Source: Nitrospirota bacterium | GTDB taxonomy: Bacteria > Nitrospirota > Nitrospiria > Nitrospirales > Nitrospiraceae | Assembly (NCBI GenBank): GCA_030645475.1 | Contig: JAUSMA010000069.1 | Location: 124,001-188,000, forward strand | DNA: 64,000 nt | Direction of reading: 5' to 3' | In this document: piece by piece, positions 1 through 64,000 of the stretch | How the letters are laid out: every line of letters starts with the position of its first letter | Numbering within the stretch: position 1 is the stretch's first letter | The notes under the pieces: model-generated | Seen by the model: the letters and a program-made list of their open reading frames with translations, nothing else | Database searches by the model: none | Told to the model about the DNA's origin: nothing | Program-made: the position numbers and the translations under genes

Positions 1-248
1 ATCGAGAAATTCTGGTCGGCTTCCGCAGAGGCCTGATCGCTCACATCCGGGAGCGCCTCTTGCCCGTTTGGATTGGCCAAGCCCTCGACCGCTTCCGCTA
101 AGATGATCCGTCGCTGTTGCTCGAGATCACGCCGAATGGCCGCATATTTATCCCCAGGAGCCGATGTCTTGGCTTTGCGTTTAGTAGCAACCGGTTTCGC
201 CGCTGAGGGAGTGGGCGAGATGCGCTTGGTGGAAGGGCTTGCTTTCAT
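1..248 (-). CDS. DksA/TraR-family zinc-finger regulator, 5' part only
   Basis: Only the first 82 codons lie in the window; the rest runs off the left edge. The product begins with a basic, Ser/Pro/Lys-rich tail of about 32 residues. A helical segment follows (KYAAIRRDLEQQRRIILAEA) and then the acidic stretch EALPDVSDQASAEADQNFS. This arrangement is typical of the coiled-coil region of DksA/TraR-like proteins, where acidic residues at the coiled-coil tip reach the RNA polymerase secondary channel. The C4 zinc finger would be in the missing part, so the assignment rests on the coiled coil alone. The gene follows recR on the same strand after about 90 bases. The start was chosen at the ATG ending at 248, preceded by an AGGCAGG-like ribosome site. 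The basic N-terminal extension is longer than in E. coli DksA, which fits the TraR/DksA-like paralogues common in this phylum. Confidence 0.75.
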   Translation of the reverse strand, partial: MKASPSTKRISPTPSAAKPVATKRKAKTSAPGDKYAAIRRDLEQQRRIILAEAVEGLANPNGQEALPDVSDQASAEADQNFS

Positions 249-341
249 ATCGCAGCCTGCCTAAGGAGTAAAAGGTCTAGAACGTCAGAAACTATAACAG
301 GGGCCTGGAGGGGGGTCAATGGGAGATACTGGGCGGGGTTG

Positions 342-944
342 CTAGAGATCCCGGCGGCCTTCGATCGATTTCAGCAATGTGACGTCGTCGGCATATTCGA
401 TATCCATCCCGACCGGGATGCCATAGGCGATACGTGAAACACGGGCCCCGAGAGGTTTGAGTTGGTTCGTCAGATAGATGGCGGTTGCCTCCCCCTCGAT
501 CGTCGGACTCGTCGCGAGAATGACCTCCTGAATGCCTCCACGCTTCACCCGATCGACCAGCTCCTCAGCCCTAATATCGGATGGTCCAACTCCATCCAAC
601 GGAGACAAGGCGCCGAGTAACACATGATACAAGCCGCGGTACGCACCTGCTCGCTCGATGGCATAGGTCGTACTCGGTTCTTCGACCACGAGGATTCTTG
701 TCTGGTCCCGTTTAGGGTCGAGACAAAACTCACAGAGTTCCCCCTCGGCGATGTTCCGGCATTGTCGGCAAAAGGAGAGGCCATCCTTGACGGCACGAAT
801 CGCCTCAGCCAAGCGGAGTGCCTCTTCACGCTCGGCCTTCAAGACGTGAAAGGCCAATCGCTGCGCCGTCTTTTGTCCGATGCCGGGGAGACGGACTAAT
901 TCGCGCACCAACCGTGCGAGTAATCCTTGCTGATCAACTGCCAT
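342..944 (-). CDS. recR: Recombination mediator RecR
   Basis: 200 residues, the usual RecR length. The N-terminal helix-hairpin-helix region reads LVRLPGIGQKTAQRLAFHVL. A C4 zinc finger follows (CRQC...CEFC, about residues 57-72), then a Toprim domain (ILVVEEPSTTYAIERAG, with ALSPLDGVGP). RecR acts with RecF and RecO to load RecA on gapped single-stranded DNA. The gene is third in the classic dnaX-ybaB-recR cluster, 14 bases after ybaB. There is no convincing Shine-Dalgarno sequence, so translation is probably coupled to ybaB. No missing key residue was noticed. Confidence 0.97.
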   Translation of the reverse strand: MAVDQQGLLARLVRELVRLPGIGQKTAQRLAFHVLKAEREEALRLAEAIRAVKDGLSFCRQCRNIAEGELCEFCLDPKRDQTRILVVEEPSTTYAIERAGAYRGLYHVLLGALSPLDGVGPSDIRAEELVDRVKRGGIQEVILATSPTIEGEATAIYLTNQLKPLGARVSRIAYGIPVGMDIEYADDVTLLKSIEGRRDL

Positions 945-958
945 ACGTTAATTGCCCG

Positions 959-1282
959 CTAGAACAGTCCGGGAACATTCATCCCGCCGGTCACGGCTTT
1001 CATTTCGTTCGCCATCATCTCGCGAGCTTTCTGAAGGGCGTCGTTCGACGCGGCCATGACCAGATCCTGCACCATCTCCACGTCCCCACTTTTCACGACT
1101 TCGGGATCGATGACGATGCCGAGCAGTTGCATGGCCCCATTGGCCGTGACGGTCACGCTGCCACCGCCCGCTGTTCCAGTTACGGTCTTCGCCGATGCTT
1201 GTTCCTGCACCTTGGCCATTTGTGCCTGCATCGCCTGCGCCTGCTTCAGGATATTGCCCATATTCGCTAACGGGTTCTTCAT
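959..1282 (-). CDS. ybaB: YbaB/EbfC nucleoid-associated protein
   Basis: 107 residues, typical of the family. The N-terminal helix is rich in Gln and Met (NILKQAQAMQAQMAKVQEQ). It is followed by the conserved beta region with GGGSVTVTANG and the DPEVV motif. YbaB/EbfC proteins are small dimeric DNA-binding proteins associated with the nucleoid. The start codon overlaps the dnaX stop by four bases (ATGA), so the two are translationally coupled, and recR follows directly. This dnaX-ybaB-recR order is one of the most conserved bacterial gene clusters. Confidence 0.96.
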   Translation of the reverse strand: MKNPLANMGNILKQAQAMQAQMAKVQEQASAKTVTGTAGGGSVTVTANGAMQLLGIVIDPEVVKSGDVEMVQDLVMAASNDALQKAREMMANEMKAVTGGMNVPGLF

Positions 1283-3120
1283 GTCTCGACCTCCTTCTGG
1301 CTCGCTACCGGCCTGACTTCTGCGAGTTCTGCGCCGAACATTTCCAGGGCCTGTTTGACGACCGGATGTGCCTTTGCTTGCTCGAACAGGACCTGTTTTT
1401 GCTCTTTTTCCTTCGTCGCCCTGAGCTGCGCCATCGTCTGTCCCGGAGGATCAGACTCGGTCAATTCAACGATCCGCACCCGAACCGTTTGGCCGCTCAG
1501 TCGTTCGCAGATCGATGTCAGTACCGCCATATTATCAGCGTTCTCGATCATCCCTCGGGCCCCTGTCGCTTGCTTGGCAAACCCGATCGTCACGACATGG
1601 CCGTCTATGCCCACAAATCTCCCTCGCTCCAGGAAGGCAGCAATTCTCGAAGACACATTCGCCACTTCCTCTTGGACCTGCTCCCAATTCAATGTCACCA
1701 CCGCTCGTCCATCCTCAGCCGAAGGCGCTATCGAAGGCGACGAAGTGTTTACCTCGACGGCAGGGACAGGAGGTCGGGCGGTTGGAGGATTCGTGGGAAG
1801 ACTTCGCGGAGGCGCCGGATTTGTGGTGACGGCAGGCCTCAGGGGCATGGGAGTGGTCGGTAGCGGCGGCGTCGACTGGGACGTTCGAGGTGGTGGAGAG
1901 GAGAGCGTTGGCTCTGCAGAACGAGTTGGCGCAGGAGGTGGGCCTGTGCGGGCCGGAGCCGGCTGAGTCGGGCGTGCCGTCTGGGCTGGCGGGACCACTT
2001 GCGCCGGTTTTTCTTCCGCTCGACGCAGCAGTCTGGTTGCACGCACCGCGGCTGTTTCCAGCACGAACCGAGGATGCGTGCTGAGCCTGAGCGAGTCCTC
2101 GGCTTGTGTGAAAATGGCGAATAGCTCTTGGAGCTGCTCCGGCGTGAAGGAGCGGGCATCGGTTGCCATCTGTGCAAGATCTTCCGCGGCCGCTTCGATT
2201 AAGCCCTGCTGTTCCTGCGGCGAGGGCACGACCGATACCACCAGCATATTCCGAAGATACTCGACGACCTCTGCACAATAGGCCCGCAGATCATGTCCTT
2301 GGTCCAACAGTTGAGCCAGGACGCGAAGCGCTCCGGCGCTTTCTTGTGCCGTAATCGCCTGAATCATAGCGCGAACAAGCTCTTGTGGAACGGCACCCAA
2401 CAAGGCTTCCAGATCCGCATGCACGATTGTCTTGCCGCCGAACGCTACAGCCTGGTCGAGCAGGCTCAACCCGTCGCGCATACTGCCTTCGCTGGCCCGG
2501 GCGAGCGCCATCAAGCTTCGCTCTTCGAGCACGATCTGGTCCTGATTGACCACATGTCGCAGCCGCTCGACGATTTCAGCCCGCGCAATGCGCCGGAAGT
2601 TGTAATGCTGGCAGCGAGAAAGAATTGTCGCCGGAATTTTGTGAATCTCGGTGGTGGCAAAGATGAACACGACGTGCGGTGGCGGCTCTTCCAGCGTCTT
2701 CAAGAGGGCGTTGAAGGCCGAGTTCGACAACATGTGTACTTCGTCGATGATGTAGACTCGGTATTTCCCGCGAAATGCGGCGAACTTGACGTTCTCACGG
2801 ATCTCGCGCACATCGTCCACGCTTGTATTGGACGCTCCGTCGATCTCCATGACGTCGACGGAGGTGCCTTGCGCAATCTCGAGACAGTTAGAGCAGGTAC
2901 CGCAAGGCGTGCCGGTCTGCCCCCGTTCGCAATTGAGCGCTTTGGCCAGAATTCTTGCGACGGTGGTTTTCCCTACGCCGCGGGTACCTGAGAAAAGATA
3001 TGCTTGGGCAATACGTTTCGTGGCGATGGAATTGACCAGCGTCTGCACGACATGTGGCTGCCCGATCACGTCATCGAACGTGCCCGGCCGGTACTTTCTG
3101 GCTGAAACTTGGTAATCCAT
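1279..3120 (-). CDS. dnaX: DNA polymerase III subunits gamma/tau
   Basis: 613 residues. The AAA+ clamp-loader core holds a Walker A motif (GTRGVGKTTVARILAKALNC, about residues 45-64), a zinc module with four cysteines (C-x8-C-x2-C-x2-C around residues 64-79), the Walker B region IIDEVHML and the sensor/arginine region SRCQHYNFRR. A lid domain follows, then a long Pro/Thr-rich linker (about residues 370-465) and a C-terminal tau domain. The protein links the clamp loader to the polymerase core and the replicative helicase. No programmed-frameshift heptamer was seen near the linker, so a shorter gamma form is not predicted. Upstream on the same strand lies the 4.5S RNA gene. Confidence 0.96.
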   Translation of the reverse strand: MDYQVSARKYRPGTFDDVIGQPHVVQTLVNSIATKRIAQAYLFSGTRGVGKTTVARILAKALNCERGQTGTPCGTCSNCLEIAQGTSVDVMEIDGASNTSVDDVREIRENVKFAAFRGKYRVYIIDEVHMLSNSAFNALLKTLEEPPPHVVFIFATTEIHKIPATILSRCQHYNFRRIARAEIVERLRHVVNQDQIVLEERSLMALARASEGSMRDGLSLLDQAVAFGGKTIVHADLEALLGAVPQELVRAMIQAITAQESAGALRVLAQLLDQGHDLRAYCAEVVEYLRNMLVVSVVPSPQEQQGLIEAAAEDLAQMATDARSFTPEQLQELFAIFTQAEDSLRLSTHPRFVLETAAVRATRLLRRAEEKPAQVVPPAQTARPTQPAPARTGPPPAPTRSAEPTLSSPPPRTSQSTPPLPTTPMPLRPAVTTNPAPPRSLPTNPPTARPPVPAVEVNTSSPSIAPSAEDGRAVVTLNWEQVQEEVANVSSRIAAFLERGRFVGIDGHVVTIGFAKQATGARGMIENADNMAVLTSICERLSGQTVRVRIVELTESDPPGQTMAQLRATKEKEQKQVLFEQAKAHPVVKQALEMFGAELAEVRPVASQKEVET

Positions 3121-3208
3121 GTTGCGTCGATCGTTACGCGTGAAGCCTGTCTCATCCGAAATTCAGACGCTTCACGAATGACGTGTCACGAGATACGCCA
3201 TCAGAAGA

Positions 3209-3313
3209 GCGGGGCCAGGTGATCCTGCGGCACACAGAACTAACCGCTTACCGTTGCTTCCTTCCGGACCTGGCGGGGTTCACAGGGTTCCGTTGCACAG
3301 GGCCCAGCCCCTT
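3209..3313 (-). ncRNA. ffs: 4.5S signal recognition particle RNA (small type)
   Basis: On the minus strand the segment begins GGGGCTGGGCC and ends in a complementary CCTGGCCCC, forming the closing stem of a long hairpin of about 100 nt. Near the tip is the invariant SRP domain IV sequence GGTCCGGAAGGAAGCA, which contains the symmetric and asymmetric loops that bind Ffh. The RNA forms the signal recognition particle with Ffh for co-translational membrane targeting. It lies about 90 bases upstream of dnaX on the same strand, a common position. Ends are estimated from stem pairing. Confidence 0.95.
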
Positions 3314-3319
3314 TGCACT

Positions 3320-3404
3320 AACGATGAACGCTGAAGTATGAACGAGGAATCAGAAGAAACACTTGTTCTTTTATTCCGCGTTCATCGCTCATCGTTCTGC
3401 GTTG
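3320..3404. repeat. Intergenic palindromic repeat, ATGAACG type
   Basis: An imperfect inverted repeat. The left arm (3320-3350) contains AACGATGA and ATGAACGAGGAAT, and the right arm (3373-3396) is the complement, with AACGATGAGCG and ATGAACGCGGAAT. The centre also has a weaker inner dyad around GAAGAAAC and CTTGTTCTT. It separates tRNA-Ser from the 4.5S RNA. A relative of the same word family occurs at 49013-49093. Confidence 0.75.
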
Positions 3405-3412
3405 CTTAATTT

Positions 3413-3502
3413 TGGCGGAGAGGGTGGGATTTGAACCCACGGTCCCATTGCTGGGACGCATGCTTTCCAAGCATGTCGATTCGACCACTCTCGCACCTCT
3501 CC
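3413..3502 (-). tRNA. tRNA-Ser (anticodon GGA)
   Basis: On the minus strand the acceptor arm GGAGAGG pairs with CCTCTCC, followed by discriminator G and an encoded CCA. The anticodon stem CATGC/GCATG closes the loop TTGGAAA, giving anticodon GGA (reads UCC/UCU). A long variable arm (CGTCCCAGCAATGGGACC) is diagnostic of a class II tRNA, and the T arm is GTGGG-TTCAAAT-CCCAC. Confidence 0.97.
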
Positions 3503-3525
3503 GCATCGATGTTCGCGAGGGGCGC

Positions 3526-3554
3526 ATCTTAACACGCGGTCTAGTGACCGGCAA
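3526..3554 (-). promoter_or_regulatory. Predicted sigma-70 promoter of tRNA-Ser
   Basis: On the minus strand, TTGCCG (-35) and TAAGAT (-10) are separated by 17 bases. They are followed directly by a GC-rich discriminator, GCGCCCC, of the kind associated with stringent control of stable RNA genes. The tRNA begins about 24 bases after the -10 element. Confidence 0.55.
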
Positions 3555-3582
3555 GGTAAGAACAGGGCCCATCTGCATGGCA

Positions 3583-3611
3583 TTGACCCTCCCGAATCCC
3601 CTTTCTATACT
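3583..3611 (+). promoter_or_regulatory. Predicted sigma-70 promoter of the AsmA-like gene
   Basis: TTGACC and TATACT are separated by 17 bases. Transcription would start near 3618, followed by the ribosome site AAGGGGGAGGG before the ATG at 3640. Confidence 0.7.
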
Positions 3612-3639
3612 GAAAAGAATTTAAGGGGGAGGGCTGGCT

Positions 3640-5289
3640 ATGAAAATTCTTATCGGTTTGGGCGTCCTGGTCATCGTCGTAGCGGCCGCCATCTTCTCCC
3701 TGCCCTTTCTCGTCGACCTCAACAAATACCAAGATCAGTATAAGCCGCTGCTCGAAGAGGCGCTCAACCGCAAGGTTCAGTTGCAAGACATCCGCCTGAC
3801 GATCTGGCCAAGGATCGGTGCACGCGTGGCCGGGTTTGCCGTATTGGACGACCCGGCGTTCGGCGCAACTCCATTTACATCACTCACGTCGCTTGAGATC
3901 GGGGTCAAGCTCAGGGCTTTGCTCAGCGGCAAGGTCGAGGTCGAAGAGATCACGCTTCGCGATCCAGTTATTACGGTTATCAAGAACAAGAACGGCGTCC
4001 TGAACGTCTCGACCATCGGAAGAACTGGCGTCCAGACTCCTGAAGCTCCGTCCCGGGCGCCGATTCCATCGACTGACGGTCCGCTCAAGATCCTGGCCCT
4101 CCTGGCCGTCGATCGCGTCTCCATTGCTGGTGGAAAACTCACCTATCGAGATCTGTCGGCTGCCAAACCAACCGAGTATGTTTTGCAGGACCTGGAGCTC
4201 CTCCTTCAGTCCGTTCGTCTCGGCCAAACCCCGAGCATCCATGTTGCCACGCTCGTTCAGCCGTTCAACATGCCTGTGACCGTCGACGGTACCTTTGGCC
4301 CGTTGAAGGAAACCACGGACATCGATGCGATCAACCTCCGGCTCGGGCTGGGAAAGACTGAGTTCACCATCACGGGAAAGACTGTCGGCCAGAATGCGAC
4401 CGTGAACATGAATTCGCCGGTGATCAATACCGCGAACCTCCCGATGGCGCTCCCGCTCAAGAAGCCGGTCGACATCACTGATGTGAAAATTGCAGCCGAA
4501 GTGAAGGGGCAAGAAGCCAAACTGAATAACCTCTCCTTCCAAATGTTTGATGGACAGGTCAAAGGACAGGGCGCCGTGATCGCAGGATCCGATGCTCCGC
4601 CGTTCAAGAGCACCGTGACGATCCAAGGACTCCAGCTCGGGCCAGCCCTTGAGGCCGTTGCGACGACGCAAATGTCGATCAGCGGAACGGCAGGAGCCGA
4701 CCTTGCGCTCCAAGGCCGCGGCTTTTCCATGCCGGACCTCACCACGTTCCTGGAAGGGACCAGCCACGTTGCCGTCAAAGATGGGAAGATCGAGGGCGTG
4801 AACCTTCTCCAGGAAGCGGTCTCGATACTCAATGTCGCCGGCATCTCGCTCGACAATGCCAAGGCCACAGCATTCTCGACGATCGAAACGGACCTCGCCA
4901 TCAAGCAAGGCATGATCAATGTGCAGCGCCTCTTGATGGACAGTCATGACTTTCAAGCTACGGGGGGAGGCACCATCGGGTTCGATCAGACGCTCAACTT
5001 GACCATGAACCTCAATCTCTCGCAGGATTTGAGTCAGAAGATTGCCAGCGCGTCTCCTGTCGCCAAATTCGCGATGAAAGAAGGCCGCTTGAGTCTTCCG
5101 CTAATTATCACCGGGACCGTCCAGGCCCCGTCGTATGGACTCGACTCCAAAGCGCTGACGGGGAAGGCCCAAGAACAGGTGAAGGAGAAAGTGCGTGAGG
5201 TGATCGGCGATCTCCTTAAAGGCTCGGCGAAGCCAGAAGAACTCAAGCAAAAAGGCCAGGATCTGTTGAAAGGACTCTTGGGTCGATAG
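3640..5289 (+). CDS. AsmA-family envelope protein
   Basis: 549 residues. An N-terminal uncleaved signal anchor (about residues 2-25, LIGLGVLVIVVAAAIFSLPF) is followed by the typical AsmA start DLNKYQDQYKPLLEEALNRKV. A long beta-rich periplasmic region comes next, and a C-terminal part carries the family-type segment with GTASL/ADLALQGRG-like turns. AsmA-like proteins are inner-membrane-anchored and span the periplasm; recent work on the family points to phospholipid transport to the outer membrane. It has its own promoter and a strong ribosome site. Length and architecture match shorter AsmA members; the exact substrate cannot be read from sequence. Confidence 0.88.
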   Translation: MKILIGLGVLVIVVAAAIFSLPFLVDLNKYQDQYKPLLEEALNRKVQLQDIRLTIWPRIGARVAGFAVLDDPAFGATPFTSLTSLEIGVKLRALLSGKVEVEEITLRDPVITVIKNKNGVLNVSTIGRTGVQTPEAPSRAPIPSTDGPLKILALLAVDRVSIAGGKLTYRDLSAAKPTEYVLQDLELLLQSVRLGQTPSIHVATLVQPFNMPVTVDGTFGPLKETTDIDAINLRLGLGKTEFTITGKTVGQNATVNMNSPVINTANLPMALPLKKPVDITDVKIAAEVKGQEAKLNNLSFQMFDGQVKGQGAVIAGSDAPPFKSTVTIQGLQLGPALEAVATTQMSISGTAGADLALQGRGFSMPDLTTFLEGTSHVAVKDGKIEGVNLLQEAVSILNVAGISLDNAKATAFSTIETDLAIKQGMINVQRLLMDSHDFQATGGGTIGFDQTLNLTMNLNLSQDLSQKIASASPVAKFAMKEGRLSLPLIITGTVQAPSYGLDSKALTGKAQEQVKEKVREVIGDLLKGSAKPEELKQKGQDLLKGLLGR

Positions 5290-5612
5290 GGAACTTGTGA
5301 ACAGAGGTTGCCGTATGAGTCCCTGCTCGCAGGCATCAAGCCTTACGCGCCCACATTCTCTTGAAGGGCGAACTTGCGCGGAGTCTCTCCCCCCGTCTCT
5401 GTAGCGGAATAGCCGTCTTCTGAACAAATCAGCCACAGAGATGAAGTGCCAGGCCTTCAGATGCTCTGTCCATCAATCATGCTTTCACAAAGATATCTGG
5501 TGAAATGACCCGGCCTCTCTCAACGGCATCAGCTTTGCTTAGTTCCGCGATCAATGTTCGGGATGCGATGCGCCACACATATTAGCGTCGGTATATACCA
5601 TAGTGTTTCTGC

Positions 5613-5642
5613 TTGCCACCTTGCCGTGAACTGGGCTATAGA
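5613..5642 (+). promoter_or_regulatory. Candidate sigma-70 promoter of the DUF481 gene
   Basis: TTGCCA and TATAGA are separated by 18 bases, about 105 bases upstream of the ATG at 5747. Apart from this, the 457-base gap 5290-5746 shows no open frame with coding character, no clear terminator with a T run, and no RNA gene that I can recognise. Confidence 0.35.
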
Positions 5643-5746
5643 ACTTTCCCGTGTAATGGGGCTGAATAACCCTACGACGTCCAACGTATCCCCGTGAGCC
5701 CGATTCATACAGTGTTGCCATGTCATCAACCGGTGAGGAGGATTCG

Positions 5747-6850
5747 ATGAAGAAGGGTTTCTGGCTACTTTTGTTAATAACATGTCTGATGACAACAGGG
5801 CCGGTTGTGGCCGCTGATGTTCCAGCAGTGACAGAGGCTCCAACCCCCGCGCCACGCGATGTGGTGACGTTGAAGGATGGCGGAGTGCTCTATGGGGAAG
5901 TGATCGAAATGTCCGGCGGGGTGTTGGTGCTGAAGACCGACGCGGCTGCAGGCAATATCGTCAAGATCAATTGGGCCAATGTGTCGAAGTTGGCTATCAA
6001 TCACCCTATCCCTTTTCACCTCAAGGAAGGGACAGTGTTGATCGGCACGGCCACTGAGGGCCCCAACGGGACCATCCATGTGAAGGCGGAACCGATGAAG
6101 GGGACGATGGAAATTCCCATCGATTCGATCACGGCCATGAACCCACTCATCCAACCCCCGGTCATCTATTCGGGCAGCCTGACCGGCGGCTATTCGCAAA
6201 CAACCGGAAATAGCCATCTGAGAAATGCCAGCCTCCTCGGAGACTTCGTGGCCCGGAGCGAGCAACTCCGCCTTTCGATCAACGGTCGCTACGTCTACGG
6301 GGATAACGCGAACACCCTCATCGCTCGAAACGCACGAGGGACGATCAAGCTCGACTTCTTCATTACGAAGCGGTTTTTCTGGTTTGCCTCCGCCTATTTT
6401 GAAAGTGATACGTTCCAGGATCTGAAAATGCGAACCGCCCTCGCGAGCGGCCCCGGTTACCAAATTGTCGACCGGGGAGATTTCACCGGCGTCCTGAAGG
6501 ATATGACGCTTTATGCGGAAGCCGGTCTCTCATACTTCAATGAAGATTTCCGGGTGAGCAACGACGCCTCCTCGACTCGTGGCCGCGGGTCCATCAAATT
6601 AAACTGGCCGCTGCTTGACGAGCGCGTTACGCTGTACCATTTCAGTGAATTCTACCCCTCGTTGCAAAACACCAAGAATTACTACCTCACGATGGATAAT
6701 GGTGTGAGGTTCAAGCTCTTCGAGGGTTTCGTGAGCGGCTTCCAAGTGACGACGCGCTATAACAGCAGTCCGGCAAGGGGCACCGGGGATACGGACAACA
6801 TGTACCTCATGACCCTCGGATACAGCTTCGATACGACCAGGAAACGGTAG
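5747..6850 (+). CDS. DUF481 outer-membrane beta-barrel protein
   Basis: 367 residues. A signal peptide ends at VVAADVPA (about residue 25). A small domain of about 60 residues resembling an SH3/LSm-like fold (VVTLKDGGVLYGEVIEMSGG) is followed by a DUF481 (YdiY-like) barrel of about 220 residues. The barrel has alternating hydrophobic strands and the start motif SGSLTGGYSQTTGNS, and ends GYSFDTTRKR. The function of DUF481 proteins is not established. The start was placed at 5747 rather than at the upstream in-frame ATG because a strong GGTGAGGAGG ribosome site sits just before it and the signal peptide then begins MKKGFWLLLL. Confidence 0.88.
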   Translation: MKKGFWLLLLITCLMTTGPVVAADVPAVTEAPTPAPRDVVTLKDGGVLYGEVIEMSGGVLVLKTDAAAGNIVKINWANVSKLAINHPIPFHLKEGTVLIGTATEGPNGTIHVKAEPMKGTMEIPIDSITAMNPLIQPPVIYSGSLTGGYSQTTGNSHLRNASLLGDFVARSEQLRLSINGRYVYGDNANTLIARNARGTIKLDFFITKRFFWFASAYFESDTFQDLKMRTALASGPGYQIVDRGDFTGVLKDMTLYAEAGLSYFNEDFRVSNDASSTRGRGSIKLNWPLLDERVTLYHFSEFYPSLQNTKNYYLTMDNGVRFKLFEGFVSGFQVTTRYNSSPARGTGDTDNMYLMTLGYSFDTTRKR

Positions 6851-6899
6851 TCTCGACAGCAGCAAATGCAGTACACCTTATATCCTCTAAGGAGGAACT

Positions 6900-7328
6900 A
6901 TGCTGAAAGAATTTAAAGAGTTTGCCATGAAGGGCAACGTGGTCGACATGGCCATCGGTGTAATCATCGGCGGCGCATTCGGGAAAATCGTGTCATCACT
7001 CGTCAGCGATGTGATGATGCCACCTATCGGCAAGCTACTAGGAGGCGTTGACTTCACGGGCCTGTTCCTCAATCTCTCGGGTGCTCCTCAGCCATCACTC
7101 GTAGCCGCGAAAGCCGCCGGAGTTCCGACCTTGAACTACGGGGTATTTCTGCAAAGCGTGTTCGACTTCATCATCGTCGCGTTCGTCATCTTCTTGCTGG
7201 TGAAGCAGATGAACCGGATGAAGAAGCCTGAGCCAGTCGCGGTTCCGGCGACGAAAGACTGTCCTCAGTGTTTGTCGACGATTCCCATCAAGGCAACAAA
7301 GTGTGCGCACTGTACGTCCAACGTGTAA
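6900..7328 (+). CDS. mscL: Large-conductance mechanosensitive channel with zinc-ribbon tail
   Basis: 142 residues. The N-terminal helix and TM1 are classic MscL ([20 protein letters not shown], then [16 protein letters not shown]). A periplasmic loop and TM2 ([19 protein letters not shown]) follow. The channel opens under hypo-osmotic membrane tension and releases solutes. After TM2 the usual charged bundle is replaced by a short linker and a C-x2-C...C-x2-C module (CPQC...CAHC, residues about 121-139) that looks like a zinc ribbon; this is seen in a subset of MscL proteins. The ribosome site is AAGGAGG. The downstream OmpA-type gene begins 47 bases later and may share the transcript. Confidence 0.95.
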
Positions 7329-7375
7329 GAGCGAGATTCCTTCGTCAACTGAGTCAATCACAGGAGAAATTCACG

Positions 7376-8491
7376 ATGAGATTATTCAAAGCAACAATCC
7401 TCGCAACCGGCCTTCTGGCCGGCGCCAGTTATGCATCGGCCCTTGATTTAGGGGCAATCTGCTGCGACGGCGGCTATGAATATCGCAACCGGAACCGGTT
7501 CGAGGCTGCAAAAGCAACAGACGATATGGCCTCCCGTCTTGCCGCGCTGGAAAAAGAGCGTCAGCGGTTGGCCGACGAGCTCGCGGCGGCACAGAAGCAA
7601 AATGGCATGCTGAGCAGCCGCGTCAGCGATTTGGAACGACAGCTTGCCGATCGTGACCGTGAGCTCGCCTCGCTCCGTTCCGGAGCCGGCGACTCCGCCA
7701 AGCTGGCCAGTCAACTCTCAGCGGCAACTAATGACAAGGACAAACTGGCCGCAGATCTAGCATCATCCAAACAACGGAATGCCGACCTCGAGTCACAGCT
7801 CGCCTCAATGGGTGGCGCTGCCGGGGACAAAGATAAAGTGGCCGCCGATCTGGCCGCAGCCAAACAACGGATTGCCGCGCTCGAAGGCCAACTTGCAGCC
7901 ATGGGGGGGGCCGCCGGGGACAAGGACAAACTGGTCGCCGACCTGGCAGCATGCAAGCAGCGTGTGGCTGAACTGGAACGCCAGCTGGCTGATCGGGACA
8001 AAGAACTCGCCGGATTGCGCGGGGATCTCTCTTCCGAGATGGCCAAGCTCAAGGAAGCGCAACGGGGCCTTATCAAAGCACTCCGCCCTCAGATCGACAA
8101 GGGCACCATCATGGTGGACTTGAACAACGAACGCCTTCTGATCAACCTGGCCTCCGGCTATCTCTTTGGATCAGGTGAAGATCAACTCAAGCCTGCCGGA
8201 GCCGACGCGCTTAAGCAGGTGGGTGCGATCTTGAAAGACTTCCCGGAATATAAAGTCGCGGTGGAGGGTCATACCGATAACCGTCCGATTCGCAGTTCCT
8301 TGAAGCAAAAGTTCCCCACGAACAAGGAACTCTCTGAAGCCCGTGCGGCCAATGCGGCGAAAGCTCTCGGGGAAGGCGGCCTTGCTTCTTCGACCACGGC
8401 CGGCTATGCAGACAGCAAGCCGGTCGCGCCGAACACGACCGATGCCGGCCGTGGGAAGAATCGTCGCGTCGAAGTGCGCGTCACGAAGTAG
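7376..8491 (+). CDS. OmpA-family protein with coiled-coil repeats
   Basis: 371 residues. A signal peptide (MRLFKATILATGLLAGASYA) is followed by about 190 residues of Lys/Ala/Leu/Gln-rich coiled coil. This includes three 31-residue tandem units beginning DKDK and ending MGGAAG, encoded at 7733-8011. The C-terminal OmpA/MotB peptidoglycan-binding domain (about residues 245-371) has GHTDNRPI, LSEARAANAAKAL and GRGKNRRVEV. It probably tethers the outer envelope to peptidoglycan over a long spacer. The start at 7376 has the ribosome site AGGAGAA and gives the signal peptide; an earlier in-frame start would overlap mscL. A strong two-way terminator follows. Confidence 0.92.
   Translation: MRLFKATILATGLLAGASYASALDLGAICCDGGYEYRNRNRFEAAKATDDMASRLAALEKERQRLADELAAAQKQNGMLSSRVSDLERQLADRDRELASLRSGAGDSAKLASQLSAATNDKDKLAADLASSKQRNADLESQLASMGGAAGDKDKVAADLAAAKQRIAALEGQLAAMGGAAGDKDKLVADLAACKQRVAELERQLADRDKELAGLRGDLSSEMAKLKEAQRGLIKALRPQIDKGTIMVDLNNERLLINLASGYLFGSGEDQLKPAGADALKQVGAILKDFPEYKVAVEGHTDNRPIRSSLKQKFPTNKELSEARAANAAKALGEGGLASSTTAGYADSKPVAPNTTDAGRGKNRRVEVRVTK
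7733..8011 (+). repeat. Three 93-bp tandem repeats within the OmpA-family gene
   Basis: Units at 7733-7825, 7826-7918 and 7919-8011 each start with GACAA(G/A)GA(C/T)AAA and encode 31 residues. Units one and two share the ending GGxGGxGCxGCCGGGG; the third diverges at its end. The unit length is compatible with insertion or loss of coiled-coil length between strains. Confidence 0.85.
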
Positions 8492-8512
8492 GCGTACGCG
8501 CAGCCACAAGAT

Positions 8513-8552
8513 AACGGGGGCTTCTCCATGGCGGAGCAGCCCCCGTTCCCTT
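8513..8552. terminator. Bidirectional rho-independent terminator
   Basis: AACGGGGGCT (8513-8522) and AGCCCCCGTT (8538-8547) form a perfect 10-bp stem, with an inner GCTTCTCC/GGCGGAGC extension. CCCTTTTC follows on the plus strand. It lies between the convergent OmpA-family gene and the solute-binding protein gene. Confidence 0.8.
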
Positions 8553-8565
8553 TTCAGTCTATCCT

Positions 8566-9810
8566 CTATAACTTGCAGATATTCTGCTCAATCGTCCCCG
8601 CAGCCAGATCGCCGGCAACAGTGGCCAGTATCTTGTAGTGGCCCAGCCCTAGCTCCTTCCCGAACGCCTCCCCCACGAGCACATCTTGCATATGTTGATG
8701 GTCCCACGCGCGGAAGGACGATGGGCCCACTTTCAACCCATCGAATTGATGTCCCTCTAGAGCCTTGATCAAGGCGGCGGTTTCTGTTGTCCCGGCCCGT
8801 TGGATCGCCTCCAGGATCTGCGTCATCGCCGCATACCCGAGATAACAACGCGACGTCGGGGTATGGTTGTACTTGTCGATCACGCCCTGGATGAACCGTC
8901 TCGAGCTATCCCTGTCGATCTTGGGATCCCAGATCAATCCCCAAATGCCCGCATTGTTGGCATAACCCAACGGGCGACCGATCTGTTCGCCGGCGATCAT
9001 GCCACCCACGCCGATCTTTTCTTTGGCCAACTCTAACTTGGTATAGGCTTTGAGCGCATGTACCAGATCCCATCCATAGAGATTCACAATGATCGCCGTG
9101 GGGTTCTTGGCCTTCGCCTCGGCAAAAGCCGATACAAAATCGGTCGAGCCGAATGGCGTGACCGTCTCTCCGACGAAATCGACAGCAAGGGACTTGCCTG
9201 CCTCCAGCATTGCCTGGGCCGCCGCCTTGCCATCGACCGTGGCAGCCGTGATCATGTACCAGCGAGTCCCGTAGGCTTTTGCAATGTGTGGTGAGACAGC
9301 CTGTGCCATCATCCTTGCATTGGGCATGAACATGAAGGTCTGTCGGTTACAGGCCGCTCCCGTCAGCTCGGGAATGTGCGCACCAGTTACCATGAACAGC
9401 GTATTTTCCTTCTGCGCCAGGGCGCTGACGGCGAGCGCACAGTCCCCGTTGAAGGTGCCCATCAGCACATCGACTCGGTCCTCTTTGATGAACTTCGTCG
9501 CCACTTTTACGGCAGTTTCCGGATTCGACGCATCATCCGCTTCGAGGATGACGACCGGCCGGCCCAGCACACCACCCTTCTTGTTGAAGAGATCCACGGC
9601 CACGTTGGCGCCATGGACATCGTGAATTGACGATGTTTTGTAGGGGCTCGACAATGGATCGAGTATGCCGATCTTGATCGGCTCACCCGTGGCGGCAAGA
9701 CTCGCCCTCCCCGTAAGCCCCATCACTTGTCCGATCAGGTCTCCGAACACCAAGGCACCACCGGTTGCTGCGGAAAGTTGTAAAAACCGTCTGCGTGAAA
9801 ATTCGGTCAT
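8566..9810 (-). CDS. Tat-exported ABC-type solute-binding protein, urea/branched-chain amino acid class
   Basis: 414 residues. A twin-arginine signal (SRRRFLQLSAATGGALVFG) opens the protein. A type I periplasmic-binding fold follows (IKIGILDPLSSPYKTSSIHD, GRPVVILEADDASNP, DVLMGTFNGDCALAVSALA), resembling the Peripla_BP_5/6 family that includes LivK, FmdD and UrtA. No permease or ATPase gene is nearby, so it is an orphan receptor, or its transporter is elsewhere. It is the last gene of the sigma-54 cassette, 60 bases after the PNPOx-like gene. The Tat signal suggests export after folding or cofactor loading. The ligand cannot be read from sequence. Confidence 0.88.
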   Translation of the reverse strand: MTEFSRRRFLQLSAATGGALVFGDLIGQVMGLTGRASLAATGEPIKIGILDPLSSPYKTSSIHDVHGANVAVDLFNKKGGVLGRPVVILEADDASNPETAVKVATKFIKEDRVDVLMGTFNGDCALAVSALAQKENTLFMVTGAHIPELTGAACNRQTFMFMPNARMMAQAVSPHIAKAYGTRWYMITAATVDGKAAAQAMLEAGKSLAVDFVGETVTPFGSTDFVSAFAEAKAKNPTAIIVNLYGWDLVHALKAYTKLELAKEKIGVGGMIAGEQIGRPLGYANNAGIWGLIWDPKIDRDSSRRFIQGVIDKYNHTPTSRCYLGYAAMTQILEAIQRAGTTETAALIKALEGHQFDGLKVGPSSFRAWDHQHMQDVLVGEAFGKELGLGHYKILATVAGDLAAGTIEQNICKL

Positions 9811-9869
9811 CGGTCCCTCCTTTTATCGGACAACCTGCTCGTGCTGTTTCCGCTCGCGGCAGAATGCCA

Positions 9870-10469
9870 TCACGATTTCCTTGTACGAAGTTCGGTCTCC
9901 AGTTCGGCAATACGCCTCCTCAAGGGACCGGCAAGCTCCTCGACCTCTTCCGCCGAGTAGCGCGGCGTAATGTATTTCGGGCAGTTCCAGTCGAATGAGA
10001 CCACATCGATGAAGACCAGCCGTTCCACGCTCGCCCTTATTTTGAGGTTCGTCACATGCTCGGTCAGTTCCGGATGCGCCAGGGCATCCTCGATACGGGC
10101 ATGGCCGAGAATTTTCAGCCGTTCGCGGTTCTTGTAGTCCATGAGAAATAGCGCCACCCGGTCGTTCACCGACAGGTTGCCCGTGCTTAGCAGTTGCCGA
10201 TTGCCCTTGTAGTCGGCAAAGACCAGGGTCGTCTCGTTGATCAATCGCAAAAATCCTGCAGGCCCGCCTCGATGCTGAACATACGGCCACCCGCTTTTAC
10301 TGATCGATCCCAGGTAGAAGCTGTCCCGAGTGGCAATGAATTCCGCCTCTGCTTGGCCCAGCGGGTCTTGGTCGGGGGCACCCGCAATCTTGTCTGCCTG
10401 TCCGTAATACTGGGTTTGCGCACGGCACACGGCATCCGTGAACATCAGATCGAGGTACTTCGTCGCCAT
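9870..10469 (-). CDS. Pyridoxamine 5'-phosphate oxidase-like flavin-binding protein
   Basis: 199 residues. The split-barrel core reads FIATRDSFYLGSISKSGWPY, then GPAGFLRLINETTLVFADYKGNRQ, then NDRVALFLMDY and LKILGHARIED. This matches the PNPOx-like family that binds FMN, F420 or heme. A C-terminal segment with YITPRYSAEEV resembles the usual tail of these proteins, followed by a short Arg/Glu-rich coiled coil. The start at 10469 has GGGGAGACAGG immediately before it; the upstream in-frame ATG would run into the DsrE gene. The substrate is unknown. As part of the sigma-54 cassette with DsrE, a redox or detoxification role is a reasonable guess only. Confidence 0.82.
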   Translation of the reverse strand: MATKYLDLMFTDAVCRAQTQYYGQADKIAGAPDQDPLGQAEAEFIATRDSFYLGSISKSGWPYVQHRGGPAGFLRLINETTLVFADYKGNRQLLSTGNLSVNDRVALFLMDYKNRERLKILGHARIEDALAHPELTEHVTNLKIRASVERLVFIDVVSFDWNCPKYITPRYSAEEVEELAGPLRRRIAELETELRTRKS

Positions 10470-10504
10470 CCTGTCTCCCCGTTCGGATTCTGCTCTACAA
10501 TGAT

Positions 10505-10532
10505 CAGGAGACGGCCAGAAGGCCGTCTCCTG
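10505..10532 (-). promoter_or_regulatory. Perfect 12-bp intercistronic hairpin
   Basis: CAGGAGACGGCC and GGCCGTCTCCTG flank a four-base loop (TTCT on the minus strand). It lies between the DsrE stop and the PNPOx-like start. No T run follows on the minus strand, so it is more likely an mRNA end-stabilising or partial-termination element that sets DsrE above the downstream genes than a full terminator. Confidence 0.7.
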
Positions 10533-10542
10533 GAATATCAAC

Positions 10543-10917
10543 TCAAAACACGATCGTCTGCCATCCCTCTGCGATATATCGGCGAAGGCTCAAGAGGCCT
10601 GCTGTCCCCGCCAATGCATGGTCCTTCACAATCGGGACTCCGCAAGCCTTGACGCCTTCCGTCGCTCCAAAGACCTCCGCACAACCGCATGAGGCACCTT
10701 GCACGACATCGCGCATCGCATTGTAGAGACCATTGGCCGGATGCGAGAGTTTGGTCAATTCAGCCGGCCAGCGCGTGCCGGCGCCGTTGAACACCACGGC
10801 GACTTCGTCGCCCTTCTGCTTACATTCGGACGCCAGGGCCAGCGCATTAAAGACTCGCCCAAGCGCTTCTTCAGAACCACTCTTCGGATCGGACAGAATG
10901 ATGATGGCAGTTTTCAT
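10543..10917 (-). CDS. DsrE/DsrF-like family protein
   Basis: 124 residues. The Rossmann-like start TAIIILSDPKSGSEEALGRV is followed by a middle Cys pair (GASCGCAEVFGA) and a later Cys (KACGVPIV). The fold matches the DsrE/DsrF/TusD-like family of small multimeric proteins, several of which carry persulfides on a conserved cysteine. It is the first gene behind the predicted sigma-54 promoter, with a good ribosome site (CTAAGGAG). It is followed by a strong hairpin. A sulfur-carrier role is family-based inference; no dsr, sox or tus partner is seen here. Confidence 0.85.
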   Translation of the reverse strand: MKTAIIILSDPKSGSEEALGRVFNALALASECKQKGDEVAVVFNGAGTRWPAELTKLSHPANGLYNAMRDVVQGASCGCAEVFGATEGVKACGVPIVKDHALAGTAGLLSLRRYIAEGWQTIVF

Positions 10918-10951
10918 GGATGCTCCTTAGATGGAATGAGTGCTGCGATAT

Positions 10952-10967
10952 TGCAATGCGATGGCCA
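10952..10967 (-). promoter_or_regulatory. Sigma-54 promoter (-24/-12) of the DsrE operon
   Basis: On the minus strand the sequence is TGGCCATCGCATTGCA. GG and GC are exactly 12 bases apart, as in the consensus TGGCAC-N5-TTGCA, differing only in the last two bases of the -24 element. Transcription would start near 10941, 24 bases before the DsrE ATG. The gene for a sigma-54-dependent activator lies immediately upstream. Confidence 0.8.
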
Positions 10968-11098
10968 TCGCAGTCCTGCACTACCGCAAGGCCGATGCCA
11001 GAAAGAATGACAGGCATGAAATGAGGGGAGTAAAGAGCGGTATCAACGATTTGAGGGATGTTCAGACGAGAAGATAACCAGCATAGCGATGCGATCGT

Positions 11099-11134
11099 CC
11101 CACGAGATATCGTAGCGCCACGATATTCTGTGGG
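11099..11134. promoter_or_regulatory. 36-bp palindrome, candidate activator-binding site
   Basis: CCCAC-gag-ATATCGT, six bases, ACGATAT-tct-GTGGG. Both arms match across 12 of 15 positions around a six-base centre. It lies about 175 bp upstream of the predicted sigma-54 start site, within the usual range for an enhancer bound by a sigma-54 activator. There is no T run on either strand, which argues against a terminator, although it does also lie just after the regulator stop codon. The remaining bases 10968-11098 hold nothing else that I can recognise except a small GCAT-AGCG-ATGC dyad. Confidence 0.6.
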
Positions 11135-11156
11135 ATGAGGGCAGGGATCGATATGC

Positions 11157-12728
11157 TTAGGTGAGACGGGGCTTCTTAATGCCGAGCTTATTCATGCGAG
11201 AGCGGAGGGTGTTGGGATGGAGATCCAGCCGAGTGGCGGCACCCTGCTTCCCTTCAATGACCCAGTTGACATCCTGTAGGACATGGAGGAGATGCGCCCG
11301 TTCGACTTCTTCCATGGTTCCCTCGCGATGTGAGGGTGCAGGGGCCGCATGGAGGAATGCGTCATCGATCTGCAGCATCGGCCCGTTCGCGAGAATCGTG
11401 GCCCGTTCGATCACATTTTCCAGCTCACGGATGTTGCCGGGCCATGAATAGGTCATCAGACGGTCCATGGTCGCGTGAGACACACCGTCAAATCGCTTGC
11501 CAAGTTTGGTTGAAAACTTTGCGATGAAGTGGCTGACCAAGGACGGAATGTCAGCGGCACGGGCAGAGAGGGGTGGCACCTCGATCGGAAACACATTCAG
11601 CCGGTAGAGGAGATCGGCCCGGAAGGAACCGGCCTTCACCGCTGCATGCAGGTCACGATTAGTCGCTGCGATCACCCGCACATCGATTTTCGTCGAATGA
11701 CCGCTGCCGACCCGTTCGAATTCTCGCTCCTGCAACACCCGCAGAAGTTTCACCTGCGCATCCAGCGGGAGTTCTCCCACTTCGTCCAGAAAGATCGTCC
11801 CTCCATCCGCCAGCTCAAACCTGCCGATGCGGCGCTGTAATGCCCCGGTAAACGATCCCTTCTCATGTCCGAAGAGTTCGCTTTCGAGAAGATTGGCGGG
11901 GATTGCGCCGCAGTTCACCTTCACAAGGGAGCGAGCCCTGCGCGGGCTCATGTGGTGAATCGCCCTGGCGATCAGTTCCTTGCCCGTCCCGGTATCTCCA
12001 CGGATGAGGACCGTTGAGTCGGTGGGTGCGACCTGTTCGATCGATCGCAGTACGGCCTTGATACTCTGGCTCTCGCCGATGATCTCTTCAAAGTTATGCT
12101 CGAGTTTGATCTCTTCGCGAAGGTAGAGATTCTCGGCGTGAAGCCGATCTTTGAGCTGTTGAACTTCCGTAAACAACTGCGCGTTCTTGATCGCAATTGC
12201 GGCCTCATTGGCAAAGACGGCCAATCGCTCGAACTCCTCTCCGCTCAGCGGCCGACGTCCGAACATTGCGATGACGCCGAGCAGTTCCCAGCGGAACTTC
12301 AGCGGGTGGCCGGCAAAGGAGCGGAGCTCGTTGTCGATCATCCATTGCTTATTCGGAAGTCGATCGTCGCCGAGTACGTCGTTCGTAAAAATGGCGCCGG
12401 ATCCTTGCGCGATTTTCCCGATCTTCAATGCGCCAAGCGGAATGCGTCGATATTCCCCTTTGAGATTGGTGTAGAGCCCGGCGCTCGCTTCAAGATGCAG
12501 GCAGCGGCTCCGGTTCGCACAGTCGGCCGCTTTGTAACAGTCGGCACAGAGATCGCCGGGACCTAAGAGCCAGATGCGGGCGAAGGCCGCATCCAGCTCC
12601 TCCACCAACCCCTGCGTGATCGTGGCCAGTACGACTTGGAGGTCGAGACTCGACGCCATCTGGAGTGTGATCCGCTCCAACACGTCGGGAGATTGGGAAG
12701 GAGGAGTCGAGGGGGGAACGGTGTTCAT
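11157..12728 (-). CDS. Sigma-54-dependent transcriptional activator with GAF sensor
   Basis: 523 residues. A GAF domain (about residues 20-195) carries a four-cysteine cluster at residues 61, 64, 70 and 76 (CADC, then ADC and SRCLHLEASAG). The central AAA+ domain has Walker A GDTGTGKE, the sigma-54 contact loop in the variant form GSFTGA, Walker B IFLDEVGELP and the arginine region FRADLLYRLNVFPIEVPPL. A Fis-type helix-turn-helix ends the protein (GAATRLDLHPNTLRSRMNKL). The layout resembles NorR/FhlA-type activators that sense a small molecule through GAF rather than phosphorylation. The gene lies directly upstream of a sigma-54 promoter on the same strand. The closing base pairs of a hairpin include its own ribosome site. 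Confidence 0.93.
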   Translation of the reverse strand: MNTVPPSTPPSQSPDVLERITLQMASSLDLQVVLATITQGLVEELDAAFARIWLLGPGDLCADCYKAADCANRSRCLHLEASAGLYTNLKGEYRRIPLGALKIGKIAQGSGAIFTNDVLGDDRLPNKQWMIDNELRSFAGHPLKFRWELLGVIAMFGRRPLSGEEFERLAVFANEAAIAIKNAQLFTEVQQLKDRLHAENLYLREEIKLEHNFEEIIGESQSIKAVLRSIEQVAPTDSTVLIRGDTGTGKELIARAIHHMSPRRARSLVKVNCGAIPANLLESELFGHEKGSFTGALQRRIGRFELADGGTIFLDEVGELPLDAQVKLLRVLQEREFERVGSGHSTKIDVRVIAATNRDLHAAVKAGSFRADLLYRLNVFPIEVPPLSARAADIPSLVSHFIAKFSTKLGKRFDGVSHATMDRLMTYSWPGNIRELENVIERATILANGPMLQIDDAFLHAAPAPSHREGTMEEVERAHLLHVLQDVNWVIEGKQGAATRLDLHPNTLRSRMNKLGIKKPRLT

Positions 12729-12736
12729 CCTGTTAT

Positions 12737-12765
12737 CTCCGAGCCGGCAATCAGCCGGCTCGGAG
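12737..12765 (-). promoter_or_regulatory. Perfect 12-bp hairpin covering the activator's ribosome site
   Basis: CTCCGAGCCGGC and GCCGGCTCGGAG flank a five-base loop. On the minus strand the last four bases of the 3' arm are GGAG, eight bases before the ATG of the activator gene. The stem therefore contains the apparent Shine-Dalgarno sequence. It also separates the HEAT-repeat gene from the activator gene, which are only 49 bases apart. Confidence 0.65.
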
Positions 12766-12777
12766 GACGATAAGCAC

Positions 12778-13866
12778 CTAACCGAAGATTGTCAACGAAC
12801 TGAATTGATCCCAGGTGTCGCACTGCTTGATCGACCAAAATACCGCTTCCTTGAGTTTCTTCAGCTGCATATTGTCAGGATCCCGCATGGCTTGGAGCTT
12901 TTTATCGAGATCGTATAGCGGTTGGATCGACCGTTTGTCGGGAATCTTGCCCAACGACCAGGCCACTTCCGTCAGCACAGACCAGTCGGTTTTGGAGTCC
13001 TTCAACCTGGCCAACAATGGTGGCACGACCGAGGCATCGCCGTGCAGACCGCCAAGTTGCCCCAGCCCCTTGGCTGCCGCAGCTTGCACCTCAAGGTCCG
13101 TTGACGTGTTCATGATTTCGACCAGCAGAGGGATCCCCTCCCTCCCGAGATTGCCCATTGCGGCCAAGGCCTGTTTCGCCAAGTCTCTATCTTGAAGCGC
13201 CTGCTTCAATCTGGGCAAAGCCTCGTCAGCCTGCATTTCTCCAAGCAACGAGATAATCTTGACCTTGCGCGCCTGGTTGGTCTCCGCAGAATCCAAGAGC
13301 TTCAGTAGCCGATCCGGTTGCCCCCACTCCGCCGTCAACAGAAGGGGAAACTCGTATTTTTCTAATCCGTCGGTGAGTTTCTTGATGGCGTAGGCGCCCG
13401 GTTCTTCGGCTTGCGCGGATTGGGCTGCTGTGACCGCATCGTCAAAATCGGTCCGTACCTCCCGTTGCCATTTGACCTTCATGTCCCCCAACAGATAGGT
13501 CAGCTGGCAGGCCGGTCCTTTCCAGAGCCTCGACGGCGCATCGGGTAAATCTGCATCACCACCGGCTGCGGTGGTCCCTTCCCAGGTCTTCCGCTGTTCG
13601 CATTTCACCTTAAACACCGCGTCATGGGGCTTCGTGCGATCCTGCACTATGGTGTAGCCCAGTTCTCCGAGGCGGCGCGAGGCAATCTCGACGATCGGTC
13701 CCGCATCGACGGCGCCTTTTTCGGTGAGGGCCATAGCATCGACCAGCACCGTCTGGACCTTGGCAAGTTGTGCCTTCTGATCTGCCGTAAAGTAATCTCG
13801 GTAGGCCCATGACGGACTTGGCAGGAGTATGAACGCACAGGCCAGAGAGAGGAGACATGCTCGCAT
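12778..13866 (-). CDS. Secreted HEAT-repeat protein
   Basis: 362 residues. A signal peptide (MRACLLSLACAFILLPSPSWA) is followed by about 140 residues of a domain I do not recognise, with one YTIVQDRTKPHDAVFKVKC strand. Four to five HEAT-like repeats follow from about residue 190 (LLGEMQADEALPRLKQAL, AMGNLGREGIPLLVEIM, GLGQLGGLHGDASVVPPLL, SLGKIPDKRSIQPL). HEAT repeats form protein-binding solenoids; this one should be periplasmic. The start at 13866 has GGAGGTG just before it and gives the signal peptide; the longer upstream frame is not supported. It probably shares a transcript with the sigma-54 activator gene. Confidence 0.82.
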   Translation of the reverse strand: MRACLLSLACAFILLPSPSWAYRDYFTADQKAQLAKVQTVLVDAMALTEKGAVDAGPIVEIASRRLGELGYTIVQDRTKPHDAVFKVKCEQRKTWEGTTAAGGDADLPDAPSRLWKGPACQLTYLLGDMKVKWQREVRTDFDDAVTAAQSAQAEEPGAYAIKKLTDGLEKYEFPLLLTAEWGQPDRLLKLLDSAETNQARKVKIISLLGEMQADEALPRLKQALQDRDLAKQALAAMGNLGREGIPLLVEIMNTSTDLEVQAAAAKGLGQLGGLHGDASVVPPLLARLKDSKTDWSVLTEVAWSLGKIPDKRSIQPLYDLDKKLQAMRDPDNMQLKKLKEAVFWSIKQCDTWDQFSSLTIFG

Positions 13867-14117
13867 CAGGCACCTCCTTACAGGGACAGTAGCCTCACCG
13901 GAGGCATTGAACAAGCCGGAGGCTGGAACTCCACCATACATCCAGCACATTATAACCCCCATAGAGAGGAGGGTGCTACCACGCGTTGTCTCGAAGCAAC
14001 GAGCAGGTATTGGCAGGGGAGAGTGGCGATGAAGGGTCTGCCGTCCATCCTCTGTTCCTATTCGTTCTTGCAGCAATCAAGGCCGGTGCCAGAAGCGCCC
14101 TCCCCCAGGAGTATGGG

Positions 14118-14147
14118 TTGACAGTAGGCGGTATCCAACGGTACAAA
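14118..14147 (+). promoter_or_regulatory. Predicted sigma-70 promoter upstream of tRNA-Leu(UAG)
   Basis: A perfect TTGACA and TACAAA are separated by 18 bases, about 70 bases upstream of the tRNA. A small hairpin GCTGGAG-CCGA-CTCCAGC (14189-14206) lies just before the tRNA. The rest of the 13867-14218 gap holds no credible gene; the open frame that runs into the tRNA is not coding-like. Confidence 0.45.
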
Positions 14148-14218
14148 AGACTGACGCTATTGAGTCATTTCGCTTGTGTGCTCATCATGCTGGAGCCGAC
14201 TCCAGCGGACTTCACTAT

Positions 14219-14301
14219 GCGAGCGTGGCGAAACTGGCAGACGCGCGAGACTTAGGATCTCGTGGGTAACCGTGGGGGTTCAAGTCCCTCCGCTCGCACC
14301 A
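14219..14301 (+). tRNA. tRNA-Leu (anticodon UAG)
   Basis: The acceptor arm GCGAGCG pairs with CGCTCGC, followed by A and an encoded CCA. The anticodon stem CGAGA/TCTCG closes the loop CTTAGGA, giving UAG (reads CUA/CUN). There is a long variable arm as expected for Leu, and the T arm contains GTTCAAGTC. It lies directly upstream of tig. Confidence 0.97.
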
Positions 14302-14370
14302 AACCATGGACGGCTCGACGGTCCAGTGACACCTGTAAGCCTTCTTACAAGATAAAGGGTAGTACCAGCT

Positions 14371-15681
14371 ATGAAAATGGAAGTGACCGAACTAGGACCG
14401 ATGAAACGCGCCCTCAAGATCGAGGTGCCGGCCGATGAGGTCACGCAACGGTTTGCTCGTGCGTACGTTGAGTTGAACCGCCAGGTCAACATCCCGGGAT
14501 TTCGTCCAGGCAAGGCCCCCCTGGCTTTATTGGAGAAGCGCTATTCCAAATCCGTGGAAGAGGATGTGATACGAAGCCTCGTGCCGGATTTCTACGACAA
14601 GGCTGTTCGCCAAGCTGGTATTGTGCCGGTCCTCGTTGAAATTCCCCCGTTGGATCGGGTCAAGATTAAGAGAGACGAGCCGTTCACCTTTACCGCGACC
14701 GTCGAGATCAAGCCAACCATCGAGTTGCGAGACTATAAGGCGCCGAGCCCGATTTCGCTCAAGCCGGACAAGCGAACCGTCACCGACGAACAGCTCGACC
14801 GAGGACTTGAGGTGTTGCGCGAGCAACAGGCACGCTTGGAAGCCGCACCAGCCGGCCATGCCATCGTGGATGGAGACTATATTGTGCTGGACGTGCAAGG
14901 CACGCTCGATGGAGCCCCGTTGGACGGAACGAAGAAGGACGGGCAACTCCACAAGGTGGGTTCGAAGGCGTCCGTCTTGGGACTGGAAATCGATTCGCAT
15001 GTCGTGGGGAAGAAAGAGGCGGATGTGCTCGAAATATCCCAGCCCTATCCGGCCAGTCATCCGGACCCACGTGTCGCCGGCAAAACAGTCCTATTCACGT
15101 TGACGGTCAGATCCGTCAAAGAAAAGAAGCTGCCGGTCTTGGACGATGAATTTGCCAAAGACTGCGGCCCCTACACCACGCTTCAGGAAATCAAAGATAA
15201 ACTGCGGGGCGGGATGGAACAGGCGCTGAAGCGAGAGATCGAGGATACCTATAAAGATACGATCATTAAACGGCTTGCGGAGACCCACCACTTCGATCTT
15301 CCGGAGACCCTCGTTGAGCGTGAGCTGGAAGCCATCATCCGCCAGCACGTGCAGCAGCAGGAACGAAAAGGCGCTGCCCCGGAAGCGCCCAGTGCGGAAG
15401 CTGTCACGGCTCTTCGCCAGGAGCATCGCGACGAAGCGGCGCGCCGCGTGAAGCTCGGACTCGTGCTGGAAGCCATTGCCGAAAAAGAAGGGCTGACGGT
15501 CACTCAGGACGATCTCAATGCAGAGATCATGCGGCTGGCGTCGGAGCTCAAAATGCCGCCTGCCGATCTCGTCAAGATGGTCAAAGCCGGCGGACAAGAG
15601 TCGATCGACGAATTACGCGCAAGGATTTTAGCGGATAAAGCTCTGGATTTTGTGTACCGCAATGCGGTGATTCAGGGATAG
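14371..15681 (+). CDS. tig: Trigger factor, ribosome-associated chaperone
   Basis: 436 residues, full length. The N-terminal ribosome-binding domain has the signature FRPGKAP (about residue 49). A PPIase-like middle domain follows ([17 protein letters not shown]). The C-terminal domain has the long helical arms typical of the family. It binds nascent chains at the ribosome exit tunnel. It is first in the conserved tig-clpP-clpX cluster, with 67 bases to clpP. The ribosome site is AAAGGGTAG. No unusual feature was noticed. Confidence 0.97.
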
Positions 15682-15748
15682 CACCGAGGTTCAGGGCAGA
15701 TCTTGTATCTCGGTTTCAATAGGCTGTAAGCGGAAAGGAACGACAGGC

Positions 15749-16384
15749 ATGCTGGTTCCCATTGTAATCGAAACGACGAACCGGGGCGAACGCGCCTACG
15801 ATATTTATTCCCGGCTCTTAAAAGATCGGATTATTTTCCTCGGTGCGCCAATTGACGATGTCTTTGCCAACCTGATTATTGCCCAGCTCCTGTTCCTCGA
15901 AGCGGAGGATCCTGAAAAAGATATCAATCTCTACGTCAACTCCCCCGGTGGAAGCGTCACGGCGGGATTGGGCATTTACGACACCATGCAGTATGTGAAA
16001 CCCCCGATCAACACCATTTGCCTGGGCCAGGCCGCCAGTATGGGGGCATTTTTGCTGACCGCGGGAACGAAGGGCAAGCGATTTGCGTTGCCGAATGCGC
16101 GGGTCATGATTCACCAGCCTATGGGCGGATTTTCCGGGCAAGCCACTGAAATCGACATTCATGCCAGGGAAATTTTGAAAATCCGCGAACGACTCAATGA
16201 GATTATGGCTAAACATACCGGCCAACCTTTGGAGAAAATCGCGCAGGACACCGAACGGGACTATTTCCTGTCCGCAGAAGAAGCCAAGCAGTACGGCCTC
16301 ATCGATGAAGTCATTTCGCGGCCACCGAAGATTCTCAAGGCCGTCAGTGGCGATGCAGGAAAAGACGGGGCGAAGGACAAGTAA
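15749..16384 (+). CDS. clpP: ATP-dependent Clp protease proteolytic subunit
   Basis: 211 residues. The catalytic Ser lies in [11 protein letters not shown] and the catalytic His in [15 protein letters not shown], with the Asp further on (QDTERDYF). The N-terminal start [20 protein letters not shown] is typical. ClpP forms a double heptamer that degrades proteins unfolded by ClpX or ClpA. The C-terminal tail after [12 protein letters not shown] is slightly extended and lysine-rich (GKDGAKDK). The ribosome site is GGAAAGGA. clpX follows after 14 bases. Confidence 0.98.
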
Positions 16385-16398
16385 CCGGGGGAGGACGC

Positions 16399-17655
16399 AT
16401 GGCCAAGCAGGATAAGATGGATCGACATCTCCGCTGCTCGTTTTGTGGAAAGAGCCGCGACGAAGTCCGCAAGTTGATTGCCGGGCCTACCGTCTATATT
16501 TGCGACGAATGCGTCAACCTCTGTAACGACATCATTGCCGAGGATTGGGAAGAAGCCAAAGAAGAGATCTCGTCAAAAATCAAGAAGCCGGTGGAAATTA
16601 AACACCACTTGGATCAATACGTCGTGGGACAGGAGCGGGCCAAGAAAATCCTCTCGGTGGCCGTGCATAACCACTACAAGCGGATCTCGGCTAAAGACAA
16701 AGATACTGACGAAGTCCAGCTCCAAAAAGGCAATATCCTCATGCTGGGGCCTACCGGCACGGGGAAAACGCTGTTGGCCCAAACCCTCGCAAAGTATCTG
16801 GACGTGCCATTTACGTTGGCCGATGCCACAACGCTGACCGAAGCAGGGTATGTCGGTGAAGATGTCGAAAATATCATCCTCAAGTTGTTGCAGGCATCGG
16901 ACTACGATGTTGAGCGGGCTGAGCGAGGCATCGTCTACATCGATGAAATCGATAAGATCAGCCGGAAGAGCGACAGCCCCTCCATCACCCGCGATGTCTC
17001 GGGCGAAGGGGTGCAGCAGGCGCTCCTCAAGCTCATCGAGGGAACGGTCGCCAATGTCCCGCCTCAGGGCGGTCGCAAACATCCGCACCAAGAGTTTATT
17101 CAGGTCAACACGAGCAATATCCTGTTCATCTGCGGCGGAGCGTTCGTCGGGCTCGAACAGATTATCGAGCAGCGTCTGAATCGAAAATCGATGGGATTCG
17201 GCGCCGAGGTCCGAGGTCGAAATGAAATTCGGCTCGGTGAATTGTTCGCAAGAGTGCAGCCGGAAGACTTCCTCAAGTACGGTTTGATTCCGGAGTTCGT
17301 CGGCCGGTTGCCGGTCGTGGCCACTCTGGATGAGCTGGATGAACGAGCCCTCATTCGAATTTTGACCGAACCGAAAAACGCGCTCACGAAACAGTACGAG
17401 AAGCTACTCTCCTTCGAAAAAGTGAAGCTCAAGTTCACGGAAGGCGCGCTGGGCGCGATCGCGCGGAAGGCATTCGTTCAGAAGACAGGCGCTCGTGGCT
17501 TGCGCGCCATTCTCGAAGACGTGATGTTAGACGTGATGTACGACGCGCCTTCGCAGAAGCAGATCAAGGAAGTCCTTATCACTGAGGATGCGATCCTTGG
17601 AAAGCATGCCCCTATCAGGATTTTCGAGCAGGATAAGGATGCGAAAACAGCATAA
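16399..17655 (+). CDS. clpX: ATP-dependent Clp protease ATP-binding subunit
   Basis: 418 residues. The N-terminal C4 zinc-binding domain reads CSFCGKS...CDECVNLC. Then come Walker A GPTGTGKT, Walker [11 protein letters not shown] and the sensor region [10 protein letters not shown]. The ClpP-docking loop lies in the usual place, near the Ala/Gly-rich GGAFVGLE segment. ClpX is a hexameric unfoldase that feeds ClpP. The ribosome site GGGGGAGG precedes the ATG. A stem-loop about 60 bases after the stop probably ends the tig-clpP-clpX transcript. Confidence 0.98.
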
Positions 17656-17713
17656 GTTATTGTAAGTCAGTCTGTTTGTCGCGTAATCGTTTACCCGTCG
17701 AATATAAAGCTCT

Positions 17714-17744
17714 CCAGGCCAGGATCATTCCTGGTCTGGTATTT
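17714..17744 (+). terminator. Probable terminator after clpX
   Basis: CCAGGCCAGGA, four bases, TCCTGGTCTGG form an 11-bp stem with one G-U pair. TATTT follows, a weak T run. Confidence 0.55.
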
Positions 17745-17832
17745 CCCCTGTAAGGCGCCTTCTCGAATAGGCCTGCTCCTGGCTATCTTCCTCGACCCAA
17801 TCTTTGACCGATTGATAACTTTGCGCTTTTCC

Positions 17833-17860
17833 TCGACAAGCTAGAAGGCTGCGCTATACT
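17833..17860 (+). promoter_or_regulatory. Predicted sigma-70 promoter of the PilZ pair
   Basis: TCGACA and TATACT, each one base from consensus, are separated by 16 bases. Transcription would start near 17867, about 24 bases before the GTG start, with CGGAGGACG as the ribosome site. Confidence 0.55.
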
Positions 17861-17890
17861 TGCCTTGTCACTCTTGAACGCGGAGGACGT

Positions 17891-18409
17891 GTGAAATATC
17901 CAGTGTCTTCAAGCCTTCGACACAAAGGCAAAACTCTCGACCTTGATGCGACCCGTGAAGTGATCACCCTCTTGGGTATCAACGGCGAACCGATGGGCAA
18001 TTTGTCCTGGGATTTCGTCATCGACCAGATTCTGGCCTATCGCAATCCTCCGACGAGCCGAGAAACCAGGAACGAGCCGCGGGTAGCACTCACGTTTCGT
18101 ATCAAATACAAGACTCCTGAGGGCCAGCAGTTTGAAAGTCGCGCAGGCGGCATCGGCGGCGGCGGGCTCTTTATCGAAAGCCAGAGCCCTCTCCCGGTCG
18201 GTACTAAGCTCGCGCTTGAATTTTCGCTACCAGAAAAGCCATCAGAATGGTTGCCCGCGAAGGGTCTTGTCGCCTGGGTCTGTCCTAAGGCAGATCAATA
18301 TACGTTTAGTCCAGGCATGGGGGTTCGCTTTACGGAGATCAACCCCGAGATCCGCAATTTCGTGCTGGACCTGGTGAAATCTCTCCAGCCTGTGGGTCAA
18401 CCGGCCTAG
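17891..18409 (+). CDS. PilZ-domain protein, Myxo type (copy 1)
   Basis: 172 residues from a GTG start supported by CGGAGG. A short N-terminal domain of about 50 residues precedes a PilZ-like domain: NEPRVALTFRIKYKTPEGQQ, then AGGIGGGGLFIESQSPLPVG, EFSLPE and ending GMGVRFTEINPEIRNFV. The glycine-rich loop and the GLFI strand match the Myxococcus-type PilZ subfamily. In classical PilZ proteins the loop holds D/N-x-S-x-x-G, which contacts cyclic di-GMP; here the D and S positions are Gly, so ligand binding is uncertain. It is followed by a paralogue of the same length after 52 bases. Confidence 0.85.
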   Translation: MKYPVSSSLRHKGKTLDLDATREVITLLGINGEPMGNLSWDFVIDQILAYRNPPTSRETRNEPRVALTFRIKYKTPEGQQFESRAGGIGGGGLFIESQSPLPVGTKLALEFSLPEKPSEWLPAKGLVAWVCPKADQYTFSPGMGVRFTEINPEIRNFVLDLVKSLQPVGQPA

Positions 18410-18461
18410 TGACTATCCGTCTGCTATCGAGTCATTTCCTGTTCAACTCAAAGGTCTGACC

Positions 18462-18980
18462 ATGAAGTTCAATGTGACGACGACGGGGGGACATATGGGG
18501 AAAATCCTCGAAATGGACCCTGATCGTGAGATGGTCTCATTACTGAGCGCGACAGGAGCCTTGCTTGGCGTTCTTCCATGGGGAGAGATGATCGAGCAGG
18601 TTTTGGCCGGTGACGACGACGCGCGATTCGCCCATGCCCGCGCACACCCGAGAGCGCCACTCGCCTTGAAGGTCCGGTACACGACACCGGAAGGTAAACA
18701 GTTCGACAGTCTGACAGGTGGTATCGGCGCAGGCGGGCTCTTTATCGAAAGCAGCACCCCGTTGGCCCCGGGAACCGAACTGTCCGTCGAGTTTGCCCTG
18801 CCGGATCGTCCCTGGGAAAAATACCAGGCCACAGCCAAGGTCGCCTGGACCCGCAACAAGCCCGAACGACATCTATTGTTTCCCGGGATGGGCGTTCAAT
18901 TCACCAACATCGACGAAAAGGCCCGCAAAGAGCTGGTTGAGCTTGTCGAGGCGTTGAATCGCACTCGCCTCACAACCTAG
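18462..18980 (+). CDS. PilZ-domain protein, Myxo type (copy 2)
   Basis: 172 residues, the same length and layout as its upstream neighbour. It has an N-terminal segment (GKILEMDPDREMVSLLSATG), then HPRAPLALKVRYTTPEGKQF, TGGIGAGGLFIESSTPLAPG, EFALPD and GMGVQFTNIDEKARKEL. The two proteins align without large gaps and look like an old tandem duplication. As in copy 1, the cyclic di-GMP loop lacks the usual D and S. The ribosome site AAAGGT is weak, so it is probably co-transcribed. A palindromic repeat begins immediately after its stop codon. Confidence 0.85.
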   Translation: MKFNVTTTGGHMGKILEMDPDREMVSLLSATGALLGVLPWGEMIEQVLAGDDDARFAHARAHPRAPLALKVRYTTPEGKQFDSLTGGIGAGGLFIESSTPLAPGTELSVEFALPDRPWEKYQATAKVAWTRNKPERHLLFPGMGVQFTNIDEKARKELVELVEALNRTRLTT

Positions 18981-19104
18981 CAGGATGCTGAAAAAGGCTG
19001 CCAGCGGCGTTCTCAGCTCACAAGAATCCTCAACGTACCACGAGGGTACGCCTTCGGTTCTTGCAAGCCTGCGGCCTTGCTGGGCAGTCTTTTTGAGCAT
19101 CCTG
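18981..19104. repeat. 124-bp palindromic intergenic repeat element
   Basis: The outer arms are CAGGATGCTGAAAAAGGCTG and, at the other end, the complement of CAGGATGCTCAAAAAGACTG. The centre is CGTACC-ACGA-GGGTACG. The whole element can fold into one long imperfect hairpin. It starts at the first base after a PilZ stop codon. Its structure (ends matched, no coding capacity) is that of a MITE-like or REP-like dispersed repeat, and it may also end transcription. Confidence 0.85.
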
Positions 19105-19179
19105 CCCGATATTCTCCGTTATCCCAGACATGCGAACCAGTGAAGTTCTGGTCTGTCCACAACGTTTTCCCTCAGCCCG

Positions 19180-19983
19180 CTAGAGTCCTCCTCGCTTCGC
19201 CCAGTTCCTCACCCCACTGTCGGCATCCATGACCACTGCCCTATCAAGCGCGGCCTTCGCCGCGACATCGCTGCGCATTCCCAAACGATAGGCCGCTTCT
19301 GTTCGCACCCCAGGCGAGGAGTCATTGGCCAACCGCTCTCTGAGCCAGGAAGAAACCGCCACGCCGCCCCATTCGCCCACCGCAGCCACAATTCCCTGAC
19401 GCACGTCTGAGTCTGAGTCCTGTCCTGCTGCGATTAACGAAGAAACCGATTGGCTCGAGTCGATTTGCAGCAATGCTCGCACGGCCGCTTTCCTGGTCGC
19501 CGCATTCGAAGATCGCAATAAGCCAACGATTGGATCCAGTACCCGCGGGGTCGGTTCGATCTCGCCGATCGCGACAACTGCCGCCTGGCGGACTGACTCG
19601 ACAGGATCCCCTAGCGCCTGTGCCAACAGGGCGACGATTGCATCTGTGGCTGTGGGTCTTAATCGTCCCATGGCTGTCACCGATGCTTGTCGGACTGCTT
19701 CATCAGGATCCTGTACAAGGAGGAAAATCGAGTCTATGGATCCTCGGCCACCGATTTTACCCAGGGATTCAGCAGCCGTTCGCCGCATCTCTGGCCGCTC
19801 ATCGTGGAGCAACTCAAGCAGGAGTGAGACGGCGCGTTCCTTCGAGGGCGGCGGAGAGTCCTGGATACATCCGGCGAGACAGAGGAGGGTTAGGACGACT
19901 GCACAAGCGATAGTGACAGAGGTCGTACGAGGAAGCAGATTCCAGGTAGCGGGCGGGTTGGTGAAGGCCGTATTCCGGCTCAC
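19180..19983 (-). CDS. HEAT-repeat lipoprotein
   Basis: 267 residues. A signal ends in a lipobox (LTLLCLAGC, Cys at about residue 38), so the mature protein is probably lipid-anchored in the envelope. Six or so HEAT/PBS-lyase-like repeats of about 30 residues fill the rest (LLELLHDERPEMRRTAAESL, then GKIGGRG; LVQDPDEAVRQASVTAMGRL; and so on). Such solenoids bind protein partners; no catalytic residues are visible. The start codon overlaps the stop of the TatA-like gene by four bases, so the two are co-translated. Confidence 0.86.
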   Translation of the reverse strand: MSRNTAFTNPPATWNLLPRTTSVTIACAVVLTLLCLAGCIQDSPPPSKERAVSLLLELLHDERPEMRRTAAESLGKIGGRGSIDSIFLLVQDPDEAVRQASVTAMGRLRPTATDAIVALLAQALGDPVESVRQAAVVAIGEIEPTPRVLDPIVGLLRSSNAATRKAAVRALLQIDSSQSVSSLIAAGQDSDSDVRQGIVAAVGEWGGVAVSSWLRERLANDSSPGVRTEAAYRLGMRSDVAAKAALDRAVVMDADSGVRNWAKRGGL

Positions 19984-20783
19984 GCTTGTTTAGGAGGCTC
20001 TTCGTGCAAGGCCGGCATCTCTTTGGCTGCTTCGATGGATTGCTGAAATTCCTTCTGGGCCGAGTCCATTTCGGCTTGGATGGTTCGCATCTCTGGATCG
20101 ACGGAATTGCGGACATCGGCGACAGCCTGCTTGAAGGTTCGCAACGCATCGCCAAGTCCTTCTCCCAAGCTTTGCATGTCCCCCGGAGAGATGCCGGCCG
20201 GTTGCGCGGCCTGGGCCTTCATTGCTGCTTGCTGTGCCTGGACGCGAGCCACGGCATCCTTGTTGACGATGGCAGAGGGGCGTTTGGCCACAGGTTTTGC
20301 CTGCGCACCGGGAGGAAGAGGCGGGTACTGTGCCTTCATCATCGGGGAGGGAGCCGCTGCGCGCTCCTCCATCGTAGGAGGCTGTTGACCCTGCGCGGCT
20401 GATTGGGTGGAGACTGACGGGGCCGACGCTGGCCGAGGAGCCTGTGGCTGGGCCGCCATGTTGTACATCAAGGCAGCGGTCGTTCCAGGAGTGAGTTCTG
20501 GTCCCGGCGTATAGGGTGCCGTCGGTTTCAGAGCAGCCGGAGCCTGTCCCTGCGCCGCCACCGGTGCAGCCTGAATGGTCGACTGGACCTGCATCGGCTC
20601 CGGTTGCGTGACGTCGGACGACGCTGCTTCCGCTGGCGGAGGGATCTCGTTGACTTCCTTCTTGAACCCCTTGAGCGCCTTGCCGACCCCTTCACCGATT
20701 TGGGGGAGCTTGCCTGCCCCGAAAATGATGAGGACAATGACGAGAATGATGATCAGTTCCGAGATCCCCATGGTACCAAACAT
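19980..20783 (-). CDS. TatA-like twin-arginine translocase component with long C-terminal tail
   Basis: 267 residues. The first 50 are a standard TatA: a transmembrane helix (ELIIILVIVLIIFGAGKLPQ), the FGAGKLPQIGEG hinge and the amphipathic helix VGKALKGFKKEVNE. The rest is about 210 residues rich in Pro, Ala and Gln, far longer than the 60-90 residues of TatA. It ends in a predicted helix with VRNSVDPEMRTIQAEMDSAQ. TatA forms the pore of the Tat system that exports folded proteins. No tatC is nearby. TatA versus TatB cannot be settled from the N-terminus alone. It is coupled to a HEAT lipoprotein gene. Confidence 0.85.
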   Translation of the reverse strand: MFGTMGISELIIILVIVLIIFGAGKLPQIGEGVGKALKGFKKEVNEIPPPAEAASSDVTQPEPMQVQSTIQAAPVAAQGQAPAALKPTAPYTPGPELTPGTTAALMYNMAAQPQAPRPASAPSVSTQSAAQGQQPPTMEERAAAPSPMMKAQYPPLPPGAQAKPVAKRPSAIVNKDAVARVQAQQAAMKAQAAQPAGISPGDMQSLGEGLGDALRTFKQAVADVRNSVDPEMRTIQAEMDSAQKEFQQSIEAAKEMPALHEEPPKQA

Positions 20784-20886
20784 GGCGTGGTTCCTTTATC
20801 CTGTAAATCGCCGACGGCCTTGCCCCTATTGAGAATCGACGCAACTCTATAGGCCAGGAGGAGGCACTGTCAAGGAAGGGCGGAGG

Positions 20887-22086
20887 CTAGAAAATCGGTA
20901 TGATTTCAGTCTGCAACGGCAATCCAAATACCAGCGCCTCATGGTCGGAGAGGTACACATCCAGCTCGCTTCTAATCCCAAACTCGCCCGGTAAATAGAT
21001 CCCCGGCTCGATCGAGAAACAGGTTTTCGGCATGAGTCGGCGGGTATCTTGTGTTTCCAAGCCATCGATATTGGCTCCGTTGCCATGGACCTCTTCACCG
21101 ATAGAATGGCCCGTGCGGTGGACGAACTGATCGCCATAACCGCCTTGCTGGATGACGTGGCGGCAGGCCGCGTCAACCTCCCAGCCGAATGGGCGACGGC
21201 CGGCAGAAGTTTCTGTCTTGGCAAAGGTCAAGGCTGCGTCCCGTCCCGCCCGGACCAAGTCGAATATTTTGCGCTGTTTCGCCGGCACCGTGCTGCCGAC
21301 ATAGCCGGTCCATGTAATATCGGCGTACACCGAGCCGGCTTCCGCTCGTTTGGCCCAGAGGTCGATCAACAACAGCGCATCGCGTATGACGTCGGCAGAC
21401 CCGATCTCTGTCGGACCGTAATGAGGATCGGCGCTGTGGGCATTGACGGCAGCGATCGGTGCACTCGACGTGACCATCCCGGCATCGCGTATGCGAGACA
21501 AGATGAACTGCTGGACTCCATACTCAGTGAGACTCCGGCCTTGCGCGATCTCCTCATGCACATGACCGAACGTTTCGTCGACGATGCGACGGAGGGCCGC
21601 AGCGGCATATTGATGCGATGCGAGTTGACGGTCCGTCCAGCAGGCTTCGAACACCTGGATCAAATCCGCTGAACTGACCACCTCGACACCGTAACTCCTG
21701 ATCAATTCGATCGTGCCGGCATCTACGCGCGACACGTAGGGCACCGCATTCAGCGGAGAATACTGCATCGCGACACGAGGGCTTCCGGCGAGCAGGCGCC
21801 CGAGGATCTGCCGTTGCTGCTCCCAGGACACATAACAGTCGATTTGTCCCGGCAAGGTATCCAGTACATGGGGCTCGATGCGATGCAACAGTTTGACGGG
21901 AGTTCCCTGCGCGGGAATCCAGTAATACCAGCGTCTCGTCACATGGAGGGTCGGGTCAAGCTGGAGGATGCGATAGGCGAGGGGATCGCTGTAGCGGAAG
22001 TCATAGAAGAGCCAGCCGTCGACTCTGGCATCGCGAAGCGACTGCTGAATCTCGCTGATACGTTGCTGCAGGGCTTTGGTTATCAT
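20887..22086 (-). CDS. M24-family metallopeptidase (Xaa-Pro aminopeptidase type)
   Basis: 399 residues. An N-terminal creatinase-like domain (GWLFYDFRYSDPLAYRIL) is followed by the pita-bread catalytic domain. The five metal ligands are visible: Asp in LLIDLWA, Asp in VYADITWTG, His in HRTGHSIGEEVHG, Glu in FSIEPGIYLPGEFG and Glu in RSELDVYL. It probably removes N-terminal residues before proline. There is no Shine-Dalgarno sequence before the ATG. Instead a sigma-70 promoter places the start of the mRNA at the start codon, so it is predicted to be leaderless. Confidence 0.92.
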   Translation of the reverse strand: MITKALQQRISEIQQSLRDARVDGWLFYDFRYSDPLAYRILQLDPTLHVTRRWYYWIPAQGTPVKLLHRIEPHVLDTLPGQIDCYVSWEQQRQILGRLLAGSPRVAMQYSPLNAVPYVSRVDAGTIELIRSYGVEVVSSADLIQVFEACWTDRQLASHQYAAAALRRIVDETFGHVHEEIAQGRSLTEYGVQQFILSRIRDAGMVTSSAPIAAVNAHSADPHYGPTEIGSADVIRDALLLIDLWAKRAEAGSVYADITWTGYVGSTVPAKQRKIFDLVRAGRDAALTFAKTETSAGRRPFGWEVDAACRHVIQQGGYGDQFVHRTGHSIGEEVHGNGANIDGLETQDTRRLMPKTCFSIEPGIYLPGEFGIRSELDVYLSDHEALVFGLPLQTEIIPIF

Positions 22087-22092
22087 AGAGGC

Positions 22093-22122
22093 ATCATATT
22101 CGTCGGCTCAGCAAGCCGTCAA
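22093..22122 (-). promoter_or_regulatory. Predicted promoter giving a leaderless M24 peptidase mRNA
   Basis: On the minus strand, TTGACG and TATGAT are separated by 18 bases. Only six bases lie between the -10 element and the ATG, so transcription should begin at or next to the start codon. Confidence 0.6.
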
Positions 22123-22151
22123 TGAGGCGGCTAGGAGATCGACGATCATGC

Positions 22152-22157
22152 TACAAT
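22152..22157 (+). promoter_or_regulatory. Extended -10 element placed for a leaderless mRNA
   Basis: TGCTACAAT (TG-n-TACAAT) ends seven bases before the ATG at 22165. No good -35 element is present, as is usual with extended -10 promoters. It lies in the same 78-bp divergent spacer as the promoter of the M24 peptidase gene. Confidence 0.5.
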
Positions 22158-22164
22158 ACGCCGC

Positions 22165-22629
22165 ATGACCGTCGAGCATGGACCAGAACCTTCTCAATTT
22201 CGTGTAACCCTGTTTGTCGGACCACAACCGGTGGAGGGAAGACCCTTCACTTCTTCCTGTGTCTTCAATGTCAAGAAGCGGAGTTGGAAGGGTGGAGTTC
22301 AGGTCGCCGTCGCGATCACAGACGCGCAAATCGATCAGCTCCACGCTGATATGGCCCTTTCTCACTGGCTGGCGCAGGCCTTGAACGATCTCCCAGAGGA
22401 AGATCGTCCCGCGCAGGAGGAGCGAGCGCACGAACTGTTTATTCAAGCGGTCTGCTGGTGCAAACTCGACTTACTGCTGCATGCTGGCATCACGCAAGAC
22501 AACCAATGTCTCGCAGATGACAGATGGATTGTTGAGGTTCGCGATACGGTGATCGAGCGAACGAACTTCATCACCTCGTACATTGCCACCGAACTGGACC
22601 TCATACAGAGAGATGTCACTGCGCCATGA
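22165..22629 (+). CDS. Hypothetical protein, 154 aa
   Basis: I do not recognise a family. The protein is soluble, with a beta-rich N-terminal third (FRVTLFVGPQPVEGRPFTSS and NVKKRSWKGGVQVAVAITDA). The C-terminal part is helical and acidic, with three Cys at about residues 94, 96 and 113 and no signal peptide or membrane segment. Codon use matches neighbours. There is no Shine-Dalgarno sequence; the extended -10 seven bases upstream predicts a leaderless mRNA. It is divergent from the M24 peptidase gene. Confidence 0.75.
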   Translation: MTVEHGPEPSQFRVTLFVGPQPVEGRPFTSSCVFNVKKRSWKGGVQVAVAITDAQIDQLHADMALSHWLAQALNDLPEEDRPAQEERAHELFIQAVCWCKLDLLLHAGITQDNQCLADDRWIVEVRDTVIERTNFITSYIATELDLIQRDVTAP

Positions 22630-22646
22630 AGTTCTCTTCCTGAGCG

Positions 22647-22662
22647 CGGCAGGGGGTTTGCA
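22647..22662 (+). promoter_or_regulatory. Candidate sigma-54 promoter of the 144-aa secreted protein gene
   Basis: CGGCAG-GGGGT-TTGCA keeps the exact GG/GC spacing and most consensus positions of a -24/-12 promoter. It overlaps a possible sigma-70 promoter, TTGCAA (22658) with TATAAC (22680) at 16-base spacing. The two calls are alternatives. Confidence 0.4.
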
Positions 22663-22769
22663 ATCAGTGTTGAATTTGTTATAACCCCACTACCCCTAAA
22701 TCAGAGGTGAGTGGCTCCGGGGTCAACCATTACCGCTCAGCTCGCGCTGTCGAAGAAGGAGGATTTTTC

Positions 22770-23204
22770 GTGAACATCTATTCATCGTCATCCAATCGAC
22801 CCTATGCTGGTTCCAGCTTCAAACTCGTGGCAGTCGTTCTGCTCCTGGCCCTTTCCGCCATCACCATGTCGCCGTCGGCCTGGAGTCAAGACAACATGGC
22901 TTCCTCGTCAAATGCGAGCGCGGAGGGGGGGAGCGCGTCGAGTGCAGGCATGCAAGCGGCCGCTGGGTTTTCCACCCTCCTGTATCTTCCCCTGAAAGCA
23001 GCCTTCGCCATCAGCGGAGGGATTGTCGGAGGCCTCGCCTACGCGTTTTCAGGCGGGAATGAACAGGCGGCGAAGAGCATTTGGACCACGAGTCTCTATG
23101 GGACCTATATCCTGACTCCGGATCATCTCCAAGGCAATCGCCCGATCCGCTTCCTGGGGGTTGCCGATTCGAGTGATGCCTCGGCCCAAGAATCTACCCG
23201 CTAG
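22770..23204 (+). CDS. Hypothetical secreted or membrane-attached protein, 144 aa
   Basis: A GTG start with the strong ribosome site GAAGGAGG seven bases upstream. An N-terminal hydrophobic signal (FKLVAVVLLLALSAITMSPS) ends near AWSQ. A Ser/Ala-rich linker follows, then a glycine-rich hydrophobic segment that could be a membrane span (AAFAISGGIVGGLAYAFSGG). It ends TYILTPDHLQGNRPIRFLGV. I do not recognise the family. The gene is three bases from the following amidotransferase gene, so they probably share a transcript. Confidence 0.75.
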   Translation: MNIYSSSSNRPYAGSSFKLVAVVLLLALSAITMSPSAWSQDNMASSSNASAEGGSASSAGMQAAAGFSTLLYLPLKAAFAISGGIVGGLAYAFSGGNEQAAKSIWTTSLYGTYILTPDHLQGNRPIRFLGVADSSDASAQESTR

Positions 23205-23207
23205 CCG

Positions 23208-23948
23208 ATGAAACCGATCATCGGCGTTACACCAGATTTCAACGCCGGTGATCGGAAGGAATGGGGTGGGCGCGAGCCCACCTATTTTTTACGTGCGCGC
23301 TACATTCGTGCCATCGAAGAACTGGGAGGCATCCCGCTCGTCCTTCCCCTCCTTGCAGATCGAGCCACGAGACGGCGTCTTCTAGGACAGCTTGACGGAC
23401 TCCTCCTTACCGGAAGCGGGCCGGACTTGCCCCCGACATTGTACGGTGAGCGCCAACGTTTTCCGTTCGGCATCGTCAGTGCGCGTCGCGCAAACTTCGA
23501 ACTGGACGTCGTGCACCTGGCAAGGAAGGCCGACCTCCCGCTGCTCGGCATCTGCGGAGGCATGCAGACGATGAACGTGGCCTGTGGCGGCAGTTTGTTT
23601 CAGGACATCGCGTCTCAGGTCGCGAAACCGCTTCAGCATCGGCAACGGACTTCTGCAACGAATCTCAGCCACACCGTGACCGTGGCGCCAGGCAGCCTAT
23701 TGCGCCGTATCGTCCGGTCGGTTTCGATGCGGGTGAACAGCTCCCATCATCAATCGGTCAAGGCCGTCGCACCGTCGTTGATCGCCAGCGCTGTGGCTCC
23801 CGATGGCATCGTGGAAGCGATCGAATCGCCGGCTCAGCGTTTTTTCCTCGGTATCCAGTGGCACCCTGAATTTCTTTTCGAGCAGCATCTCCACCACCGG
23901 CGCCTGTTCGAGGCATTTTTGCGCGCCGCCCGCCGCTCCGCATCATGA
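23208..23948 (+). CDS. Class I glutamine amidotransferase-like hydrolase (peptidase C26, PuuD-like)
   Basis: 246 residues. The start KPIIGVTPDF, the nucleophile Cys in LLGICGGMQTMNVACGG and the catalytic His/Glu in FLGIQWHPEF match the gamma-glutamyl-GABA hydrolase (PuuD/C26) family. The triad looks intact. PuuD-type enzymes hydrolyse gamma-glutamyl amide bonds in polyamine breakdown, but the substrate here is not known. An amino acid permease gene follows, which fits amino acid or polyamine metabolism. Confidence 0.9.
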   Translation: MKPIIGVTPDFNAGDRKEWGGREPTYFLRARYIRAIEELGGIPLVLPLLADRATRRRLLGQLDGLLLTGSGPDLPPTLYGERQRFPFGIVSARRANFELDVVHLARKADLPLLGICGGMQTMNVACGGSLFQDIASQVAKPLQHRQRTSATNLSHTVTVAPGSLLRRIVRSVSMRVNSSHHQSVKAVAPSLIASAVAPDGIVEAIESPAQRFFLGIQWHPEFLFEQHLHHRRLFEAFLRAARRSAS

Positions 23949-24075
23949 GCACAGAGGCGTTCGCTTCGGACCGGACGGTGAGCCGTGCACCGTCGCCTGC
24001 TATACTTCACTGGATATGGAACGAGAATCGTTTGACCAGCCGGCAGCCTTTCCTCCTATCCGTAGGGGAGGGGCA

Positions 24076-25524
24076 ATGATTCGCCGTCTATTTCAAACGA
24101 AATCTATCGAGCAGATCCTCGCAGACGCAGATCATCCCGACCATCGGTTGAAAAAGACTCTCACGGCTTGGGATCTGACCGCGCTCGGCATCGGGGCGAT
24201 CATCGGCACCGGCATCTTCGTCCTGATCGGTACCGCCATTGTCGGCGATGCCCATCGACCGGGGGCAGGACCTGGAATTATCTTATCGTTCGTGCTCTCC
24301 GGCCTAACCTGCGCTCTCGCGGCCCTCTGCTATGCAGAGTTCTCCACCATGATTCCCGTGGCCGGTTCGGCCTATACCTATTCATATGCCACATTGGGAG
24401 AATTTCTGGCTTGGATTACCGGCTGGAATTTGATTCTCGAATATGGAGTGGCCTGTGTCGCCGTGGCCATCGGGTGGTCCGGCTATTTCAATAAACTACT
24501 CAGCTTGGCCGGGTTCGAATTTCCACATTGGGCGACACATCCGCCAGGAGGACCCGATGGTGGTGTCGCCAACTTCCCTGCCGCGATTATCGTGTTACTC
24601 GTCACCATCATCCTCGTCATTGGAATCAAGGAAAGCGCTCGCGCCACAGGCATCATTGTCTGTTTGAAGCTCGCGGTCATCCTCTTTTTCATCGCGGTGG
24701 GAACGCCCGCCGTGAACGTAGACAACTGGACACCCTTCATGCCGCAGGGATTCGCCGGCGTTGGTGCCGCTGCGGCAATTGTGTTCTTCGCCTATATCGG
24801 ATTCGACGCGATCTCAACGACTGCCGAGGAAGCGAAAAACCCTCAGCGGGATCTCCCGATCGCCATTATCGCCTCACTGAGCATCTGCACGGTCCTCTAC
24901 ATTGCCGTAGCTGCTGTGTTGACCGGCTTGATACCCTCTTTGCAGATCGACGTCCATGCGCCGGTGGCTGAAGCGTTGAGTATGGTGGGTTTCAAGTGGG
25001 GCTCGGCGATTGTGGCGATTGGAGCTGTCGCCGGGATTACCAGTGTGCTTGTGGTGATGATGCTGGGCCAGATTCGGGTTTTCTTCGCCATGTCGCGCGA
25101 TCACCTCTTGAGCCCCTGGCTCTCAACCGTGCATCCGCGTTATGGCACGCCGCACTACGCCACTATTCTCACGGGCATCGGCGTGGCCACGCTCGCTGCG
25201 CTGATTCCTATCGGCGACGCGGCGGATATGACGAATATCGGCACGCTCTTCGCGTTTGTTCTCGTTTGTATTGGAGTCGTCATTCTGCGCTACACGAAAC
25301 CCAACCAGCCCCGTCCATTCCGTCTTCCCTTCATGCCACTTGTTCCCATTCTAGGCATGCTGGCTTGTTTTGGCCTTATGAGTTTTCTTCCCTGGGTGAC
25401 CTGGATCAGGTTCGTCGTTTGGACCGCCATTGGCATTGTGGTCTACCTGGGATATGGCCTGAAGCATAGCAAGCTGGCCGGCCCTTCCCTCAAGGCCACT
25501 CCCCAACGGGTACATTCTAAATAG
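24076..25524 (+). CDS. APC-family amino acid permease (cationic amino acid transporter type)
   Basis: 482 residues with about 12 membrane segments. The APC signature GIGAIIGTGIFVLIGTAI lies in TM1, after the CAT-like cytoplasmic start TLTAWDLTALG. FFAYIGFDAISTTAEEAKNP in TM6 is also typical of the cationic amino acid transporter branch. It imports or exchanges amino acids across the inner membrane. The start at 24076 was chosen for GGGGAGGGG just before it; the open frame upstream overlaps the amidotransferase gene. It is 127 bases from that gene. Confidence 0.92.
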   Translation: MIRRLFQTKSIEQILADADHPDHRLKKTLTAWDLTALGIGAIIGTGIFVLIGTAIVGDAHRPGAGPGIILSFVLSGLTCALAALCYAEFSTMIPVAGSAYTYSYATLGEFLAWITGWNLILEYGVACVAVAIGWSGYFNKLLSLAGFEFPHWATHPPGGPDGGVANFPAAIIVLLVTIILVIGIKESARATGIIVCLKLAVILFFIAVGTPAVNVDNWTPFMPQGFAGVGAAAAIVFFAYIGFDAISTTAEEAKNPQRDLPIAIIASLSICTVLYIAVAAVLTGLIPSLQIDVHAPVAEALSMVGFKWGSAIVAIGAVAGITSVLVVMMLGQIRVFFAMSRDHLLSPWLSTVHPRYGTPHYATILTGIGVATLAALIPIGDAADMTNIGTLFAFVLVCIGVVILRYTKPNQPRPFRLPFMPLVPILGMLACFGLMSFLPWVTWIRFVVWTAIGIVVYLGYGLKHSKLAGPSLKATPQRVHSK

Positions 25525-25530
25525 ACTGGA

Positions 25531-25950
25531 TTAGTTCGACTCGTTCGCTGGCTGAGCTGCCGGAGCAGGAGCCGGTGCAATGGAAGCTGGAGCAGTCGGA
25601 GTGGTTGTTGGTGCGACAGGCTGGGCAGCAGCTGATGGTGTCGCGGTTACCGCCGGCTTCGGAGGGGCGGGCGGCTTGGGTGGGGCAGGTCGTTCCGGCT
25701 TGATGCCGCCTTCCCATGAGGGACCGGAGTACATATCCGTCGAGAGACCCTTCGTCTTCCATTTCTCTTCAAAATCTGCGGCCGCTTTATTCGGGGTGTC
25801 GCCACTCCCGACGACGTTATTCCACGGGTAGGCCCTTGGGCCGATCTGGCACCCGGTTTCCGTCCGCTTCAAATACAAGGCGATCGGATTCCCGCGATAG
25901 GGTCCAAGATAGATATGCACGGAACCAGCGTATTCGAGCAAATGTGCCAT
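25531..25950 (-). CDS. Hypothetical protein with Pro/Ala-rich tail
   Basis: 139 residues. The first 80 look like a small folded domain (MAHLLEYAGSVHIYLGPYRG, NPIALYLKRTETGCQIGPRA). The last 55 are low-complexity Pro/Ala/Thr. There is no signal peptide. The start at 25950 has GGAGACGGGC immediately upstream. It is convergent with the permease gene, with only six bases between the two stops. I do not recognise the family. Confidence 0.65.
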   Translation of the reverse strand: MAHLLEYAGSVHIYLGPYRGNPIALYLKRTETGCQIGPRAYPWNNVVGSGDTPNKAAADFEEKWKTKGLSTDMYSGPSWEGGIKPERPAPPKPPAPPKPAVTATPSAAAQPVAPTTTPTAPASIAPAPAPAAQPANESN

Positions 25951-25999
25951 GCCCGTCTCCAAGAGGGAGGCATGATGCCATAAGAGGTGCGTCGAGGGC

Positions 26000-26086
26000 A
26001 AGGAGGTGGGCTCCCTTTTGCTCGCGCAACGCGCGTCCTTGGAAGGGCCTCGTTGGACGCGCGCAGTTAGGGAGCCCGCCTCCCTG
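26000..26086. repeat. Long GC-rich palindromic intergenic repeat
   Basis: The left arm is AGGAGGTGGGCTCCCTTTTG followed by CTCGCGCAACGCGCGTCC. The right arm is GGACGCGCGCAGTTAGGGAG followed by CCCGCCTCCCT. The arms pair over about 30 bases with one bulge. There is no T run. It sits between two minus-strand genes (PsiE-like and the Pro/Ala-tailed protein). The structure is that of a REP-like dispersed repeat. Confidence 0.75.
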
Positions 26087-26121
26087 CCTTTTAATAATAG
26101 GGGAGCAGAAAAAGCGGAAGG

Positions 26122-26598
26122 CTACGACAACGTGGTCGTAGGTTGTGCCGGGCGTTTGCGGACGAGGAAGACCCCGATGATGAGCACCATGATGACCGTG
26201 ACGTTCAAGCCCACATCCATGAGGTACTGATAAAACTGCGTGTCAGTCATCGCGGTTAAATGGGAAAGCTCCGCACTGGCGGTCAGGACGCGTCTCGTGC
26301 AGGCGATGATGCCGACCGCAAGGTAGGGTTCAAGATCGAGGACTTCGGTCTGGAGAAACCGGATGACGGTGCGGAACAGTTCCAGCAGAATAATGACAAG
26401 CAGCAGGTCGTTCAACAGTTTGAGGCCCGAAGGCAGAAGACCGGCCTGATTGGCTTTCATGATGAAGGTATACCAGGCATGTGTGAAGATGAGCATGCCG
26501 AGGATGAGGAGGCTAAACCCCGCAGTCATGTATCCGAGCCGGTCGAGCCATTCCATGGCCCCGCACCACCGCTTCATCAGCTCTTTTCGGTTCTGCAC
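26122..26598 (-). CDS. PsiE-like integral membrane protein
   Basis: 158 residues from a GTG start supported by GGAGGGCCTC. Four membrane segments are visible (GYMTAGFSLLILGMLIF, LKLLNDLLLVIILLELFRTV, EPYLAVGIIACTRRVLTAS, VGLNVTVIMVLIIGVFLVRK). The helix spacing and the short polar loops match the phosphate-starvation-inducible PsiE family, whose function is unknown. The adjacent 128-aa gene lies 22 bases upstream on the same strand, so they are probably co-transcribed. Confidence 0.8.
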   Translation of the reverse strand: MQNRKELMKRWCGAMEWLDRLGYMTAGFSLLILGMLIFTHAWYTFIMKANQAGLLPSGLKLLNDLLLVIILLELFRTVIRFLQTEVLDLEPYLAVGIIACTRRVLTASAELSHLTAMTDTQFYQYLMDVGLNVTVIMVLIIGVFLVRKRPAQPTTTLS

Positions 26599-26620
26599 GA
26601 GGCCCTCCAGTCTATTCGAA

Positions 26621-27007
26621 TTACGCAGTGCCGGGAGGCGCGTTCTGCCCCGGCTCTGGCCCTCGCAACTGGCCGTATGTCAGCTCTTTCATCGAGCTGG
26701 CCGTCAAGGAATGACCGCAGCAACGAATTTCTGTAAAGCCGGCTCCGCCATCGATGATCATGACGCGCAGTCCGCAAGAGTTCGGGTGCAGTTTCTTTTC
26801 ATCCAGCACGACGGCGGGAGGCAAGTTCCCCTTTTTCCGTCCACGCACAATCGCAGCATCGGGGACCAGATCCTCTTCCGTCAGATCATGACCGCAACAG
26901 ACGATCTTTTCAAATCCCTCGCCGCCGCCCATGACTTTGACGATCAATCCACAGGCATGTTGATACCGCTTGAACTCGTCGAGGATATCACCTTTTTTCA
27001 GAGCCAC
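26621..27007 (-). CDS. Tandem desulforedoxin-like protein
   Basis: 128 residues from a GTG start with GGGGA upstream. It holds two copies of one unit: YQHACGLIVKVMGGGEGF then KIVCCGHDL (residues about 15-41), and HPNSCGLRVMIIDGGAGF then EIRCCGHSLT (about 73-103). Each unit resembles desulforedoxin, a small iron-binding fold with C-x2-C...CC ligands. Here the first cysteine of the CxxC pair is missing in both copies, and a nearby His could replace it. No enzyme domain such as superoxide reductase is present. This match was made by eye and needs checking. Confidence 0.6.
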   Translation of the reverse strand: MALKKGDILDEFKRYQHACGLIVKVMGGGEGFEKIVCCGHDLTEEDLVPDAAIVRGRKKGNLPPAVVLDEKKLHPNSCGLRVMIIDGGAGFTEIRCCGHSLTASSMKELTYGQLRGPEPGQNAPPGTA

Positions 27008-27042
27008 ATTTTCCCCATACGCAGAGATGAATTACGCTCGCA

Positions 27043-28146
27043 CTAGAATGTTGGAACCTTCGATAACCGCTCGCGAACCTGATCGATCGTACGCAACAAC
27101 ATCTGATGAGATCTGCACCCGGCTACGAGTTTCGCGTCGGAGATTGTCACCGGTTTATAAGGCGCCACAAACCGGTCTTTCAGGCGGGCAATCCGAGTGG
27201 CTGAAAGGCTCAGCCGTTCCATCGAAATCGTGCCCGCTGCAACCGCCTGTTCCACGGCTCCGAAGGCGGCGATTTCCCGATCCCGATCTTTGCAAATTAA
27301 CAAGACATCGCAGCCTGCCAGCACCGCACGAACCGCCGCGTCTTCCATGCCATAGTGGTCGATGATCGCGTGCATCTCTAAGTCGTCCGTCAAGACCACA
27401 CCATCGTATCGCAGCTCCTGGCGCAAAAATCCATTGATGATGGTCGGCGAGAGTGTGGCGGGCAGTTCAGGATCGAGGGCTCGGTAGAGCACGTGCGCCG
27501 TCATCATCGATGCGATGCCCTGCGTGACGGCACGGCGGAACGGGGGAAACTCGACCGCCTCCAATCGCTCGCGTAAGGCTTCGACCACCGGCAGCTCTTT
27601 GTGGGAATCGGCATTCGTATCGCCGTGGCCGGGAAAGTGTTTCCCGCAGGCCACAACTTTGTTGTCTTGCAGTCCCGCCGCCGTCGCCAGCCCTAACTCG
27701 CAGACCACATCAGGCGTCGTCCCAAACGCGCGGTCGCCGATAACCGGATTGTCCGGATTGCTGTTCACATCGAGCACCGGCGCCATATTCATGTTCACGC
27801 CCACCGCCCGCAGTTCTTTGGCAATGGTTGCCGCAGCTGCGTAGGCCAGTTCGGTGGAATTGCAGCGGCCCAACAGGTCGCAGGGCGGGAAAATTGTAAA
27901 GCCTTTGGGAAGACGGGAGACTCGGCCCCCTTCTTGGTCGATGGAGATCAACAGCGGCGAATGGGAGCTACAGGCCTGGAGATCGTTGGTCAAGTCGACC
28001 ATCTGTTCGACGGACTCGAGGTTTCGCGAGAACAGAATGACACCGCCAGGTTTGTACTCCTTGATGAAGGAGGCCAGGTCGCGGGTCACCGAGGTGCCGA
28101 GAAACCCGACCATAAAGAGCTGTCCGATTTTGTCACGCGTCGTCAT
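27043..28146 (-). CDS. nagZ: Beta-N-acetylhexosaminidase, NagZ family
   Basis: 367 residues, glycoside hydrolase family 3. The signature is intact: ISIDQEGGRVSRLP near residue 70, CGKHFPGHGDTNADSHKELP with the catalytic His, and VVLTDDLEMHAI holding the Asp nucleophile. NagZ removes N-acetylglucosamine from muropeptides in cytoplasmic cell-wall recycling. The ribosome site GGGGAG lies nine bases before the ATG. It is 28 bases from pepA upstream on the same strand. Confidence 0.95.
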   Translation of the reverse strand: MTTRDKIGQLFMVGFLGTSVTRDLASFIKEYKPGGVILFSRNLESVEQMVDLTNDLQACSSHSPLLISIDQEGGRVSRLPKGFTIFPPCDLLGRCNSTELAYAAAATIAKELRAVGVNMNMAPVLDVNSNPDNPVIGDRAFGTTPDVVCELGLATAAGLQDNKVVACGKHFPGHGDTNADSHKELPVVEALRERLEAVEFPPFRRAVTQGIASMMTAHVLYRALDPELPATLSPTIINGFLRQELRYDGVVLTDDLEMHAIIDHYGMEDAAVRAVLAGCDVLLICKDRDREIAAFGAVEQAVAAGTISMERLSLSATRIARLKDRFVAPYKPVTISDAKLVAGCRSHQMLLRTIDQVRERLSKVPTF

Positions 28147-28174
28147 ACGATTGTGCTCCCCTGCTGACAGGCTG

Positions 28175-29683
28175 CTACAGGCTTCGATCGATCAGATACT
28201 GCAACAACAGCCTGGTGCCAATCGCGGTGGGCCCCTTCGGCACGTAGGCGCGTTCCCGTTCGCTCCAATCCGTACTGGCAATATCGAGGTGCACCCAGGG
28301 GCAGTCTCCTACGAACTTGCTTAGAAAGAGTGCTGCGGTGATCATGCCGCCGCCTCGGCCGCCGATATTGCGCATGTCGGCCACGTCGCTCTTGAGCTGT
28401 TCGAAATATTCCTCCCACAGCGGCATCTCCCAGACACGCTCGCCCGCCTTTTGCCCCGACTTCCGGACCTGTTCTTTGAGTGCCTGGTCGGTGCCGAACA
28501 TGCCGATCGCAAATTGGCCGAGCGCTACGACACAGGCTCCCGTGAGAGTCGCAATGTCGATCAAGGCTGCCGGCTTGTACCGCATCGCATAGGCAAGGCC
28601 GTCGGCCAGGATGAGCCGCCCTTCCGCATCCGTGTTCTGCACTTCAACCGTTTTTCCTGAGAGTGTGGTCACGACATCGCCGGGCTTCATCGCCCTGCCG
28701 CCCGGCATGTTTTCCGCCACAGGCAGGATACTAATAAGCCGTAGCGGGAGTTTGAGTCTGGCCGCCGCACGGATCGAGGCGAGCACTTCGGCTCCCCCGG
28801 TCATATCGGCCTTCATGTGTTCCATGTTTTCGGCAGGTTTCAACGAGATTCCACCCGTATCGAAGGTGATGGTCTTCCCGACCAACACAACCGGACGCTC
28901 GTCTTTCTTCTTGGCCCCGTTGTATTCCAGGATGATGAACTTAGGCGGCTCCTGGCTCCCCCGCGCGACGCCCAGCAGCGCTCCCATCCCCAAGCGCTCC
29001 ATCTCTTTCTGCTCAAGAATCTTGATCGAAATCTTTTCGGCCTTCGCAATCGCTTTCGCTTCCTCGGCGACCCTCGTTGGCGTGAGGACATTGGAGGGAT
29101 GATTGCAGAGGTCGCGAACGAACACAGTGGCTTCTGCCGTGGCGACGCCGCGCCGGACCCCTTCACTCACCTGCTTCAGCTGACTCTTCTGCGGGATGAG
29201 AATCTTCATCCCTTCGACGGCATGTTCAGCCGCCGCGGTCCGATAGACGGTGAACTGATAACTGCCGAGGATCGCCCCTTCCACCATCGCTTGCGCCACT
29301 TCAACCGATGACATCCCGGCAGGGGTTACTGTGGGAAGGACCACGGTAAAGGCGCCGACTTTCGCCTGGCGCACACGCTTTGCCGCGGTGCCCATCGCTT
29401 GCCGGATCGTCTCTAGCGTGACGTCATTCTTTTTGCCCAAGCCGACGAGTACCAGCCGTTTGGCAGGCACCGAGCTCTGCGTGTGGTAGAGCAAGACCTC
29501 GTTGGCCTTGCCTTCGAACTCCTTGGATTGCAGCAGCTTGCGCAATGAACCCCCGAGGGCTCGATCGAGCAGGACTGCATCTTGTTTGCCTAACCCCTCT
29601 CCGTCGCAGTGCGTAAGGACCAATACCTCTGTAGCGGTAGTCTCTGTTTTTCCAACCTGAACCGTGACCCGCATGATTTTCAT
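28175..29683 (-). CDS. pepA: Leucyl aminopeptidase (M17)
   Basis: 502 residues. The catalytic C-terminal domain carries the M17 signature NTDAEGRLILADGL and the metal-binding regions VGKTITFDTGGISLKP and AENMEHMKADMTGGAE. The N-terminal domain is typical in length. The enzyme releases N-terminal residues and uses two metal ions; it works as a hexamer, with DNA-binding roles in some species. AAGGAGAT precedes the ATG. It lies between queE and nagZ on the same strand. The 74-base gap to queE holds a small TCAGCCG/CGGCTGA dyad. Confidence 0.96.
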   Translation of the reverse strand: MKIMRVTVQVGKTETTATEVLVLTHCDGEGLGKQDAVLLDRALGGSLRKLLQSKEFEGKANEVLLYHTQSSVPAKRLVLVGLGKKNDVTLETIRQAMGTAAKRVRQAKVGAFTVVLPTVTPAGMSSVEVAQAMVEGAILGSYQFTVYRTAAAEHAVEGMKILIPQKSQLKQVSEGVRRGVATAEATVFVRDLCNHPSNVLTPTRVAEEAKAIAKAEKISIKILEQKEMERLGMGALLGVARGSQEPPKFIILEYNGAKKKDERPVVLVGKTITFDTGGISLKPAENMEHMKADMTGGAEVLASIRAAARLKLPLRLISILPVAENMPGGRAMKPGDVVTTLSGKTVEVQNTDAEGRLILADGLAYAMRYKPAALIDIATLTGACVVALGQFAIGMFGTDQALKEQVRKSGQKAGERVWEMPLWEEYFEQLKSDVADMRNIGGRGGGMITAALFLSKFVGDCPWVHLDIASTDWSERERAYVPKGPTAIGTRLLLQYLIDRSL

Positions 29684-29757
29684 TCACATCTCCTTGTTGA
29701 AGCTGCCAGGTGTCAGCCGAAACTGAGAACCGACGGCTGAACGCTGATCGCGATTTT

Positions 29758-30393
29758 TCACACCCCGCGCATGTCCGGCGCCCAGATGTATTTGTGCATC
29801 TGCAATTGAAAACGGACCGGCAGACGATCGGCCAGGATCCACTCAGCCAGCTGCCGCAGATCGAGCGACGCAAAGACAGGGCTGAAATGCACCGGACAAC
29901 GACTGGCCAAGTCATACTCGACAAGCACTTCACGGGCCCAGTCGTAATCGGTTCGGTCGGCCAAGACAAACTTCGCCTCATCCTTGGCGGTCAGCCTGGA
30001 AACATTTGGCCAATGCATTCGATCCACCATGCCGCTCCCCGGGCACTTTACATCCAGGATGACATGGACCCGTGGATCGACGGGGGCAACATCGATGGCG
30101 CCGCTGGTCTCAAGCAGGACCGTATAGCCGGCATCACAGAGTTTGGTCATGAGGGGGAGACTTTCAGGCTGGGCGAGCGGCTCTCCTCCAGTCACCTCCA
30201 CCAGGCGGCATCCGTAACTTTTTACCTTTTCCAAGACGGCGCCGATGGAGGACTCCTGTCCTCCATAAAATGAGTAGTCGGTATCGCACCAGGTGCAGCG
30301 AAGCGGGCAGCCGGTCAACCGTACAAACACGCAGGGTTGTCCGGCGTAACTCGATTCACCTTGAATGCTATGAAAGATTTCGGTGACGCGCAT
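29758..30393 (-). CDS. queE: 7-carboxy-7-deazaguanine synthase (radical SAM)
   Basis: 211 residues. The radical SAM cluster is CPLRCTWCDTDYSF (C-x3-C-x2-C), preceded by FHSIQGESSYAGQPCVFVRL and followed by the SAM-binding TGGEPLAQ. These match QueE, which rearranges 6-carboxy-tetrahydropterin in queuosine synthesis. The C-terminal end (QLQMHKYIWAPDMRGV) is also typical. No other queuosine gene is in the window. There is no clear ribosome site; the upstream spacer is an ACGTGAA repeat element. Confidence 0.95.
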   Translation of the reverse strand: MRVTEIFHSIQGESSYAGQPCVFVRLTGCPLRCTWCDTDYSFYGGQESSIGAVLEKVKSYGCRLVEVTGGEPLAQPESLPLMTKLCDAGYTVLLETSGAIDVAPVDPRVHVILDVKCPGSGMVDRMHWPNVSRLTAKDEAKFVLADRTDYDWAREVLVEYDLASRCPVHFSPVFASLDLRQLAEWILADRLPVRFQLQMHKYIWAPDMRGV

Positions 30394-30398
30394 GACTT

Positions 30399-30491
30399 AA
30401 GACGTGAAACGTGAAACGTGAATCGTGAAACGCGTATCGGAAACGTACTGTCCGGCTGAAGAGTCGGTTAACATTGAGCGATTCACGTCTT
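30399..30491. repeat. ACGTGAA repeat element with matched ends
   Basis: Four near-copies of ACGTGAA run from about 30402 to 30430, and the far end carries the complement (TTCACGTCTT, 30482-30491), so the element has inverted ends. It lies between queE and the HAD phosphatase gene, and its right end touches the phosphatase stop codon. Confidence 0.65.
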
Positions 30492-31201
30492 TATTCCCAT
30501 CTTGCGACCGGCCAACCTTGTCGGCTGGCCATGAGAGCCATGCCCCTGATCGGATTGACCACCAAGGGGTACCCGACCAGGTCAAGAAGGTCGTAATCGC
30601 CGGGGCTGTCGCCATAGGCGTAGGACCCGGCTAAATCGAGGCCCCGATCCTGCGCATGAGCGAGAATCAGCTCCCGTTTGCCCTGGCCATAGGGCAGCGG
30701 GGGAATCAAGGCGCCGGTATAGAGGGAATCCCGTTGTTCCGGTTTCGCCGCGAAGACCGTCGGGACGTCCAAGAAATCTGCAAGAGGCTCAATCAAAAAT
30801 CCTGGCGCGCCAGTCACAAGAATCAGCTGGTGACCGGCCTGGCGATGGGCGTCCAGCCTCGCGCGGCCTTCTAGGGACACCTTGCCGATCATCTCGCTCT
30901 GGCAGAACTCCCTCGCATAGGATTCGATGTCTGCGGGGCGCTTCCCTGTCAGATAGAGTTTTCGTTCCCGGAGCGAGTGCAGCGAGAACGGGGGTACATG
31001 TTGCGCCAGCCAGGCCGCGCTCCGGCTCAGCTCACCCCATCCCACCAGTCCGCGGCGCCACAAATACTGAAAGAATCGTACTTCGCTGGCGATTCCCGGC
31101 AGCAGCGTGTTGTCGACGTCGAACAGCGCGGCGACAGGCCTGTCGACCTGCCGTTCAGCGGCATCATCAATCGCGGAGGTGAGGATCTGGTGACTCTGCA
31201 C
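30491..31201 (-). CDS. HAD-IB family phosphatase (SerB-like)
   Basis: About 236 residues. Motif I is ALFDVDNTLLPG, motif II is ILVTGAPGFLI, and motif III/IV reads AYGDSPGDYDLLDLVG. A helical cap follows motif I, as in the HAD-IB (phosphoserine phosphatase-like) group. The start is uncertain. The frame stays open upstream but overlaps the tRNA-Leu gene and its promoter, so the true start is downstream of these; GTG at 31201 was chosen, without a good ribosome site. The substrate is unknown; phosphoserine and glycerol-phosphate type substrates are both possible. Confidence 0.82.
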   Translation of the reverse strand: MQSHQILTSAIDDAAERQVDRPVAALFDVDNTLLPGIASEVRFFQYLWRRGLVGWGELSRSAAWLAQHVPPFSLHSLRERKLYLTGKRPADIESYAREFCQSEMIGKVSLEGRARLDAHRQAGHQLILVTGAPGFLIEPLADFLDVPTVFAAKPEQRDSLYTGALIPPLPYGQGKRELILAHAQDRGLDLAGSYAYGDSPGDYDLLDLVGYPLVVNPIRGMALMASRQGWPVARWE

Positions 31202-31257
31202 AACGTTGAGGGACCCGGTGAGTATGAGCCGCCCGATTCTACCGGAGCGACTATGGA

Positions 31258-31287
31258 TTGACAAGGATTTTGGCCCACTTCTATAAT
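31258..31287 (+). promoter_or_regulatory. Consensus sigma-70 promoter of tRNA-Leu(GAG)
   Basis: Perfect TTGACA and TATAAT elements separated by 18 bases, followed by the GC-rich discriminator GCGCCTCCC, as in stringently controlled stable RNA promoters. The tRNA starts 32 bases after the -10 element. Confidence 0.85.
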
Positions 31288-31319
31288 GCGCCTCCCTCGT
31301 CGTTGAAACGACCTCTGAT

Positions 31320-31403
31320 GCCGAAGTGGTGAAATGGCAGACACGCACGTTTGAGGGGCGTGTGGCGCAAGCCGTGCGGGTTCAAGTCCCGCCTTCGGCA
31401 CCA
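31320..31403 (+). tRNA. tRNA-Leu (anticodon GAG)
   Basis: The acceptor arm GCCGAAG pairs with CTTCGGC, followed by A and an encoded CCA. The anticodon stem CACGT/GCGTG closes the loop TTGAGGG, giving GAG (reads CUC/CUU). The long variable arm TGGCGCAAGCC is typical of Leu. The T arm is GCGGG-TTCAAGT-CCCGC. Confidence 0.96.
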
Positions 31404-31840
31404 TCAGAGCCTGCGATCCGTTTCTCTCCTTTCCAGTACAGCCTCATTGCCCCTCATGCGGAAAAGATCCTTCGGGGTCCGCACCGCTCTTCAGCCTCTC
31501 GCCCTTTGGCTTCAGATGGCCCGGACCCATTTGCATCTAGACTTTTTACGGCCTTCCATAGGACACTGGCACCCTCCGAAACGACTGTGCAGAACCAACT
31601 GAATAGGGTGAACGCCATGCGGTTCTTGCAACCCGATCCGCACGCGACAGAGATGCTGCCATTGTGGCATTCAGCCGTTTCCCGTAGATCTTCACGTCGC
31701 CAGCATCGGGACTTTCTTCCGAGCCTATTCGATTCCGGCCCTTCTCATCCTATCCAAGGGATCGCGCCTCCTCGATTTCGCCATCTTCAGCTACACCCAG
31801 CCGTTTCACGTCGCCATTGCCTGAGGCAAGGAGTCGCACT
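31404..31840 (+). other. 437-base spacer before the giant kinase gene
   Basis: No supported gene. One frame (about 31609-31824) is open and gives a plausible-looking C-terminus (SYTQPFHVAIA), but it has no start codon after the preceding stop, so it is either chance or a decayed fragment. No clear promoter or terminator was found. The kinase ribosome site GCAAGGAG is at 31826-31833. Confidence 0.4.
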
Positions 31841-34800
31841 ATGAGCAGTACCGGTCCACTGTCAGAAGTCGAATCTCTGCGATTGCAGGTGGTAGCGCTC
31901 ACGCGCACCCTCGCCGAGCGAGACCAGGCACTACAGGACGGGCCCGAACAGGCCAACCTCTTGCGAGCCATCGTCGAAGGGACGTCGGCCGACATCGGAG
32001 TGGAATTCTTCCGGTCGCTCGTCAAGCATCTCACCCAAACCCTCAATGTCCGTTACGCCTTTGTCGGCGAGTGGCGGGAGCAGATTCCAGGTAAGGTGAG
32101 CACTCTAGCGGTCTGGTCGGGAACGGATTTCGCCGATCCGTTTGACTATGACCTCAAGGGCTCACCCTGCGAGCATGTGATCGGACAACGATTGTGTCTG
32201 CACGAGTCGGGCGTGCAGGAGCGTTTCCCCGACGATCATCTCCTCGTTCAATTGGGAGTTCAGAGCTATTGTGGAATGCCGTTGTTCGACCGATCGGGAA
32301 CTGCACTGGGCCTCCTCGTCGTCATGGATGATCGCCCCTTTACGCGCATCCCCCTCATCAAGGATCTGTTGCAAGTTTTCGCGATGAGAGCGGCAGCAGA
32401 ACTGCAGCGCCAACGAGCCGAGACCACTCTGTGCGAACAGGGGCGGCGACTATGCTTTACGCAATTTTCGCTGGATCATGCCGCGGATGCCGTCCTCTGG
32501 GCCGACGACTCAACGAAGTTCATCTATGCGAATGAAGCCGCCTGCCAGTCGTTGGGGTACACGAACGAGGAATTACTCACCCTGAGTATTCCGGATATCG
32601 CTCCCCACCACGATCCTGTTCAATTCCACAAACGGCTCGATCAGCTGAAGCGGGGCCCCGCTGTCACCTATGAATCGGTGCACCGGCGCAAAGACGGCAC
32701 CGAATTTCCCATCGAGGTCTCAGTCACCTACCTGGAACACGACGGACGAGGCTATACCTGCGGCATCGTTCGGAATATCACGGAGCGCAAGCAGATAGAG
32801 CAAGAACGTCTGCAGGCATTGCACGATCTCCAGAATATCATGGAGACCGTTCCTGATTTCATGTTCACCCTCGATCTCCAAGGCAACATGGTGAAATGGA
32901 ATCGCCGGGTCGAGGAGGTCACGGGATATAGCTCGAAGGAGTTGCTGAATATGTCGGCTCTGGCCTTTGTGCCTCCGGAGGCAGCAGCCCGTACCGCCGC
33001 CGCCATTCACCGGGCCTTCACGGAGGGATACGCCGAACTTGATGGAGAGCTCCTGACGAAAGATCGCCGCCTCATTCCCTATCATTGGACCGGCGCCCTA
33101 CTCAAAAATCTTCAGGGCGAACCCATCGGTATCACTGGAATTGGACGAGATGTGACGGAGAAGAAACGGTCGGAAGCCGCACTCCAACAGGAACGGCAAC
33201 ATCTTGTCGAAGCCCAGGCGCTTGCCCATCTGGGGAGCTGGGATTGGGATATCGACAGTGGGGACGTGCAAGGTTCAGATGAGCAATTCAGAATCTTTGG
33301 CCACGAGCCAGGACGTTTTGCAGTCAAGTTCGATATGTTCTTAGCCTCGCTGCACCCCGACGATCACGATCGTGTCTTAGCCGCCATCAACGACGCGCTC
33401 CTGGGAACGCACCCCTACGACCTCGAATATCGCATCGTCCGTCCTAACGGCGAAGTCCGGTCCATCCATGCCCGCGGGGATGTCCATCGAGATGAGACCG
33501 GGCACCCGATCAGGATGGCCGGGACCGTCCTCGACATTACCGAACGGAAACAGGTTGAACGGGCTCTCCACGCCAGCGAAGAACGGTGGCACCTGGCTGT
33601 GCAAGGGAGTAATGACGGCATCTGGGATTGGAACATCCAAACAGGCGCCGTCTTCTTTTCCCCGCGATGGAAAGCCATGCGCGGGTTCGAGGACCATGAA
33701 ATTTCAAACCATCTCGATGAGTGGCGAAGCCGTATTCATCCCGACGATCTCGACCGAGTGCTTCAGGGCGTTGACGCCTACTTGGCCAAAGAGGCTCCAG
33801 AGTTTTCGGAGGAATATCGAATCCAAAGAAAAGACGGATCCTACATGTGGATCTTGGATCGGGGCGTGGCCCTCTGGACCGACGATGGAACACCCTGTCG
33901 AATGACAGGTTCGGAGTCTGACATTAGCGAGCGCAAACAAGCCTTGTTGCTTTTGGCGCAACAGGAATCACTCCTTCGCTCGATTCTCGAGGCTGAACCG
34001 GAATGCGTCAAGCGCGTGGCTGCGGACGGCACGCTCTTGCAGATGAACGGGGCCGGGCTCTGTTTCATCGAGACCGAGTTCTTAGAACAAGTAGTGGGTC
34101 GATCGGTATACGATCTCGTCGCCCCTGAATTTCTGGACCAATTCCGCAGTATGCACGAGGCCGTGGTCCTGGGAGCACCGCAGCAACTTGAGTTTCAGAT
34201 CATCGGGCTGAAGGGCACGCGACGGTGGATGGAAACACATGCGGTGCCGTTGTGGAATCCGATCGATCACCGCGTGGAGCATTTGGCGATCACTCGCGAC
34301 ATCACCGAGCGCAAGCGGGCGGAAGAATCGATCCGCCAGAATCGGACGCTGCTTCAATCGTTCGTCGAGCATACCCCCGCAGCGGTCGCCATGCTGGACA
34401 GAGACCTTCAATACGTCGCGGTGAGCAAGCGATGGTATCAGGATTACCGGCTGGCCGAACGCGACATCATCGGTCTCCACCACTATGACGTATTTCCGGA
34501 AATCCGAAAGATGGAACAATGGCAGGCCATCCATCGCCGGTGTTTGGCGGGCGAGACCCTGCGAAATGAGGAAGATCGGATTTGCCGGAAAGATGGGAGA
34601 GAAGACTGGCTTCGCTGGGAAATTCGTCCCTGGATTGATGAATCCGGCATGGTCGGTGGAATTATCATGTTCACCGAAGTCATTACCGCGCGCAAACAGG
34701 CCGAGCAGGCGTTAGCAGAAAAGACCCGTGAATTGTCGGATTTCGTTGAGCACGCCACCGTCTCCATGCATTGGGTGGGGCCAGACGGGGTGATCCTCTG

Positions 34801-37800
34801 GGCGAACCAGACAGAACTGAATCTCCTCGGCTATAGCCGTGAGGAGTACATCGGACGCCATATTGCTGACTTTCACGTAGACAAGTCGGTCATCCAGAAC
34901 ATTCTCGACCGCCTCAGCCATGACGAGCCGGTCCAGGAATATGCCGCCCGCCTTCGGAGCAAGGACGGCTCGATCAAGGACGTCATTATCGATTCGAGCG
35001 TCCTCTGGAAGGAGGGCAAATTCACGCATACCCGTTGTTTTACCCGTGACGTGACAGAGCGCAAAGAGGCGGAGGAAGCGCAACGGATCAGCGAGGAGCG
35101 CTTTCGTGCCGCATACCACAACGCCTCTGTCGGCATTTCCATCTGCGATCTGACGGGGCGATTGCAGGAAGTCAATCAGGCACTATGCGAGATGCTCGGC
35201 TACCCCAAGGAGGAGTTGCTCGCCACAGATTTTCAGGCGCTCACACATCCCGACGATCTGGCAAGCAATCTCAACCGAATTCGCATGCTACTGGCGGGAA
35301 CTGCCGTGCATCAGGTATTCGACAAGCGCTATATCAAGAAGGATGGGACCACGGTCTGGGCTCACATGGGCCTCTCGGTCATACGAAATCATAACGGCGA
35401 ACCATCTCATTTGCTGGCCATGGTCCACGACATCACTGAGCGCAAGCAGGCGGAGAGCAGGTTACGCCTCACGCAATTCACGATCGAGCACGCCGCAGAC
35501 GCAGTCTACTGGATTGATCAAACGGCCCAGATTGTGAATGTTAACGAGGCGGCCAGTCTGATGTTGGGCTACTCAAAAGACGAGTTATGCGCGATGACGG
35601 TCCACGACTTGAATTCTGATTTCCAATCTGACATGTGGCCAGGTTTTTGGGCAGAAACCAGGCAACGCAAGAGCGTGACCTTTGAGACTTTTCATCGCTC
35701 CAAGACGGGCCAGCTCATCCCCGTCGAGGTGAGTGTCAATTATCTCTCCTACGAAGGGCAGGAGCTGCATTGCGCCTTCGTGCGAAATATCACGGACCGG
35801 AAAAATGCCCAGGAAGAGCTCCGCCGCTCCAAGTCCCAATTGACCCATATCCTCGAAAATAGTCCAGTCGTGGTCTATGCGCGCCAGGTCGGAGACGGCT
35901 GGCCCATCACCTTCATCACCCCGAATGCCTACGGGCTGCTCGGCTACACCAGCGTGGATCTTCTCAGCGACCCCCATCGACTGGATAGCTTGATACACCC
36001 GGACGATGAGCGCGATTTGCTGGCAAGAGGAATGTCTCAACTGCTGCGCGCCGGCGCATGTACCTTTGTCTATCGTTTGCGCCACCGAGATGGCATCCAT
36101 CGCTGGATCGAAAACCGGGCGAGACTGAACGACAACGGAAAAGGCGCTCTGCAGATTGCCGGAACGATGATCGACGTCACGGAGCGGAAGAAGGCAGAAG
36201 AAGCGCTGGAGGAGGAACGGCATCGGTTAGTCATGGCTCAACTGCTCGCACACCTCGGCAGTTGGGAATGGAACATCCTGACCGGAACCAAGACGTGGTC
36301 CGATGAGAGCTACAGAATCTTCGGGTATGACCCCGGAAGCATTCAACCGACCTACGAGATCTTTGCGCAGGCCATACACCCTCAGGACCGGGAGCGAGTG
36401 CTTCAAGCTGCCCGTGCCACGCTGGAAGATGATATGGCCTCGTGTGATCTTGAATGCCGGATCGTCCGGCCCAGCGGAGAAGTCCGCCACATCCACTGCC
36501 GTGGTGAAGTGACACGCAATGACGCGGGACGGCCATTGCAGATGGCAGGAACGGTGCTCGACATTACGGAACGGAAGCAAACGCAAGAGGCCCTGGCTCA
36601 GCATGAACGCCAGTTACAGACCGTCCTTGATGCGCTTCCTGTGGGTGTCTGGTTTACCGATCCATCTGGCAAACCGCTTCTTGCCAATCCCGCAGCCAAG
36701 CACATTTGGTCTGGCATCAAACAGGTCGGGATCGAGACGGCCGCCAATGCCGCCGGATGGTGGGAGGCCATCGGACCATCGAGCGAACCCCATCGCTGGG
36801 CCTTGAGTCATGTCCTCACGAAAGGGGTTCCCTCACTGTACGAAACGCTCGATTTCGAATGCCTCGATGGGACGAAAAAGACCATCCGCAACACGGCCGT
36901 TCCGGTCCAGGACGAGACTGGTGTCGTCGTCGGTGCGATCGTGCTCAATGAAGATATTACGGCGTTACGGCGGGCGCAGGAAGCCATTAAACTGACGCAG
37001 TTCTCCATCGACCATGCCGTCGAGGCATTTCTATGGATTGGTCCAGACGCCAAAATTTTGCACGTGAACGAGGCGGCCTGCCGCATGCTGGAATATGCCA
37101 GTGCCGAACTGACGGCCATGACGGTGCACGACATTGATCCGAATTTTCCTCAGGAACAGTGGTCGGCCCATTGGGAAGAATTGAAACGAAAGGGTTCCCT
37201 GACGTTTGAATCGAAACATTGGTCGAGGACCGGCCGCGTTCTGGACACGGAGGTCACTGTCAATTATTTGCAATACGACGGTCGAGAGTACAACTGCGCC
37301 ATCATGCGGGATATTGGAGAGCGCAAGCGGGCTGACGAGGCGCTGCGAACTAGTGAAGAACGGTATCGAGCGCTGTACGACGAGACCCCGACGATGTACT
37401 TCACTCTGGCGACGGATGGGACCGTGCGCTCCGTCAACCGGTTCGGAGCGGATCAGCTTGGCTATCAGGTGGAGGAGTTAGTTGGGCATTCTGTGCTCAG
37501 GATCTTTCACGAAGACGACAAAGAAGCCGTGAGTACCAGCCTTTCGGAATGTCTCGCGACACCGGAGACGACGAAACATTGGGAGTTTCGGAAAGTGCGA
37601 AAAGACGGGCGCATCATTTGGGTCAGGGAAACGGCCCGGGTGGGGCAGTCATCTGCCGGAGAGATCGTTTTGTTGGTGACATGCGAGGATACCACCGCGC
37701 AGAAACTGGCCGAAGCTCAGCAGGCCAGGCAAGACGACCAATTACAAGCCATCTTCCGGATGACGCTGACCCTGTCCCGCGCGACCTCGCTTGACGACAT

Positions 37801-40009
37801 CTATCGTGAGGCCATCGATTGTATGCAGCGGGCGCTCAAGGCGGACCGCGCTTCCATCCGCTTGTTCGACGAAGCAGGCGTGATGCGGTTCAAGGCCTCC
37901 CGGGGTCTGTCGGAGCGGTACCAGTCCGCCGTAGAAGGTCATTCCCTTTGGACCAGCAAGACGGTCGATCCCCAAACAATTCTGATAGATGACATCAGTT
38001 CGGACCCCTCTGTCGCTCAATATCGAGAGGTCTTCGACGCAGAAGGTATCAAGGCTCTCGGATTCATCCCCCTCGTCTTGCCAGAAAGACTGCTGGGCAA
38101 GTTCATGCTCTATTACGATACACCTCATCATTTTACTGAAGAAGAAGTCGGCGTCGCGAAAACGATCGCCGGCCATGTGGCCTATATGATTCAACGTACC
38201 CGTGCGGACCAGGCATTACGCGTGAGTGAAGAGCGGTACCGGTCCTTAGTCGACAATGCGCCGATCGGCATCTTTGTCAACGAGGCGGGACGGTTTACCT
38301 ATGTCAATCGAGAGATGCAACGCATTCTTCGTGCGACGCATGCCGATCAGCTGATCGGTATGCCGGTCTTGGACCGGATCGCCCCGGAGTTTCATCAGAT
38401 CGTGCAGGCTCGCATCCAGCAGTTGATTGAGAAGGGACAGCCGGCTCCCACCTTAGATAAGCAATATGTGGGGCTCGATGGGTCACGGGTCGACGTGGCG
38501 GTCACAGCGATTCCCACCATCTTCAACGGTACCCCTGTGATGCAGGTGCTGGTGCTCGATATTACGGAGCGCAAACAGGCGGAAGAGGCGCTGCGGGAGA
38601 AACATACCCTGCTCTCGACCATCATGGATGCCACGGTGGATATCATTTTCGTGAAAGACCTGCAGGGGCGCTATTTGCACATGAATCCCGCCGGAGCCCG
38701 CGCCGTGGGGATGTCGGTCGAGGAGGTCGTCGGGAAAGACGACGACGCGATTTGGCCGGCCGACCTGGCCGCCTGCTGTCAAGAAGCTGATCGGAAGATC
38801 CTGGCTTCCGGTGCCGCCCAGACGATGGAGGAAAGCACGACGGTCGATGGACAGCGCGTCACGTATTTGACGACCAAAGCGCCATATCGCGATGCTGCAG
38901 GACGCATGATCGGCATCATCGGCGTGGCCCATGACATCTCGCAGATGAAACGATCGGAAGAAGAGCTTCGGCGGTCACATGCGTTTCTCCGGCAAGTCAT
39001 CGACATCGATCCCAATTTCGTGTTTGCTAAGGACCGTGCCGGCCGTTTTACCTTAGTCAACAAGGCGGTGGCCGATGCCTACGGGACGACGGTGGAGAAC
39101 TTGATTGGAAAGACCGATGCCGACTTTAATGCCGACCAGAAAGAAGTCGCATTTTCCCGCGAGACGGACTTGGAGGTGCTGAATTCGCTTCAGGATCTCT
39201 TCCTCCCCGAAGAGGTCATCACCGATTCGATGGGCAAGATGCGATGGTTGCAGACGGTGAAGCGGCCTCTTTTCAACGAACAAGGCCAGGCTATCATGGT
39301 CCTCGGGGCTGCGACGGATATCACTGAACGCAAGCGTATGGAAGAAGCTCTCCGTCAACGGGAGCGTGACCTGCGCGCCGCGATCGAGGAGCGCGAACGG
39401 ATCAGCCAAGACCTTCATGACGGTATCTTGCAGTCGCTGTTTGCGGTGGGCCTCTCGCTTGAAACGACCAAATCGATGATGTCCCTCAAAGAGCGCAAGA
39501 CGTCGGGCCCGGCACTTAAGCAGGCCATCGATCAATTAAACCGTCTCATGCACGAGGTCAGAAATTTCATTGCGGGGCTCGGATCGGATCTCCTCCAGGG
39601 AACGGACCTTCCGACAGCGCTGCACCACATGCTTGAAACCTTAACGAAGAATCACCCCACGCATGTGCGCCTCAAGATCGAGGATCGTGCCGCGCAGGCC
39701 CTCTCCGCCGAACAGTCGTTACACCTGCTTCTCGTCATTCAAGAAGCGGTGAGCAATTGCATCCGGCACGGCCATGCGCAAGAGGCCACGGTGTCGCTCA
39801 AGTTGCTGAAACAGGGGGTCCGTTTGAGCGTGCGCGACAACGGCTGCGGATTTGACTCAGCCGCCTCCAAGGGGATCGGACATGGATTGGCCAACATGGC
39901 CGCCCGTGCGCAGAAGATCGGAGGGCGATTTACCGTCTTGTCAAAAACGAATGAGGGAACACGTGTCGTGCTCGACCTACCGAAGGAGGCCGTCCTTGCC
40001 CACAGTTAA
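31841..40009 (+). CDS. Giant soluble multi-PAS/GAF sensor histidine kinase (NarL/DesK class)
   Basis: 2722 residues, no membrane segment. An N-terminal GAF domain (about 25-190) is followed by 14 PAS/PAC units of about 125 residues, whose PAC ends are DITERK-type motifs near residues 317, 442, 569, 699, 824, 952, 1074, 1200, 1322, 1449, 1577, 1709, 1827 and 1954. A second GAF lies at about 1970-2125, then three more PAS units (ends about 2244, 2369, 2497). The kinase is HisKA_3 type: the phosphoacceptor is His2526 in ISQDLHDGILQSLF, with HATPase motifs IQEAVSNCIRHGHA, VRDNGCGFD and GHGLANMAARA. The ATG at 31841 has GCAAGGAG. The response regulator gene overlaps its end by 14 bases. Several PAS units are near-duplicates of others. 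Confidence 0.95.
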   Translation: MSSTGPLSEVESLRLQVVALTRTLAERDQALQDGPEQANLLRAIVEGTSADIGVEFFRSLVKHLTQTLNVRYAFVGEWREQIPGKVSTLAVWSGTDFADPFDYDLKGSPCEHVIGQRLCLHESGVQERFPDDHLLVQLGVQSYCGMPLFDRSGTALGLLVVMDDRPFTRIPLIKDLLQVFAMRAAAELQRQRAETTLCEQGRRLCFTQFSLDHAADAVLWADDSTKFIYANEAACQSLGYTNEELLTLSIPDIAPHHDPVQFHKRLDQLKRGPAVTYESVHRRKDGTEFPIEVSVTYLEHDGRGYTCGIVRNITERKQIEQERLQALHDLQNIMETVPDFMFTLDLQGNMVKWNRRVEEVTGYSSKELLNMSALAFVPPEAAARTAAAIHRAFTEGYAELDGELLTKDRRLIPYHWTGALLKNLQGEPIGITGIGRDVTEKKRSEAALQQERQHLVEAQALAHLGSWDWDIDSGDVQGSDEQFRIFGHEPGRFAVKFDMFLASLHPDDHDRVLAAINDALLGTHPYDLEYRIVRPNGEVRSIHARGDVHRDETGHPIRMAGTVLDITERKQVERALHASEERWHLAVQGSNDGIWDWNIQTGAVFFSPRWKAMRGFEDHEISNHLDEWRSRIHPDDLDRVLQGVDAYLAKEAPEFSEEYRIQRKDGSYMWILDRGVALWTDDGTPCRMTGSESDISERKQALLLLAQQESLLRSILEAEPECVKRVAADGTLLQMNGAGLCFIETEFLEQVVGRSVYDLVAPEFLDQFRSMHEAVVLGAPQQLEFQIIGLKGTRRWMETHAVPLWNPIDHRVEHLAITRDITERKRAEESIRQNRTLLQSFVEHTPAAVAMLDRDLQYVAVSKRWYQDYRLAERDIIGLHHYDVFPEIRKMEQWQAIHRRCLAGETLRNEEDRICRKDGREDWLRWEIRPWIDESGMVGGIIMFTEVITARKQAEQALAEKTRELSDFVEHATVSMHWVGPDGVILWANQTELNLLGYSREEYIGRHIADFHVDKSVIQNILDRLSHDEPVQEYAARLRSKDGSIKDVIIDSSVLWKEGKFTHTRCFTRDVTERKEAEEAQRISEERFRAAYHNASVGISICDLTGRLQEVNQALCEMLGYPKEELLATDFQALTHPDDLASNLNRIRMLLAGTAVHQVFDKRYIKKDGTTVWAHMGLSVIRNHNGEPSHLLAMVHDITERKQAESRLRLTQFTIEHAADAVYWIDQTAQIVNVNEAASLMLGYSKDELCAMTVHDLNSDFQSDMWPGFWAETRQRKSVTFETFHRSKTGQLIPVEVSVNYLSYEGQELHCAFVRNITDRKNAQEELRRSKSQLTHILENSPVVVYARQVGDGWPITFITPNAYGLLGYTSVDLLSDPHRLDSLIHPDDERDLLARGMSQLLRAGACTFVYRLRHRDGIHRWIENRARLNDNGKGALQIAGTMIDVTERKKAEEALEEERHRLVMAQLLAHLGSWEWNILTGTKTWSDESYRIFGYDPGSIQPTYEIFAQAIHPQDRERVLQAARATLEDDMASCDLECRIVRPSGEVRHIHCRGEVTRNDAGRPLQMAGTVLDITERKQTQEALAQHERQLQTVLDALPVGVWFTDPSGKPLLANPAAKHIWSGIKQVGIETAANAAGWWEAIGPSSEPHRWALSHVLTKGVPSLYETLDFECLDGTKKTIRNTAVPVQDETGVVVGAIVLNEDITALRRAQEAIKLTQFSIDHAVEAFLWIGPDAKILHVNEAACRMLEYASAELTAMTVHDIDPNFPQEQWSAHWEELKRKGSLTFESKHWSRTGRVLDTEVTVNYLQYDGREYNCAIMRDIGERKRADEALRTSEERYRALYDETPTMYFTLATDGTVRSVNRFGADQLGYQVEELVGHSVLRIFHEDDKEAVSTSLSECLATPETTKHWEFRKVRKDGRIIWVRETARVGQSSAGEIVLLVTCEDTTAQKLAEAQQARQDDQLQAIFRMTLTLSRATSLDDIYREAIDCMQRALKADRASIRLFDEAGVMRFKASRGLSERYQSAVEGHSLWTSKTVDPQTILIDDISSDPSVAQYREVFDAEGIKALGFIPLVLPERLLGKFMLYYDTPHHFTEEEVGVAKTIAGHVAYMIQRTRADQALRVSEERYRSLVDNAPIGIFVNEAGRFTYVNREMQRILRATHADQLIGMPVLDRIAPEFHQIVQARIQQLIEKGQPAPTLDKQYVGLDGSRVDVAVTAIPTIFNGTPVMQVLVLDITERKQAEEALREKHTLLSTIMDATVDIIFVKDLQGRYLHMNPAGARAVGMSVEEVVGKDDDAIWPADLAACCQEADRKILASGAAQTMEESTTVDGQRVTYLTTKAPYRDAAGRMIGIIGVAHDISQMKRSEEELRRSHAFLRQVIDIDPNFVFAKDRAGRFTLVNKAVADAYGTTVENLIGKTDADFNADQKEVAFSRETDLEVLNSLQDLFLPEEVITDSMGKMRWLQTVKRPLFNEQGQAIMVLGAATDITERKRMEEALRQRERDLRAAIEERERISQDLHDGILQSLFAVGLSLETTKSMMSLKERKTSGPALKQAIDQLNRLMHEVRNFIAGLGSDLLQGTDLPTALHHMLETLTKNHPTHVRLKIEDRAAQALSAEQSLHLLLVIQEAVSNCIRHGHAQEATVSLKLLKQGVRLSVRDNGCGFDSAASKGIGHGLANMAARAQKIGGRFTVLSKTNEGTRVVLDLPKEAVLAHS

Positions 40010-40652
40010 GGCCAAGCCGATTCGCCTGCTCCTGGTCGACGATCACGAGGTTGTCCGTGTCGGCCTGCGAACCGTCCTGCACAACAATCACGGCATTATC
40101 GTTGTCGGCGAGGCAGGCACCAAAGCTGCCGCGGTCCGGACGGTGAAGCGATTGAGACCGGACATCGTTTTGATGGACGTGCGACTTCCCGATGGATCCG
40201 GCGTCGACGCCTGCCGGGCGATTCTCGCCAGCTATCCGACAACACGCATCATCTTTCTCACGTCCTATGCGGACGAGGAGTCCGTGCTGGCGGCGGTATT
40301 GGCTGGCGCACAGGGATACGTGCTCAAGGACATCGACTCCAGCTTGTTGGTTCGATCGATTCGTACCGTGTTCAGCGGACAATCGATTCTTAATCCAACA
40401 CTGACCCAACGGGCACTGAATTGGATTAAGGCCTGGCCCGAGCAGAATGGCCCGGCCCAGGGGCAATCTCTTTCTCCTCAAGAAGAGCGCGTGCTGGCAT
40501 TGGTGGCGGAAGGATTGACCAACAAGGAAATCGCCACCACGATGCAACTCAGCGACAAGACGGTGAAGAACTATCTCGCCAACATGTTCCAAAAACTCCA
40601 TATCTCACGGCGCGCCCAAGCTGCCACCTTCTTCGTCAAGCGTCAGGCCTGA
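39996..40652 (+). CDS. LuxR/NarL-family response regulator
   Basis: 218 residues. The receiver domain has the acidic pocket RLLLVDDHEVVRVGL, the phosphoacceptor Asp in IVLMDVRLPDGSG, the Thr/Ser position IIFLTSYA and the Lys in GYVLKDIDSS. A LuxR helix-turn-helix ends it (LSPQEERVLALVAEGLTNKE, IATTMQLSDKTVKNYLANMF). The start is a TTG at 39996, chosen because AAGGAGG lies six bases upstream and the receiver begins soon after. It overlaps the kinase gene by 14 bases, so the pair are translationally coupled and should form one two-component system. Target genes are not visible. Confidence 0.94.
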   Translation: MPTVKAKPIRLLLVDDHEVVRVGLRTVLHNNHGIIVVGEAGTKAAAVRTVKRLRPDIVLMDVRLPDGSGVDACRAILASYPTTRIIFLTSYADEESVLAAVLAGAQGYVLKDIDSSLLVRSIRTVFSGQSILNPTLTQRALNWIKAWPEQNGPAQGQSLSPQEERVLALVAEGLTNKEIATTMQLSDKTVKNYLANMFQKLHISRRAQAATFFVKRQA

Positions 40653-40827
40653 CGCAGGTTGGTGCCGGTCAGAGCTAAACGGCTCTAGTCGAGCCTTTGC
40701 GTCCTGTCGGGATACATTGTTTGTTTGCCCGCTCTTCAGGGAGATGATAAAGTCAGGCGGTCCTCTCTAGAAGACACTGCGCGAGGTGAACCGAGGTTGG
40801 AGTCATTCACCGAAGTCGAGGAGTGCG

Positions 40828-41199
40828 ATGCCATCTATTCTTGTCGTCGATGACGAAGACCAAATCCGTCAATTAATCCGCGAAACATTGGAGCAGGCCG
40901 GCTATCACGTCACGGAAGCGCGTGACGGGAAGGAAGCGCTTCAGCAATATCGGCTGGCCCCGGCCGATGTGGTTGTGATGGATATTTTGATGCCCGATCA
41001 GGATGGCCTGGAGACCACCGCCACGTTGCGGAGGGAATTTCCAAAGGTGAAAGTCATCGCGATCACCGGCGGGAGTGACATGATTGGCATTCTCAACTTT
41101 CTCGACGTCGCCAAAATGCTCGGCGCTCACCGTACCCTTCAGAAGCCCTTTGAGATGAAGACCCTCATCGAGACGATCCAGGCCGAACTGCAGTCGTAG
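40828..41199 (+). CDS. CheY-like single-domain response regulator
   Basis: 123 residues. ILVVDDEDQIRQLIRETLEQ, the phosphoacceptor in VVVMDILMPDQDG, KVIAITGG and TLQKPFEMK (conserved Lys) give an intact receiver. There is no output domain, so it acts through a partner protein. The start at 40828 follows CGAGGAG. It is 175 bases after the LuxR-type regulator and may be separately transcribed. A possible link to the giant kinase is positional inference only. Confidence 0.92.
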   Translation: MPSILVVDDEDQIRQLIRETLEQAGYHVTEARDGKEALQQYRLAPADVVVMDILMPDQDGLETTATLRREFPKVKVIAITGGSDMIGILNFLDVAKMLGAHRTLQKPFEMKTLIETIQAELQS

Positions 41200-41294
41200 C
41201 CCTCCGTCCCGTCTTCCCAACTCGCCTGCATTGACAACCACGTCGTCGGAATTCACACTGTCTCGCGTATCATCTACGGAGGACAGCAAAGAAT

Positions 41295-41783
41295 ATGGTC
41301 ACGACATGGTGGAGCCCTCAATTCAATGCCCTGCTGGGTAGTCTTGTCGTGGCAGCGGGTGCCTGGTTGGCGTGGGACTCGTTCTCACTCTGGGGAATCC
41401 TTCTCGTCGCAGGAGGCGTCGCAGGGTTTCTGGTCTGGCAAGGGCGGACAATTGGGCTGGTTTGGGCCTGGACCACCCTATTGATTGGCTTGGAGAGCCT
41501 AGCCTGGCCCATCGTCACGATGGTTCAGGTCCGGTCGGTCACGACCGAGCCGACCGACGATCAGATGGGAACGATCCTCTCGGCTGGGCTGACAGGCCTC
41601 TTTTCGGCAATCTTTTGGATCACCTTTTCCTATGGGCTGTTCAAGCGAATCGGTCAACCCCTCGTCGTCTCATCACCCGATGTACCCATCAGCGATTCAG
41701 CTGTGTTGCACGTAGAGCCGCCTCAGCAGAACAAGATCGCACCTAGCTCATCTCGATCGGATCGACGTCGACGTCGAACTTGA
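41295..41783 (+). CDS. Small integral membrane protein, 162 aa
   Basis: Four hydrophobic segments are visible (NALLGSLVVAAGAWLAWDSF, WGILLVAGGVAGFLVW, TIGLVWAWTTLLIGLESLAW, GTILSAGLTGLFSAIFWITF). A polar tail ending in a run of arginines follows (SSRSDRRRRRT). I do not recognise the family. The last 41 bases overlap the 3' end of the convergent priA gene, so the Arg-rich tail is constrained by priA coding. A TTGACA lies at 41231, but no matching -10 element is obvious. Confidence 0.7.
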   Translation: MVTTWWSPQFNALLGSLVVAAGAWLAWDSFSLWGILLVAGGVAGFLVWQGRTIGLVWAWTTLLIGLESLAWPIVTMVQVRSVTTEPTDDQMGTILSAGLTGLFSAIFWITFSYGLFKRIGQPLVVSSPDVPISDSAVLHVEPPQQNKIAPSSSRSDRRRRRT

Positions 41784-44067
41784 TCGCCCGTCGCTGATAC
41801 GTCCGCTCCAGTTCCTTGACCGTGGTCCGTACCGCGTCGAGTCCCACTTCCCGTTCCAGCGATTTCACAAGTATTTGCCATCGATACCGTCCACGGAGTT
41901 TCGCCACCGCAGAGGGAACTGGCCCCAGCACTGTGAGACGGTCTGGACGGCTAATCGGTTGAGCTTCTGAGGGGGCCTTGGCCGCGGTTGTCAGTTTCAC
42001 TAAGGAGGGTGACGCGCAGGCGGTGAGTCGGGTCACCCATGTTGTGGCCGCGTCGCGCACCATGCTCTCATCGGTTCCCGATACGAGGAGGGCAATGAGA
42101 TGCACGGCCGGCGGATATCCCAATGCAGTCCGATGGGACAGCTCCTCCGATACAAACACGGGTTCGTCATTCTGGACCACAGCCTGAATTGCATGATGAG
42201 AGGAGAGGGCGGTCTGTACAATAACCTGGCCGCCGGCCTCGGCCGAGGCGGCGAGGCTGACCGCATCGAGGAGTGTATGGTAGGTGCGCTCGGCGGATCG
42301 GAAATCCGGCACACTGAGTCCTGCGTCTGCCTGCACAATTCCCACGAGGCCCATGGTTGGGAGAGGTCCGCGCCGGAGCAGCAATTGTGTTCCGACGATA
42401 ATATCCCATTCTCCTTGTTGGACCCTCCGCCACAGGGTCTCGGCTTGAGCCGGTTTTTTCATGGTATCTCCGTCGAGCCGAAGCACGGTCGCGCGGGGAA
42501 ATAGTCGTTTCGCATCCTCTTCCACCCGTTCCGTGCCCTCCCCGATCGACTGCATACGAGGGCCGGAACAGGTGCCGCAGGTTTCGGGGATGGGTGCTAC
42601 GGCTCCGCAGTAGGAGCAGTGAAGGCGGCCTGCCTGCCGGGAATACATTAGTGCGACACGACAGGTAGGACAGCGGGGAACCTGGCCGCAGTCACGACAG
42701 ACGAGGGCGCCGGCATAACCCTTCCGGTTCAGAAATAGTAGAACGCCGGCTTTGCGACCGATGGTCTGCTCGATCGCTCGAATGAGCGGCTGGCTCAGCA
42801 CTGTGCCGTATCCGTGATTGCGTAAATCAACGATCTGTACGTTCGGTCTCGCATCAGGCGGTAGAAGCTTGCGAATCGCGATGCCGCGTTGTTCCACTGC
42901 TGCTCTGGTCTCAAGGCTGGGATGGGCAGAGCTCAGGACCAATAAGGCCTGCTCAGTCTGTGCTCTCAGCCAGGCCACGTCCCGTGCATGATAATGTGGC
43001 TCCTGTTCCTCTTTAAATGCCGCATCCTCTTCTCCCTCGACCCAGATCGCTCCGATGGCGGTCAATGGGAGAAAGATGGCTGAACGGGTTCCCACGATGA
43101 CTCGAGCGACCTTCCGCTGAATCTGGTCCCACAGCGCGGCTTTGGCTTGGTCTGAAAGACCACTATGGACACAGATCGGGGAGATTCCCTTCCCGTCATC
43201 ACGAATCAAGCTTGTAATCCATTGGGCCCGTTCTGCTTCGCCCACAAGGATGAGGACCGTCTGTCCGCGGTCGACTACGAGGCGAACGGTTTGCTGCAGT
43301 AAGCTTGATCGATCGGCCCAGGGCGCCTGGACCAGAACCCGAGAAGATTCTTGGCTTTTCAGCGCTTGCAACAGCGGCGCGGCCCAAGGCATGACCTGGT
43401 CAGGGAGCAGTGGCCTGGTGATGGTAAAAGAGGGTTGCCCTGCCTGCAGGGAAAGCTTGGTGAGAGGTGCCGCCGAAGCAGATGGCAGACCTTGGCTCTT
43501 CACCACCCATCCGCGAGCCGTGAAATCTTCTAAGAGATCAGCCGTCACAGGATTGCGGGACGGCCGCCGAAGTGCGAAGGGTTGTTTCCCCAACTTCGTG
43601 AGCAATGCCCGTGCCTTTGCCGAGCAGGGTTCGCGGGCCACACGAGCAGCCTTCCCTCGCTCAGTTAGTTCGTAGTAGCTGATTTTCGCTTGGGGTTTGG
43701 GCGCCGGTGGCAGCACCAATCTCAGGCATTGTCCCCATGGCGCGACATATCGTTCGGCTACCTGCCGCGAGAGTTCAAATAGGTTCGAGGATACATCTGT
43801 TGCTGCTCCCGCCGGGAGCAACGAGTGAATGTCCTTGAGGCGTGACTGATCGAGATTATAGGGCAGAACAGGGAAGAGGGCGATCACCGCCCCTTGGAGG
43901 GTCGAGTGTCCGAAGGGTACAAGTACGAGATGCCCAACGCGCAATGTAGGACGGAGTGATAATGGCACGCGGTAGGTGAACGGACCAGCCAGATGCCGAG
44001 GCACAATAACATCTGCGAAAATGGCCTCAGGCCCTATGGGTGCAGGGGGTGCCTCTGTTGAAATCAT
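41743..44067 (-). CDS. priA: Primosomal protein N' (PriA) with degenerate helicase motifs
   Basis: 774 residues. The N-terminal DNA-binding domain (AIFADVIVPRHLAGPFTYRV) and the zinc-binding region (CRDCGQVPRCPTC, HCSYCGAVAP, CGTCSG) are intact and identify PriA. The helicase core is not intact. Walker A, normally GVTGSGKTEVY, reads QAPWADRSSLLQ. The DEEH box reads EGEED. GSATP reads SSAHP. GTQML-KGHDFP reads GTQLLLRRGPLP. The arginine-finger motif QVAGRAGR reads DAVSLAAS. ATP hydrolysis is therefore unlikely, and the protein may act only as a structural restart factor. The start at 44067 is predicted to be leaderless; a GTG at 44085 is possible. Confidence 0.93.
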   Translation of the reverse strand: MISTEAPPAPIGPEAIFADVIVPRHLAGPFTYRVPLSLRPTLRVGHLVLVPFGHSTLQGAVIALFPVLPYNLDQSRLKDIHSLLPAGAATDVSSNLFELSRQVAERYVAPWGQCLRLVLPPAPKPQAKISYYELTERGKAARVAREPCSAKARALLTKLGKQPFALRRPSRNPVTADLLEDFTARGWVVKSQGLPSASAAPLTKLSLQAGQPSFTITRPLLPDQVMPWAAPLLQALKSQESSRVLVQAPWADRSSLLQQTVRLVVDRGQTVLILVGEAERAQWITSLIRDDGKGISPICVHSGLSDQAKAALWDQIQRKVARVIVGTRSAIFLPLTAIGAIWVEGEEDAAFKEEQEPHYHARDVAWLRAQTEQALLVLSSAHPSLETRAAVEQRGIAIRKLLPPDARPNVQIVDLRNHGYGTVLSQPLIRAIEQTIGRKAGVLLFLNRKGYAGALVCRDCGQVPRCPTCRVALMYSRQAGRLHCSYCGAVAPIPETCGTCSGPRMQSIGEGTERVEEDAKRLFPRATVLRLDGDTMKKPAQAETLWRRVQQGEWDIIVGTQLLLRRGPLPTMGLVGIVQADAGLSVPDFRSAERTYHTLLDAVSLAASAEAGGQVIVQTALSSHHAIQAVVQNDEPVFVSEELSHRTALGYPPAVHLIALLVSGTDESMVRDAATTWVTRLTACASPSLVKLTTAAKAPSEAQPISRPDRLTVLGPVPSAVAKLRGRYRWQILVKSLEREVGLDAVRTTVKELERTYQRRAIKFDVDVDPIEMS

Positions 44068-44072
44068 GCGGC

Positions 44073-44102
44073 ATTGTAGCAGCACAGGAAAAGTGGGAAC
44101 AA
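44073..44102 (-). promoter_or_regulatory. Predicted promoter giving a leaderless priA mRNA
   Basis: On the minus strand, TTGTTC and TACAAT (as TGCTACAAT, an extended -10) are separated by 18 bases. Five bases lie between the -10 element and the ATG at 44067. No Shine-Dalgarno sequence is present. Confidence 0.55.
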
Positions 44103-44133
44103 CGAGAGAGACGGCAAGGTGGGGGGGATGCAG

Positions 44134-44165
44134 GAGAGGGTTGACGATTTAACGTCAACCCTCTC
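44134..44165. terminator. Perfect 13-bp hairpin between the OmpA-domain gene and priA
   Basis: GAGAGGGTTGACG, six bases, CGTCAACCCTCTC. It lies just after the stop of the minus-strand OmpA-domain gene. No T run follows on the minus strand, so it may be a terminator of weak type or an operator for priA, whose promoter is 30 bases away. Confidence 0.55.
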
Positions 44166-44181
44166 GTATCTTTCTGCGAAC

Positions 44182-45711
44182 CTATTGTCGTGGCGTAGCC
44201 GGAGCGGCAGGGGTCTGATCTGCATTCCCCTGATCAGCCGATGCCGGAATGGTTTCCATTGCAGGGTCTGCAGGGATAGATGAGGGGGTTGCCAGAGACG
44301 GATCTGTTGACGCCGCTGGAATCGTGGAATCCATTGGAGAGATCGGAGTTCCGTCTTCTGCTGAACTGAGGCGGGACATGTTGTAGCCGTTCTCACCAGT
44401 TTCGAGGGGCTTTGTCGATGCTGCAGACTGGCCTTTCACTGAATCGGGTAAATAGAGCACGATGTCCACGCGGCGGTTTTTCTGCCGGCCCGGTTCTGTG
44501 GCATTGCTGGCCAGCGGCTTGGTATCGCCATAGCCGACTGAGGACAGTTTTGCTGAATCGATGCCACCCTTTTCGGCCAAGTAGCGAAGGACGATACCGG
44601 CTCGAGCTTTCGACAGGTCCCAATTCGTCTGGTACAGCGACTTGAGCGAGGGACCGATTTCCCGGTTATCTGCATGGCCTTCGATGCGAATCTGCCGATC
44701 GCCGGCGGTGGTTTTAAGATAGGCAATCAGCTCATCGAGCACCTGATAACCCTCGGACTTGATCGTGGCTTCGCCCGATTCAAACCGAAGTTGCTTCATG
44801 AGATCGCCAAGGCTGATTCTGGTTTCTTTGGCAACATTCTGGACTTGGAACCTGCTTGGAGAAGGAGCGGCAGCAGGGGAAGTACCCAGAGACTGCTGGG
44901 ACGATTGGGAGATTGGCATGATCTCAGGCGCACGGACTTTTACGCGGAAGCGATCGCCCTTGAGAACGCGGGAAATCGATTTCGTGATCAACGCCGTGGA
45001 AGTTCGGTCCTCCATGGATAGGATTTTCAATTCGCCCACGACCCGTTGAGGAAGGCTCCCTCCTGACCGCACGATGTCCATGCGATCCCCAGCTCTGATC
45101 CCGTCTTCCCGTCCTCGATCCAGATAGACGACATTTCTTTGTGCCACCATGTTCATGATGCCCATGTTGGACTGGAATTCTACAATCCGTCCATCCACAT
45201 CACCGCCGGAAGGCTGATCAGCGGTCGCTCCCTCCTCAGTCGGAAGCACAAACTTCATCACGGGGTCGCCAGGCGATACTGGTGCATAGGCGCGGACGAT
45301 CTCAACCGTGGTCAGGCTCTTGTCAACTTGGCTCACCTGAACCACCGCGAGTCGATTGACCAAATAGCCCAAGTATTGACCGGTGATGGGATGGAATACT
45401 TTGTATGCTCGCCTATAAATCGTGAAAAGATCTCCGGGCGCGACATCGCCGGGATTCTTTAGTCGGAGGTAGAGGACGTCCCGGCTTCCTAAGATCATGT
45501 GATCTCCGGTTGTCTGATTGTCGCCGGTGATCACGTTCACGAACCCATCTTGGGGAGTCGATCGCTGAATGGATCCAGAGGAATAGGCTAAGGCCTGTTC
45601 CCCGAATCGAATTGAACTTAAATCGTCAGCTGCCCAGGCCAAAGAAGGGAGTGGCGTGGCCAGGGTCAAAACCATGAGAGAAACGGCACATTTAATTGAA
45701 TAGTGTGTCAT
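44182..45711 (-). CDS. OmpA-domain envelope protein with FlgT/LysM-like N-terminal region
   Basis: 509 residues. A signal peptide (TLATPLPSLAWAADD) is followed by two beta-rich units with the ends APGDLFTIYRR and SPGDPVMKF, and then RAGDRMDIVRSGG. This pattern resembles FlgT C-terminal or LysM-associated folds in secreted proteins. The OmpA/MotB domain (about residues 305-420) has IRIEGHADNREIG, DLSKARAGIVLRYLA and GRQKNRRVDI and should bind peptidoglycan. A low-complexity Pro/Ala/Ser tail of about 80 residues ends the protein. It is the second OmpA-domain protein of the window and does not share the coiled coil of the first. Confidence 0.88.
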   Translation of the reverse strand: MTHYSIKCAVSLMVLTLATPLPSLAWAADDLSSIRFGEQALAYSSGSIQRSTPQDGFVNVITGDNQTTGDHMILGSRDVLYLRLKNPGDVAPGDLFTIYRRAYKVFHPITGQYLGYLVNRLAVVQVSQVDKSLTTVEIVRAYAPVSPGDPVMKFVLPTEEGATADQPSGGDVDGRIVEFQSNMGIMNMVAQRNVVYLDRGREDGIRAGDRMDIVRSGGSLPQRVVGELKILSMEDRTSTALITKSISRVLKGDRFRVKVRAPEIMPISQSSQQSLGTSPAAAPSPSRFQVQNVAKETRISLGDLMKQLRFESGEATIKSEGYQVLDELIAYLKTTAGDRQIRIEGHADNREIGPSLKSLYQTNWDLSKARAGIVLRYLAEKGGIDSAKLSSVGYGDTKPLASNATEPGRQKNRRVDIVLYLPDSVKGQSAASTKPLETGENGYNMSRLSSAEDGTPISPMDSTIPAASTDPSLATPSSIPADPAMETIPASADQGNADQTPAAPATPRQ

Positions 45712-45867
45712 GGTGGTTGTCCTTCATGTAAGGCAAGTACTGCTGTCAGAACCATAGCAAATAGTCCTGTATTGTCAAGAATATTGAGGCCTTGCCTCGT
45801 TGACCCGCCAATTCACTCGATGTTAAGGTGATTTGCAGATAGTGATTCTCACTCAGGGGGAACATGC

Positions 45868-46077
45868 ATGGTGCCTGAACTGCCTCCTGCCCACGACGCT
45901 CAACCTCAAGGTCGTCCTCGCATCGAAACCCAGATTCACCGACGCAAGAAAGCCAAGGCTTTCTCGGCTCTGGAACCAGAATGGGATCAAGTCGATCAGG
46001 TGCCACCATCTCACCTGCGCATGCCATCCGATCACATGGCTCCTACTCCGCCTAATAAAGCGAAGAACCCTTCATAA
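45868..46077 (+). CDS. Small hypothetical protein, 69 aa
   Basis: An open frame in the 618-base gap before nuoA. It starts ATG with AGGGGGA six bases upstream. The product is basic, then Pro-rich (IETQIHRRKKAKAFSALEPE), ending NKAKNPS. I do not recognise it, and the length is short, so the call rests on the ribosome site and non-random composition. An overlapping longer frame starting at 45833 is less convincing. Either way it precedes the nuo operon without obvious functional link. Confidence 0.4.
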   Translation: MVPELPPAHDAQPQGRPRIETQIHRRKKAKAFSALEPEWDQVDQVPPSHLRMPSDHMAPTPPNKAKNPS

Positions 46078-46257
46078 ATCAGCTACTTCAGTCGGACTAA
46101 CGTTCGTGAGTCTGTCAGAGTCTTTAGTTGGGGATAGCCCCGCCTGCCGACCGTCTCAGCTGTCTCCACTTGGTTTCTTCTTGAGTCAGCGACAGTGAGC
46201 GTTGCCACACAATAGAACCTAGGACTTTCGGGACGAGACCGTAGGTCCTTTGGACGC

Positions 46258-46287
46258 TTGCTATCACGGCAATCCAGGGTCTAAGAT
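46258..46287 (+). promoter_or_regulatory. Candidate promoter of the nuo operon
   Basis: TTGCTA and TAAGAT are separated by 18 bases, 42 bases before the nuoA ATG. The match is modest. The rest of the 46078-46257 spacer shows no other clear signal. Confidence 0.3.
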
Positions 46288-46329
46288 CCCGCTCTCTTTT
46301 GTATCTCAAGGTGTTGAAAGGTCAGCCCT

Positions 46330-46713
46330 ATGAGCGGTTTTGAGTTGCTTCTTGAGTACCTGACCCGATACTTCCCGATTCTGCTGTTCACTTTCGTGGC
46401 GCTGGCGTTTGGCGTGGTGACGCTGATCCTCAGTTATCTTGTCCAACCGAAGTATCCAGAATCTGAGAAGCTCTCTACCTATGAGTGCGGATCGGAGCCG
46501 TTTTCCGATGCTCGGATGCCGTTTCCGGTTCGGTACTACATCTTCGCGATGCTCTTCGTGATCTTCGATATCGAAGTCATCTTTCTCTACCCGTGGGCGG
46601 TAGTCTTCACCAAAATAGGGTTGATCGGGTTGATTGAAATGCTGGTCTTCATCGGGCTGTTCTTGGTGGCCTATGTCTATGCTTGGCGTAAGGGAGCCCT
46701 GGAATGGGATTAA
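46330..46713 (+). CDS. nuoA: NADH-quinone oxidoreductase subunit A
   Basis: 127 residues with three membrane helices. The conserved loop [20 protein letters not shown] and the acidic segment [13 protein letters not shown] identify NuoA. It contributes to the quinone-site end of the complex I membrane arm. It is the first gene of the operon. Its end overlaps nuoB by 10 bases. No missing family residue was noticed. Confidence 0.97.
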
Positions 46714-47231
46714 TTCAAATCGGTCGTCACGATAAAGACGGCACCCCAGACGTCGTGACCACAACGGTCGAAAAAGCGGTGAATTGGGCCCGTAAAGGAT
46801 CGCTCTGGCCTATGACGTTTGGTCTGGCCTGCTGCGCGATCGAAATGATCGCTGCGGTGTCGTCACGGTACGATATGGACCGTTATGGGGCTGGCGTCTT
46901 CCGGGCCTCACCTCGGCAGTCAGATCTCATGATCGTCGCCGGTACCGTTTGCCGACGGATGGCGCCGGTCATCCGGAAAATTTACGACCAGATGCCAGAA
47001 CCAAAATATGTCATTGCGATGGGATCCTGTGCCACGTCAGGAAACATTTACGACAGTTATAGCGTCGTCCAGGGCGTCGATCGTTTTGTGCCGGTGGATA
47101 TCTACGTGCCTGGTTGCCCTCCAACCCCGGAGGCACTCTTTGACGGCATCCTTAAGTTACAAGAACGGATTATGCTGAAACGTGTATTCCTGACACAGCC
47201 GGATCAGGTCAAGCCAGGCCTTAAAATTTAG
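46704..47231 (+). CDS. nuoB: NADH-quinone oxidoreductase subunit B
   Basis: 175 residues. The four cysteine ligands of cluster N2 are all present: [16 protein letters not shown] and VPGCPP. N2 is the terminal Fe-S cluster that reduces quinone. The gene overlaps nuoA by 10 bases and has no strong ribosome site of its own. It is followed by nuoC after 16 bases. Confidence 0.98.
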
Positions 47232-47247
47232 AGACAGGTCTCGATCA

Positions 47248-47751
47248 ATGTCATTGCAGCAATTGGCCAGCCAACTTCAAGATACCTTCCCCGTCGGCTT
47301 GGTGAAAGCCGTTGAGTGGCGAGGCGACCTTGCGGTGACCGTCACGCGGGACCGCCTCCATGAGGTCGCACAGTATCTTCACGACGATCCGGCCATGGAT
47401 TTCGATTACATCGTGCACGTGAGTTCGGTCGATTGGCCTGATGACGAAGAGCGATTTGAAGTTGTGTACGAGTTCTACTCGATCAAAAAGCGTCAGCGCA
47501 TTCGGCTCAAGACTCGAGTGCCTGAATCGGATTGCATCGTCGATTCTTTGACGGATCTCTGGAAAGGCGCGGATTTCATGGAACGTGAAGTCTACGACAT
47601 GATGGGCATTCGCTTCCGGCATCATCCGGATCTCCGCCGGATCCTCATGCCCGACGATTACACCGAAGGGTATCCGTTACGAAAAGATTTTCCGCTTCGT
47701 GGGAAGGGCTGGCGTGACACGTTTGAGTTCTTGGACGAAACGGCCCGGTAG
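47248..47751 (+). CDS. nuoC: NADH-quinone oxidoreductase subunit C
   Basis: 167 residues, unfused to NuoD. The conserved C-terminal motif EREVYDMMGIRFRHHPDLRR (as ERE-x-YDMxG) with ILMPDDYTEGYPLRKDFP is intact. NuoC is a peripheral-arm subunit that contacts NuoD and NuoI. The stop is 8 bases before nuoD. Confidence 0.97.
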   Translation: MSLQQLASQLQDTFPVGLVKAVEWRGDLAVTVTRDRLHEVAQYLHDDPAMDFDYIVHVSSVDWPDDEERFEVVYEFYSIKKRQRIRLKTRVPESDCIVDSLTDLWKGADFMEREVYDMMGIRFRHHPDLRRILMPDDYTEGYPLRKDFPLRGKGWRDTFEFLDETAR

Positions 47752-47759
47752 GACAGACG

Positions 47760-49004
47760 ATGGCTTTTGAAGATCAACGAACAACCGTTTACAAGGTCGA
47801 CCCGGCCCATCCAGAGAGCGAGACCCTCCCGACCCTGCGCACGGAGGAGCTCCTGCTCAATATGGGTCCTCAGCACCCCGCGACCCATGGAGTGCTGAAA
47901 GTGATCCTCGAGTTGGAGGGCGAACGCCTCGTGAAGTCTACTCCGGTGTTGGGGTTTCTGCACCGCGGAGTGGAAAAGCTCGCGGAAGACGGCACCTATC
48001 ATCAATTTATTCCCCACACCGACCGGCTCGACTACGTCTGCGCGATGTACAACAATTTTGCCTACTGCCGCGCGGTCGAAAAACTCATGAACATCACCGT
48101 GCCGGATCGCGCAGAGTATCTGCGCACGATCGTGGCGGAGGTTCAACGTATCATCGGCCATCAGTTCTGGCTCGGGACGCAGGCGCTCGACATCGGGGCC
48201 ATGACCGTCTTTTTCTATTGTTTCCGGGACCGGGAAATTCTGTTGGATTGGTTCGATGAACTCTGCGGCGCGCGTCTGACGACCAGCTGGTACCGCATCG
48301 GCGGTGTTGAGCGGGATCTCACGTCGTCGCTGCTCGATAAGCTGAAGCAGTTCCTGGATTATTTTCCGCCAAAAATCGATGAGTACGTGATCTTCCTAGA
48401 GACGAATCGGATTTGGGTTGCGCGGACGAAGGGTGTGGCGGTTATTTCGGCGGAAGACGCTGTCAGCTTCGGCCTCAGCGGGCCGACGCTCCGCGCCTCG
48501 GGCGTCGACTACGACCTTCGTAAGGCCGAGCCCTATTCGGCTTATCCGAAGTGTGAGTTCAGCGTGCCGCTTGGCAAGAACGGCGACACCTACGATCGAT
48601 ACTGGATTCGTGTCCAGGAACTCTATGAAAGCGTAAAAATCATTCGGCAATGTCTGGAGCAAATGCAGGACGGTCCTATTATGGCCGATGTGCCCAGCGT
48701 CACGTTGCCGCCGAAACAGCGAGTCTTCACGAATCTGGAATCCATGATCCAGCAATTCAAGCTCTTCTCGCAGGGCTTCGACGCCCCTGCGGGAGAGATT
48801 TACTGCGGCACCGAAGCGCACAAGGGCGAATTGGGTTTCTATATTGTCAGCACGGGCGGTGGAAAGCCCTACCGCTTGAAGATTCGCGCCCCTTCGTTTA
48901 TTCACATGGGCGCATTCGACCATATGTCCAGAGGTTATATGATCGCCGACGCGATCACGCTCTTCGGGAGCTACGACATAGTGATGGGTGAGTGCGACCG
49001 GTAG
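47760..49004 (+). CDS. nuoD: NADH-quinone oxidoreductase subunit D
   Basis: 414 residues, full length. The start contains NMGPQHPATHGVLKVILELE, with the conserved His that helps form the quinone pocket. FLHRGVEKLAEDGTYHQ and the C-terminal SFIHMGAFDHMSRGYMIAD are typical. The evolutionary relation is to the large subunit of [NiFe] hydrogenases, but the Ni-binding cysteines are absent as in all NuoD. The next gene is nuoG, after a 106-base spacer that holds a palindromic repeat. Confidence 0.98.
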   Translation: MAFEDQRTTVYKVDPAHPESETLPTLRTEELLLNMGPQHPATHGVLKVILELEGERLVKSTPVLGFLHRGVEKLAEDGTYHQFIPHTDRLDYVCAMYNNFAYCRAVEKLMNITVPDRAEYLRTIVAEVQRIIGHQFWLGTQALDIGAMTVFFYCFRDREILLDWFDELCGARLTTSWYRIGGVERDLTSSLLDKLKQFLDYFPPKIDEYVIFLETNRIWVARTKGVAVISAEDAVSFGLSGPTLRASGVDYDLRKAEPYSAYPKCEFSVPLGKNGDTYDRYWIRVQELYESVKIIRQCLEQMQDGPIMADVPSVTLPPKQRVFTNLESMIQQFKLFSQGFDAPAGEIYCGTEAHKGELGFYIVSTGGGKPYRLKIRAPSFIHMGAFDHMSRGYMIADAITLFGSYDIVMGECDR

Positions 49005-49012
49005 ACAATGAT

Positions 49013-49093
49013 GAGCGATGAACGATGAACGTTGAATGTAACCAAGAACTAACAGCTCATGTGTCCTTGTTCATCGTTCTGCATTCATCGCTC
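49013..49093. repeat. Palindromic repeat between nuoD and nuoG
   Basis: GAGCGATGAA (49013-49022) is matched by TTCATCGCTC (49084-49093). The arms also contain ATGAACG words and their complement. It lies where nuoE and nuoF stand in the standard operon. It shares the ATGAACG/AACGATGA words with the repeat at 3320-3404. Confidence 0.75.
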
Positions 49094-49110
49094 AGCGGTG
49101 GAGTTGAAGC

Positions 49111-51807
49111 ATGGGTTTGAAGCCAGCAACCAATCCAGAGGTAGAAGCCGTCGCGATCGAGTTGTCGATCGACGGGAAGACCGTGACTGCGAAGGACGGA
49201 GTCTCGCTCTACGACGTGATCTCGAGCACGGGCAAGATCATCCCGGCTATGTGTTACCACTATACCTTCGATCCCTTCGGCTCCTGTGGCATGTGTTTGG
49301 TCATGCAGGAAGGCAAGAAAGCGCCGGTCCGTTCCTGCACTGCCAAAGCCGCCGCCGGCATGGTTATTAGAACCGAGGGCGACGATCTCTTCCAGGCCAG
49401 GAAGAAAGCGGTGGAGAAACACCTTTCGGTTCATCCTCTCGACTGTCCGGTCTGTGATGCCGACGGCCATTGTGAACTGCAAGATATGGCCTTCCAGCAT
49501 GGGGTCACAAACCTGGCCACCGCTAAACAAAAATTTATTCCGGAAGATACCCGCAGCCCTGTGCTCGACTTCAATATGAACCGCTGTATTGCCTGTGCGG
49601 AATGCATCAACGTCTGTAAAGACGTCTTGATGATCGATGCATTGCAGTTCATGAAGAAGGGCGGATTCAATCAAGTCGTGCCGAAGGGAGACCTCGCGCT
49701 CTCTTGCGAGTTCTGCGGAGACTGTCTCGCCGTCTGCCCTGTCGGCGCCATTACGAACAAATTTTCCAAGTATTTATATAAGCCGTGGCAGATGAAGAAA
49801 ACCACCACAACCTGCAACTACTGTGGGGACGGCTGTCAGATGCACCTTGAGACCAAGGATGCTGAAGTCGTCCGTGTGACCTCGCCGTTGTCATGGAAAA
49901 ACAAATGGGGTGATCGGGCTGATACGGCCAAGGGGCATGGCGGGCTTTGCGTGCGAGGACGTTTCGGATTCGAGTACATCGATAGCGCCGCACGTCTCAA
50001 GCAACCGCTCCTCCGAAAAGGCAATCAACTCGTCGAAGTTCCTTGGCTCGAAGCCATGCACCAGGTGGTGGAACAGTTCTCTGAAATCCGCCGCAAGCAT
50101 GGGCCCGACGCGATTGCCGGTCTGATCACCGCCCGTTGCACTAACGAGGAGCTCTATCTCTTCCAGAAACTCATGCGAACCGGGTTCCGGACCAACCAGT
50201 TCGACAGCAGTGCGCGCTACGGCCATCTCAACTTCGTCCATGCCTCCCGGCATGCGTTGGGGATTGGGCGGAGCCCGAACGACTGGGAAGACCTGACGAA
50301 GGCCAAAGCCATCGTGCTCATTGGCTCGAACCTTACGGAGACCAACCCGCTCACAGCCGTACGGATCAAGGAAGCGATTCGTGTCTATCAGGCGCAGGTG
50401 GTCGTCATCGATTCCGCCATCACGAATATGGCCAAGCTGGCATCCCATCCCTATCTCATCAGCCCTGGAACGGAAGGGCTCGTGATCGACGGACTGGTGA
50501 AGGCCATTTTGGAGCTGGGGTTAATCGATGAGGAGACCACCGGGAAGCACCCGAAGGCTTTTGAGGCCTTGAAGGCTGCGGTGGCCCACGTGTCATTGGA
50601 CCAGGTGGCGGCGCGGACTGGCATGTCGGTTGAAGCCTTGAAAACTACTGCGGCGATCTTCGCCGAAGCGCCACGCTCCATCATTCTCTGTGCCGAGGGC
50701 ATCGTCCGGCAGCCAGACGGATATCAGAACGTGTTGAAATTGATGGATCTCGCCTGGGTCACCGGCAAGTTAGGTCAACCTGGCTGCGGCGTGAATACGG
50801 TGACGGAAGAGCCGAACGAGCAGGGTGCCGTCGATATGGGGGTTGCCCCAGAATTCCTTCCCGGTCAAGCCTCCTTCAGTGATCAGGCTGCTCGTGACCG
50901 TTTTGCGAAGGCCTGGGACGTGACGCTCCCGGCAGCCGGATCCGGCGCGAACCTCGTCGAGATACTTAAGCGCTGCAAGAGCGGCCAGATCCGTGCGTTG
51001 TATGTGATCGGAGAAAATCCGCTCGCCACGTTACCTGCATCGATGGAAGTTCGTGCGGCATTGGATCGGCTGGAGTTACTCGTCGTCCAGGACCCGTTCC
51101 TGACCGAGACTGCGCGTATGGCTCATGCGGTGTTGCCGGCTTGTACCTCTGCGGAGAAGGACGGCACCTTCACCAACCTGGAAGGCCGTGTACTGCGTGT
51201 CCGCGAGGCTTTGGATCCGGTCGGAGAAAGTTTGCCGGACTGGCACATCATGACGGCATTGGCCAACGCGCTGGGCTGCCAATGGGGATATGAATCGTCG
51301 AACGACATTCAAGCCGAGATCATGAAGTTATTGCCCGGGTACTACAACCTCGGACAGCCCCGGAAGGTCGTCCCGGCGGTGGATCGCTATTTGTCGAACG
51401 GTTATGCCGGCGAAGTGGCAGCGCGTTATCGAGCTCCAGTTGTGTCGGATGCGAAGGCCCAGCGGCCCTATGGGCTGCTGATGGGACAGATCCTGTATCA
51501 TTCCGGGAAAATGTCCACGGAAGCTCCCGGGCTTATCAAGATCGCCCCGAATACCGGCCGGCTCAGGATGAATCCGGAAGATATGAAACGGCTTGCGGTG
51601 AATGAAGGGGGCAAGGTGCGCCTCACGTCGGATCGTGGCTCGCTGCAGTTGGCGGTACAGTCCGATCAGTCCGTGGCCCCGCAGACCTGCTTCTTTCCGG
51701 AGCATTTCAACGAGCCCCCGGTCAAAGATCTGATGTCGGTTCAGGTTGATCCGACCACCGGAGTTCCTTCGTTTAAGCGTATCGGCGTGACGATCGAAAA
51801 AGCATAA
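49111..51807 (+). CDS. nuoG: NADH-quinone oxidoreductase subunit G, formate-dehydrogenase-like
   Basis: 898 residues. A 2Fe-2S ferredoxin domain (Cys48, 59, 62, 76) leads. The His/Cys cluster HPLDCPVCDADGHC follows, then two 4Fe-4S motifs (CIACAECINVC, CEFCGDCLAVCPVGA). The molybdopterin-type domain begins with CNYCGDGCQMHLETKDAEVV and its fourth Cys in GGLCVRGRFGF. The molybdopterin half resembles formate dehydrogenase. However, the position of the catalytic Sec/Cys reads SARYGHLNF, with Gly371, so it should not oxidise formate. The C-terminal molybdopterin-dinucleotide domain is present. With nuoE and nuoF absent, this subunit is the most likely electron entry point. The ribosome site is GGTGGAG. 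Confidence 0.94.
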   Translation: MGLKPATNPEVEAVAIELSIDGKTVTAKDGVSLYDVISSTGKIIPAMCYHYTFDPFGSCGMCLVMQEGKKAPVRSCTAKAAAGMVIRTEGDDLFQARKKAVEKHLSVHPLDCPVCDADGHCELQDMAFQHGVTNLATAKQKFIPEDTRSPVLDFNMNRCIACAECINVCKDVLMIDALQFMKKGGFNQVVPKGDLALSCEFCGDCLAVCPVGAITNKFSKYLYKPWQMKKTTTTCNYCGDGCQMHLETKDAEVVRVTSPLSWKNKWGDRADTAKGHGGLCVRGRFGFEYIDSAARLKQPLLRKGNQLVEVPWLEAMHQVVEQFSEIRRKHGPDAIAGLITARCTNEELYLFQKLMRTGFRTNQFDSSARYGHLNFVHASRHALGIGRSPNDWEDLTKAKAIVLIGSNLTETNPLTAVRIKEAIRVYQAQVVVIDSAITNMAKLASHPYLISPGTEGLVIDGLVKAILELGLIDEETTGKHPKAFEALKAAVAHVSLDQVAARTGMSVEALKTTAAIFAEAPRSIILCAEGIVRQPDGYQNVLKLMDLAWVTGKLGQPGCGVNTVTEEPNEQGAVDMGVAPEFLPGQASFSDQAARDRFAKAWDVTLPAAGSGANLVEILKRCKSGQIRALYVIGENPLATLPASMEVRAALDRLELLVVQDPFLTETARMAHAVLPACTSAEKDGTFTNLEGRVLRVREALDPVGESLPDWHIMTALANALGCQWGYESSNDIQAEIMKLLPGYYNLGQPRKVVPAVDRYLSNGYAGEVAARYRAPVVSDAKAQRPYGLLMGQILYHSGKMSTEAPGLIKIAPNTGRLRMNPEDMKRLAVNEGGKVRLTSDRGSLQLAVQSDQSVAPQTCFFPEHFNEPPVKDLMSVQVDPTTGVPSFKRIGVTIEKA

Positions 51808-51827
51808 GGGGAAGCAGGGAAACATCG

Positions 51828-52415
51828 ATGCGTGTCACCGTACTGATCAAGAACATTCTCCAGGCCGCGTTGTTTTATGAGATCTGGGACGCGATGAAGG
51901 TGACGTTCAAGCATATGTTCCATAAGCCCATTACCTTCCAGTACCCGCGGGAGCAACGCGTTCTCCCCGATACACACCGGGGGGCACTGGCTCTTTTGCG
52001 CTACGACGATCATCAGGAACGGTGTGTCGGCTGTGACCTCTGCGAAGCCGCCTGTCCATCCCGCTGTATTAAGGTCATCAGTTCGGAAGATGCGGCGCGT
52101 CCGCTGCAGCGATTCGCCAGCGAGTTTTACATCGATATTACGAAATGTGTCTTTTGCGGTTACTGTGTCGAGGCCTGTCCCGTTAACGCCTTAGCCATGA
52201 CCAAGATGTACGAGTTTTCGACCCACGATAAACGGACCCTGCTGTTCGACAAGAAGCGGCTGTATGAAATCGGCGAGCGTCACCTCGACGATGCAAAAAA
52301 ATACTTATACGCGCATAATCAGGAACAGAACGTTGAGGAAAGCCGGGAGTATCGGTATTACTTCCCGCAATCGGTATTGAAGCCGACTCAATCGCAACCT
52401 AAGCATCTGGGCTGA
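51828..52415 (+). CDS. nuoI: NADH-quinone oxidoreductase subunit I
   Basis: 195 residues. Two 4Fe-4S motifs are intact (CVGCDLCEAACPSRC and CVFCGYCVEACPVNA), the clusters N6a and N6b that pass electrons to N2. An amphipathic N-terminal helix precedes them. The gene is 20 bases after nuoG, so nuoH, which normally lies between, is absent. The C-terminal tail is somewhat extended and polar (VLKPTQSQPKHLG). Confidence 0.97.
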   Translation: MRVTVLIKNILQAALFYEIWDAMKVTFKHMFHKPITFQYPREQRVLPDTHRGALALLRYDDHQERCVGCDLCEAACPSRCIKVISSEDAARPLQRFASEFYIDITKCVFCGYCVEACPVNALAMTKMYEFSTHDKRTLLFDKKRLYEIGERHLDDAKKYLYAHNQEQNVEESREYRYYFPQSVLKPTQSQPKHLG

Positions 52416-52423
52416 ATCGATCG

Positions 52424-52948
52424 ATGGTTTTGGTATTTTTCACTTATTTCGCACTGGTCAGTATTGTCGCGGGCGTCATGACGGTCGCGCTCAAGCACCC
52501 GGTGCATTGCGGCCTGGCTCTCCTGGCTCTGCTGCTTCACGTCTCCGGGCTCTTCATCCTGCTCAACGCCGAGTTCCTCTGGGCGGTACAAGTAATCGTC
52601 TACGCCGGTGCGATCCTCGTCTTGTATCTCTTCGTGCTGATGTTGATGAATTTGAAAACCGACGATCGGTATCTTCATTCCTCGTACCGGTACTTTCTCG
52701 CTCCAGCGGCTCTTGGATCGGTCTACGTTCTGAGTCTCCTGCTCCGCTCACCCTTCGCAGGCGCAAAGGGCGATGCCCCCACCGTGGCGGTACTCCAGGA
52801 CGGCGATACCTACGCGGTCGGAATCAAGATGTTCAGTGAGTATCTGTTGCAGTTCGAAATCGTCGGGGTGTTCCTGCTGGGCGCGGTCATCGGAGCGATC
52901 GTGTTGGCAAAAACGCCGAAGCCGATCGTTGACAAACGTGGAAGATAA
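52424..52948 (+). CDS. nuoJ: NADH-quinone oxidoreductase subunit J
   Basis: 174 residues with five membrane helices. The conserved third helix region VIVYAGAILVLYLFVLMLMN, with its pi-bulge segment, identifies NuoJ, which helps couple quinone chemistry to pumping. The C-terminus after the last helix is EVGVFLLGAVIGAI-type. It is 8 bases after nuoI. Confidence 0.96.
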   Translation: MVLVFFTYFALVSIVAGVMTVALKHPVHCGLALLALLLHVSGLFILLNAEFLWAVQVIVYAGAILVLYLFVLMLMNLKTDDRYLHSSYRYFLAPAALGSVYVLSLLLRSPFAGAKGDAPTVAVLQDGDTYAVGIKMFSEYLLQFEIVGVFLLGAVIGAIVLAKTPKPIVDKRGR

Positions 52949-52960
52949 GGGACTCGGTCT

Positions 52961-53263
52961 ATGGTTCCTTTAAGCGCATATGTCGCCGTCAGCGCCGTGC
53001 TGTTTATTACCGGCCTGCTCGGCGTCTTGATCAGACGGAACTTCATCATCGTGTTGATGTCTGTCGAGATCATGTTGAACGCGGCAAACATTAACCTTGT
53101 CGCCTTTTCCTATTACTTGGAATCCATGGCTGGTCAATTGGTGGCGCTCTTCATCATTGCCATCGCGGCCGGAGAAGCGGCAATCGGGCTCGCCATCATT
53201 ATTGTCGTGTTCCGTGGAAAGATTTCCACGAACGTGGACGAGATGAATCTCTTGAAGTGGTAA
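52961..53263 (+). CDS. nuoK: NADH-quinone oxidoreductase subunit K
   Basis: 100 residues, the usual length, with three helices. The key membrane glutamates are present in [18 protein letters not shown] and [16 protein letters not shown]. These belong to the proton path next to NuoJ and NuoN. The stop is directly followed by the nuoL GTG. Confidence 0.97.
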
Positions 53264-53264
53264 T

Positions 53265-55229
53265 GTGACGGATCTACTCATAAAACTCATTCCGGTATTT
53301 CCTTTGCTGGCCGCAATCGTGAACGGCCTCGCTGGCAGGAAATATTCCCACGAGATCGCACACCGGTTGGCCTGGGGCTCAGTCGGGTTGTCATTTCTCT
53401 GCACGCTCGGTGTGTTCATCGACGTCTTGCGGACCGGTACCGTACATGAAGTCATCGCCTATCAATGGATCTTCGGCGGCGACCTCAACATCAATCTGGC
53501 CTATCTGGTCGATCCGCTCACCTGCATCATGTTACTGGTGGTTACGGGCGTTGGTTTGTTGATTCACGTCTACTCCGTCGGCTACATGCATGGAGAAGCG
53601 GGATTCACCAGATTCTTCACCTACATGAACCTCTTCATGGTGTCCATGTTGCTCCTCGTCATGGGGAACAACTATGTCGTCCTCTTTATTGGCTGGGAAG
53701 GGGTCGGGCTCTGCTCCTATCTCTTGATCGGCTACTACTACGACAAGGTCTCCGCCGCCAAAGCCGCCTCGAAAGCTTTCGTGGTGAACCGTATCGGGGA
53801 TGCCGGATTCCTGCTGGCGATTTTTCTGATCTTCATCAATTTTAAGACGCTGGACTATACGAAGGTCTTTGCCCAGGTCGGACAACTGTCTCCGGACATG
53901 GCCACGGCGATTGCGCTCTGCCTGCTCGTCGGTGCCATCGGTAAATCAGCCCAGCTTCCCCTCTATACCTGGCTCCCGGATGCGATGGAAGGTCCGACAC
54001 CGGTGAGCGCCCTCATCCATGCAGCGACGATGGTGACGGCCGGGGTTTACATGATCGTGCGAAACCATGCCATTTTCGACATGTCGCCCACAGCCATGTT
54101 TTGGGTCGGAACTATTGGCGGCATCACGGCACTCTTCGCCGCCACTATTGGCCTTGTGCAAACGGACATTAAGCGGGTTTTGGCCTATTCGACAGTGAGC
54201 CAGCTCGGGTACATGTTTCTCGGATGCGGAATCGGCGCCTACTCAGCTGCCGTATTCCATCTCATGACCCATGCCTTCTTCAAGGCCCTCCTATTCCTCT
54301 CCGCGGGGTCGGTGATACACGCGCTCTCGGGCGAACAAGACATTCGGAAGATGGGCGGCCTCAGCACCAAGATTCCCTGGACCTATCGGCTGTTTCTGAT
54401 CGGTACCGTTGCGATCGCGGGTATTCCGCCGTTGGCAGGCTTCTGGAGTAAAGATGAAATCCTGGCCCATGCCTTTACGCACGAACATTATCTACTCTAT
54501 GGCATGGCGGCCATCGGCGCATTGTTGACCTCCTTCTACATGTTCCGTCTGACCTATCTGACCTTTTATGGTACGTCGCGGATGGACCACCATACAGAGG
54601 AACATGTCCATGAGTCCCCGACAGTGATGGTCGGTCCGCTCATGGCGTTAGGAGTGTTATCCGTTTTTGGGGGCTTCCTGGGCTTTCCCCCTGAGCATGG
54701 CTGGCTCCACCAGTTTCTGGCACCGGTCGCGGGTATGGGAGGGGAGCATGAGGCCAGCACCGGACTCGTGCTCACACTCATGATGATTGCCACCGGAATA
54801 GCGTTGTTGGGCTGGGGTGTCGCGCATTATTTTTACAGTGTGAATCTCTCGGCGCCGGAGCGGCTGGCGGCAAAATTCCAGGCGGTCTATACCACCCTGC
54901 TCAACAAGTACTATGTCGATGAATTGTACGATCTCGTCTGGGTGGAGCCCACCAAGAAGCTGGGGCAGCTGCTCGATTGGTTCGACCGGACCGTCATCGA
55001 TGGCCTCGTGCGAGGGGTCGCGCAGATGGCAGAGTTGGGTGCCGCGGGATCGACCTGGATGGAAAAATACATGGTCTACGCCGGCCTCAATGTCATTGGT
55101 TATGGCAACCATCTCATCGCCCGGCAATGGCGGCAACTCCAGAGCGGAATGGTCCATCATTACGCGGCAATAATTGTAGCAGGGCTCTTTCTCTTGGCGG
55201 TGATTACTCAGCTCATCATGCAACGATAA
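53265..55229 (+). CDS. nuoL: NADH-quinone oxidoreductase subunit L
   Basis: 654 residues from a GTG start one base after nuoK. The antiporter core is intact: NNYVVLFIGWEGVGLCSYLL with the TM5 glutamate and GAIGKSAQLPLYTWLPDAME with the TM7 lysine. The long lateral helix is supported by the extra C-terminal length (about residues 520-654). NuoL is the distal proton-pumping subunit. No substitutions at the charged channel positions were seen. Confidence 0.97.
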   Translation: MTDLLIKLIPVFPLLAAIVNGLAGRKYSHEIAHRLAWGSVGLSFLCTLGVFIDVLRTGTVHEVIAYQWIFGGDLNINLAYLVDPLTCIMLLVVTGVGLLIHVYSVGYMHGEAGFTRFFTYMNLFMVSMLLLVMGNNYVVLFIGWEGVGLCSYLLIGYYYDKVSAAKAASKAFVVNRIGDAGFLLAIFLIFINFKTLDYTKVFAQVGQLSPDMATAIALCLLVGAIGKSAQLPLYTWLPDAMEGPTPVSALIHAATMVTAGVYMIVRNHAIFDMSPTAMFWVGTIGGITALFAATIGLVQTDIKRVLAYSTVSQLGYMFLGCGIGAYSAAVFHLMTHAFFKALLFLSAGSVIHALSGEQDIRKMGGLSTKIPWTYRLFLIGTVAIAGIPPLAGFWSKDEILAHAFTHEHYLLYGMAAIGALLTSFYMFRLTYLTFYGTSRMDHHTEEHVHESPTVMVGPLMALGVLSVFGGFLGFPPEHGWLHQFLAPVAGMGGEHEASTGLVLTLMMIATGIALLGWGVAHYFYSVNLSAPERLAAKFQAVYTTLLNKYYVDELYDLVWVEPTKKLGQLLDWFDRTVIDGLVRGVAQMAELGAAGSTWMEKYMVYAGLNVIGYGNHLIARQWRQLQSGMVHHYAAIIVAGLFLLAVITQLIMQR

Positions 55230-55238
55230 AGCACTTTA

Positions 55239-56798
55239 ATGTTAGAAGAACTGGCGTCCACATTTCCCATTCTCACCTGTATTTTGTTTCTCCCCCTCGT
55301 CGGAGCCGTCGTGTTGTGGCTGTTCGACGATGAGGATATGGTCCGGACCTCCGCCTTGACGATTGCGTTGGTGGAGTTGGCCCTTTCCGTATTCGTCCTT
55401 TTACGCTTCATTCCCGAATCAGCCGCGATGCAGTTCGCAGAACATGTGGAATGGATTCCCGCCCTCGGGGTCAGTTACCACCTCGCGGTCGATGGGATCA
55501 GCGTCCTCTTCGTTGGGCTCACGGCATTCCTCACGGTTCTGATCGTCATCTATTCTTGGGATACCGTCCGTCACCAAGTGAAGCTCTACATGATGGCGCT
55601 CCTTGCCCTCGAAACGACGACGATGGGGGTCTTCCTCTCTATCGACTTGATCCTCTTCTTCGTCTTCTGGGAGTTGATGCTGATCCCCAGTTATTTTCTG
55701 ATTAAACTCTGGGGTGGAGGCGCGGAGCGGCATTACGCAGCATTGAAATATGTGCTCTATACCTTGCTGGGTAGCGTCTTCATGTTGGTCGGCATCGCGC
55801 TGTTAGACCTCAACTATCACCAGTGGGCGATGTTGCGCCATATCGAACCGGCCTATTCGTTCGATTTGTTGGCCTTGCTCTCCGTGCCGATCCCGTTTAG
55901 CCAACAGGTTCTTATCTTCTGGCTCCTCTTTCTCGGCTTCGCCTTTAAGGCCCCGCTGTTCCCGTTCCACACTTGGCTGCCGAACGCGCTCCTCGAAGGA
56001 CCGATCGGGATGGCGGTGGTGTTGGCCGGATTGAAGCTCGGGACGTTCGGATTTATCCGCTTTAGCATTCCCTTGCTGCCGGATGCGTCGAAGAGTCAGA
56101 CCGTCGTCACGGTGACCATGGTGCTTGGGTTAGCGGCCATTCTGTATGGCGCGATCATGGCGCTGATCCAGTCGGATTTCCGCCGGCTCCTGGCATTCAG
56201 CAGCATCAGCCATCTCGGGTTTGTGGTGATCGGTCTGTTTGCCCTGAACTATCAGGGGCTCCAAGGCAGCCTGCTGACCATGATCAATTTAGGGTTCAGC
56301 ACGGCAGGTTTGTTTTTTATCGCGGGCTTTCTCTACTCACGGCAGCAAACCACCGAACTGAGCTCATTCGGCGGTATGGCGAAATTGACCCCGTTACTCG
56401 CAAGCTTTTTTCTGCTCATCGGACTGGCGTCGATCGGCTTGCCCGGTACCAATGGATTTGTCGGTGAGTTCCTCATTCTCCTGGGAGCCTTCACGGCCAA
56501 TTGGCTGTATGGTGGAATCGCGGTCACCGGGGTCATCTTTGGCGCAGCATATTTTCTCTGGTACTACGAGCGGGCCATGTTGGGACCAGTCGGCAAGGCG
56601 GTGAAAGATTCCATCAGTGATTTGCATCCCCGTGAAATGGTTATCGCATCAGCCTTATCGATCATGATTCTGTGGATTGGGCTCTACCCCGCTCCGTTCT
56701 TGCGAATGATGAATGGGTCGGTACAGGCGCTGGTCGATCGACTGGAACGGGGGACCGTGGCGGCGGCCGAGTCCAAACAGCCGGTAAAGGTGGATTAA
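55239..56798 (+). CDS. nuoM: NADH-quinone oxidoreductase subunit M, first copy
   Basis: 519 residues. The TM5 glutamate (FFVFWELMLIPSYFLIKLWG) and the TM7 lysine (GFAFKAPLFPFHTWLP) are present. In TM8 the usual spacing is two residues shorter: VVLAG-LKLG instead of VILAGVLLKMG. The GEFLILLGAF segment, with the late glutamate, is normal. The TM5 and TM7 charges and the late glutamate suggest proton pumping; the effect of the TM8 deletion is not known. It starts 9 bases after nuoL and is followed by a second nuoM. Confidence 0.95.
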   Translation: MLEELASTFPILTCILFLPLVGAVVLWLFDDEDMVRTSALTIALVELALSVFVLLRFIPESAAMQFAEHVEWIPALGVSYHLAVDGISVLFVGLTAFLTVLIVIYSWDTVRHQVKLYMMALLALETTTMGVFLSIDLILFFVFWELMLIPSYFLIKLWGGGAERHYAALKYVLYTLLGSVFMLVGIALLDLNYHQWAMLRHIEPAYSFDLLALLSVPIPFSQQVLIFWLLFLGFAFKAPLFPFHTWLPNALLEGPIGMAVVLAGLKLGTFGFIRFSIPLLPDASKSQTVVTVTMVLGLAAILYGAIMALIQSDFRRLLAFSSISHLGFVVIGLFALNYQGLQGSLLTMINLGFSTAGLFFIAGFLYSRQQTTELSSFGGMAKLTPLLASFFLLIGLASIGLPGTNGFVGEFLILLGAFTANWLYGGIAVTGVIFGAAYFLWYYERAMLGPVGKAVKDSISDLHPREMVIASALSIMILWIGLYPAPFLRMMNGSVQALVDRLERGTVAAAESKQPVKVD

Positions 56799-56803
56799 TT
56801 CGT

Positions 56804-58495
56804 ATGGGTGACTACGCGCTCCTCTACATCCTCTTTGCTCCCTTCGTGGGAGCCATCGCACTGATTTTTGTGTCAAACCGGCAGGCGATGCTTGTGCGTG
56901 GGATTGCAGCGGGATCGGCCTTCATCTGCCTTCTCGCCTCGGTCTATCTCTTCTATGCATACGACCATGTGAAGGGCGGCTTCCAATTCGTTCAGAAGTT
57001 CGAATGGTCGCGTCAGCTGGGCATTTCGCTCCACCTCGGGGTGGACGGCATCGGCACCCCCCTGGTTCTGGCTTCGGGTATTTTGCTGTTCGCAGGAATT
57101 TTCGTCTCCTGGCACGTGAAGGACCGGGCGAAAGAATTTTACATCTGGCTGCTCATCCTTGCGGCGGCCACCATCGGCGTGTTTATGTCGCTGGACCTGT
57201 TCTTCCTCTACTTCTTCTACGAGATGTCCGTCATCCCCATGTATCTCCTCTTGGGCATGTGGGGAAGCCACACGAAGAAGTACAACGAGATGACGGATCC
57301 GGAGGGCCTTAAGCAGCGGGATTCAGTCGGGTTTATCTTCAACTTCGGGTCCAACAGCAAAGAATATGCTGCAATGAAGTTGGTGCTCTTCCTCTCGGCC
57401 TTTGCCGTCGCGGCGTTCATGGGCATTCTGTTGATCTACAAGTATTCGGGGCTGAATACCTTCGACATCTTGGTTCTGCGAGAACATGCCAACTTGATGA
57501 ACATCCCGGTCTTGGGCACGACGCTGGACAAGATTATTTGGCTGCTTATTTTCTTCGGCTTCGCCTCCATCGCCCCCCTCTGGCCGCTTCACTCCTGGTC
57601 GCCTGTGGGCCATGCCGCGGCGCCGGCCGCCACAAGCATGTTGCATGCGGGTGTGCTGATGAAGCTCGGCCATTTCTCCATCATCCGGGTCGCCTTTGAG
57701 ATCTTGCCCGAAACGACCCGAGAGTTGATGCCCATCGCGGCCGTGCTCTGTATGTTCAGTATCGTGTACGGCGGGTTCGTGGCCTATTATGCCAAAGACA
57801 CCAAGTACGTCATCGGATATTCCAGCTCGAGTCACATGGGCTATGTATTCCTCGGCATGGCAGCCCTGGACTACATCAGTTTGACCGGCGCAGTGATGTA
57901 TATGTTCGCTCATGCCATGGCGACGGGCATGCTTTTCGCCATGGCCGGATGGGTGTACGACCAGACCCATACCAGAGACATTCCTTCGCTCGGCGGGCTC
58001 TCGAATCGCATGCCATTTATCTCGGGCTGTTTCGTCATCGGCTGTATGGCCTCGATCGGCGTCCCCGGCACCATTAACTTCATCGCTGAAGTCATGATCA
58101 TCGTGGGCAGTTGGAACAAGTATCCGTTTCAGGTCATCGTGGCCGTGGTCGGAATCGTGTTGACCTTAGCGTACTTGTTCAAGATGATGCGCGGGCTCTT
58201 CTACGGACCCATGGATCAGAAGTACAGCCACGCACATGATGCCGTGTCCGCAGTCGACCGTCTGCCGCTCTTGATCATGATCACCGTGAGTATCGGATTC
58301 TTTTTCTTCCCCATGCATCTGTACAACGTGGTGCGATCGGGGGTCGATCCGCTGATTGCTAAGATCACCCGCGTGGTGCCGGTCGCTGCGGAGACGACAG
58401 GCGTGAGGCTAGAGGCCAGAGGCGATAACAATACACCTCTCGCCGATCGTCCCTTGCCCTTCGCCAGCGCCCCCGTGAGCGGAGGTCGGCCATGA
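56804..58495 (+). CDS. NADH-quinone oxidoreductase subunit M, second copy, lacking the TM7 lysine
   Basis: 563 residues, a NuoM homologue divergent from the first copy. The TM5 glutamate is present (FFLYFFYEMSVIPMYLLLGM). By gapless hand alignment to E. coli NuoM (AFAVKMPVVPLHGWLP), this copy reads GFASIAPLWPLHSWSP, so the central TM7 lysine is Ile256. The TM8 lysine (AGVLMKLGHFS) and the late glutamate (INFIAEVMIIVGSW) are retained. An insertion of about 20 residues follows TM5 (KKYNEMTDPEGLKQRDSVGF). The start at 56804 was chosen over the upstream in-frame ATG, which lies within the first nuoM. It starts 5 bases after that gene. Confidence 0.94.
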   Translation: MGDYALLYILFAPFVGAIALIFVSNRQAMLVRGIAAGSAFICLLASVYLFYAYDHVKGGFQFVQKFEWSRQLGISLHLGVDGIGTPLVLASGILLFAGIFVSWHVKDRAKEFYIWLLILAAATIGVFMSLDLFFLYFFYEMSVIPMYLLLGMWGSHTKKYNEMTDPEGLKQRDSVGFIFNFGSNSKEYAAMKLVLFLSAFAVAAFMGILLIYKYSGLNTFDILVLREHANLMNIPVLGTTLDKIIWLLIFFGFASIAPLWPLHSWSPVGHAAAPAATSMLHAGVLMKLGHFSIIRVAFEILPETTRELMPIAAVLCMFSIVYGGFVAYYAKDTKYVIGYSSSSHMGYVFLGMAALDYISLTGAVMYMFAHAMATGMLFAMAGWVYDQTHTRDIPSLGGLSNRMPFISGCFVIGCMASIGVPGTINFIAEVMIIVGSWNKYPFQVIVAVVGIVLTLAYLFKMMRGLFYGPMDQKYSHAHDAVSAVDRLPLLIMITVSIGFFFFPMHLYNVVRSGVDPLIAKITRVVPVAAETTGVRLEARGDNNTPLADRPLPFASAPVSGGRP

Positions 58496-59994
58496 ACTTT
58501 TCTCTGACGATGTCTCCCTCCGATCTGTTGTTGTTGCTGCCGGAAATCCTGCTCACGGTCTGGTTGTGCGGCATCCTGATCGTCGATTTCTCGTTTCCCC
58601 GGCTGCCCAACGAACAGTTGGCCTATCTGAGCATCGCAGGCCTCGCTGCCACGCTCGGCTGCCTGGTCTGGTTCGATGTGACCGGCGTCACCGGGGCGCT
58701 CTTTGCCGATATGTTTGTCCTCGACCGAATGGCCCTGTTTTTCAAAATGTTCATTGTCGGGTCGACGATCCTCGTCATCCTGGCCTCCGTCGATTACATC
58801 CATCGATTCAGGTTTTTCCGCGGAGAGTATTATTTCCTGATTGTGATGTCGGCGCTCGGCATGATGTTTATGGCCTCCGCCAACGACTTGTTGTCGGTGT
58901 TCGTCACGTTGGAGTTTTCCACCTTCGGCTTCTACGTCTTGGTTGCCTATCTTCGTGAGGATATGGCTTCGAACGAAGCGGGTATCAAGTTTTTCATTCT
59001 AGGCGTCTTCGCCGCGGGCCTCCTCGCCTATGGCATTAGCTTGGTCTATGGAGAAACCGGCAAGCTGGTATTTTCCGATATGAAATCGGCACAGGCGACA
59101 CCGGGGCTGGCTATCGGCTTCCTGCTGATCTTCGGTGCATTAGGGTTCAAAATCGGCGCGGTACCGTTTCACTCGTGGATTCCTGACACCTATCATGGGT
59201 CGCCAACGCCTGTGACGGCCTATCTCTCGATCGCCCCGAAGGGGGCGGCCTTTGCCATCCTCCTCAGGATGTTCTTCGTCGCCTTGGCGACGTTTAAGCC
59301 GATCTGGGTGTTGCTACTCGTTGCCGCATCCGTCATGTCCATGACCTACGGGAACATCGTGGCGATCGCCCAGAAGAACATGAAACGGCTCTTGGCCTAT
59401 TCCGGTATCGCCCAGATCGGTAATGTGCTGATCGGTCTCGCTGCCGGCACCAAGATGGGGAACGACGCGATTCTGTTCTATCTGTTGACCTATCTCTTTG
59501 CCAATCTCGGGGCCTTCGCCATTATCATCGCCGTCAGTGAAGCGATCGGGAGCGAGGAGATCGACGATTACAGTGGGCTCGGGCGGCGTTCGCCATTTCT
59601 TGCTTTTTCGATGCTGATTTTCCTCTTGTCTCTGGCTGGTGTGCCTCCGTTGGCCGGCTTCATCGGCAAGATCTACATTTTTGTGGCGGCCATGAAAGAA
59701 GGGCTCTACGTGCTCATCACGGTGGGCCTGATTAACATCGTGATTTCGATGTATTACTACCTGATCGTTGTGAAGAAGATGTATATCAGCGAACCCCACG
59801 ACCCTTCTCCCATTACGGTGTCCGGTCCAATCAAAGCCGTGCTATACGTCTGTCTCGCCGGCACCCTTGTGATCGGTATTTATCCGCAACCCTTCGCCGA
59901 TTGGGTCGTCTCGGCCACGATGATGTTTTCCGGCTTAGCGGATCCAGCCGTCTCCCTTCCCATTCCCCCTGCCGCCACTCCAGTCGGTGGGTAA
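58492..59994 (+). CDS. nuoN: NADH-quinone oxidoreductase subunit N
   Basis: 500 residues, 14 helices expected. GFKIGAVPFHSWIPDTYHGS carries the TM7 lysine, and EFSTFGFYVLVAYLRED carries the TM5 glutamate. NuoN is the antiporter-like subunit nearest to NuoK. The start overlaps the second nuoM stop by four bases (ATGA). It is the last gene of the operon. No terminator was found in the following 130 bases. Confidence 0.96.
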   Translation: MNFSLTMSPSDLLLLLPEILLTVWLCGILIVDFSFPRLPNEQLAYLSIAGLAATLGCLVWFDVTGVTGALFADMFVLDRMALFFKMFIVGSTILVILASVDYIHRFRFFRGEYYFLIVMSALGMMFMASANDLLSVFVTLEFSTFGFYVLVAYLREDMASNEAGIKFFILGVFAAGLLAYGISLVYGETGKLVFSDMKSAQATPGLAIGFLLIFGALGFKIGAVPFHSWIPDTYHGSPTPVTAYLSIAPKGAAFAILLRMFFVALATFKPIWVLLLVAASVMSMTYGNIVAIAQKNMKRLLAYSGIAQIGNVLIGLAAGTKMGNDAILFYLLTYLFANLGAFAIIIAVSEAIGSEEIDDYSGLGRRSPFLAFSMLIFLLSLAGVPPLAGFIGKIYIFVAAMKEGLYVLITVGLINIVISMYYYLIVVKKMYISEPHDPSPITVSGPIKAVLYVCLAGTLVIGIYPQPFADWVVSATMMFSGLADPAVSLPIPPAATPVGG

Positions 59995-60048
59995 ATCCAT
60001 ACGAGTCGGTTCCTCGGAGCGTTCGGCGAGAAGTCTGCTACAATATTT

Positions 60049-60078
60049 TTTACAGGGTCTCCCGGCTCAGAGTATAGT
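60049..60078 (+). promoter_or_regulatory. Candidate promoter of the CHASE3 kinase operon
   Basis: TTTACA and TATAGT are separated by 18 bases, 47 bases before the ATG. An alternative is the extended -10 TGCTACAAT at 60036-60044, the same nine-base word as upstream of priA and the 154-aa gene. Confidence 0.45.
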
Positions 60079-60124
60079 GGCCACAGTATTTCCTCGCATT
60101 CTCACGTCCGCAGACGCTTGAGCC

Positions 60125-61603
60125 ATGGCTTTCGTCGCACCACAACATCCGGTCACGCCCATCACACCTGAACCGGCTCCCGGCACTAGCCAGGCGCCGA
60201 TTCCCAAGAGCGGCAGACTCATGGAATGGTTGACCCATTGGTCGATAGAGCGGCGCGTCCTCGCAGGCTTTGGGCTTGTCTTTGCCGGCATTGTGGTGAT
60301 CAGCGCCATTTCCTATCGCAACACCTCCGTGTTGATTGAGAATAGCCGACTCGACAGCAAGAGCCATGAGTTGGTGCAGTTGCTCGAATCGGTGAGCGAA
60401 GCCCTCGACGCGACTGAACGCGGGCATCGGCGCTACCTGGTGACCGGGGAAGAATCCTATTTGAAGTTCTACCGGAGCACCGTCGAACAGATGCCGGAAT
60501 ACCTTCGGTATCTCCGGGGGTTGACGAATGAGTGGCCTGAACAGCAGTCCCGGGTGGCAACGCTCGAAGCCCTCATCGACCGGCAATTGGACGCGGAGGC
60601 GCGCGCCATCACCAGACGAGAGAAGGATGGTTATGAGGCAGTCCGCCACCTCGCCCTTTCCGGAGCGGCAAAGAACGAGCTTGAAAGAATTCACACTGTG
60701 ATGACTGAGCTTGACGGGGCCGAGCAGCGAGCCCTTCAGGCCCGAGTCCGTCAGTCCGCCGGAAGCACGAGAAATACGATTGCCTTGCTCGGACTGGGCG
60801 CGCTCTTGCAGTTAGTGCTCCTGGCCTCCGTCTACTTTCTCATCCATCACGACGTCACCGAGAGGCGCCGCGTTGCTGCGGAGCTGGAAAATAGGGGTGA
60901 ATTGCTGCAGGCTGCCAACAAAGAGTTGGAAGCGTTCAGCTATTCCGTGTCGCATGACCTCCGTGCCCCACTCCGTCATATCGACGGGTATGCCGCCCTC
61001 TTGTCGAAGGCAGCAGGTGAGGCGCTCAATGACAAAGCGCGCCGGTATCTCCAGACAATTTCAGACTCCGCCAAGCAGATGGGGCAGCTCATTGACGATT
61101 TGCTGGTGTTTTCCCGTATGGGACGACAGGACATGCTGCGCACCACGGTCAATTTAGACCAGCTTGTCAAGACGGTCCTCCACGATTTGCATCTTGACTT
61201 GCAAGGCCGGACAATCTCCTGGACAATGAGCCCATTGCCGCTCGTGCTAGGCGATCCGGCGATGCTTCGCCAAGTGTTCGTGAATCTCATCACCAACGCC
61301 CTGAAATTCACCGCCACCAGGCCTGAGGCGAAGATCGAGATCGGCGCCACGAAACGAAACCCGAGCGAGGTCGAGATCTTTGTGCGAGACAATGGGGTGG
61401 GATTCGACATGCAGTATGTGAATAAGCTGTTCGGGGTGTTTCAGCGTCTCCATCGGAGCGATGAGTTTGAAGGGACCGGCATCGGGCTCGCAAACGTGCG
61501 TCGGATTATCCATCGGCATGGTGGGCGGACTTGGGCCGAAGGGGCGCTCGATCAAGGAGCGACCTTCTACTTTTCCCTTCCAGTCGCGAGGTCTCTCAAA
61601 TGA
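60125..61603 (+). CDS. CHASE3-domain sensor histidine kinase
   Basis: 492 residues. TM1 (about residues 48-68, RVLAGFGLVFAGIVVISAIS) and TM2 (about 222-240, LGALLQLVLLASVYFLIHH) flank a periplasmic helical CHASE3 domain with the signature ALDATERGHRRYLVTGEESY. The HisKA domain holds the phosphoacceptor in FSYSVSHDLRAPLRHIDG. HATPase motifs are NLITNALKFT, VRDNGVGFDM and GTGIGLANVRRI. The start lies 131 bases after nuoN. The next gene, a receiver-only regulator, overlaps by four bases, so the pair are coupled. Confidence 0.94.
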   Translation: MAFVAPQHPVTPITPEPAPGTSQAPIPKSGRLMEWLTHWSIERRVLAGFGLVFAGIVVISAISYRNTSVLIENSRLDSKSHELVQLLESVSEALDATERGHRRYLVTGEESYLKFYRSTVEQMPEYLRYLRGLTNEWPEQQSRVATLEALIDRQLDAEARAITRREKDGYEAVRHLALSGAAKNELERIHTVMTELDGAEQRALQARVRQSAGSTRNTIALLGLGALLQLVLLASVYFLIHHDVTERRRVAAELENRGELLQAANKELEAFSYSVSHDLRAPLRHIDGYAALLSKAAGEALNDKARRYLQTISDSAKQMGQLIDDLLVFSRMGRQDMLRTTVNLDQLVKTVLHDLHLDLQGRTISWTMSPLPLVLGDPAMLRQVFVNLITNALKFTATRPEAKIEIGATKRNPSEVEIFVRDNGVGFDMQYVNKLFGVFQRLHRSDEFEGTGIGLANVRRIIHRHGGRTWAEGALDQGATFYFSLPVARSLK

Positions 61604-62055
61604 CCACAGTCAAACCAATTTTGCTAGCGGAAGATAACCCTCGCGACGCCGAGTTGGCGCTCGCCGCCATGGAGGAGCATCACATCGCCGATAAGGTGGT
61701 GGTCTGCCATGACGGGGCCGAAGTTCTCGACTACCTCTATTGCCGCGGGGCCTTTGCCTCCAGACAGCAGGGCAATCCCGTGGTCGTGTTCCTCGATCTC
61801 AAGATGCCAAAAGTCGACGGACTCGAAGTGTTACGGACGATCAAGAATGATGTGAATCTTAAACCGATTCCGGTCGTCATGCTCACGTCCTCGCGCGAGG
61901 AGTGCGATTTGGCGCAAAGTTATGCGCTGGGCGCCAATGCCTATGTGGTGAAACCGGTGGAGTTTCACCAATTCATCACGGCCGTGAAAGAACTCAGTGT
62001 ATTTTGGGGCATCATCAACGAACCGCCCCCGGACAGCTCAGAATCGACCAACTAG
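61600..62055 (+). CDS. Rcp1-like response regulator
   Basis: 151 residues, receiver domain only. ILLAEDNPRDAELALAAMEE, the phosphoacceptor in VVFLDLKMPKVDGLEVLRTI, PVVMLTSS and the Lys in AYVVKPVEFHQF make it of the Rcp1 type, often paired with CHASE3/phytochrome-like kinases. The start overlaps the kinase stop (ATGA). It probably receives phosphate from that kinase. The output is not visible. Confidence 0.93.
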   Translation: MTTVKPILLAEDNPRDAELALAAMEEHHIADKVVVCHDGAEVLDYLYCRGAFASRQQGNPVVVFLDLKMPKVDGLEVLRTIKNDVNLKPIPVVMLTSSREECDLAQSYALGANAYVVKPVEFHQFITAVKELSVFWGIINEPPPDSSESTN

Positions 62056-62073
62056 CCGCTCAGTAAAGGATTT

Positions 62074-63696
62074 GTGAAAACCCCTCTCAGCCTGCTCCAA
62101 CTTGAAGACAATCCGGTTGACGCCGAATTGATTACGGCCACCTTGATCGAGGGCGGAATTCCCTGTCAGTCGCAACTCGTCGACACGCGTCAGGCCTTTC
62201 TGGCGGCCCTGAAGGCCGGCCGGATCGATCTCATCCTCGCGGACTATTCCATCCCAGGTTTCGATGGCATGGCCGCCCTCGCGTTAGCCCGTCAGCATTG
62301 CCCCGAGGTGCCGTTTCTCTTCGTCTCGGCTACCATTGGAGAGGAGCTGGCGATCGACGCCATGCATCAAGGCGCGACGGATTATGTGCTCAAGCAACGG
62401 CTTGGACGATTGGTGCCATCGATTCAGCGCGCATTGCGCGAACTCGACGATCGAGCCGAGCGGAAACGGGCTGAAGAGGCCCTTCGGCAGAGCGAGAAAC
62501 AGTTTCGGCAGTCCCAGAAGATGGAAGCGGTGGGACGGTTGGCTGGAGGGATCGCGCATGACTTCAATAATCTCCTGACCGTTATTTTGGGCTACAGCCA
62601 AGTCATCTCGACGGAACTTGGCCCTCAGCATCCTCTTCGGGGAAAGGTCGATGAAACCTTAAAGGCCGGCGAACGGGCTGCGACGTTGATCCGTCAGCTA
62701 CTCGCGTTCAGCCGCAAACAATCGCTGGACCCCAAAGTGCTGTCGCTCAACACCGCCGTCACAAGTTTGGTCAGTCTGCTGGGTCGCTTGATCGGCACGA
62801 ATATCAAACTGGTTACCATGCTCGACCCAACGAATGGTCGGCTGTGCGCCGACCAGGCTCAGCTTGAGCAGGTCCTGGTCAACCTCGTCGTCAACGCGAG
62901 AGACGCCATGCCGAATGGCGGGACGCTGACGATTGAAACAGCCCAGGTTGAACTCACGCGCAGTCCGGTCTATCACCTTACCCCGCTACCTCCAGGTCCC
63001 TACGTCCGATTGGCCGTCACAGATACCGGCTGCGGTATGGACCGCAAGACCCAATCCCATATCTTTGAGCCCTTCTTCACGACGAAGGGGGAGGGGAAGG
63101 GCAGCGGTCTGGGCCTCTCCACGGTATTTGGCATTGTCACCCAGTGCGGCGGCGCCATCGACGTCACCAGCCGAGTGGGTCATGGCACGCGCTTCGACCT
63201 CTATTTCCCGAACGTCGAGTCCGATCTCTTCATCCCTCCGGCGATCCAATCATCGGGACAGCCTCAGCGAGGCACGGAAACGATTCTTGTGGTGGAAGAT
63301 GAGCCGAGCGTCCGTACGCTTGTGCGAGACGAACTGCGGAAACTGGGGTACCGTGTCATAGAAGCCAAGAGTGGAATTGAGGCCTGCTTACTGGCGACAC
63401 AGCAAGCAGGATCGCTACAACTGCTGTTGACCGATGTCGTCATGCCGGGCATGGGTGGACGGGAGTTGGCACAGCATCTCTCCGCCATCAAGCCGGATTT
63501 GCGAACGCTGTTTATGTCGGGGTATATGGATGACGTCGGTATTATGGCAGGACAAGAAGAAGGCACGAGCAGTTTCTTGCAAAAACCCTTCACGCCGGAG
63601 GTTCTCGCCCGCGCAGTCCGTGACTTACTGGATCTTCAGACCTTATCCGATAAGACCGGCACCCCCTCCTCAACACCTCAGCCGACCCCGCGCTGA
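62074..63696 (+). CDS. Hybrid histidine kinase with N- and C-terminal receiver domains
   Basis: 540 residues from a GTG start with AAAGGA upstream. An N-terminal receiver (LQLEDNPVDAELITATLIEG, phosphoacceptor in LILADYSIPGFDG, Lys in DYVLKQRLGRL) is followed by a coiled linker. The HisKA domain has the phosphoacceptor in LAGGIAHDFNNLLTVILGYS. The HATPase motifs are VLVNLVVNARDAMP, VTDTGCGMD and GSGLGLSTVFG. A second receiver has ILVVEDEPSVRTLVRDEL, LLLTDVVMPGMGG and FLQKPFTPEVL. It is probably one of a phosphorelay with the two genes before it. No membrane segment is present. Confidence 0.94.
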   Translation: MKTPLSLLQLEDNPVDAELITATLIEGGIPCQSQLVDTRQAFLAALKAGRIDLILADYSIPGFDGMAALALARQHCPEVPFLFVSATIGEELAIDAMHQGATDYVLKQRLGRLVPSIQRALRELDDRAERKRAEEALRQSEKQFRQSQKMEAVGRLAGGIAHDFNNLLTVILGYSQVISTELGPQHPLRGKVDETLKAGERAATLIRQLLAFSRKQSLDPKVLSLNTAVTSLVSLLGRLIGTNIKLVTMLDPTNGRLCADQAQLEQVLVNLVVNARDAMPNGGTLTIETAQVELTRSPVYHLTPLPPGPYVRLAVTDTGCGMDRKTQSHIFEPFFTTKGEGKGSGLGLSTVFGIVTQCGGAIDVTSRVGHGTRFDLYFPNVESDLFIPPAIQSSGQPQRGTETILVVEDEPSVRTLVRDELRKLGYRVIEAKSGIEACLLATQQAGSLQLLLTDVVMPGMGGRELAQHLSAIKPDLRTLFMSGYMDDVGIMAGQEEGTSSFLQKPFTPEVLARAVRDLLDLQTLSDKTGTPSSTPQPTPR

Positions 63697-63743
63697 CGAT
63701 GCGAGGGCCGCGTCGCAGCCGGCACCTCGCTCCCTCGACGGAA

Positions 63744-63773
63744 TTGACGCTCTATAGCTGCGCTCTCTATACT
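63744..63773 (+). promoter_or_regulatory. Predicted sigma-70 promoter of the gene at the right edge
   Basis: TTGACG and TATACT are separated by 18 bases. Twelve bases lie between the -10 element and the ATG, so the mRNA leader would be very short. Confidence 0.5.
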
Positions 63774-63785
63774 CGATTCTGAGAT

Positions 63786-64000
63786 ATGATGGCACAGGAC
63801 TCTCGCATCTATTCGTCTCCCCCTCGCACCCGCATCACCCAGTTTCTCCTGGGGCTCCTCTTTGCTGTGCTCAGTGGCCAGTCGATCGCAATGGCGCAAG
63901 ATCTCTCGGGGGATCGATTGGGAGACGGTTTATCCATCTCCGTCTGGAATCCGCACGCGCAATGCCCAGACGTGACCCCGTTGATCGCCGTGGATATCGA
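63786..64000 (+). CDS. Start of a secreted protein of unknown family
   Basis: 71 complete codons lie in the window; the rest runs off the right edge. A signal peptide (FLLGLLFAVLSGQSIAMA) ends near AMAQDLSG. The mature part starts DRLGDGLSISVWNPHAQCPD. One Cys is present. Two Mets open the frame (63786 and 63789), and either may be used. Too little is present for a family call. Confidence 0.6.
   Translation, partial: MMAQDSRIYSSPPRTRITQFLLGLLFAVLSGQSIAMAQDLSGDRLGDGLSISVWNPHAQCPDVTPLIAVDI

Follow-up and report, generated by a model that had tools for sequence, protein, structure and literature searches.

The only PriA of a Nitrospira genome is a probable pseudohelicase, and the PriA motor appears to have been lost at least twice in Nitrospirota

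The window encodes a full-length PriA

The window, i.e. the whole stretch of 64,000 nucleotides that was analysed, carries on its reverse strand an open reading frame, priA, which extends from position 41743 to 44085. It codes for 780 residues if translation starts at the GTG at 44085, or for 774 residues if it starts at the ATG at 44067, the end given in the initial annotation. The 3' end of priA overlaps by 41 bases (41743-41783) that of a convergent frame for a small membrane protein (41295-41783, forward strand). An inverted repeat, gagagggttgacg ... cgtcaaccctctc (44127-44165), separates priA from the OmpA-like gene upstream and is possibly a terminator, judging by its letters. On the forward strand, a single frame of 2730 residues (31817-40009) looks like a sensor histidine kinase containing a very long series of PAS-type repeats, and a LuxR-type response regulator (39852-40652) comes after it.

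The frame at 41743-44085 is a full-length PriA. Its match to TIGR00595 reaches 392.1 bits, above the curated cut-off of 230.35, and the 3'-DNA-binding domain (3'BD), the eight-cysteine zinc region and the C-terminal domain (CTD) are present in order. The protein is similar to the PriAs of E. coli and Klebsiella whose structures have been solved (6dcr, 4nl4, 8fak), with which it shares the domain order, the fold, the eight zinc cysteines, the 3'BD and the CTD. Among the Pfam profiles, those of the 3'BD and the CTD were matched and the Zn-ribbon came slightly below its cut-off; DEAD and ResIII had no match in the protein, and Helicase_C gave a sub-threshold match only.

The DNA-binding and zinc-binding regions had been described as kept, and this is what we observed. 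The 3'BD (residues 25-126; 43708-44013, reverse strand, like all the features below) is matched by PF17764 at 8.9e-19, and the CTD (residues 655-780; 41746-42123) by PF18074 at 2.4e-15, with 7 of 8 strongly conserved columns retained. In the cysteine-rich zinc region (CRR; 42568-42699) all eight cysteines are present, at positions 463, 466, 472, 475, 490, 493, 503 and 506, and the eight are invariant in 144 Nitrospirota PriAs. Residues 127-235 (43381-43707) form a linker with a helix-strand pattern in the structural model, probably a winged-helix region. One residue of the 3' pocket, D17 of E. coli PriA, is replaced by Thr, so recognition of the 3' end may differ; most motif-bearing PriAs of Nitrospirota also have Thr or His there.

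The helicase motifs are eroded in lobes predicted to keep their fold

Alignment with canonical PriA bears out the earlier reading that Walker A, the DEEH box, GSATP, the GTQML segment and QVAGRAGR are all altered. In lobe 1 (residues 236-430; 42796-43380), former motif I, or Walker A (43297-43335, LVQAPWADRSSLL), has LVQAPWADRSSL at residues 251-262 instead of LLHGVTGSGKTEV, the P-loop GVTGSGKT being replaced by QAPWADR. Former motif II, or Walker B (43024-43041), is VEGEED (residues 349-354) for VDEEHD; DEEH has thus become EGEE, and only its second Glu survives. Former motif III (42910-42936) is LSSAHPSLE (residues 384-392) for LGSATPSLE, i.e. SSAHP instead of GSATP. Former motif V (42358-42396; residues 564-576) is VGTQLLLRRGPLP instead of VGTQMIAKGHDFP, where GTQM..KG has turned into GTQLLLRR: GTQ is kept and KGHD is lost. 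Finally, the arginine finger of former motif VI (42211-42267) is DAVSLAASAEAGGQVIVQT as against QVAGRAGRGxxxGxVxxQT, with DAVSLAASAEAGG instead of QVAGRAGRGxxxG; GRAGR is replaced by SLAAS and the arginines of QVAGRAGR are gone. Unlike the E. coli and Klebsiella enzymes, the Nitrospira protein therefore lacks the P-loop, the Walker B Asp, motif III and the arginine finger, and erosion extends to all that is expected of an active SF2 (3'-5') helicase, from Walker A and Walker B to motif III and the arginines of motif VI.

We then considered the AlphaFold model (mean pLDDT 83, pTM 0.83). At the expected site of the P-loop, a two-residue turn, A254-P255, joins the first strand to the next helix. 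With VIA-align, the model superimposes on E. coli PriA 6dcr over 619 residues (Z 31.6, 3.5 A). The next-best family is Mfd, with about 340 residues aligned, mainly in the helicase lobes, and all the matches found beyond PriA by VIA-align and Foldseek are other SF2 helicases aligned on the two lobes. Both lobes are thus predicted to retain the PriA fold despite the lost ATP site.

Since both lobes are predicted to be folded, and the protein has retained GTQ and one Glu of the DEEH box, ATP might still be bound or hydrolysed through a rebuilt site. This appears barely conceivable: virtually every member of the motor-less groups described below has lost the Lys and Thr of the P-loop, the Thr of motif III and the two Arg of GRxGR, the Walker B Asp is usually missing too, and lesser changes already abolish the ATPase of Deinococcus radiodurans PriA, for which the replacement of GKT by GRT together with a weak Walker B is enough (PMC4504706).

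The motor-less PriA is the only copy and is under purifying selection

An intact second priA would make the protein described here a paralogue. In the genome of the window (3.75 Mb, 99.92% complete, 71 contigs), one PriA match exceeds the cut-off. Weaker matches, in frames of 673-1167 residues, cover one end of the profile only and resemble other SF2 helicases. The single-record chromosomes of three relatives, among them the finished one of N. moscoviensis, also have one PriA each, in the motor-less form. A second copy is hence excluded as far as an assembly of this completeness allows, and the finished relatives agree. As expected for a PriA pseudohelicase, this orthologue of PriA, in which motifs I and II are degenerate, is the only one in its genome.

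The loss is shared by relatives. Among PriAs of the same genus, taken from 24 genomes, it was seen in every one that could be read (one row, L032, ends before the P-loop), and in the wider family and order in 27 of 27. Named records with the loss include MAGs labelled Nitrospira lenta and N. defluvii NOB1 as well as the complete genome of N. moscoviensis NSP M-1. At 80 named loci we found no P-loop at the Walker A position, no GRxGR finger, no GSATP and no DEEH; the single loose pattern match, in N. moscoviensis, falls in the C-terminal region.

Eroded motifs could also be those of a decaying gene with no function left, on its way to being lost. The linker does evolve fast, and a related genome of 2.0 Mb (G137, same family, 99% complete) has no PriA detectable by the profile or by the window protein, which may reflect an assembly gap or a complete loss in a small genome. 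(The lack of a full PriA match in four other genomes, G195, G250, G068 and G228, is possibly due to assembly gaps.) However, the frames are open, without stops, in sampled relatives across the order, and dN/dS, determined for 12 related pairs of the window's genus, is 0.24 overall, with one pair (L013/L032) inflated by the misframed L032. By part it amounts to 0.14 for the 3'BD, 0.15 for the CRR, 0.13 for HD2, 0.22 for HD1, 0.27 for the CTD and 0.50 for the linker; hence, it does not exceed about 0.2 in the dead lobes either, which shows that selection still acts on them. In addition, 50 residues, including the eight Cys, are nearly invariant across PriAs with and without the motifs. These data largely refute decay, which we regard as very improbable.

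Loss of the motor appears to be vertical and to have occurred at least twice

An alignment of PriA from across Nitrospirota had been suggested at the outset. Our survey covered 215 genomes of the phylum, from which 143 distinct PriAs could be read fully or nearly so, and it revealed two states, motif-bearing and motor-less. GSGKT is kept in all 42 PriAs of families f5-8, 10, 11, 13-15, 17-21, 23, 32, 34, 36 and 37. It is found in none of the 59 PriAs of a first motor-less group, made up of the window's order (f1-f4) and family f9 of the same class, nor in any of the 42 PriAs of a second one (f16, f22, f24-31, f33, f35, f38), which is presumably Thermodesulfovibrionia. The loss in the 59 proteins and the conservation of GSGKT in 42/42 PriAs of motif-bearing families exclude chance and sequencing error.

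All five motif groups are gone from 59/59 and 42/42 proteins of the two motor-less groups, except for DEEH in four proteins of family f4 (L009-L012). These have an intact DEEH box but neither P-loop nor motif VI, which suggests that the motifs were lost stepwise. Near the second group, one protein of family f37 (L126, genome G219) has kept the P-loop and DEEQ, and its motif VI is eroded (AEKVGTGE); from its sequence, this is possibly a further, partial loss.

The initial annotation had proposed a separate loss in this lineage, and two observations bear it out: sister families in the window's class have a canonical PriA, and the trees need two losses within the phylum. In an RpoB tree, built without one misframed row (G066) and two other poor rows, the motor-less state requires two changes, and a single motor-less clade is rejected (log-likelihood 462 lower, AU p 2e-94). 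Family f9 likely shares the loss of the order, with a branch support that is not firm (93/78). In the PriA tree, each motor-less group is a clade of its own with full support. Taken together, the two trees suggest that the loss is vertical and occurred at least two times.

Alternatively, a single loss could have been followed by horizontal transfer of the dead gene between the two clades, as might be suggested by the Ala-Pro present in the P-loop replacement of members of both groups. We consider this quite improbable: the other replacement sequences differ between the groups, the PriA tree places the first group among motif-bearing proteins, those of the same class among them, and a topology that unites the two groups is rejected (AU p 0.004), even though long-branch attraction would tend to produce it.

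Candidate partners and other helicases

The presence of a PriC- or DnaT-like partner had also been raised. By HMM search, neither PriC (0/43 genomes) nor DnaT (0/43) was found; since both are absent, neither is the partner, and in this the Nitrospira genome differs from E. coli. DciA, in turn, was detected in 42 of 43 genomes. We examined whether it could be the cause of motor loss and rejected this idea, as DciA occurs in motif-bearing and motor-less lineages alike and so does not explain the loss. As for a DnaC-type loader, the DnaC/IstB profile gave only weak matches in the window's genome, the best one in a frame of 458 residues, a DnaA-like length. It was also discarded as a correlate, the IstB profile finding mainly IS21-like copies and matches of DnaA length across genomes. 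UvrD-type helicases are present in all 14 genomes checked.

PriA pseudohelicases of other bacteria

Helicase-dead PriA had been said to be recorded for actinobacteria; the paper that we found goes no further than describing a putative PriA of smaller size and strong divergence (PMC1193525). Compared with that description, the Nitrospira protein is likewise divergent and its lineage also has DciA, but it exceeds E. coli PriA in length and scores above the TIGR00595 cut-off. The published experimental precedent for a pseudohelicase PriA is that of D. radiodurans. It lacks both ATPase and helicase activity, yet its affinity for forks is nearly normal, and there is evidence that it interacts with DnaB (PMC4504706). 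Like it, the Nitrospira PriA is a full-length protein with a degenerate ATP site and conserved DNA-binding parts, its losses being confined to the motor (Lopper et al. 2015, PMC4504706). The two differ in several respects. In Deinococcus-Thermus the motif I loop is still recognisable, with K changed to R, whereas Nitrospira has lost the entire P-loop and motif III along with much of motif V and the arginines of motif VI; in Nitrospirota the loss took place twice within one phylum; and inactivity was measured in D. radiodurans, whereas the Nitrospira PriA is known here through its sequence and model. Our literature search returned no paper on Nitrospira PriA and no biochemistry for any Nitrospirota PriA. 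As far as the literature found goes, PriA pseudohelicases were thus already known from Deinococcus-Thermus, and the new elements are the lineage concerned, how deeply the motifs are eroded and the fact that the loss is replicated within one phylum.

A proposed role as a fork platform

Most probably, the sole PriA of this cell is a pseudohelicase acting as a passive platform at forks that recruits DnaB, probably with DciA. We infer that, with its ATP site lost, it would neither bind nor hydrolyse ATP, and therefore would not unwind the nascent lagging strand. It would bind abandoned forks and D-loops whose lagging arm is single-stranded, hold the lagging strand and serve as a scaffold for recruiting the replicative helicase. 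DciA would probably take part in this, since a DnaC-type loader, PriC and DnaT were not found; this link of DnaB and DciA to the Nitrospira PriA is proposed from the presence of the genes. Duplex lagging arms would first be cleared by another 3'-5' helicase (UvrD/PcrA-type) or by a nuclease.

PriA of the E. coli preprimosome surrounds the lagging strand and carries PriB on its CRR and DnaT on its HD2 and CTD; its helicase activity serves forks with a duplex lagging arm (PMC13377028). E. coli tolerates an ATPase-dead PriA. The parts retained in Nitrospira, i.e. the 3'BD, CRR, HD2 and CTD, are the scaffold parts of E. coli PriA. The idea of PriA as a scaffold only, already put forward in the initial annotation, fits this conservation pattern, the purifying selection and the published precedent. 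Given that the motor was also lost, independently, in another branch of the phylum, the fork-recognising scaffold seems to be the part that matters.

Re-purposing of the protein, for example as a structural binder of forks or R-loops, with restart ensured by another pathway, would agree with the lack of the classical partners PriC and DnaT and with the conserved replacement residues that HD1 of the window's motor-less group has acquired. It is nevertheless unlikely, given that the regions kept are those through which E. coli PriA binds forks, PriB and DnaT (PMC10175261, PMC13377028), that this is the only PriA in the genome and that no alternative restart protein was found. We therefore favour the recruiting platform. 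More tentatively, and with some doubt on our part, bacteria whose DnaB is loaded with no DnaC-type ATPase might repeatedly have lost the PriA motor, the Nitrospirota PriA being a passive clamp that hands DnaB/DciA directly to the lagging strand; if true, this would be a restart pathway without any ATPase acting ahead of DnaB itself.

Most bacteria retain the helicase activity of PriA although E. coli can survive its loss, a puzzle for which Nitrospirota offers a replicated natural experiment: two clades have a motor-free protein as sole PriA, with purifying selection measured in the window's genus, and their relatives have retained the motor. Fork recognition and recruitment are thereby set apart, as the indispensable part, from a dispensable motor, and matched proteins with and without it are available for biochemistry. 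In Nitrospira, an ecologically central group, the genes annotated as 'replication restart helicase' probably do not encode helicases.
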